IMG/VR virus record: IMGVR_UViG_3300025771_000189
Coordinates: 1 to 23,656 of that record
DNA length: 23,656 nucleotides
Source: a virus
Direction: 5' to 3' (one strand)
Part shown: positions 1 to 23,656 of the stretch, piece after piece
Numbering within the stretch: the first letter of the stretch is position 1
Layout: the number at the start of each line of letters is the position of its first letter
Made by a program: the position numbers and the translations under genes
Notes under the pieces: model-generated
What the model was told of the DNA's origin: nothing
The model's database searches: none
Seen by the model: the letters and a program-made list of their open reading frames with translations, nothing else

Positions 1-382
1 GAGCAGCTGGAGCAGGTCCTACATCAAAAGCTATCTTAGAGAACCTTTGATCGTTCTTAGGTATTAGTCCTTGAAGAACAGGAATGTCGTGTATGATTTT
101 CAAGGTAAAGGTGGAGAAGTCATCAGCACGGTTCTTAGAGGCAGATACAACAAGTATGTTTTTAGTAGGGTCTAGTAGTAGTTGATGAACAGCATAGGCA
201 GAACATATCCAGGATTTACCTACACCACGGAACGCCATGATAACAGATCGTTTAGGACCGTGTTGCATGAAGTCAGCTATGTCGTACTGTAAAGCTGTAG
301 GATCAGGTAGGTTCAAGTGTTTCCAAACTACATATAAGAAGTTACGGAAGTCCTTGAGTTGTTTAAGCTTTTCAATGCTCAT
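1..382 (-). CDS. Terminase large subunit (T7 gp19-like), N-terminal part, cut by window edge
   Basis: This is the packaging motor ATPase/nuclease that pumps DNA into the prohead through the portal. The first 127 residues are readable. They begin MSIEKLKQLKDF and contain a clear Walker A loop, FRGVGKSW, at about residues 51-58, preceded by the hydrophobic strand SVIMA and followed by a second strand, NILVVSAS. This matches the start of the ATPase domain of T7 gp19 (586 residues). The nuclease domain and Walker B lie beyond base 1. The ATG at 382 is preceded by a purine-rich AAAGAGAGAGAG stretch that can act as the ribosome binding site. It lies 36 bases after the small terminase stop, the usual gp18-gp19 order. 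Too short for the automatic ORF listing because it runs off the edge; read by hand. Confidence 0.93.
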   Translation of the reverse strand, partial: MSIEKLKQLKDFRNFLYVVWKHLNLPDPTALQYDIADFMQHGPKRSVIMAFRGVGKSWICSAYAVHQLLLDPTKNILVVSASKNRADDFSTFTLKIIHDIPVLQGLIPKNDQRFSKIAFDVGPAPAA

Positions 383-418
383 GCTTCAACTCTCTCTCTT
401 TCGGTGTTATAACTGTAA

Positions 419-658
419 TTACTTAATCTTTTCTTTAAGTTCAGGGTTCTCTTCAAAAGGTAACACTTCTCCTAGTAGATCATTAAGAGGAGTATCTTTA
501 CCACTCATAAGAATTACATCGTTATCTTTTAAATGTTGCCTGGCACAGTTAAGTAAAGCAGGGTTATACTCTTCAGTTGCTTGCATTAATTGAATACCTT
601 TACTTAAAGTATCTGTTAGAAGGATATGTAAGTTACCTAGTTCTTCTCTTGTTTTCAT
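419..658 (-). CDS. Terminase small subunit (T7 gp18-like DNA maturase A)
   Basis: A 79-residue, mostly helical acidic protein just upstream of the large terminase, where T7 gp18 (89 residues) sits. Small terminases of this group bind the concatemer DNA and load the large subunit. The central segment ALLNCARQHLKDNDV (about residues 34-48) fits the 'LN.aRqfLKdn' pattern I remember from small terminases of T7-like phages. The C-terminus is rich in Glu, Asp and Lys. I see no canonical helix-turn-helix, so the call rests on position, length and this pattern. The gene starts 17 bases after the stop of the small basic protein gene upstream. Confidence 0.75.
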   Translation of the reverse strand: MKTREELGNLHILLTDTLSKGIQLMQATEEYNPALLNCARQHLKDNDVILMSGKDTPLNDLLGEVLPFEENPELKEKIK

Positions 659-675
659 AGTTGTTGAGGCTTATA

Positions 676-954
676 TTACCATTTACGACAAGACCAATAC
701 CCTGCCGATAACTTTGATTTCTTTTGATCGCACTTATGTCTAGCTCTAAAAGATTTTCTAGCTTTAGGATTGGACTTTCTAATCTTCATGTTAGCGTCCC
801 CGAATCTTATGGTCTTTGTCTTAGTACCTTCTTTAGCACATACAACAAACTTTTTCTTACCGTGCCCAGGTTCTCCTTTGCGTATTCTTCTGGGTTTATT
901 AATAGCTAAACCTTTACGCTTACATCCTGTAACTACTTTCTTCTTCTCAGCCAT
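676..954 (-). CDS. Small basic Cys/His-containing phage protein, function unknown
   Basis: A 92-residue, strongly basic protein beginning MAEKKKVVTGCKRKG. It has four cysteines (about residues 11, 39, 75, 89) and ends in FRARHKCD...GYWSCRKW. The C-terminal H-x-C and S-C pairs could bind a metal, which is inference. I remember closely similar C-termini (FGD.NM.I ... RARH.CD ... YWSC+KW) from many marine phages, always without assigned function. The charge suggests nucleic-acid contact. A GTG at 975 would add seven residues but would overlap the upstream small gene by 17 bases. The ATG at 954, four bases after that gene's stop, is preferred. Neither start has a good Shine-Dalgarno sequence. Confidence 0.8.
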   Translation of the reverse strand: MAEKKKVVTGCKRKGLAINKPRRIRKGEPGHGKKKFVVCAKEGTKTKTIRFGDANMKIRKSNPKARKSFRARHKCDQKKSKLSAGYWSCRKW

Positions 955-958
955 GCTG

Positions 959-1081
959 TTAATTTTTAAACCCACGCTTCATATTAGCGTATGACTGAGG
1001 TGATATAGTAGACTTCTTCTTGCTACGACTAATGCCTAGCTTTCTTCTTCTGTTTATATTTGCGTATAGTCCTTTTTTCAT
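959..1081 (-). CDS. Small basic protein (40 aa), conserved in marine phages
   Basis: A 40-residue protein, MKKGLYANINRRRKLGISRS then KKKSTISPQSYANMKRGFKN, found by reading the gap between two larger genes. Its ATG overlaps the stop of the upstream membrane-protein gene as ATGA, and its stop lies four bases before the next start, so it fills the gap exactly. About a third of the residues are Lys or Arg. The 'LY.NIN.RRK.GISR.K..STIS...Y.NM..GF' pattern is one I recall from many marine T4-like and T7-like phage genomes, unannotated. The function is unknown; DNA or RNA binding is possible from charge only. It is often missed because it falls below common ORF length cut-offs. Confidence 0.85.
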   Translation of the reverse strand: MKKGLYANINRRRKLGISRSKKKSTISPQSYANMKRGFKN

Positions 1082-1329
1082 TTCTTCATTAACATCTCCA
1101 TCATTCTATCTAGTTTACCGTTAATCTCTTTTACCGTAGTTTCAAGACCACTCATTCTATTCTCCACAGCAGTGTCTCGTTCTCTTTGGGTAGCAAGTTC
1201 TACTTCAATCCTTGTCAATCGTTCTTCATCTTTTTCCAAGCGATCAGTAAGCTTTTTAATCATCCAACCAATTACTCCAAGTATAACAGCTAGAGCAGTG
1301 TCGAGAAAGTGTGATATTGTTTCTGGCAT
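1078..1329 (-). CDS. Small membrane protein with coiled coil, holin- or spanin-like (T7 17.5 position)
   Basis: 83 residues. One membrane segment, about residues 8-25 (FLDTALAVILGVIGWMI), is followed by KK and a long charged heptad-like region (about 27-80) that should form a coiled coil, ending MLMKK. The position directly after the tail fibre gene is that of the T7 class II holin gene 17.5 (67 residues), so a lysis role is likely. However, one N-terminal membrane helix plus a long coiled coil also resembles a short inner-membrane spanin (Rz type), and XhlA-like lysis accessory proteins use similar parts. I cannot choose between these from sequence alone. It starts four bases after the tail fibre stop, and its own stop overlaps the start of the 40-residue gene. 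Confidence 0.72.
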   Translation of the reverse strand: MPETISHFLDTALAVILGVIGWMIKKLTDRLEKDEERLTRIEVELATQRERDTAVENRMSGLETTVKEINGKLDRMMEMLMKK

Positions 1330-1333
1330 TTGT

Positions 1334-3517
1334 TTAAAGAGCTGAGATGATAAAAGCTAGGAGTTGTTCGTATCGTACAGACATCTTAGTGTGTTTGGTA
1401 AAACCTTCTGTTTCTTCATCTTTAAAAAGCCACTCACCATTTTCATCTTGTTTAGACCACCAAGTATTTTCACCTAGTATAGCATATCGATAAGCATCTA
1501 AACCTTCAGCTTCAAAAGCAGCTTTTACATCCTGTGCAATAACACCTATATGAATACGAGCATCGTCACCTTTCTTAACAACAGCATCTTTAAGCCTAAA
1601 CTTTTTCATTAAACCTTTTAAGGCAGTAGCAACTCTTAGTTCTGCTTCGCTTAGGTCTTCAATATCTTGTTTTAGATTACGATCAGAACCACTCCAAGCT
1701 CCTCCGTTAATATAACCGTTATCCCAAGTGTTACTAGCAGAACCTAAATCTACATTTGAATTAGGATTACTGTACATTGAGCCTGTGGGTTCTACACTAG
1801 CTTGAGCAGCAGAAGAACACGCTATGGTTATTCCAGCATTAGCACTGAAATCTCCGTCTGCAATATTTAATGTAACTCTTTCTCCATTTTCTTGGTATTG
1901 TAAGGACGCAGTGTTATTTCCTTGTGAAATTTTTATCCTACCACCAAGACCACTAGCGTGTTCGTTTTCTAATTGTAAATCTACATAAGCACTTGTTTGG
2001 TTACCTTTAGCGTATATAGTATCCTTTCCACTACCTCCATCCACAGTTAATTGATAAGAAGAATCCGCTAATGCTCCTGTTCCTATGTTGTTGTTAGTAT
2101 CGTTAACATTAAAAGTGGTATCTGCACTGTCTATCATTGTAGACTCCACAGCGTTAGCTGCTATCGTAAGTGAAGTAGAACCTGTAACATCACCAGTATG
2201 GGTAGCGTTAGTGACTTTAGCAGTGTTAGCAGTTACAGCTGTGTTGTTCGCTACCTCTGTGTCAAAGTCTGAAATGGTTGCTGCGGTCTGTGTACCTGTG
2301 TGATTAGCTCTGTTCTTTAAGTTAGCGTCTGTGTCGTTGACCGTTGCACCTGCTGCAATACCTGCAAGCTTCGTTTGTTCTGCATCGTCAAATTCATTAG
2401 TGTTAGGGTTGCTTTCATATAAGGTTTTAACATCCGCAGCTGTAGGAGAAGCACTACCATTAGCGGCAGCTGTAATCCTTCCTTGTGCATCTACTGTAAG
2501 ATTAGTCGCAGTATAAGAACCTGGAGTAACAGCAGTGTTGGCAAGCTTATCAGCAGTTATAGCATCATCAGCAATGTTAACTGTATTAATAGGACCACCT
2601 GCAACACCTGTCGCTAGAGTAGTAGCTATCTGAGCGTCTACATAAGTCTTGTTCGTAGCGTGACTACCACTAGCAGGGGCAATTAAACCTGTAACTTTAT
2701 CAACATTTTGAATATCATTTGTCTGCATATCCAAGTTACCTGACATAGAATCTCCACTCTTGTTAACTTGTAAAGCATCTTGTTGGTCTACATAACCTTT
2801 ACGAGCAGAGTGATCGCTACTAATAGGAGCACCTAGACCACTAACCATGTTACCTCCCATAGCCAAGTCACCTGTCATATTGTCCCCAGCTTTAGTAACT
2901 TGTAGTGCGTCTTGTCCGTCTACATAAGTCTTGTTAGTAAGATCATTACCTGTACTAGGAACAGCAGAGGAAGTGACTTTATTAGCACCCATGTCCAAGT
3001 TACCAGTCATCGTATCACCAGCAACATCAACAAAAGTAATATCTGCGTAGTTCTTAGTTACAGCATCTTGAGGGTTTGTAGGATCAGCAAGATTCTTAAT
3101 CTTAGCTAAATCAGCGTCGTAGTTCCCATCAACAGGGTCTTTGGTCATTGTGTTCTTACCACTACCTTCTTCTATCTCTTCGTTAAGATATAAGTTGTGT
3201 AAGTAAGCACGGTCTAGTTCTACTTCAGTAAGTACACTACCGTTCTCAAAGTCTACAAGAGCAGTATCAGATGCACTGTCTCTTTTAATTCTTATCCTAG
3301 CACCAGTCTCAGGAGCAGTAGTAAATCTGATAAGAGCAGAAGGAGATGTTATAATAGTGTAAGCTCCTGTAGAGACAGTATAAAACTTACCTCCTGGAGA
3401 ACTGCCTGTTGAATCGTCTAACTGTACAACTACATGAGTGTCATCAAGATAAGGAAAAGAAAATGCAAAGTCTGTTTGACCTGCTCCAACTGTGTAGTCT
3501 ACGTATGTATTAGCCAT
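1334..3517 (-). CDS. Tail fibre (T7 gp17-like) with C-terminal S74 intramolecular chaperone
   Basis: 727 residues against 553 in T7. Residues 1-120 match the T7 gp17 tail-attachment domain: a beta-rich start MANTYVDYTVGAGQTDFAFS, then the ENGSVLTEVELDRAYLHNLY segment. Residues 161-298 hold three tandem repeats of about 44-50 residues built on GD.M(T/S)G.LDM ... K.YVD. Residues 360-420 carry the common phage-fibre phrases EQTKLAGIAAGATVND and NRANHTGTQTAATISDFDT. The C-terminus (about 611-727) starts SDRNLKQDIEDLS and continues HIGVIAQDVKAAFEAEGL, the S74 peptidase / endosialidase-type chaperone that drives trimerisation and then cuts itself off, with Ser611 of the SD pair the expected cleavage residue. 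Mature fibre would then be about 610 residues. The receptor-binding part is probably residues 430-610. Confidence 0.93.
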   Translation of the reverse strand: MANTYVDYTVGAGQTDFAFSFPYLDDTHVVVQLDDSTGSSPGGKFYTVSTGAYTIITSPSALIRFTTAPETGARIRIKRDSASDTALVDFENGSVLTEVELDRAYLHNLYLNEEIEEGSGKNTMTKDPVDGNYDADLAKIKNLADPTNPQDAVTKNYADITFVDVAGDTMTGNLDMGANKVTSSAVPSTGNDLTNKTYVDGQDALQVTKAGDNMTGDLAMGGNMVSGLGAPISSDHSARKGYVDQQDALQVNKSGDSMSGNLDMQTNDIQNVDKVTGLIAPASGSHATNKTYVDAQIATTLATGVAGGPINTVNIADDAITADKLANTAVTPGSYTATNLTVDAQGRITAAANGSASPTAADVKTLYESNPNTNEFDDAEQTKLAGIAAGATVNDTDANLKNRANHTGTQTAATISDFDTEVANNTAVTANTAKVTNATHTGDVTGSTSLTIAANAVESTMIDSADTTFNVNDTNNNIGTGALADSSYQLTVDGGSGKDTIYAKGNQTSAYVDLQLENEHASGLGGRIKISQGNNTASLQYQENGERVTLNIADGDFSANAGITIACSSAAQASVEPTGSMYSNPNSNVDLGSASNTWDNGYINGGAWSGSDRNLKQDIEDLSEAELRVATALKGLMKKFRLKDAVVKKGDDARIHIGVIAQDVKAAFEAEGLDAYRYAILGENTWWSKQDENGEWLFKDEETEGFTKHTKMSVRYEQLLAFIISAL
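2624..3037 (-). repeat. Three tandem protein repeats in the tail fibre shaft
   Basis: These bases encode fibre residues 161-298 as three consecutive units (about 161-204, 205-248, 249-298). Each has a GD(T/N/S)M(T/S)G(N/D)L(D/A)M core, a variable linker, and a (N/R)K(T/G)YVD(G/Q/A)Q end. The third unit is a few residues longer. The DNA copies have diverged, so the repeat is old and kept at protein level. Such units usually form triple-stranded beta shaft segments in phage fibres. Confidence 0.8.
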
Positions 3518-3529
3518 GGTAATCTATTA

Positions 3530-6500
3530 TTAATTTGTTTGTTGTAAAAGTTCAAGCACTTCTTCTCGTTGCATCCCACCTTTTAAACCTGCTCTAGCTT
3601 TCATTAATGAAGAGTATTGTGCGTTTAACTCAGGATACTCTCTGAGCATCTGTCTTCTAGCTTCTTTCCTGTACTTAGTTAGAACGCTGTTTATCTGTTG
3701 GATACGAGGACTAGGAAGACCAGGTTCAGATTCTGGTGATAACCTTTGGTAGTTCCTTGACTTTATAAGTTTATTCAAGGTTTGCCTAAGAGAAAGACCA
3801 CGAAGTTTAACAGTCTTTAATAACTCTAACTGCCTATCGTTCGCTGATTGTCCTTTATCGTTTTCATACTCTAACAAATCTATCTGTCCACCTAAACTAG
3901 GAGGAGGGTTTCTAAAAGCATGATTCAAACTAGCCATCTCTGTTAGGATAGGATCGTTCTTTTTAGTTGATAATTGAATAGGATTAATAAAACCTGTACC
4001 CATCCATTGTTCTGCTACATATTCCTCTCCCAATATATTACGTTTAGTATCTAACGAACCACGCATACCTAGCTTACGTTTTACCGCATCCATGACAGAC
4101 CTTGTTTCTTTTATCGCTTGAGTATCGTAGTCAGCTGTTTGAGAAATTAAATTAGGAACTAATGAACCTGCATAATTTCTGCCTAACTTTTCTACATATC
4201 TATCAGGATCACCTAAAGCATCTGCCCACATTTGAATACCAGCTAAGTATGATTTGTTTGTAGCGTTTCTTGTTAGAGCTAATACCATTGATGTTGTAGC
4301 GTGTTCTAAAAGAGATTCATCAAAAGATGCTTCTTCTCTTATCCCTGTTTCTACTAAATCAGCTACAACACCTAACGGAGTTGCTAAAGGGTCAAGTCTT
4401 TGATAACTGAAATAAGTGTCTCCTATTTTAATGCTATAGGGTCTCCATCCAGTCGCCATTAAAGCTTCTTTTTCTCTTTCGTTACTAGGTCCACCTCCTG
4501 TTATGTATTCTCTATTATTAAAAGCAACGTCAATTAAGCCTCCTACAGTAAGTGCTCCTGTGACTACCTTACCTCTTGCCCTTGCTTTTAAGATAGGGTC
4601 TGCACTATTAAATTCAGCCAACAATCGCTGCCTTTCCTCTTTTAACACAGTAACAAAAGGAGTTCTCTCAAAAGCAAACTTTAAGATATTAGTAGGAGTA
4701 CGAACAAAAGGAACTACAAATCTCAAGTAAGGTATTTTGTTAGTGGCTTCTTGGATTACTTTACCTAATGTCTTGTCTTGTAATTCTTTAGTAAAGGTTA
4801 AGTACTGAGCTTCTTCCATTGAATACTGCATAAGTGCAGATGAATCAGGATTAAAGTTATCGTCCTTGTATTTGATGATAAAATCAGCTTTCTCTTTTCC
4901 TTTAAGACCTTGCTTATCTGCTATTAAAGAAGCTTCCCTAACAAGACCCTCCTCCGACATCATTCGTCCACCTTCAGTTACTATACCGTCAATAGTTTTA
5001 TTGATGTGTCCAGCTAATGCTTTAGGATCACGAATACCTTGTTGTATGCCTGACATAGCGGCTTTCATTCTAGCAGCCCTACGATAAGCTAATTGCTTAA
5101 AGAACTCATCAGAAGTTAACAGCAACCTACTGGGAAGTCTTATATAACTAGCGTATTTATCTATTGAATCTTTAGCTGAGTCGGAAACAAAACCACCTAT
5201 AGGAGATTCAGCTATACGCTGACCAGTTATAGAAGCTCGTTGACCTTCTTCAAAAGCACGGTTGGATGGGTCTAGTAAATTGTCTTGGTCTTTGAATGCT
5301 TGTTTTGCAAACTTACCTGCTTCCTTAAACATTTCACCGTCTGACCAAGAAGCTATAACAGCTTTGACTACATCCATGTTTCCACTCGCTATACCACCAG
5401 CAACAGCTTCTAAGGTGGTCATCACTTGAGTCAACGCATTACCCATGATATTAACCATCTGTGTCTTAGGGCCACTCAATATAGAGTTCATCCAGTATTC
5501 AGTAGGCATATCTAAGAAATGTTTACCTTGTGCTTTTTTAGCAGTCTTTAACAACCTAGCTAAACTACCCTCTAAATCGTCAGGATCAATATGCTCTCTT
5601 ACAAGGTTAACCATACGCTCAGGCTTCATGTTGCCAGAGTTATTAACAAACTCTTTGCGTATGCCTTCTATTTGCGTTTCAGCTTCATTAAGTCCTAGCT
5701 TACGCTTACCGAAACCTTCATCTCTAGCTTGTAAGGTAATAGCTGTTTCTCTTCCTATTCTACGATAAACATCTGCTACTGTTAATAGTTGTTGAAAAGC
5801 ATTCTTGAGTTTAGTTATAGATACATCACCGTAACCGTTGTCTTTAGCTTCTTGAGCTATCTCGCTAACATTCTGTATAAGTGCTTTACCTTGTTCTCTG
5901 TAAGATTGTTGTGTTATACGAATATCACGCAATACTTTCTCAGCGTCTTCTCCTTCTTTAGCTTGTGCTCTAACAGTTGTTTCGATTGCTTCGTCTATAT
6001 CTGTAATGGCATCTGTAACTGTTACTTTCTCAGGATTAGCTTCGTAGTATTTCTCTAGTAAATCTTTTAGTACAACAACATCACCATCAGTCTCTAATGC
6101 AAACTGCGGTAGTCTAGGTTTACCTCCTTTTAACAACTCATCTGCATACCCACGGAACTTATCAGGAACAGCACTAAGGAACTCATCCTCTTTACCTTTC
6201 TTAAAGTCAGGCAGTTCGCTAGGTCTTTTCACAGAAGCTAAGCCTTCGTCTGCTTGTTTTGTAGCTGTTATGATATTGTTTTTAACTTCTACATTACCTT
6301 TACCAAATACATTTTCTATAAGACTAACATAATCAGCTGTCTTTTTGTTGTGTTGGAAACCTGCTTTAGTTTCTTTTCCGACTCCGCTTTTACTTCCTTC
6401 ATATACAGAGAAGTATGCTTTACCGTTTCCTTTAACTGCGTCAAAAGCTTGTTCAACAACTAACAGCTGGTTTTCTTTTTCCTTAATAACATTAAGTACA

Positions 6501-8611
6501 TTATTAGAAATAGAAGCGTCTACTTGACCCCCTTGTACTGCTTGAGCTACCTCTTTGTTGTGTTGTGCCGATCTGTTGAAAGGATCGTAAACTTTTAAAT
6601 CTACTCCTTCTTTTTTCAACATATCAACTGCGTTATCAAACTTACCTCCTCCTATATCCACCATCTTCATTCCTTTAGTGAATATTCCAGCTTTCTTTAG
6701 TTTGTTGTAAGCGGCTGGTAGTTTAGCTACATTTATAGAAGTAGCAGCGGAAGTTATTTCTTGTTCAGGTGCACTCCAAAGATTAGGTCTTGTTTGATAA
6801 TAACGACCTTCAGCTACAAGTTTAGCCTTACCCATGTACGATCCTCTACTTGCAGATATGATCTGTGCAGAGTCTCTAAGTACTTTGTTTAATAAAGTGC
6901 TGTCACCTTTAACACCGAATAGTTGATATACTGCATCTACAATCTTTTGAAAGATATTGCGTTTATCATCTGATGGTATTCTTCTTAGTATTTGTTGTAG
7001 TTTTAAATCTGTGAAAACACCTACGAGAAACTCATCTAGGTCTTTAAACTCGTACACTCCTTTACCTACAGCTGGATCAAATACATCCTTACCTTCAAAA
7101 GCATATAAATCTTTAATCTTTTCAGAAGCTAATTTAAATGACTTAGCAAGTTCTCTAATAGGTTTAGGTGCAGCTTTATTGTTAATAACATTATCTATAT
7201 TAGACAACACTATTGACCGTTCTTTACCTCCCTGACTTACCCAAGCGTTTATTTTTTTAGCAGTAACACCGTGTAGTATTTCGTGTACTAATGTCTGTTC
7301 GTCTGCACCTTCATATAACTCAATCCTATCCTCTGATGGTTTATAGACACCTGTTATAGAACCCATATCATCAGCATCGCCTCGCACAGTAGTTATATCA
7401 CCTTCACTTACTTCAGGTTTGTAAAATACTCGTACATCTTGATCGGCTTCGTCTTTTATGATGATATTTAAATCTTTAGCTAGTTGTTGTACTTCAGGTG
7501 TGTCAGCATTTTTAGACAATTCATCTAAAGTATTTCTAACGGTTGCTGCTTTTTGTACTCCCTCTACTGGTGCACCGCCTGTCTGTATAGCTCTACCTTC
7601 TTCTTCAGCTTTCCTACCCTTCAATAAAAAGTCTTTTGTTTTATCATCTATACGACCAGCAAAGATACCAGACCTTCTTGATAAACCTGGTTCAGCGATG
7701 TCACCTCTAAAACCTGCGTTTACCAATTTAGTCGCTGCTCCTTTTAATGGTGGAGATATTTCAAACTGTTCGTATATATTTGGATTTCTTACAAACTCAT
7801 TAACAGCTTGCGATGGATAATCAAAACCTAACCAATCTTCTTTAGCCAACGCTTTTAAGAAACTTCTATACTTAGGTTTAAATTGATCTAAAGCTCCTAA
7901 CACTTCATCATGGTCTGCTTCCATATCTAAGTGCTCAAACCATTCATCTATGATGTCTCTATCAAATTCATCGATTAATTCTGGACCTCTAGCTATAGAA
8001 GCTAAGTCTTGTTGCAACCCTGTATCTACTACTGCCTGTGCTTGTCCGATTGCGTCCTTACCTTCTCCTTTAGCTTTGCGTCCTTCCTTAATAGCTTTAA
8101 GTGATTTAACGAACACACCAGCTACAGCTTCAAGACCTAGACCTTCCAACACATTCTTCATGCGTCCCTCTAACTCACCCTCGTCTTCATCGTAAGCTAA
8201 GAACTCAGTAACTGGATTCTGTAACTCTGGTACTTGTTGGATGAGATTAGACAGTCTAGCTTCCTGTCCGTTAAAGAAAGTGAAGTCAGTAGCAGCACCT
8301 GCAACAACACCTTTAGTAACAGTACCTGCTTTAGCTAATCTACCTGCTTTACCTGCGAGACCAAACAAAGGAATGAAACCTGTAGCAAACTGTGATATAC
8401 CTTCTACAGCACCGCCTGCCATAGTCTTAGAAGTACCAAGGAATCTAGTATCATAGTCAGGTAGTACATCAAAAGATAAGTAGTCTGCTAGGTTGTAAGC
8501 ACCTTGAAACGCACCTTCTATACCACGAAACGGAGCAGCTAATACATCGCCTGCTATATCAAAAAAGTCGTTCTCTTCTTCCTCGTTGTTTATATCTTCT
8601 GGTAGTGCCAT
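3530..8611 (-). CDS. gp16-like internal virion (ejection) protein with metallopeptidase-like and methyltransferase-like domains
   Basis: 1693 residues against 1318 in T7 gp16. It holds the last and longest place in the core-protein set, between gp15-like and tail fibre. I see no lytic transglycosylase motif at the N-terminus. Residues 60-110 are Gly/Ala-rich and hydrophobic. Residues 440-447 read TLVHEILH, a zinc-peptidase HEXXH motif, with a possible third ligand in DLDEFL (Glu527). Residues 605-787 look like a Rossmann methyltransferase: VDIGGGKFDN (651-660), VYDPFNR (674-680), SISNNVLNVI (700-709). Residues 1030-1420 carry ILSGPKTQMVNIMGN, RFVVPFVRTPTNILKFAFER and GWRPYSIKIGDTYFSYQRLD, phrases I remember from very large phage 'polyvalent' virion proteins. 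The role is probably to enter the cell with the DNA and build the trans-envelope channel. The gene begins four bases after the gp15-like stop without a clear Shine-Dalgarno. Confidence 0.88.
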   Translation of the reverse strand: MALPEDINNEEEENDFFDIAGDVLAAPFRGIEGAFQGAYNLADYLSFDVLPDYDTRFLGTSKTMAGGAVEGISQFATGFIPLFGLAGKAGRLAKAGTVTKGVVAGAATDFTFFNGQEARLSNLIQQVPELQNPVTEFLAYDEDEGELEGRMKNVLEGLGLEAVAGVFVKSLKAIKEGRKAKGEGKDAIGQAQAVVDTGLQQDLASIARGPELIDEFDRDIIDEWFEHLDMEADHDEVLGALDQFKPKYRSFLKALAKEDWLGFDYPSQAVNEFVRNPNIYEQFEISPPLKGAATKLVNAGFRGDIAEPGLSRRSGIFAGRIDDKTKDFLLKGRKAEEEGRAIQTGGAPVEGVQKAATVRNTLDELSKNADTPEVQQLAKDLNIIIKDEADQDVRVFYKPEVSEGDITTVRGDADDMGSITGVYKPSEDRIELYEGADEQTLVHEILHGVTAKKINAWVSQGGKERSIVLSNIDNVINNKAAPKPIRELAKSFKLASEKIKDLYAFEGKDVFDPAVGKGVYEFKDLDEFLVGVFTDLKLQQILRRIPSDDKRNIFQKIVDAVYQLFGVKGDSTLLNKVLRDSAQIISASRGSYMGKAKLVAEGRYYQTRPNLWSAPEQEITSAATSINVAKLPAAYNKLKKAGIFTKGMKMVDIGGGKFDNAVDMLKKEGVDLKVYDPFNRSAQHNKEVAQAVQGGQVDASISNNVLNVIKEKENQLLVVEQAFDAVKGNGKAYFSVYEGSKSGVGKETKAGFQHNKKTADYVSLIENVFGKGNVEVKNNIITATKQADEGLASVKRPSELPDFKKGKEDEFLSAVPDKFRGYADELLKGGKPRLPQFALETDGDVVVLKDLLEKYYEANPEKVTVTDAITDIDEAIETTVRAQAKEGEDAEKVLRDIRITQQSYREQGKALIQNVSEIAQEAKDNGYGDVSITKLKNAFQQLLTVADVYRRIGRETAITLQARDEGFGKRKLGLNEAETQIEGIRKEFVNNSGNMKPERMVNLVREHIDPDDLEGSLARLLKTAKKAQGKHFLDMPTEYWMNSILSGPKTQMVNIMGNALTQVMTTLEAVAGGIASGNMDVVKAVIASWSDGEMFKEAGKFAKQAFKDQDNLLDPSNRAFEEGQRASITGQRIAESPIGGFVSDSAKDSIDKYASYIRLPSRLLLTSDEFFKQLAYRRAARMKAAMSGIQQGIRDPKALAGHINKTIDGIVTEGGRMMSEEGLVREASLIADKQGLKGKEKADFIIKYKDDNFNPDSSALMQYSMEEAQYLTFTKELQDKTLGKVIQEATNKIPYLRFVVPFVRTPTNILKFAFERTPFVTVLKEERQRLLAEFNSADPILKARARGKVVTGALTVGGLIDVAFNNREYITGGGPSNEREKEALMATGWRPYSIKIGDTYFSYQRLDPLATPLGVVADLVETGIREEASFDESLLEHATTSMVLALTRNATNKSYLAGIQMWADALGDPDRYVEKLGRNYAGSLVPNLISQTADYDTQAIKETRSVMDAVKRKLGMRGSLDTKRNILGEEYVAEQWMGTGFINPIQLSTKKNDPILTEMASLNHAFRNPPPSLGGQIDLLEYENDKGQSANDRQLELLKTVKLRGLSLRQTLNKLIKSRNYQRLSPESEPGLPSPRIQQINSVLTKYRKEARRQMLREYPELNAQYSSLMKARAGLKGGMQREEVLELLQQTN

Positions 8612-8615
8612 AGTA

Positions 8616-10757
8616 TTAATCTATTTCGTTTAAAGCGTTTTTAAAAAGATTCCTTTGATTCCTAATAAATTCCAATACATCCTCTTCTCCTATCTTAGTA
8701 GCTTTCTTAACCACATCGTTGAAAGTTTTATTAGATTCTCTTTCGCTTTTGCTTTTATCAAGTAAAGGTATTAATTCTAAAATGTCTGCTTTTGATACTA
8801 AAGGAAATTGAGAAGAGTTGAGCAACAACGGATCAAATCTAATACCATAAGGAGTAACAGGTTGCTCTTCAAGTAAAGCCTCTCCTAATAGTCCTTTAGC
8901 GGCTTGTACCTGAACTAAAGAATTTAAAGCTTCTTCTCGTTCTTTTTTTGTAAACTCAACCCTTTTTATTTCTTTTCCTACAGAACCTCCAAAACCTGAT
9001 CTACTACTATAATATTGTTTAGGTTGTTGTGCTTTAATTTTAGGTATTTCACCAGTAGCTATTAACCTTAGTCTAGTTATTGTTTCCCCATCTGTTTTCC
9101 ATAGATTCTGAAAAGCTTTCTTTCTTTCTTTTGCTTCTATATTAGGGTCTCCAAAAACACTCAAGTCATTATTTAAGCTTAATTGTTTAGCTTCCTCGTC
9201 GTTAAAAACAGAAGAAAAAACACCTGGTTTACTTGCCTCTTTGGATTGTGCTACTTTTATTTTAACTTGTTCTTTGTCTGTTAAGAATTTAAGTCTAGAT
9301 TTTAAAGCGTTCTCTTGTTCTCTTTTGTATTCTTTCTTGGTAGTCCTAATAAAATCTTTTAGCTGCCTAGTCACTTCAGCTCTGTCTGAACCTATAGGAC
9401 TACTTAACAGACTATTTAATTGATCTTGAATTTCAGTTTGAAAAGAATCCATGTAAAAGTTCTGTATATTCACTAACTCTTCGTCTCCCATTAAAACATC
9501 ATCTGCTAATTGAGTGCTTGTTATTATAGTTTCATAAGCTGTGTTTAAATCTTTTAAATTAAAATCAATAGCTTGAGCAGGTCCGAAAGGGTCTCTTAGA
9601 ATTTTATTCATTCTAAAATCTTTTGGATCAATATCAGTTTTAATAAAATCATCCACATTACGTCTTAACTGTGCTAATCCTATTTGATCGGTACTAAAAG
9701 CTTCTTCTTGTTTAACAGCGAGGATTAAATTATCTATACTATCGTATGTGTTACCATTGTAAGTTCCTTCTCCGTTTATCTCTATATCAGTATGGGCATT
9801 TTGAAACTCTGCTACTTTTTGCTCTACTAAATCTACTCGTTCTTTATCTTCTAATTTACGAACAGCTTCAGAAGTACGCTCGATCATATTTTCATAACCG
9901 TCATATTCGATTTCTGTCATCTTAGCAGCCCCAATGTTTATGTTCTTACTAGCCCACAATAACAAGCTATCAGCTTTTTCTTCCATTCCATTTTTAGCTA
10001 AGTTCTCGAATACTTTTCCCAAAAGATCACGTTGTTCCGCTGCACTAAACGAATTAAGATTTTCCCAAGCCTCAGACAACGAAGCAGCTGTCACCTCGTC
10101 ATAATCTCCTAAATTACTACCCTCTTTAGCTAATTCGTAGAAAACACTAGTAGTACCGAAACCTGTATCACCTTTAGCTATTCGACTTTTTTGTGCGTCG
10201 TATTGCCTAACAAGAGGTAAAATCTGTGGGTTTATTGCTTGTTGTAAACCTTCTCGTGCAAAGCCTGACTCAGATAAACCAGGATTATTTTCCACAAACT
10301 GTTGTTGAACATTAGCTATTATATCAGAAGTACCTAAGTCTTCGTCTCCTTCTTCTGGATTATCTAATCTACTGTAGACTTGTTCCATTAACAAACGACT
10401 AGAAGCTTGTCCTACTGCTCTCAATTTCCTCTTCTGATTAACAGGAGAAGTAAGCCAACTCATCGCACCTTTTCTTACTTGCTTATCAAACTCTCCTTCT
10501 GTCTTTTGAAGCATCGCTTGAATCTCTTCAGGACTCTTCCTTGATAACTCATCTTCAAATTGTTCTGCTTCTATATCGGCTACCTGTGTGTACTGCTGTA
10601 AGATAGGATTAACCTGTGACAAAGCATCAGCAAGGTCCATCAACTTATTCCTTGGTGCTCGTACCTGTGCTACACTGTACTGACCTGCTCGTTGAATAGT
10701 AGGTTGAATGCCTGGAACTGCACCTCCTAATCCTTGTACTTGTACTCGTTCTGCCAT
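8616..10757 (-). CDS. gp15-like internal virion protein
   Basis: 713 residues (T7 gp15 is 747). It is almost wholly helical, rich in Gln, Glu and Lys, without signal peptide or membrane segment. In T7, gp15 forms part of the internal core and is ejected to build the DNA tunnel through periplasm and inner membrane with gp14 and gp16. The call rests mainly on size, composition and place between the gp14-like and gp16-like genes; I cannot point to a catalytic motif. The start is well supported: the ATG overlaps the gp14-like stop as TAATG, and AGGAG lies six bases upstream. A helical run around residues 575-640 (KIKAQQPKQYYSSRSGFG then charged) breaks the pattern with a flexible Ser/Gly stretch. 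Confidence 0.85.
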   Translation of the reverse strand: MAERVQVQGLGGAVPGIQPTIQRAGQYSVAQVRAPRNKLMDLADALSQVNPILQQYTQVADIEAEQFEDELSRKSPEEIQAMLQKTEGEFDKQVRKGAMSWLTSPVNQKRKLRAVGQASSRLLMEQVYSRLDNPEEGDEDLGTSDIIANVQQQFVENNPGLSESGFAREGLQQAINPQILPLVRQYDAQKSRIAKGDTGFGTTSVFYELAKEGSNLGDYDEVTAASLSEAWENLNSFSAAEQRDLLGKVFENLAKNGMEEKADSLLLWASKNINIGAAKMTEIEYDGYENMIERTSEAVRKLEDKERVDLVEQKVAEFQNAHTDIEINGEGTYNGNTYDSIDNLILAVKQEEAFSTDQIGLAQLRRNVDDFIKTDIDPKDFRMNKILRDPFGPAQAIDFNLKDLNTAYETIITSTQLADDVLMGDEELVNIQNFYMDSFQTEIQDQLNSLLSSPIGSDRAEVTRQLKDFIRTTKKEYKREQENALKSRLKFLTDKEQVKIKVAQSKEASKPGVFSSVFNDEEAKQLSLNNDLSVFGDPNIEAKERKKAFQNLWKTDGETITRLRLIATGEIPKIKAQQPKQYYSSRSGFGGSVGKEIKRVEFTKKEREEALNSLVQVQAAKGLLGEALLEEQPVTPYGIRFDPLLLNSSQFPLVSKADILELIPLLDKSKSERESNKTFNDVVKKATKIGEEDVLEFIRNQRNLFKNALNEID

Positions 10758-11359
10758 TATCTTCTCCTACCTGTCATTGCTTGTGTATAACTCTGGGCTG
10801 CTGTAGTTCCTGTTTTTGATGATGAACCCATCCTACTTTTAATATCAAGTCCTGTTCTGTATCCACTAAGTCCACCGCTGATAGCACCTAAACCTGCTGT
10901 TAATAAACTAGGTCTATCTATAGGTTGATTAATACTGATAAGTCTTTGTTGAGAAGCTAATCCAGCTTGTTCTAATCCTAGCTGTGTACCTAATGCACTC
11001 ATCTCTTGTTGTCTTAAAGTTGCCGCTCTATACCCTGCTTCCTGTCTAGTATAGTCATCCATCAAAGCTTGAACACTAGCACCTGCAACACCTGCTTCCC
11101 CTGCTGAAACCCTAGCTCTAGCTAACGCTTCTTGGGATTTCCTACTGACTTGTTCAAGTTCCCTAGCCGTAGCTTCTTGCTCTTGTGCTTGTCGCATCCT
11201 AATTGAGGACTGTTCCTGTAACGCTCTTTGACGCTCCGCTGCTGCTGATTGGGCTTGATAGGCTGCTTGTGCTTTAGCTTGTTGTCTTTGCCCTGCATAT
11301 CCTGCAATAGATGAACCTACTGATGCTGTTATAGCTGCTATTGATATTGGGTCACACAT
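10757..11359 (-). CDS. gp14-like internal virion protein
   Basis: 200 residues (T7 gp14 is 196). N-terminus MCDPISIAAITASVGSSIAG is hydrophobic and small-residue rich, followed by a long Ala/Gln/Arg helix (about residues 22-85) and a second Gly-rich hydrophobic patch near 150-170 (LLTAGLGAISGGLSGY). The C-terminus is basic (TGRRR). This is the usual gp14 plan. In T7, gp14 is ejected first and inserts into the outer membrane. Upstream AGAGAGGA seven bases before the ATG is a good ribosome binding site. The start lies one base after the gp13-like stop, and its own stop overlaps the next ATG. Confidence 0.88.
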   Translation of the reverse strand: MCDPISIAAITASVGSSIAGYAGQRQQAKAQAAYQAQSAAAERQRALQEQSSIRMRQAQEQEATARELEQVSRKSQEALARARVSAGEAGVAGASVQALMDDYTRQEAGYRAATLRQQEMSALGTQLGLEQAGLASQQRLISINQPIDRPSLLTAGLGAISGGLSGYRTGLDIKSRMGSSSKTGTTAAQSYTQAMTGRRR

Positions 11360-11360
11360 A

Positions 11361-11801
11361 TTACTTCCTCTCTATCTTAAATGCCTTATAACCAGGGATA
11401 TTGCAATCCTGAAAAGTAGCCCCTAACCAAGTCAACCACTTGACGCTTAGTGTATTAGCTTCCATGACATAGTTAGTTAAGTAATCAAATCCATCCATTA
11501 AATCGTCTATCCACATCTGTGATTCTTTAACAAACTTCTTCTTTACTTTATAAAAATTCCTTGTACCTAGCAACCAACAAACTCCAATGTTCCCTCTAGG
11601 ACTCACTCCAAAGCTCGCTAACAATCCGTCTTGATCTGTCTTGACGCTATAGCATTTACTGCTTGATTCAAAAGATCCGTACACAGCGTCTCTAGGGTGG
11701 TGCATTAAACCTATACATTCCATCATATCTTCTTCCCGTAAGTCATCATATAACAAAGGAGCGTCTTCCACTGCATAAGCTTTTTCTATCTTAACCTCCA
11801 T
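11361..11801 (-). CDS. gp13-like protein (GNAT-like fold), virion assembly
   Basis: 146 residues (T7 gp13 is 138) in the gene 13 position between tail tubular B and gp14. The layout, with a small beta strand and GVCWLLGT followed by a helical stretch KKKFVKESQMWIDDLMD and then WLTWLGATFQD, resembles gp13 and other GNAT-fold phage proteins. T7 gp13 is needed for efficient core assembly; no acetyltransferase activity is claimed here. A longer version from a TTG at 11834 is possible, but the ATG at 11801 has AAGGAG eight bases upstream and reduces overlap with the tail tubular B gene to 11 bases, so I use it. Confidence 0.8.
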   Translation of the reverse strand: MEVKIEKAYAVEDAPLLYDDLREEDMMECIGLMHHPRDAVYGSFESSSKCYSVKTDQDGLLASFGVSPRGNIGVCWLLGTRNFYKVKKKFVKESQMWIDDLMDGFDYLTNYVMEANTLSVKWLTWLGATFQDCNIPGYKAFKIERK

Positions 11802-14800
11802 AGCGTCTACTCCTTGATATGATTGTAGATTCAAACTCAGCAGATAGTAACTTCACTGGTAAAGCACTAGAAGATTTAATTTCGATAGTGGCATCATTAG
11901 GTTGAGCTTGTACAGCAAACTTAAAGAATCCAGTCTCAGGTGTGAATTTATTAAGGGTACTGACAGAGGCTAACAAACTTGGGTTGTAGGTGTAAGTGTA
12001 GGTATCTCTAAATTTAGGTGTGACTTCCACATTAAAGTGTCCTGTCTCTGAGTATTCAATACTACCGTTACGAATCGTTTGATAAGTATAATCAGATGCA
12101 GATCGTCCTCCTCTTTCTGTAGGTTGCTTTAAGTTCTGCTTAGAGAACCTATATAACATATCGTATTCAAAGCCTACAAAGAAGTCATATTGACTAATGT
12201 ATTCGTAACCATTTGGACTCCACTCAGGTGCAGAATCAATAAGCCCAGTAGCATCGTTCCAATATAAAGAACCAGCAGCATCAGGAAGGATAGTAGGTGA
12301 TGAAGTATGACCTGTAGTACAAAGATATAAACCTCCTGTAATGTAAGGGGTTGTTAAAGACCAAGCTAACGCTTGTATAGTTGTAGTGATTTCACTCCAA
12401 TAGTCTTCCCAATTTGCACCCACTCCAGGTTCTTTAGCTGCGTCTGCTGTGTGGTTTTGTGTGCATTTATATGTCTTATTGTTATGCGTTACATGACTAG
12501 AGTAAGATACAAAACTAGCGATAAGACCACTCACAGCTGCTCTAGTAGGGTCTGCGTTATCTATAGTCAATGTCCTTTTGTTTCCGTTCTTAGTATAGAA
12601 AGACATACCGCTTTTAAATTGAAAACCATTAGCACCTACGATCAAACTGACATTAGTAAGGTTAGTACCGTTAATACTTAAAGGAGTAGGAGTTCCTGTA
12701 GGATACCAACCACCTAGACCTACATAAGAAGAATTACCGTCTACTCTGTGGTCTAACAATAAAGCATAGTTCTTACCTGTGTCCACCAATCCATTCTCCA
12801 TTGGTATCTTTTCTAGATAAGTACCGTCACTGTCTGTGGTAATTACATACAAAGTAGATTCAATAAAGTAAAAACTTCTTACATCTTTATTAAAAGTAAA
12901 GGTCATCCAGGAACTCTGTATCTTCTCTCTGCCTTGCCAAAAGTATTTATATACAAACAACTTCTTATAGTCGGAGTCTGTCTGTACAATAATCATATTC
13001 TCTGATGCACTACCTTCCATCCTTACGATGTTAGAAGGGATGTACTTATTAACTTGTTCTGTTATCTCAGTTGCTCCGTATGTTTCTGTGTTATTATCAA
13101 CAGTGTATTCAAGCAAACCTTCAAAGCTATTTCTTTTAAAGTTAAAGTATATGTGACTACTAAGTGCTAACGGTCTTATACTTTCTGATACATCATACTC
13201 AGTAACTGGAGATATAGTAACAGTCTTAGGAGTTAACAAATCCCTACCTCTAAGCACAAATTGAGTCTTAGCAGAGAATAACATGAGCTTCTCTTGGAAC
13301 GCTTGTGCGTATTTAAGAAGACTGATCTTAGTGTGAGATATTCCTACATCTATAGGAGCAGAATCTAGTAAGGTTTGTGTTGTGGTCCTAAAGAAATTAA
13401 AGTATTCATCTGCTTCTGAGAACACAATGGAATCATTTGTTAACAATCCTAACCTGTTCTTAAAGAAGAAGATATCGTTAATTCGTTTTTCTGCTCCTTT
13501 TAAATACTCAATACCTGAAGCCCATTCCTTCGTGTTACTAGGTACTGTTGTCTGTGCTTTCCAATAAGTAGTATTCGTAGGTAAGATTGAACCACTGGAA
13601 GTATGAGACTTGATGCAAGAATAATTAGAACCTGAATATGTAACAAACTGTCCGCTTTCAGATACAAAAGAAGGGTATGGATTAGTATAATCATCACCTG
13701 ATTCTCTTTGTGTCCAATTAATTAATTGCAAGTCAAAACTTGTAATCTTACCTGTAGCTGGAGAAGGGATTAATCTGACAGGCATAGTTTCAATATCTAT
13801 CGCACTGTCTATTCCTGACAACTTATCTGCCGATGTTAAATCGCTGTTCCAACCTGATGTCTCTATCCAAGAACCTTCTCCGTAATCTTCATTATCTTTT
13901 GTTTTAAATTGCACGTAGTAATCATCTTGTTCTAATTCAGCTTCGCCAATTACCTTAACCCTAAAGCGATTAAAACAAGATTTAGGAAGGTCAGTAATAC
14001 TGTCCACTTCTTTATATATTACTCCTAATCCTTGATTTGCTAATCCATCAGAAACTCTTATTTGAAAGTCTATAGTGTTAGATATTTTTATAACACTTCC
14101 TTGTTGAGTTACTGTTACACCTACGAAATCTCCAGGTACATTTATTGAAAGCGTAATTGGGAATGTAATAGACAAAGGATTAACAGTAGCTATTACAGCA
14201 CCTGTAGAATCTAAAGTCACACTGCTATCGTAGATATCGGTTCTAGTTTGGTGTTTCTTAAAATTTCCAAAATACCTTTTAGTCCACTGCCTTACTTGCC
14301 TTATTGTGTACTTAGTGTTTACACCTGATGTATTGGATGGTTGGTAATCAGCTCCTTCATGTGTTAGTTCAAAAGATGACACTGAACCGTCTCCTCCAAA
14401 TATAACCCAACCCTTAGCTCCTGAAGCTGTTAGCAACCCTGTTCCAGAATCGTATTGATCTATGAAGAACTCATAAGTAAAAGCAGTACCTCTCCAACTA
14501 CTTCCTCCTGTAGGATGCCAACCTGAACCGCCTGCTATATTAACTGATTTAACAGCTTTAGCAGAACTAACATAATCAGTTAAACAGGTTGTAAGGTCTT
14601 TAGCGATGTATTCAGTATCTGCGTATTTACCATCACTGTGTCCCGCTTTTCCACTTATATAAGTAGCAGGAGCATCACCGTGTGTAGTGTAATTATGTTC
14701 GCTTCCATTTGGAAAACTACTACCAATAGGAACTAACTTTCCTGATAAAAAAATACTATAAGCTTTATCGTAGTCTCCAAGCTTAACAAATACTAAAGCG

Positions 14801-15267
14801 TCTGTCTCTAGGTCTGCTGTTCTAAACTCTTCGTCTGTGTTTCTTTGTATAGTCTTCTGTGTATTAACAAGAAAGGTAGAGTCTGCTATTGTTAAAGCTC
14901 TTAGGTCTTGTAAAGGATTAGATGTACTTAGATAGTTAGAAGCTGCAATAGAAGGAACGTTAATATGTATTGAAGTCTTAACATTAGCAGTAAGATCAAA
15001 AGCTTTTAATCCGTTAACAGAGTCATAGGTAATAACATATTTATTCTGTTCATCTCTATCTACATAGTGACTAAATAAATTAGAGCTAACATTAGCACCT
15101 AAGTCAGTATCATATAAGAACCTACTATTAGGTCTTTTTACTAATCCCTCTACTACAGTGGACCAAGCGTTTACTTGTTCATCACACTGTCCAGGGTATC
15201 TTAAATTGTCAGGCTGTTGTGATACACCTTGGGCAAGGTTGGGAAGGCTGGTGTTGAGCAAAGGCAT
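11791..15267 (-). CDS. Tail tubular protein B (T7 gp12-like nozzle), enlarged
   Basis: 1158 residues against 794 in T7. The N-terminus MPLLNTSLPNLAQGVSQQPDNLRYPGQCDEQVNAWSTVVEGLVKRP (read in two pieces) is the hallmark start of gp12-type tail nozzle proteins. Middle landmarks are RINDIFFFKNRLGLLTNDSIVFSEADEYFNFF (about 595-626) and FSAKTQFVLRG (664-674). The extra length includes three short inserts of about 40 residues that look like carbohydrate-binding modules (about 531-572, 917-962 and 966-1005). The protein forms the hexameric distal tail tube and contacts the fibres, so the inserts would sit near the receptor end. The ATG overlaps the tail tubular A stop as TAATG, without a strong Shine-Dalgarno, suggesting coupled translation. 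Confidence 0.94.
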   Translation of the reverse strand: MPLLNTSLPNLAQGVSQQPDNLRYPGQCDEQVNAWSTVVEGLVKRPNSRFLYDTDLGANVSSNLFSHYVDRDEQNKYVITYDSVNGLKAFDLTANVKTSIHINVPSIAASNYLSTSNPLQDLRALTIADSTFLVNTQKTIQRNTDEEFRTADLETDALVFVKLGDYDKAYSIFLSGKLVPIGSSFPNGSEHNYTTHGDAPATYISGKAGHSDGKYADTEYIAKDLTTCLTDYVSSAKAVKSVNIAGGSGWHPTGGSSWRGTAFTYEFFIDQYDSGTGLLTASGAKGWVIFGGDGSVSSFELTHEGADYQPSNTSGVNTKYTIRQVRQWTKRYFGNFKKHQTRTDIYDSSVTLDSTGAVIATVNPLSITFPITLSINVPGDFVGVTVTQQGSVIKISNTIDFQIRVSDGLANQGLGVIYKEVDSITDLPKSCFNRFRVKVIGEAELEQDDYYVQFKTKDNEDYGEGSWIETSGWNSDLTSADKLSGIDSAIDIETMPVRLIPSPATGKITSFDLQLINWTQRESGDDYTNPYPSFVSESGQFVTYSGSNYSCIKSHTSSGSILPTNTTYWKAQTTVPSNTKEWASGIEYLKGAEKRINDIFFFKNRLGLLTNDSIVFSEADEYFNFFRTTTQTLLDSAPIDVGISHTKISLLKYAQAFQEKLMLFSAKTQFVLRGRDLLTPKTVTISPVTEYDVSESIRPLALSSHIYFNFKRNSFEGLLEYTVDNNTETYGATEITEQVNKYIPSNIVRMEGSASENMIIVQTDSDYKKLFVYKYFWQGREKIQSSWMTFTFNKDVRSFYFIESTLYVITTDSDGTYLEKIPMENGLVDTGKNYALLLDHRVDGNSSYVGLGGWYPTGTPTPLSINGTNLTNVSLIVGANGFQFKSGMSFYTKNGNKRTLTIDNADPTRAAVSGLIASFVSYSSHVTHNNKTYKCTQNHTADAAKEPGVGANWEDYWSEITTTIQALAWSLTTPYITGGLYLCTTGHTSSPTILPDAAGSLYWNDATGLIDSAPEWSPNGYEYISQYDFFVGFEYDMLYRFSKQNLKQPTERGGRSASDYTYQTIRNGSIEYSETGHFNVEVTPKFRDTYTYTYNPSLLASVSTLNKFTPETGFFKFAVQAQPNDATIEIKSSSALPVKLLSAEFESTIISRSRRYGG

Positions 15268-15845
15268 TATCTGTCAATTACTCGCATTACGCTATAGTGA
15301 TCAAAGATAGTTCTGTCAGCATTCTCTGAGTCACTTTCAATAGCCCTAGCTTTAGCTTCTATCTCATCTCTTAAAGCAAACCCTTCTATCTCACGACTAC
15401 CTAAGAACCTAGCAGCAAAGATGCGAGCTGATTTAACAGATATGTAATGTCTAAATTGTTCAGGTAGTTCCTCGAACTCTAACTCAAAAGTAATAATAGC
15501 TTTTAAGTCTTTGGTCCAAGTATCCCTGTGGTTTTTCCTGTCGTATAGTTTAAGACCTCTTTGTACAGCGTCTGTGTCTGTGTTTAACTCAGGGTCTAAA
15601 TCTACTTTTAAAGTGTTAACAGGAAGAGTAATCCTTTTTGTAACAGAATCTGGTACAAGTGGATAATCATACTCTGTATTAAAATGCCATCCTTCTGATT
15701 GGATAGCTTTGCTGGTTTCGTCTAACGCATGGACTGCCTGTGTGACGGTTACAGGAACACTAGTTCCACTTAAAGTATTAACAGGTGACTCTCCTATTAC
15801 AGAGATCATTATGTTTACCGCTTCCAGTTTAGTTGTCAGTGCCAT
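15267..15845 (-). CDS. Tail tubular protein A (T7 gp11-like adaptor)
   Basis: 192 residues (T7 gp11 is 196). N-terminal MALTTKLEAVNIMISVIGESPVN is the typical gp11 opening. Further marks are an EGWHFNTEYDYPLVPD segment near residue 60 and the helical EQFRHYISVKSARIFAARFLGS around 130. Twelve copies form the ring between portal and nozzle. It begins right after the terminator-like hairpin behind the capsid gene, and its upstream region has no recognisable Shine-Dalgarno, only an A/T-rich tract overlapping the terminator's T-run. Its stop overlaps the next start. Confidence 0.93.
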   Translation of the reverse strand: MALTTKLEAVNIMISVIGESPVNTLSGTSVPVTVTQAVHALDETSKAIQSEGWHFNTEYDYPLVPDSVTKRITLPVNTLKVDLDPELNTDTDAVQRGLKLYDRKNHRDTWTKDLKAIITFELEFEELPEQFRHYISVKSARIFAARFLGSREIEGFALRDEIEAKARAIESDSENADRTIFDHYSVMRVIDR

Positions 15846-15854
15846 AGCTTTTAT

Positions 15855-15908
15855 AAATAAAAATATCGGTGGAGGGTGCGGAACGAATCACAGACCACCC
15901 AACACCGA
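15855..15908 (-). terminator. Rho-independent terminator-like hairpin after the major capsid gene
   Basis: Read on the minus strand, TCGGTG (15908-15903) pairs with CACCGA (15871-15866). After a two-base mismatch, GGGTG pairs with CACCC, giving an 11-pair stem around a loop of about 17 bases. TATTTTTATTT follows at 15865-15855. T7 carries its late terminator at the same place, just after gene 10. The internal mismatch and large loop suggest partial rather than full termination, which fits the need to express the tail genes downstream. Confidence 0.78.
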
Positions 15909-15916
15909 AGAGAGAA

Positions 15917-16978
15917 TTATTTCTGTAACTCGATAGCACACTCAGGACGGAGAACTCCGTGACCCATAGCATACTTAGCAACAAAAAGTGTTCCTTGACG
16001 CTCGATTTGATACTCGCTTTCAGTAGCAAGATCAAGAAGCTTAACTGTTCCGACAGCAGCAGAGTGAGCAACGATACCAAGAGTATTGGTGAAGTTACCA
16101 TTATAACCTGCTCCATTTGCACCGAAGACATCATTGCTTGCAGCACCGTCTCCAGAAGTAACAGCTGATAAATCAGTTGAAGGAATGTGATTACTTTTGT
16201 AGATCGTGATACCTGCAACTTGAGGAATTGATCCTGAAGCAATGCTTCCTACTCCTCCAACGTCTTTATTGACAGCTGAAGTAGAGATAGCCAACGCACC
16301 AGCACCGCCAGTGATTAACTTGTAATACTCTTGAGGGCGAAGTACGCAGAAACGACCGTCACTAGGAACGTCGTTTTCGTCTAGCTTCTGAGCAGCAGTG
16401 AATAAAGCAGCAACAAGTTCTGCTCCTGTTGGATCAGTGTTGACAGCGTCATCAGATGAATCAGCACCTGTTCCCATTGCGTTAGCAGAAACATCGAGGA
16501 TTCCTCCAACTTTACCGCCAGTAACAGCAGCAGCTGAACGAGCAGAAGCGATGAATACTTTAGCAATAGCAGTATCGAAACGAACTGCAAGAGCTTTACC
16601 TAACTCGTTAGCGTAAACGCTGCGGATGTCGTAGTGATTCTTTACGTCGTCGATGTTAGCCAAGAAGGTAGAAGCAAGTAACATCTTATCGATTGTAATT
16701 ACTTTCTCTGCTTTCTTGATGTCGCTTAGGTATGAGTTTCCACCGTCAGCGATGTTTTCGCCTGGTGTGTGATAGTCAGCAGAAGCTACGCCTGTTACAG
16801 GGAACTGAGCTGATTTACCGTTTTCAATTGTGCGAACAGTATGTAGTGGTTTGAAGACGTTCGACTCCTCAAAGGTTTGCAAGATTTCTCCGCTAAACTT
16901 TTTAAGAAACAAAGCATCTACATCACCAGCACTATTAACTTGTCCTACACGTGAGGGGGATGTATCTCCATTAGCCAT
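15917..16978 (-). CDS. Major capsid protein (T7 gp10-like, HK97 fold)
   Basis: 353 residues (T7 gp10A is 345). The N-terminal MANGDTSPSRVGQVNSAGDVDALFLKKFSGEILQTFEE (seen in two parts), GKSAQFPVTGVASADYHTPG near 55-74 and KAEKVITIDKMLLAS near 89-103 are the usual N-arm and E-loop region of T7-type capsid proteins. RFCVLRPQEYYKLI near 210 and the final YAMGHGVLRPECAIEL complete the pattern. It forms the icosahedral shell. It has the best translation signal in the window, AAGGAG ten bases before the ATG, and the longest leader (125 bases). A terminator-like hairpin follows, all consistent with high expression. I see no frameshift site that would give a 10B-like form. Confidence 0.96.
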   Translation of the reverse strand: MANGDTSPSRVGQVNSAGDVDALFLKKFSGEILQTFEESNVFKPLHTVRTIENGKSAQFPVTGVASADYHTPGENIADGGNSYLSDIKKAEKVITIDKMLLASTFLANIDDVKNHYDIRSVYANELGKALAVRFDTAIAKVFIASARSAAAVTGGKVGGILDVSANAMGTGADSSDDAVNTDPTGAELVAALFTAAQKLDENDVPSDGRFCVLRPQEYYKLITGGAGALAISTSAVNKDVGGVGSIASGSIPQVAGITIYKSNHIPSTDLSAVTSGDGAASNDVFGANGAGYNGNFTNTLGIVAHSAAVGTVKLLDLATESEYQIERQGTLFVAKYAMGHGVLRPECAIELQK

Positions 16979-17103
16979 GATATATTATCTCCTTATGTAT
17001 TTTGTTATTAATGTTTATGTATTTGTTTTGCGACTTTCGTTGTAACCTTCGTTCGAGATTGTCCACCGCAGTGGGTCTTGACATTAGTTATACTAATTGT
17101 CTG
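16979..17103 (-). promoter_or_regulatory. Leader of the major capsid gene with two small inverted repeats
   Basis: This 125-base non-coding stretch is the largest gap in the window. On the minus strand it holds, in order, an ATTAGT-ATA-ACTAAT inverted repeat (17097-17083), CCAC-TGCG-GTGG (17074-17063), whose loop is of the stable UNCG type in RNA, an A-rich single-stranded region, and the capsid ribosome binding site AAGGAG (near 16993-16988). In T7 the strong phi10 promoter lies here. I cannot recognise the promoter of this phage's own polymerase, so a promoter is inference from position. The hairpins could equally be RNA-stabilising or processing sites. Confidence 0.5.
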
Positions 17104-17208
17104 TTAAAGTGTATTTAGTATAATAATTCCACCTAAACAAAGAACAGTCAAGACAATAGCTTTCTCCTTCTTTGTAAGTGAGTTATAAAATTTTAATAGT
17201 TTATTCAT
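17104..17208 (-). CDS. Small single-span membrane peptide (34 aa) overlapping the lipoprotein gene
   Basis: Read by hand: MNKLLKFYNSLTKKEKAIVL then TVLCLGGIIILNTL. The ATG overlaps the lipoprotein stop as ATGA, and no Shine-Dalgarno precedes it, so translation would depend on coupling. The first 17 residues are polar and basic (including KKEK at 13-16), and residues 18-34 form one hydrophobic segment ending at the C-terminus, predicting N-in topology. Function unknown. Being next to a spanin-like gene, it may be a lysis accessory such as a small holin, antiholin or membrane anchor, but this is inference. Its short length means chance cannot be ruled out. Confidence 0.6.
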   Translation of the reverse strand: MNKLLKFYNSLTKKEKAIVLTVLCLGGIIILNTL

Positions 17209-17621
17209 TTGTTTTGTGCTTTATTGTGAACATAGCGTGTGTAGATCAACGGTACTACATTCCAAAGAATAACACCAACAAGGCAGAGTTTCAAAAAACC
17301 ATATATCTCATCCAACATAGAATCAAAGAATCCATTATCCATCTCTTCGTTAAGTTGTTGTTGTACAAGTTTTTGTACATCTCCTTCAGATAAAGCTTTT
17401 ACTTTACTAGCTAATCCTTTGTTCTCCTCCATCAACTTAGCTCCTTCTCCTACTCCCCATCCCAAGGCAGCACCACCAGCAGCAGCACCAGGACCACCAA
17501 GGCTACCAACAGTAGCTCCACCCACACTCCCTGCTAACGGATAAAAAGAAGCCTTGGAACATCCACCTAAAAGAACCAGAACCAACACTGGCAAGAAAAA
17601 AGATGGAGTCCAAGGCTTCAT
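17205..17621 (-). CDS. Lipoprotein with C-terminal membrane segment, candidate unimolecular spanin
   Basis: 138 residues. N-terminal signal MKPWTPSFFLPVLVLVLLGGC has a lipobox LGGC with the lipidated Cys at 21. Residues 31-59 are a glycine-zipper-like run with repeated GxxxG spacing. Residues 62-105 are helical and charged. Residues 109-127 form a membrane segment (FLKLCLVGVILWNVVPLIY), followed by a basic tail RYVHNKAQNK that would face the cytoplasm. A lipid anchor at one end and a membrane helix at the other is the architecture of unimolecular spanins such as T1 gp11, which join outer and inner membranes at the end of lysis. The unusual point is its place between scaffold and capsid genes. 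It could instead be a superinfection-exclusion or envelope lipoprotein. The start codon lies in a palindrome and no Shine-Dalgarno is seen. Confidence 0.8.
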   Translation of the reverse strand: MKPWTPSFFLPVLVLVLLGGCSKASFYPLAGSVGGATVGSLGGPGAAAGGAALGWGVGEGAKLMEENKGLASKVKALSEGDVQKLVQQQLNEEMDNGFFDSMLDEIYGFLKLCLVGVILWNVVPLIYTRYVHNKAQNK

Positions 17622-17638
17622 ATATATGAACCAACTTG
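17611..17638 (-). promoter_or_regulatory. Stem-loop covering the start codon of the lipoprotein gene
   Basis: TTCATATATATGAA at 17630-17617 is a perfect 14-base palindrome containing the ATG (17621-17619). On the minus strand it is flanked by GG before and, after one bulged G, CC behind, with CAAG and CTTG further out. In the mRNA it could fold and hide the start codon, delaying translation. It is AT-rich and short, so the structure may be weak. Confidence 0.45.
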
Positions 17639-17646
17639 ATGAAAAA

Positions 17647-18417
17647 TTATAAGTAATTATGACTCGCTGCTATGCGTCTGTCAATCTCTTCGTGGTAAGC
17701 TTTGTCACCACTTTTGTATCGAGGATCAGACATTGCACGAGCAAGTTCTTGATTAGATTTAAAAGGCATTGTTGATGAACCACTTACAGCACCTTGTACT
17801 AACTTAGGAGTAACTCCATTCTCTGCTTTAAATTGTGCGTATAATCCTTTGGTAGCTAGTTTAGCTTGTTCAACTGTACCATTTTGTACGATTTCATCAA
17901 AAGTATTTACTTCTTCAGGTGATAAATTATTAGCAGCCCATTCAGCCATTTGATCCCAGTTACCTTCAGTAACAGCTTTGATACTACCTTCTTCACTTTG
18001 TTGTAGTGCTTGTTGACCAGCAGCGTAGCTATCTACTAACTCCTTCGGTAGCCCAATCTTAGCAAGATTCTTATAGGTCTCTTCAGATATAACACCGTCA
18101 TTCTCAAAGAACTCTTTACTAGCTTCCACAATAACATCATTAGTATTCGTATCTTCCTCTTGGTTGTCATCTTGTTCATTCTCGTTGGTTTCCTCTCCTT
18201 CTTCTTGTTCTTGCTCTTTAGCCCCTGCTCCCAATTTCTTTTCAAGTTCACTATAGGCATTAGCCATGTCTTCAGGACTCTTGAACTTTTCAGGTAACCA
18301 TTCAGGTCTATCCTCTTGCGTTTGTTCTTCAGATATTGCATCAACAGCTTCTTCTGACTCTGGGTCAATCTCCTGTGGTGCTTTCTCATTTATCTCTACT
18401 CGGTGGAATTCTGCCAT
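17647..18417 (-). CDS. Scaffold / capsid assembly protein (T7 gp9-like)
   Basis: 256 residues, strongly acidic, between portal and capsid genes. Residues 10-95 are nearly all Glu, Asp, Gln and Asn with a conserved-looking WLPEKFKSPEDMANAYSELE (40-59). The 'P.KFKS.EDLA.AY..LE+KLG' phrase is common in scaffold proteins of podoviruses. The C-terminus ends LARAMSDPRYKSGDKAYHEE then IDRRIAASH, a basic helix that in scaffolds of this kind binds the inside of the capsid shell. It directs procapsid assembly and leaves before or during packaging. It starts nine bases after the portal stop. T7 gp9 is about 300 residues, so this is a short version. Confidence 0.92.
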   Translation of the reverse strand: MAEFHRVEINEKAPQEIDPESEEAVDAISEEQTQEDRPEWLPEKFKSPEDMANAYSELEKKLGAGAKEQEQEEGEETNENEQDDNQEEDTNTNDVIVEASKEFFENDGVISEETYKNLAKIGLPKELVDSYAAGQQALQQSEEGSIKAVTEGNWDQMAEWAANNLSPEEVNTFDEIVQNGTVEQAKLATKGLYAQFKAENGVTPKLVQGAVSGSSTMPFKSNQELARAMSDPRYKSGDKAYHEEIDRRIAASHNYL

Positions 18418-18426
18418 ATCTCTCTT

Positions 18427-19986
18427 TTACTCTTCTTGTGGTTGTTGTTGACTAGCCATGTACTGCTCTTGTGCAGCATTGATAGCAGGTGCTACAGCAG
18501 GTCCACCCAACTTCATCATCATCTCTTGTTGTTGGGCTTGCTGCATAGCTTGTTGAATTTCTTCTTCTGATTTAATCAGTCCTTCAGTCTCGATACCTAA
18601 CGCTGTGGCTCTTCTTTTGAAGTAGTCAGATACATTAACATATTGTGCAACTGCTTGTGGACCAACGATTTGATTAGCTCCTGCAAGAAATAGATCGAGC
18701 TTTTGTAAATCATTACCTCGTCCTAGTGCTTCAACACCAGTAACAATAGTAGGTTTAACAATGTCTTTAGGTAACTTAGGAAGTCTTCCTTCTTTACTCA
18801 TCCTTGCCATTAACCTAGTAACGACAGGCATTTGAAACTCTTGTGACAATAAAGAATACAGACCACCAAGTGCAGCTTCCAACTCTTGAGATAACATTCT
18901 TATCTCCTCTGCTGTTACTCGTTCTGCATCTCTGACTACACCACTGTTAAGTAGGAAAGCTTGAGATAGTCTATCACTAATCCCATTCATTACTCCTTGT
19001 GCAGTACGGAAGTCATTGAACTTGTTAAGTTGTAAAACAGATACATCTCCTTCAGACCCTTGTACAATTGCACCGTTAGGAGATTCAGATAAAGTCTTAG
19101 CCCTGGTTGTACCGTTAGGATTAACCATGAACAATACCTTGGCTGCTGCTGCACTACCTTCGACTATTGCTTTTGTTAACGACTCTAAAGATTTAAGATC
19201 ACCAATGTACTCCTCAACAAATCCTCGTCCGTAATCTTCACCATCTATTCTTGTATAACGAAGAGGTAGGAATGGAGTCTTCTCGATAGGATACCTACCC
19301 TTTGACTCTTCAATAACAATTCCTTTAACATCTTGTTGTACTACATATTCATTACCTTCTCTAACTACAGAGGTGTACAAGTCACAGCTATTCTCTTTCT
19401 CTTGACGATATACCTCTTCTCTTACAGACTCAGGTAACATCATTGGAGCAACAGTTTCTTTGATAGCTATGTGTGTTACATTACCCATTGGGTCTCTCTT
19501 AACACAGTAACGATCCAGTCTGAATACTCTCATTCCACCTTCATCAGGTAAGTATAACAAAGTATTACCTGTCACTAATAGATTCTTTAACGCTTCAAAC
19601 ACTCCTACTCGAAATGCTTCAACTTCTACTTCTTGAGATACACTTCGTTCTACATCTGCTAATGCTTTCTCTAAGTCAGATCGTAATTGCTCTCCTCCCT
19701 CTGGTCCTAACTCCTGCTTTGCTTTATCTAATTCATACCTGTCTATAACAAGACGGAAGAATGGAGCGTTAGGTGGTAACAGTGCTAACAATAACTTAGA
19801 TGCTAGGTTGTTTACTCCTCTAGCTCCTACTCCTTGATAAGGTGTGTAATACTTAGTAGCGTAGTTGTGTCCATCGGGTGGCATTATGTAAGGAATAGTC
19901 AACTCAGATGAGGTACGACCTCGATCCAAGAAAGACCACCTTTGGTTCTCTAAGCTATGATATAGCCCTTGGGCTGTTTCTTTCAT
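18427..19986 (-). CDS. Portal protein (T7 gp8-like head-to-tail connector)
   Basis: 519 residues (T7 gp8 is 536). N-terminal LYHSLENQRWSFLDRGRTSS and the following LTIPYIMPPDG ... YTPYQGVGARGVNNLASKLL with LLPPNAPFF (about 70-78) are typical of T7-type portals. Central landmarks include NLLVTGNTLLYLP, PFLPLRYTRIDGEDYGRGFVEEY and ERVTAEEIRMLSQELEAALGG. The C-terminal 50 residues are Gln- and Met-rich (IQQAMQQAQQQEMMMKLGG) and probably flexible. Twelve copies form the vertex ring for packaging and tail attachment. The start follows the upstream stop directly (TAG then ATG). Confidence 0.96.
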   Translation of the reverse strand: MKETAQGLYHSLENQRWSFLDRGRTSSELTIPYIMPPDGHNYATKYYTPYQGVGARGVNNLASKLLLALLPPNAPFFRLVIDRYELDKAKQELGPEGGEQLRSDLEKALADVERSVSQEVEVEAFRVGVFEALKNLLVTGNTLLYLPDEGGMRVFRLDRYCVKRDPMGNVTHIAIKETVAPMMLPESVREEVYRQEKENSCDLYTSVVREGNEYVVQQDVKGIVIEESKGRYPIEKTPFLPLRYTRIDGEDYGRGFVEEYIGDLKSLESLTKAIVEGSAAAAKVLFMVNPNGTTRAKTLSESPNGAIVQGSEGDVSVLQLNKFNDFRTAQGVMNGISDRLSQAFLLNSGVVRDAERVTAEEIRMLSQELEAALGGLYSLLSQEFQMPVVTRLMARMSKEGRLPKLPKDIVKPTIVTGVEALGRGNDLQKLDLFLAGANQIVGPQAVAQYVNVSDYFKRRATALGIETEGLIKSEEEIQQAMQQAQQQEMMMKLGGPAVAPAINAAQEQYMASQQQPQEE

Positions 19987-20193
19987 CTATTGACCTGTGG
20001 CATCAGCATTGAACTGAGCTAGTGTAGCATCTGATGCTCCAGCAGTTGTTTCAGCTACATAGATTCTCTTCGTATCAGTCGCAAAGTATATTTCTCCTTG
20101 CGTAGCTTCCTTTTTAAACTTCGTCTTATTAGCATCCGTCCCTGTCTTAACAGCGATGGAGTAATCCTTCCGTCCTAACTTTTGCTGTGCCAT
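19987..20193 (-). CDS. Small virion-associated protein with tropism-determinant-like motif
   Basis: 68 residues: MAQQKLGRKDYSIAVKTGTD, then ATQGEIYFATDTKRIYVAETT. The 'GE.yfatDTkRlyv' phrase is common at the N-termini of phage fibre and tropism-determinant proteins, where it forms a small beta domain that trimerises or docks on the virion. Here it stands alone rather than at the head of a fibre. It is sandwiched between the beta-helix gene (three bases upstream) and the portal gene (abutting). A decoration or fibre-docking role is inferred from the motif and neighbours only. Confidence 0.7.
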   Translation of the reverse strand: MAQQKLGRKDYSIAVKTGTDANKTKFKKEATQGEIYFATDTKRIYVAETTAGASDATLAQFNADATGQ

Positions 20194-20196
20194 GAC

Positions 20197-21003
20197 TTAG
20201 GAAGCTGTACCAGCGTTGATGCAAGGTGAGGATGGACGAAGGCGAAGATCATCATTTGCTGGGTCTACGAATAGAGGATCGGAGAATATATTGTCAGTCC
20301 CTCCACTAGTGTTACTACTACCAATTTGATGGAAGCAACTAAATGTAGACGCTGATGCTAATGTGAAATTACAAGCCGCTGTGTCATCGCTCATCCAAAT
20401 ATTGTTTTTCATTCCCGATGAAGGGAGTCCTGCTGTGACCGTGCCTGATGTAATAGCAGTTAGACCTAGATAAATACTATTACGCTCGAAGGTTATAGTT
20501 TGACAGTCGAAAAATAAAGGTTTAGCGACACCAGTGTAGGATAAGCTGATAGAGTTATCTGTGAAATTAGCTCCAACACCAATTGTATTTAGTAAAAAAT
20601 GTCCATAAACATAGCCAGTAAGTGCAGTAGATGATATAAATTTATTATTCTTTATAGTTGGCTTTACTGCACCATCCATTCCCAATCTTAAATTTTCAAC
20701 TACAAATTTCTGAAAAGTATTAGCCCCACCTCCTGCTGTTGTTTGTCCTACATATATTGTATTTACTGATGCAGTATTTGTGGTGGTTAATTTAGCACCA
20801 TATAAGTTTAAGCTTTCATAATTTACTCCTGATGCTCTCCACAATGTTGTGCCTGTGTTTATACTATAGTCTCCATCTGTGAAATAAATAGTACCTCCGT
20901 TTCCAGCTGCTGTTTCTGCTGTACCTAATTGATTATAAAAATAAGGATCAGCGAGTGTTCCTGTACCTGAACCTGAACCTGGTTTAATATATACTGTTGC
21001 CAT
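20197..21003 (-). CDS. Right-handed beta-helix protein, possible tailspike or depolymerase-like
   Basis: 268 residues. It starts MATVYIKPGSGSGTGTLADP and contains NGGTIYFTDGDYSI (35-48), the entry of a pectate-lyase-type beta helix. Irregular rungs follow with N-rich turns (IKNNKFISST, FTDNSISLSY, FERNSIYLG, MKNNIWMSD), and it closes with FSDPLFVDPANDDLRLRPSS then PCINAG, the usual end of many secreted beta-helix proteins. I cannot see an obvious catalytic dyad, so binding rather than cleavage of polysaccharide is equally possible. There is no signal peptide, as expected for a virion protein. It sits in a fibre-like cluster upstream of the portal. The gene has no clear ribosome binding site. 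Confidence 0.78.
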   Translation of the reverse strand: MATVYIKPGSGSGTGTLADPYFYNQLGTAETAAGNGGTIYFTDGDYSINTGTTLWRASGVNYESLNLYGAKLTTTNTASVNTIYVGQTTAGGGANTFQKFVVENLRLGMDGAVKPTIKNNKFISSTALTGYVYGHFLLNTIGVGANFTDNSISLSYTGVAKPLFFDCQTITFERNSIYLGLTAITSGTVTAGLPSSGMKNNIWMSDDTAACNFTLASASTFSCFHQIGSSNTSGGTDNIFSDPLFVDPANDDLRLRPSSPCINAGTAS

Positions 21004-21022
21004 AATATTTAGTTGTTAATTT

Positions 21023-22228
21023 TTAAGAAATTGTTCCACCTGATATTAAAAGAGGTGCTGGGTTTGCTCCTATATCGGGAGCGTTAAAGCCTTGCCTTAG
21101 AGGTAATCCGTTTGCTCCTAAAGCATCTGAATCGCCTGTGATTAAAGAGTAAGTTCCCGATGTAGTTGTAATCTCAATGTCAGGTTCAGTTGAATCTTCG
21201 ACCACTGACACACCTGTTGTTAATTCTAAACGACTCGATGGGGTATTTAAGTATGCCCTAGATGCGTCTGTCTTAACTAAAAAGTCTAAGTTTCCATCGG
21301 AGTCAGTAATAACAACGACCGACTGAGTAGGATTGTCTATAACCTTTAAACTCTGATTAGGAAATGCTCCGATGTGTGGATTAGGTGTGCCTCTTAACTC
21401 TGCGTCTCCAACTACAACATTCTGAAAGGAACAAGTACCATCTCCGTCTTCTCGGAGGAATTTAGTAGCTCCTGTTTCTCCTGTTGATAAGACTGCTGTG
21501 CCTTCGACTGCTGAACTAATACCTGTTAAGTTACTTCCGTCAACAGCTGGTAATTGTGCTGACCCGTTTAACTGTACTACATTATTAGCACTTGTTCCTA
21601 CATCTAAAGTAGCCGAAGTACCTAGTCCGCTAACATCAGTATTACTAAGTGTTACTGTACCTGTTCTTCCAGCTACCGATTGCACTGGTGCTCCTGATGA
21701 ATCGATGAAGTTACTATCATTAGTAAGAGTCGATATGTTATCACCTGGTTGAGTAGCACTAGTCGCTAAAGTTCCTTGAGCTGCCGTAGCGTAATCTGTT
21801 GAATCAAAAGCTTTTACCTCTGCTAAGTTTGTTACTTCAGAGTCCATCAAAGCACCTGCTGCGGTAACGTTAGTTGCGTCAGTAATATCAGCTCCAGCTT
21901 CAATACCATTTAGCTTAGTCTTATCACCATCGACAAAAGCTCCTTCTGAGGGTGGTTGTTGAGCACTATCTGCTAAAGCTCCTTGAGCTGCTGTTGCATA
22001 GTCTGTACTTGCAGTAGTAGCTGCTGAACCTAACCCTGATATATCTGTGTTACTAAGTGTTACTGTACCTGTCCTACCTGCTACCGATTGAACAGGAGCA
22101 AGAGTCATTAAGTTATTAGCTGTTACTCTTTTAGTAGTGGGTGTCCCTGAAACATCAACAACAGCTATTTGATCGCCACTTGCTGGAGTTGTTAATGAGG
22201 GTAATTCCGAGATCTTTTTATTAGCCAT
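21023..22228 (-). CDS. Fibre/collar-like structural protein with internal repeats
   Basis: 401 residues. The start MANKKISELPSLTTPASGDQ then IAVVDVSGTPTTKRVT is a common N-terminal docking segment of phage fibre proteins. Two copies of PVQSVAGRTGTVTLSNTD(I/V)SGLG lie at about 44-68 and 180-204, and two copies of DYATAAQG.LA.SA.QP at 76-92 and 145-161. DKTKLNGIEAGADITDATNV (102-121) is the same family phrase as in the tail fibre at 1334-3517. The C-terminal half (from about 265) is beta-rich without recognisable motif and is likely the binding part. It has no S74 chaperone. A second adhesin beside the gp17-like fibre is the natural reading, though a head or collar fibre is possible. Confidence 0.8.
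   Translation of the reverse strand: MANKKISELPSLTTPASGDQIAVVDVSGTPTTKRVTANNLMTLAPVQSVAGRTGTVTLSNTDISGLGSAATTASTDYATAAQGALADSAQQPPSEGAFVDGDKTKLNGIEAGADITDATNVTAAGALMDSEVTNLAEVKAFDSTDYATAAQGTLATSATQPGDNISTLTNDSNFIDSSGAPVQSVAGRTGTVTLSNTDVSGLGTSATLDVGTSANNVVQLNGSAQLPAVDGSNLTGISSAVEGTAVLSTGETGATKFLREDGDGTCSFQNVVVGDAELRGTPNPHIGAFPNQSLKVIDNPTQSVVVITDSDGNLDFLVKTDASRAYLNTPSSRLELTTGVSVVEDSTEPDIEITTTSGTYSLITGDSDALGANGLPLRQGFNAPDIGANPAPLLISGGTIS
21617..22099 (-). repeat. Duplicated SVAGRTGTVTLSNTD module in the fibre-like protein
   Basis: Two encoded copies of a roughly 25-residue module lie at 22099-22025 and 21691-21617, each followed by a DYATAAQG unit or its remnant. Protein identity is near complete over the core while the DNA differs at many third positions, so selection has held the protein pattern. 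This module is widespread in tail fibres and probably forms shaft segments. Confidence 0.75.
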
Positions 22229-22241
22229 CGTATTTTAAATT

Positions 22242-22424
22242 TTATTCTATTTCTAAACGCATATTATCTTCTGTCAACAAAGCTTCTTCACCTTCAGTCA
22301 AAATCATACCATCTCTTTCGTAGAAATCATATATCTCACCAAACTCAGGTCTTATAAGACGATTAGGTATTATAACTTGGTTGTTAGGTTTCTCTTGAGA
22401 ACTATATGGAAAGATTAAAGACAT
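22242..22424 (-). CDS. Small acidic hypothetical protein in the fibre cluster
   Basis: 60 residues: MSLIFPYSSQEKPNNQVIIP, with a C-terminal half GMILTEGEEALLTEDNMRLE that contains the 'iLtEdg..lltEd' type of phrase often seen in small phage tail or neck proteins. No signal peptide, membrane segment or catalytic motif. It lies 4 bases after the upstream stop and 13 bases before the fibre-like gene, so it belongs to the same transcript. Function unknown; a structural role is inferred from its neighbours. Confidence 0.65.
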   Translation of the reverse strand: MSLIFPYSSQEKPNNQVIIPNRLIRPEFGEIYDFYERDGMILTEGEEALLTEDNMRLEIE

Positions 22425-22428
22425 CTAA

Positions 22429-22746
22429 TTAAAGAGAGTCAGTAGTTCCAGTTGCAAAGACGCTATAAGTACCGTCTGTTCTAGCTGATATATTACCTCT
22501 GATTTGTTCGTAGTGTCCGTGATCGTCTCTGACCATGATAGCACCGTTAGCTGTTACAGCTTCAGAGTGAATGACATACCAAGAACCACCTATGTAGGCT
22601 TCTATGTCTACCGTACCTCCTGTGGTTACTGCGGAAGAAGCGATTACAAAGGTCCAACCCTTAGAACGCTCTACTGAGAATGAACTGCCAGCCCCTGTCG
22701 TTGTGACAGATGATAGCAAAGTCTTTTTTGAGAGTGTGCGAAGCAT
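22429..22746 (-). CDS. Small beta-rich hypothetical virion protein
   Basis: 105 residues, alternating short beta strands and turns: MLRTLSKKTLLSSVTTTGAG, GWTFVIASSAVTTGGTVDIE, then YIGGSWYVIHSEAVTANGAI and a YEQIRGNISARTDGTYSVFA segment. The jelly-roll-like pattern with W at 31 and 56 fits decoration, collar or small receptor-binding domains. Similar short proteins occur upstream of the portal in marine podoviruses as I remember them, without assigned function. The 23-base gap before it holds only AT-rich sequence and no clear Shine-Dalgarno. Confidence 0.7.
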   Translation of the reverse strand: MLRTLSKKTLLSSVTTTGAGSSFSVERSKGWTFVIASSAVTTGGTVDIEAYIGGSWYVIHSEAVTANGAIMVRDDHGHYEQIRGNISARTDGTYSVFATGTTDSL

Positions 22747-22769
22747 GATATTATATAGTTATGTTGTTA

Positions 22770-22976
22770 TTAAGAAGACATATAGACACCAGTACCACCA
22801 GCAGAACCACCAAGTGTAGGTCTAGAAGACCTTGCTAACTGTGCTTGTGCTCCTCTTCTCCTCTTCTTAGGCTGTGTTTGTCTAACAGTCTTAGGTGCTT
22901 CAGCAACAGGAGGCGGTGGAGGAGGAGGTGCTGGAGGTGGAGGAGGCGGTGGAATATCTGGTTGTGACATACACAT
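22770..22976 (-). CDS. Proline-rich virion assembly protein, possibly T7 gp7.3-like
   Basis: 68 residues. MCMSQPDI is followed by two polyproline runs of seven residues each separated by one Ala (residues 9-23), then a basic patch KKRRRG (about 37-42) and a C-terminus ARSSRPTLGGSAGGTGVYMS. T7 gp7.3, a small virion/tail assembly protein encoded just before the portal gene, also ends in a basic segment plus a Ser/Gly-rich tail (ARSSGGG), so an equivalent role is likely, though the polyproline N-terminus is different. A shorter start at the third codon (22970) is possible. It begins two bases after the preceding stop. Proline tracts of this length would call for EF-P during translation. Confidence 0.7.
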   Translation of the reverse strand: MCMSQPDIPPPPPPPAPPPPPPPVAEAPKTVRQTQPKKRRRGAQAQLARSSRPTLGGSAGGTGVYMSS

Positions 22977-22978
22977 AG

Positions 22979-23173
22979 TTAGTCTTTTGTTAAAATGTTT
23001 TGTTGTAGTTGTTCGTTATAAGTTTGTCTAAGGAATCTAATTACAGACACTTGTCCACTCTTAAACCAAACATCTTTTTCAGAGTTCGTCAAGTCAGGAC
23101 ATTTGTCAGGAAATAATTCTTCCAATCTCTTTACAACAGCCTCGCTTATAAGGGGCATTAGTTCATCTTCCAT
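22979..23173 (-). CDS. Small conserved phage protein, function unknown
   Basis: 64 residues from MEDELMPLISEAVVKRLEEL, with FPDKCPDLTNSEKDVWFKSG and a C-terminal helix QVSVIRFLRQTYNEQLQQNI. Mostly helical and soluble. I remember similar small proteins in podoviruses near the portal, none characterised. An ATG at 23194 would add seven residues. I prefer 23173 because it overlaps the upstream stop as TAATG and has GGAG ten bases before it, whereas the longer form has AGGAG about 19 bases away. Function unknown. Confidence 0.72.
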   Translation of the reverse strand: MEDELMPLISEAVVKRLEELFPDKCPDLTNSEKDVWFKSGQVSVIRFLRQTYNEQLQQNILTKD

Positions 23174-23409
23174 TATTGCGTGTCTCCAGTCCATATGTAT
23201 AGTGGTGTCATTTCTCCTACGTAAGCTCCTCCAATGTTAAAGCTAAAGAACTCCATAGCATCTTCCATTGTCATGTCATCTCTTAACATAAGTATCTCTA
23301 AGATTCTTTCAATAGAATAAACATATCTTCCATCGTGATACTCTTGACCTATGATAGCTTCATCAAATCCATCCGCTTTTATTTGCTCTTTTTCTATATG
23401 TGCTATCAT
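23173..23409 (-). CDS. Conserved phage protein with 'FDEAIIG ... GAYVGEMTP' pattern
   Basis: 78 residues. The sequence GFDEAIIGQE (14-23), RYVYSIERILEILM (28-41), then MTMEDAMEFFSFNIGGAYVG (46-65) and EMTPLYIW follows a pattern I remember from many unrelated tailed phages ('DGfDeAiiG ... aieyfefNv.gaYvGe.TPi'), always as a hypothetical protein. It is a soluble, single-domain protein. It overlaps the upstream nucleotide-hydrolase-like gene by the ATGA arrangement and the downstream gene by TAATG, so the three are translated together. Function unknown. Confidence 0.85.
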   Translation of the reverse strand: MIAHIEKEQIKADGFDEAIIGQEYHDGRYVYSIERILEILMLRDDMTMEDAMEFFSFNIGGAYVGEMTPLYIWTGDTQ

Positions 23410-23656
23410 GTTCTATAACTCCTATCATCTAGTTCTTGTGGTAAGTTGCCTTTTCTTATTTGATCCTCGGTCCACAGGAAAGCACTGGCATTCCAAAGTA
23501 TAGCACCTGCGTGATCTTCTGAATCATCTCTTTCATTAAGTGCTAACAAGTGTCTATTCATACTATCTATTAATCTACTGAGGGGGAATCCGTTGTGCCA
23601 GTTGTTGTCTCCGTAGAGTCTTCCTCCTTCTTCAAATCGTTTGGCAAGGGATCGAA
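23406..23656 (-). CDS. DUF5664 / dATP-dGTP diphosphohydrolase-like protein, C-terminal part, cut by window edge
   Basis: Read by hand from the window edge; 82 residues remain. They include AKRFEEGGRLYGDNNWHNGF, PLSRLIDSMNRHLLALNERD, DSEDHAGAILWNASAFLWTE and finally LPQELDDRSY. The pattern 'YG..NW..G.P.sr..ds..RHl.a...ge..DEDH..hilWN..a', ending with LP.ELDD, is the one I know from DUF5664 proteins, annotated as dATP/dGTP diphosphohydrolase-like N-terminal domains in phages. Such enzymes adjust nucleotide pools during replication. The DSEDH and RHL residues are likely active-site contributors by analogy with all-alpha NTP hydrolases. The stop overlaps the next start as ATGA. Confidence 0.82.
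   Translation of the reverse strand, partial: RSLAKRFEEGGRLYGDNNWHNGFPLSRLIDSMNRHLLALNERDDSEDHAGAILWNASAFLWTEDQIRKGNLPQELDDRSYRT

Follow-up and report, generated by a model that had tools for sequence, protein, structure and literature searches.

A predicted class I methyltransferase domain within a hypervariable slot of the gp16-like ejection protein of a marine T7-like virus

Polyvalent proteins, a class described from phages and from conjugative elements (Iyer et al. 2017, PMC5512222), are giant multidomain chains which are encoded among virion genes and combine unrelated enzyme domains with a zincin-like peptidase. The main text of that paper describes fusions with portal, ART and InPase domains and a methylase of the EcoKI/TaqI-like DNA adenine type, which carries the motif NPP(Y/F) and is linked to a helicase; it does not mention gp16. 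P1 DarB, an ejected methylase-helicase that acts against restriction, likewise is a DNA adenine methylase. The second system of relevance is gp16 of phage T7, for which a domain map has been established comprising a periplasmic transglycosylase (residues 1-156), a tape on gp15 (157-228), TMH I (243-410), the gp16-C region located in the host cytoplasm (411-1118), which binds DNA, and TMH II (1119-1290); in other gp16-like proteins the transglycosylase domain moves or is absent (PMC8954989). Among open-licence papers we found none that links gp16 slots, or the methyltransferase described below, to ejection.

The window, that is the entire stretch of DNA analysed here, is the IMG/VR record IMGVR_UViG_3300025771_000189 of 23,656 bases and derives from a marine T7-like virus of bacteria. 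Its minus strand carries a T7-like virion gene block with portal, capsid, tail tube, gp13, gp14, (gp15), a gp16-like protein, a tail fibre of the gp17 type and the beginning of a terminase gene, and the order around the gp16-like reading frame is that of T7, gp8-10-11-(12)-13-14-(15)-[16]-17. The landmarks of the block are the following.

18427..19986, minus strand: portal protein, gp8-like (Pfam Head-tail_con, 5.5e-85)
10757..11359, minus strand: gp14-like ejection protein (Pfam T7_gp14, 1.3e-29)
8616..10757, minus strand: gp15-like tunnel protein of 713 amino acids, assigned by position (synteny), no Pfam match
3530..8611, minus strand: gp16-like ejection (internal virion) protein of 1693 amino acids (open reading frame; phrog_6651 'internal virion protein', E 2e-55; synteny)
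1334..3517, minus strand: gp17-like tail fibre with a Peptidase_S74 chaperone (Pfam Phage_T7_tail, 2.6e-26, and Peptidase_S74)

The interval between tail fibre and terminase additionally encodes a small Lys/Arg-rich, Cys-containing protein of 99 amino acids without a Pfam match (676..975, minus strand).

The gp16-like protein sits in the gp15-gp17 position and has a C-terminal module homologous to that of known ejection proteins, which identifies it as a gp16 of the T7 type. Its modules are as follows.

8063..8611, minus strand: conserved N-module, residues 1-183, resembling the tape/TMH I part of T7 gp16 (alignment to relatives)
6194..8062, minus strand: hypervariable cargo slot, residues 184-806 (DNA breakpoints; conservation profile)
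6818..7486, minus strand: predicted zincin-type metallopeptidase domain, residues ~376-598, with HEILH at 443-447 and a conserved E527 (motif)
6251..6799, minus strand: predicted class I SAM-methyltransferase domain, residues 605-787 (AlphaFold2, Foldseek, Methyltransf_23)
3533..6193, minus strand: conserved C-module, residues 807-1693, resembling gp16-C (alignable in ~100% of the relatives)

With T7 gp16 and the 'internal virion protein D' of the Autographiviridae the protein shares the gene order and the position of a hydrophobic N-module, and its C-module is homologous to that of cultured marine members of this family. It differs from T7 gp16 in its length (1693 as compared to 1318 amino acids), in the slot of 623 residues with its HEXXH and methyltransferase domains and in that no transglycosylase was detected. 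The N-module is alignable in 92-100% of the relatives at an identity of 0.75-0.94. Pfam found no lytic transglycosylase domain at the N-terminus, which starts near the position that follows this domain. In cultured marine relatives, gp16 residues ~158-290 are the counterpart of residues 51-183 of the window protein, which include two hydrophobic helices; the window protein therefore seems to lack the transglycosylase domain, and its slot seems to follow the TMH I-like region. As neither module matched the solved T7 gp16 structures, whether searched as a single sequence or as a profile of eight members, this topology rests on the cultured relatives and on the gene order. Pfam domains and HEXXH motifs are both lacking in the gp16 of seven cultured relatives, and a cultured phage that bears cargo was therefore not found.

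By analogy to the T7 topology, cargo in the slot would end up at the cytoplasmic face of the inner membrane. One might instead imagine that the cargo stays with the gp15-gp16 tunnel and modifies a component of the envelope, as the slot follows a tape/TMH I-homologous module whose exact membrane crossing may differ in this protein. SAM however is a cytoplasmic cofactor. In addition, the part of T7 gp16 past TMH I has been placed in the cytoplasm (PMC8954989), and periplasmic action is to our mind the least probable of all readings considered here.

The initial annotation had called a methyltransferase-like domain in residues 605-787 from three motifs, VDIGGGKFDN (651-660), VYDPFNR (674-680) and SISNNVLNVI (700-709), all of which, like the domain itself, lie at the positions given within the 1693-residue reading frame. 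The conserved elements are these.

6632..6661, minus strand: motif I VDIGGGKFDN, residues 651-660, the SAM-binding loop after strand 1 (conservation in 59 homologues)
6572..6586, minus strand: DPFNR, residues 676-680, the acidic end of strand 2 followed by a family-specific NR (conservation in 59 homologues)
6485..6505, minus strand: NNVLNVI, residues 703-709, at the position of motif IV after strand 4 (conservation in 59 homologues)

An AlphaFold2 model of the domain built from the family alignment (59 sequences) has a pLDDT of 88.6 and a pTM of 0.86 and displays the strand and helix order of class I enzymes, hence a Rossmann fold. Foldseek returned 276 matches in the PDB at E <= 0.001, and nearly all of the best 50 of these are methyltransferases, the nearest solved folds being Trm9-Trm112, RPA2492-SAM, METTL6, UbiG and methyltransferases of peptides and natural products. 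At the sequence level the window fragment matches PHROG 14016 (E 1.7e-12) and, below the 27-bit cut-off, Pfam Methyltransf_23 (E 5e-5, 23.5 bits), which is matched by 53 of the 59 family members with a best E of 3.1e-10. A phmmer search of the fragment against the PDB gave nothing useful (best E 0.051) and the family profile only weak matches there, 13 of 14 of them to methyltransferases. In motif I, D652 and G654 are conserved in 58/58 and G656 in 59/59 homologues; the acid of strand 2, D676, and R680 are found in 59/59 and N679 in 56/59. N704, L706, N707 and V708 are invariant among the 59 sequences, and R680 and N685, which also belong to the family signature, are invariant or nearly so. 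Residues of the SAM site and family-specific residues thus stay unchanged across a sequence divergence of more than 50%. A chance motif was considered and is ruled out by the Pfam and PHROG 14016 matches, the AlphaFold2 model and the spread of Methyltransf_23 across the family. Residues 605-787 are therefore predicted to be a METHYLTRANSFERASE by fold, of class I and SAM-dependent. The original proposal of such a fold in a gp16-like protein is borne out by AlphaFold2, Foldseek, the conservation of the motifs and the T7 gene order, and its statement that T7 gp16 contains nothing comparable is in line with the domain map in the literature (PMC8954989). As to the third motif, which had been called motif IV-like, the position just after strand 4 holds but the sequence does not: the [DNS]PP[FYW] pattern of DNA-amino-methylases occurs in none of the 59 family members.

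What then would such an enzyme methylate? It had been suggested that the domain could modify phage DNA, host DNA, RNA or protein at time zero of infection, with the evasion of restriction as an example. In this DarB-like example the domain would methylate the incoming phage DNA, or that of the host, and so block cutting by restriction enzymes. Ejected DNA methylases with such a role are indeed known, as exemplified by P1 DarB in the main text of the survey cited above (PMC5512222), which has in common with the window protein that a methyltransferase is carried in the virion; moreover, T7 gp16-C binds DNA (PMC8954989). Some members of the family also weakly resemble TIGR04096, a putative methyltransferase associated with Dnd (9/59, best value 0.0016), and PADLOC mad2 (21/59, best value 2.1e-5), and one relative, L099, contains a fusion to FtsK gamma. 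The window sequence itself matches neither mad2 nor TIGR04096, however, and these similarities were not used to assign function. DarB-type methylases are EcoKI/TaqI-like and linked to helicases, whereas a Pfam scan of the whole window protein found neither a target-recognition nor a SWI2/SNF2 helicase domain, even though a diverged domain could escape such a scan. Furthermore, the best 50 of the 276 structure matches included no conspicuous DNA methylase. The domain, Methyltransf_23-like and devoid of the NPP(Y/F) motif, hence is not a DNA methylase of the DarB type or of the type described in the main text on polyvalent proteins. The missing [DNS]PP[FYW] motif together with the structure matches weakens the anti-restriction proposal; we have set it aside as the leading reading and regard it as decidedly unlikely. 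The modelled structure instead points to methyltransferases of tRNA, small molecules and peptides. With the Trm9/METTL6/UbiG-type enzymes the aligned regions share about 9-20% identity, DPFNR and NVLNV are specific to the window family, and likeness of fold alone does not permit a substrate to be deduced. Most likely, the enzyme would act not on DNA but on tRNA, protein or a small molecule.

The site at which the domain is carried is the more far-reaching result. Compared with L011, the window DNA is 85.6% identical across the late genes up to gp16 residue 183 and 91.9% identical from residue 807 onward, yet in L011 the slot between these breakpoints holds ~124 unrelated residues in place of the 623 of the window. 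The breakpoints are similar in L013, L014, L016, L019 and L068, and residues 601-750 are alignable in only ~10% of the relatives. Residues 184-806 are thus replaced wholesale between phages which otherwise are 86-92% identical in DNA. Among the relatives the slot ranges from about 120 to 820 amino acids, and its contents, where they score above Pfam cut-offs, include ART-PolyVal (L013), GNAT (L022), HTH_40 repeats (L030), GYF_2 (L038) and LPD37 (L058); the other cargoes belong mostly to enzyme families. In slots without a Pfam call we noted by eye a ParB-like stretch in L036 and ART-like stretches in L040 and L011. The gp16 reading frame of L016 (7994-13315) is broken within the slot into frames of 689 and 1112 amino acids, which may stem from a frameshift introduced by sequencing or may be genuine.

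Four relatives that carry the methyltransferase (L003, L005, L008 and L009) differ from the window by a dS of only 0.19-0.40 in this domain, whereas in the same pairs the HEXXH domain has a dS of 0.97-1.21 and the C-module one of 1.14-1.70; as the high values are near saturation, only the contrast in dS is used here. The dN/dS of the methyltransferase is 0.08-0.15 in the same pairs. Because its dS lies far below those of the other two regions and its dN/dS is this low, the METHYLTRANSFERASE moves as a cassette of its own, with recent exchange and with purifying selection on a working protein. In L005, roughly 75-90 additional residues separate the methyltransferase from the C-module (4400-4700); near-repeats that contain ADEGL flank this insert, an arrangement which suggests growth of the slot via recombination at short repeats. 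The variation in slot size, and the fact that the protein can be built without a methyltransferase, could also be taken to mean that the fold is an inert structural filler, or a module that binds SAM without catalysis. The low dN/dS, the invariance of the SAM-site and family-specific residues and the predominance of enzyme families among the other cargoes all speak against a mere spacer, which we consider very improbable.

The HEXXH domain adjoins the methyltransferase, and this neighbour, the swappable slot and the polyvalent class were all missed in the initial annotation. H443, E444, H447 and E527 are invariant in 25 sequences, in the arrangement H-E-x-x-H plus a downstream Y/E. Since the AlphaFold2 model is weak (pLDDT 58.9, no fold match at E <= 0.001), the term zincin is taken from the motif and from precedent; the few low-ranked zincin folds among the matches, with E near 1, are not counted as evidence. 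The HEXXH pattern is found in 28 of 34 complete relatives. The remaining six are without a domain recognisable by this pattern, so that cutting by it is not obligatory in the group. Six of the 28 HEXXH-bearing relatives also have the methyltransferase, and three of these six are the window's own sequence from other assemblies.

Beyond the window, at least 258 IMG/VR stretches encode relatives of the methyltransferase according to a scan guided by a profile (an earlier one, started from another seed, had given 132). After removal of near-duplicates, 71 of 75 scoreable members reside in phage reading frames of 400-3500 amino acids, many of them of 1500-3500, and only four stand alone. The partner domains are a Mu-type portal (Portal_Mu), ART-PolyVal, PAPS_reduct, InPase, Phage_lysozyme2 (tail lysozyme), FtsK_gamma and Zeta_toxin. 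The stand-alone relatives in PHROG 14016 are encoded by Vibrio schizoT4-like phages in the vicinity of head genes; they are homologous to the window domain at 27-40% identity, but with ~215 amino acids they are not cargo of an ejection protein. A contig search of genomes gave 14 matches, mostly giant reading frames in MAG contigs. Stand-alone relatives of 200-237 amino acids were seen in Legionella santicrucis (L175), in a MAG of the Legionellaceae (L176) and in one of a gammaproteobacterium (L174).

The same methyltransferase family is encoded upstream of gp16-like C-modules that are only 24-36% identical (L140, L245, L122, L126 and L148), and the HEXXH stretch precedes the methyltransferase in L140 and L122 and follows it in L245. 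Such recurrence in five lineages is not expected of chance insertion. In L126 (2370-8400) gp16 is apparently split, the first reading frame comprising the N-module, a zeta-toxin domain and a C-terminal methyltransferase and the second the C-module. It has to be considered that the enzyme, made late, acts in the producing cell, where it would methylate virion components or a host target at assembly and be packaged merely as a part of gp16. The location of the gene in the late virion cluster would fit this, as does the description, in the main text on polyvalent proteins, of peptidases that can act before packaging (PMC5512222). However, action in the producing cell would explain neither why the enzyme is retained in the ejection protein of five diverged gp16 lineages nor why it is fused to portal-type and other giant proteins, and we deem it unlikely.

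The window protein is best regarded as an instance of the polyvalent-protein strategy within an ejection protein of the T7 type. It combines unrelated domains, a methyltransferase, an ejection-protein module and probably the HEXXH domain, in one chain, and it is encoded in a virion gene block with the order of T7. The domains characteristic of the polyvalent network (ART-PolyVal, LPDs such as LPD37, InPase) occur not in the window protein but in the slots of its relatives and in other proteins of the methyltransferase family. The explanation we favour, and hold to be somewhat on the probable side, is that the methyltransferase is exchangeable cargo of a T7-type gp16 and serves as an effector in the manner of polyvalent proteins. 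It is plausible by analogy to T7 that this gp16 enters the host with the DNA. The protein would be packed in the head and ejected along with the DNA, and the position of the slot between the tape/TMH I-like module and gp16-C would bring the cargo to the cytoplasmic side, where it would refold in the host cytoplasm. The neighbouring HEXXH domain may cut it free, and the enzyme would then methylate a host substrate while no phage gene is yet expressed, which may serve to blunt early defence or to aid takeover. It counts against this explanation that the narrow portal channel requires the cargo to unfold and to refold. More tentatively, and as a possibility to which we give clearly less credence, T7-type gp16 may be a general platform for effector delivery in the ocean, with a polymorphic slot, facing the cytoplasm, that takes up interchangeable enzymes, usually together with a protease for release. 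The methyltransferase family would then be specialised for delivery by the virion, its enzymes modifying host RNA, protein or a signalling molecule within moments of infection, ahead of phage gene expression.

Our work carries the idea of polyvalent proteins over to T7-like gp16 and documents exchange at the DNA level between near-identical phages. It also suggests what PHROG 14016 and its relatives may do; to this large phage family, encoded in at least 258 IMG/VR stretches, no function has been assigned. Early takeover and evasion of defence are usually studied via those phage genes that are expressed first. The swappable gp16 slot of marine podoviruses would provide a direct route to proteins that act even earlier, and listing the contents of the slot across phages, cargo by cargo, may be a way to seek weapons that precede viral gene expression.

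Follow-up and report, generated by a model that had tools for sequence, protein, structure and literature searches.

Zincin-like metallopeptidase (MPTase) domains are found in the polyvalent proteins described by Iyer et al. (2017, PMC5512222), the founding member being residues 2130 to 2448 of the N4 virion RNA polymerase. As far as that paper describes it, the core comprises an N-terminal helix, three strands, a helix with the HEXXH motif, and a further helix carrying a glutamate. T7 gp16, a large ejection protein, contains a transglycosylase in its N-terminal residues 1 to 156 (PMC8954989). The 1,337-residue gp37 of the Pseudomonas phage phiKMV, encoded at a gp16-like position flanked by a gp15-like lysozyme protein and the tail fibre, is annotated as "internal virion protein with endolysin domain", and residues Asp268 to Asp528 of PhiM1 gp43 (TEP; PDB 8vb2) were termed endolysin/exotransglycosidase-like by the authors of that structure (PMC11440229), who describe a lysozyme-like domain as well, in the OEP protein adjoining the gp16-like protein.

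The window analyzed here, a stretch of 23,656 nucleotides (IMG/VR record IMGVR_UViG_3300025771_000189), originates from a marine virus of bacteria. Its minus strand encodes a 1,693-residue protein that resembles T7 gp16 in gene order, in the role suggested by its position, and in being a large ejection protein, but the N-terminal transglycosylase is a feature of T7, with no Pfam match to such an enzyme here. With the polyvalent proteins it shares the HEXXH helix, the later glutamate helix and the three-stranded core; where polyvalent proteins encoded beside virion genes add ART, methyltransferase, and LPD domains, the present protein, likewise near virion genes, combines a zincin with a methyltransferase-like domain. 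It differs from them, as far as PMC5512222 describes these proteins, in its T7 gp16-like carrier (the terms "gp16" and "internal virion" are absent from the main text) and in a border motif that is tied to one zincin type. The kind of domain is already known, namely the polyvalent-protein MPTase; newly seen is the border motif linked to the HELWH type of zincin.

A gp16-like protein with an exchangeable middle region

By gene order, the product of 3530 to 8611 is a T7 gp16-like ejection protein. Its gene sits between a gp15-like gene and the tail fibre gene, as in the T7 gp16 family, within the T7-like series nozzle, gp13, gp14, gp15, gp16, fibre, and gp18, and its residues 1262 to 1503 match phrog_6651 ("internal virion protein", E = 2e-55); the gene order and this match bear out the assignment as a T7 gp16 homologue made in the preliminary description. 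Judged from the gp16 position, the protein presumably sits inside the virion head and leaves it together with the DNA. A gp15-like homologue is present in 110 of 157 relative loci. When the protein was compared by tblastn with 97 phage records, none was more than 60% identical, and the profile of its C-terminal domain retrieved nothing from the PDB sequences at E ≤ 1. The genes and domains, all on the minus strand, are as follows.

3530..8611, minus strand: gp16-like ejection (internal virion) protein, 1,693 residues (CDS, PHROG profile, T7-like gene order)
8616..10757, minus strand: gp15-like neighbour, tunnel protein by position (gene order)
10757..11359, minus strand: gp14-like neighbour (PF24072 T7_gp14, E = 1e-29)
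8021..8611, minus strand: constant N-terminal domain, residues 1 to 197 (74 to 92% identity to 12 relatives with differing middles)
7556..8020, minus strand: first exchangeable segment, residues 198 to 352 (mostly lost in relative L010)
6227..6784, minus strand: probable class I SAM-dependent methyltransferase domain, residues 610 to 795 (33% identity, E = 2e-16, to a plasmid protein of that annotation)
3533..6223, minus strand: constant C-terminal domain, residues 797 to 1693 (alignment A4, 59 to 96% identity to 10 relatives)

Comparison with the full-length relative L012 delimits the exchange: the two genes are 89% identical over nucleotides 1 to 549 and 94.8% identical over nucleotides 2419 to 5082 (2,664 nucleotides), with the middle replaced. 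The breakpoints (nucleotides 547 to 551 and 2399 to 2419) are close to linkers, the C-side one coinciding with the peptide SELPDF, and despite the near-identical last 2.6 kb L012 has no zincin domain; for its own cargo, no similar phage records were found. In the middles of ten relatives Pfam recognizes ART-PolyVal, LPD37, GYF_2, and HTH_40, one each, and several divergent zincin types coexist among the relatives, two of them within one protein in L083 and L253. The methyltransferase-like domain of the window also matches phrog_14016; its AlphaFold2 model failed (pLDDT of 40) and was not used. This swapping of the middle region among close relatives suggests a package of delivered tools, not a simple cell-wall cutter.

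The preliminary description had placed the metallopeptidase "in place of the usual transglycosylase", a wording that finds no support, since the T7 enzyme is N-terminal, the zincin lies mid-protein, and L012 lacks it altogether. A positional stand-in was likewise rejected for a middle insert that is absent from close relatives. No Pfam transglycosylase was detected in the 1,693-residue protein at E ≤ 1, a search that could miss a distant one; because Pfam also returns a blank for phiKMV gp36, which is annotated as a lysozyme, the missing transglycosylase is a weak negative. PhiM1 combines a zincin fold with the lysozyme-like OEP domain, so both can coexist.

The probable zincin-type metallopeptidase domain

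Residues 353 to 600 very probably form a zincin-type metallopeptidase domain, with the following elements.

6812..7555, minus strand: zincin-type metallopeptidase domain, residues 353 to 600 (alignment A2, AlphaFold2, VIA, profile matches)
7271..7285, minus strand: HEXXH motif H443 to H447, two putative zinc ligands and the putative general base E444 (motif, alignment A2)
7031..7033, minus strand: E527, likely third zinc ligand (invariant in A2; in the model on the helix after the HEXXH helix)
7343..7345, minus strand: invariant Y423 on strand two of the core (A2, model)
7052..7054, minus strand: invariant Y520, directly before the E527 helix (A2)

The peptides TLVHEILH at residues 440 to 447 and DLDEFL at residues 524 to 529 had been given correctly. 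Positions 7031 to 7285 run from H443 to E527 on the minus strand (codons of H443, E444, and H447 at 7283 to 7285, 7280 to 7282, and 7271 to 7273, respectively), whereas the plus-strand reading is interrupted by stops. Shuffling of the whole protein produced an HEXXH in 105 of 20,000 cases, so the motif by itself is no proof; a chance product of composition was rejected on this count together with invariance across alignment A2. The latter comprises the window and 33 of 45 HEXXH loci, the other 12 having been left out as identical, duplicate, or truncated, although all 12 also show HEXXH and a downstream glutamate. None of the 34 rows departs from H443, E444, H447, and E527, the last 80 to 84 residues downstream of the HEXXH, or from Y423 and Y520, although the three main sequence types resemble one another at only about 20 to 27% and the types covered mostly share 17 to 27% identity with that of the window. 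In a wider set, HEXXH occurs in 68 of 76 distinct profile-matched segments, all 68 of which contain a downstream E[FYL] helix motif at a spacing of 44 to 108 residues (median 81; permissive regex). Among the eight segments without HEXXH, five begin past the motif at a contig edge, L017 has a frame break, and in L096 and L101 an HEXXH lies just upstream of the start of the profile match.

The AlphaFold2 model of the domain (pLDDT of 76, pTM of 0.79) features an N-terminal helix, three strands, the HEXXH helix, and the glutamate helix, the same order as in the polyvalent MPTase core, with the HEXXH and third-glutamate residues on model helices 86 to 106 and 173 to 182. Of the checks proposed in the preliminary description, the alignment shows the four residues to be invariant, and the structure prediction gives a zincin layout with HEXXH and E527 on successive helices; a zincin-type metallopeptidase with Glu527 as the likely third ligand is supported. 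The domain presumably binds zinc. VIA ranks first the PhiM1 ejection protein 8vb2_A (Z of 9.1 over residues 288 to 516, 147 residues aligned, rmsd of 4.5), which has HEAAH at 385 followed by HEFISQLF; lethal factor, a zincin metalloproteinase, reaches Z values of about 5.5 to 5.9, within VIA's own list, families outside which are not excluded. Foldseek with the model gave no match at E ≤ 0.001.

Profile comparisons show that the zincin is related to phiKMV gp37, to TEP of PhiM1, and to the virion RNA polymerase of N4. Among eight proteins tested, the profile detects phiKMV gp37 with E = 4.5e-9 (HEAVH at 423 followed by KELVAWGLTD), whereas the N- and C-terminal profiles of the window protein give no match to it; the sequence match to PhiM1 gp43 is weak (domain E of 0.02), and hhalign of the zincin to phiKMV/PhiM1 yields E = 1.5e-7. 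The N4 enzyme is matched at 2220 to 2361 (hmmsearch, E = 0.0076) and PDB entry 9sfn_G, "Internal virion protein", at E = 1.9e-4, both targets containing HEXXH. The virion RNA polymerase family phrog_2206 is matched by 12 of 31 members and, at profile positions 2025 to 2249, by 3 of 9 relatives' middles. For the window zincin, no curated model was found in Pfam (E ≤ 1) or NCBIfam (E ≤ 0.01), nor any endolysin profile in Pfam or PHROG, and a single-sequence PDB search gave nothing useful; DUF6782, "putative metallopeptidase", has two weak Pfam matches among the 31 middles (best E of 0.081). Without a curated match, the domain is filed as related to, rather than a member of, a curated MPTase family. 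In one scan of a cellular genome collection, no relatives of the HELWH zincin were confirmed.

The junction motif and candidate self-processing

In a first set of gp16-like proteins, the motif F-[AST]-[DE]-[LM]-P-x-[FYL] is present at domain borders in 18 of 18 with a HELWH-type zincin versus 0 of 42 others, and all 34 strict matches fall inside linkers. In a later set, the strict motif occurs in 32 of 48 HELWH proteins, missing from 16, and in 0 of 5 others, with 54 of 54 matches inside linkers. Elsewhere in these loci, a further 257 ORFs contain no match. Because the regex was drawn from the first set and the members are related, these associations are not independent. In proteins of the HEILH/HEMLH type, to which the window belongs, neither reading of the linkers nor the loose regex revealed a border motif of their own; the loose core of the HELWH motif occurs once at the C-side border in four of eight, the window included, while one more of the eight shows a linker match that is unrelated. 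The window copy is the following.

6203..6220, minus strand: SELPDF, residues 798 to 803, loose junction-motif copy at the border of the C-terminal domain (loose regex)

Copies within one protein match at 72% of amino acids versus 12% in the flanks, a figure inflated by the regex picking, and their codons match at 61% versus an expected 50%, little above chance; DNA identity at the joints is therefore not what is kept. A second border motif, [DENAV][FYM][ASML]P[EGKP], was found in the first set in 10 of 10 HE[ASG]TH-type proteins and one of one mixed protein (23 of 23 matches in linkers), and was rejected as general, being present in only one of four later proteins.

The HELWH-linked motif could mark a site of self-processing. 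Cargo release through self-cleavage is the leading candidate mechanism: either inside the virion or following entry, the zincin would cut at domain borders the polypeptide of which it is part, and the neighbouring cargo, here the methyltransferase-like domain, would be freed from the DNA-translocating C-terminal part. That the domain is a zincin of the polyvalent kind in an exchangeable cargo region, releasing cargo in this way, we consider an evenly balanced proposition; the self-processing step itself is plausible yet falls short of even. Against self-cutting here stand the lack of a repeated junction motif in the window's HEILH type, with its one loose copy, and the N4 virion RNA polymerase, a relative that is packaged unprocessed, as stated in PMC5512222. 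The more far-reaching version, a self-dissecting polyprotein, is put forward tentatively, as possible rather than probable. Each zincin type would recognize its own short border peptide, for the HELWH type the junction motif, and would cut there at entry or earlier; the exchangeable cargo enzymes would then be set loose in the host, with the C-terminal part remaining for DNA movement. If true, the zincin would be the release tool of the core protein, which in some T7-like phages would be both injection machine and carrier of exchangeable early effectors; cargo swaps between such sites would change the early weapons and leave the injection machine unchanged, and the general prediction of MPTase processing from the polyvalent-protein work would become one of named cut sites.

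Other possible roles of the zincin

The preliminary description had offered three roles, of which peptidoglycan cutting is the least favoured; processing of itself or of core proteins and cleavage of a host protein may each apply. In the latter case the zincin would itself be an effector that, once ejected, cleaves a defence, transcription, or envelope factor, its exchange tracking host proteins. Zincin, ART, HTH, and methyltransferase-like cargo all occupying one exchangeable slot, the divergent zincin types side by side, including the pairs in L083 and L253, and the listing of host targets as one option in PMC5512222 all speak for such a role, which nevertheless leaves the border motif linked to the HELWH type in the same polypeptide unexplained and which we regard as unlikely. 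That the zincin fold serves the core for packing or docking, with scant catalysis or none, and that the motif is a binding or linker motif or the mark of a recombination joint, is improbable: the PhiM1 domain is indeed built into the TEP hub (PMC11440229), and the exchange breakpoints lie near linkers, with SELPDF at the C side, but the four putative catalytic residues are invariant in an otherwise divergent sequence, and the motif copies are alike in amino acids with codons barely above chance. Cutting of peptidoglycan cross-links at entry, replacing the T7 transglycosylase, is very unlikely, for what favours it, the Pfam blank and the labels of PhiM1 gp43 and phiKMV gp37, is opposed by the HEXXH and downstream glutamate within the very regions so labelled, a predicted fold resembling a protein-cleaving zincin, the loss of the zincin from the closest relatives that keep the backbone, and the separate lysozyme-like domain in PhiM1 OEP. 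If the main reading is right, the domains labelled "endolysin" or "exotransglycosylase" in phages of the phiKMV and PhiM1 types, including one with a solved structure, may be zinc proteases.

A gp16-like, putative carrier protein

The window is a virus record of 23,656 bases. The putative zincin, a metallopeptidase-like domain at residues 353 to 600, lies in the protein of the window encoded as follows:

8611 down to 3530, minus strand: zincin-bearing protein, 1693 residues

The minus strand encodes, in this order, a head-tail adaptor, the major head protein, a nozzle protein, gp13, gp14, an unassigned 713-residue protein at the place of gp15, the zincin-bearing protein, a T7-type tail fiber, and a gp18-like packaging protein, which is the gene order of T7. 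Because of this order and a match of phrog_6651 ("internal virion protein") to residues 1262 to 1503, the 1693-residue protein is named gp16-like; the assignment rests on gene order and PHROG, as a profile of its C-terminal part matched no PDB sequence at E ≤ 1.

Three other proteins of the window deserve mention. The nozzle (gp12-like) protein (11791 to 15267, minus strand) has CBM_5_12 carbohydrate-binding matches at residues 926 to 948, approximately (E = 3e-11), which are unusual there and possibly mark a binder of surface sugars. The small protein at 17205 to 17621 (minus strand), whose gene is flanked by that of the major head protein and the one at 17647 to 18417, has a hydrophobic start and an LLGGC sequence and by eye is lipoprotein-like; a Pfam search with it returned no match. 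The tail fiber (1334 to 3517, minus strand), likewise part of the virion, has at its end a chaperone domain of the Peptidase_S74 family (E = 2e-13), a kind known to self-cleave.

Conservation and predicted fold of the zincin

The preliminary description correctly placed a HEXXH motif (HEILH) at residues 443 to 447 and a third potential ligand at E527. Since HEXXH turns up in 105 of 20,000 shuffles, conservation must decide. One scan of viral contigs yielded 74 loci, and in 45 of them the frame that matched contains the whole HEXXH; 33 of these were aligned with the window (34 rows), the other 12 being left out as identical, duplicate, or truncated. All 34 of 34 rows keep H443, E444, H447, and E527, and also Y423 and Y520, while identity to the window row is mostly 17 to 27% for other types (named after their HEXXH sequence) and 47% for related HEILH rows. 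The 12 omitted loci also keep the motif and the Glu. When the set was widened to 76 distinct segments, 68 had HEXXH, each of them with the later Glu motif; the remaining eight were truncated, frame-broken, or had the HEXXH just upstream, and no complete domain with a lost ligand was seen among the segments examined.

AlphaFold2, run on the 34-row alignment, gave a model with a pLDDT of 76 and a pTM of 0.79, featuring N-terminal helices, three strands, a helix with the HEXXH (residues 86 to 106), and a helix with E527 (residues 173 to 182; model numbering plus 352 equals protein numbering). Iyer et al. 2017 (PMC5512222) describe the same core for the zincin-like MPTases found in polyvalent proteins. 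Foldseek alone gave weak results for the model, with no match at E ≤ 0.001. The top VIA match was chain 8vb2_A (residues 288 to 516) of the PhiM1 pre-infection ejectosome (Z 9.1, rmsd 4.5, 147 aligned), followed by the anthrax lethal factor metalloproteinase domain, with about 148 aligned at Z about 5.5 to 5.9 and rmsd about 5. With Z below 8, the latter match may reflect a common arrangement. The invariant putative ligands and the predicted zincin core uphold the earlier metallopeptidase reading, and the domain is very probably a zincin-type metallopeptidase, judged from alignment and model.

In the PDB, the alignment profile found 9sfn_G, a 1337-aa "Internal virion protein," at E = 1.9e-4 and, at E = 0.0076, entries for the N4 virion RNA polymerase; each match spans HEXXH and the later Glu. 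Among known phages, phiKMV gp37 (1337 aa) has HEAVH at 423, and PhiM1 gp43 has HEAAH at 385, then HEFISQLF; profile-profile comparison of the zincin with this pair gave E = 1.5e-7. Against 50,697 phage records, the phiKMV domain alone gives 118 matches, virion RNA polymerases with about 30% identity among them, and the PhiM1 domain gives 57; several among the matches listed bear the annotation "endolysin domain" or "peptidoglycan lytic exotransglycosylase." Likewise, Asp268-Asp528 of PhiM1 is termed endolysin/exotransglycosidase-like in PMC11440229. The domains so labeled in phiKMV gp37 and PhiM1 gp43 each have a Glu beyond the HEXXH and match the zincin profile or fold. Because of the HEXXH and the fold evidence, we take domains of this type to be predicted zincins. 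The N4 vRNAP structure preprint (PMC12633501) remarks on an HExxH in the C1 domain. The gp16-like proteins of two pelagiphages, Roseobacter phage CRP-114, Syn5, and P-SSP7 contain no HEXXH.

Exchange of the middle region

The first approximately 197 and last approximately 897 residues of the gp16-like protein are constant, and the middle varies. The window gene and that of the related locus L012 are 89% identical over nucleotides 1 to 549 and 94.8% over 2419 to 5082, with no alignment between; loci L014 and L015 display a similar pattern. As the zincin lies in this exchanged middle and the L012 protein (1212 residues) has none, the proposal that it stands in for the gp16 transglycosylase is not supported.

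A total of 104 frames with both constant domains gave 60 distinct middles, 53 of which are matched by the zincin profile; among the seven unmatched is L157, with an HELAH outside the reach of the profile. The gp16-like protein of L157 has 2221 residues and a middle of 1634. Outside the zincin and constant parts, 154 segments of at least 60 residues fell into 16 groups by single linkage. A Pfam scan of ten middles gave matches to ART-PolyVal (6e-9), LPD37 (5e-19), GYF_2 (2e-6), and HTH_40 (3e-11), each in a single middle. In three HELWH-type relatives, an ART-like segment immediately follows the constant N-terminal domain, as judged from ART-PolyVal in L014, 91% identity of L050 to L014 over the middle, and a similar sequence in L217. 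In the window protein, the segment next to the zincin (residues 610 to 795) is 33% identical (E = 2e-16) to a plasmid protein annotated as class I SAM-dependent methyltransferase and also resembles Vibrio phage proteins; structure prediction for this segment gave no usable model. Two zincins of different type occur in one ejection protein in L083 (HESTH and HEILH) and in the later locus L253.

Candidate cut sites at domain borders

The gp16-like ejection protein would be best accounted for as a polyvalent carrier. The protein may be delivered into the host, and its zincin may bind zinc and be catalytically active; the leading, tentative reading is that the zincin would cut its own chain as a processing peptidase. 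We know of no earlier candidate for such cut sites. Within the open-access literature searched, no paper was found that joins an internal virion protein with HEXXH or with polyvalent proteins, or that deals with an autoproteolytic phage ejection protein. Iyer et al. (PMC5512222) propose self-processing by the MPTase generally, or else action on host targets, and describe N4 vRNAP as packaged unprocessed; "cleavage site" is there confined to a reference.

Reading the linkers of HELWH-type proteins revealed the motif F-[AST]-[DE]-[LM]-P-x-[FYL], a candidate cut site on sequence grounds, after the constant N-terminal domain, between the first cargo and the zincin, and on the C-terminal side of the zincin. 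In the 60 distinct proteins, all 34 occurrences lie in linkers (about 0.1 expected by shuffling; 34 versus 2.1 expected for a slightly wider pattern), and 18/18 HELWH proteins possess the motif versus 0/42 others. As the pattern was derived from these proteins, 53 further distinct frames were fetched; here, it was present in 32/48 HELWH proteins versus 0/5 others, with 54/54 occurrences in linkers. Fisher values overstate the association owing to kinship of the sequences, some later ones being close to the first set. Several of the 16 later HELWH proteins lacking it were inspected and had diverged, with variants such as AEMPDF or AELPSF; a loosened pattern found a linker match in 45/48, with 84 of 89 matches in linkers versus 17.9 if evenly spread. 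None of the 257 other frames of the 81 HELWH loci, 112,237 residues in all, contains the motif.

Copies within one protein agree at 72% of defined positions versus 12% in the flanks, the former value being inflated because copies were picked by the pattern. Codon usage predicts agreement for 50% of the codons at matching residues, and 61% agree; conservation is much stronger in the peptide than in the DNA. Another motif, proposed for the HE[ASG]TH type, was dropped, being present in one of four later proteins. The window's own zincin type has one loose copy only, SELPDF at 798 to 803, adjoining the C-side exchange point.
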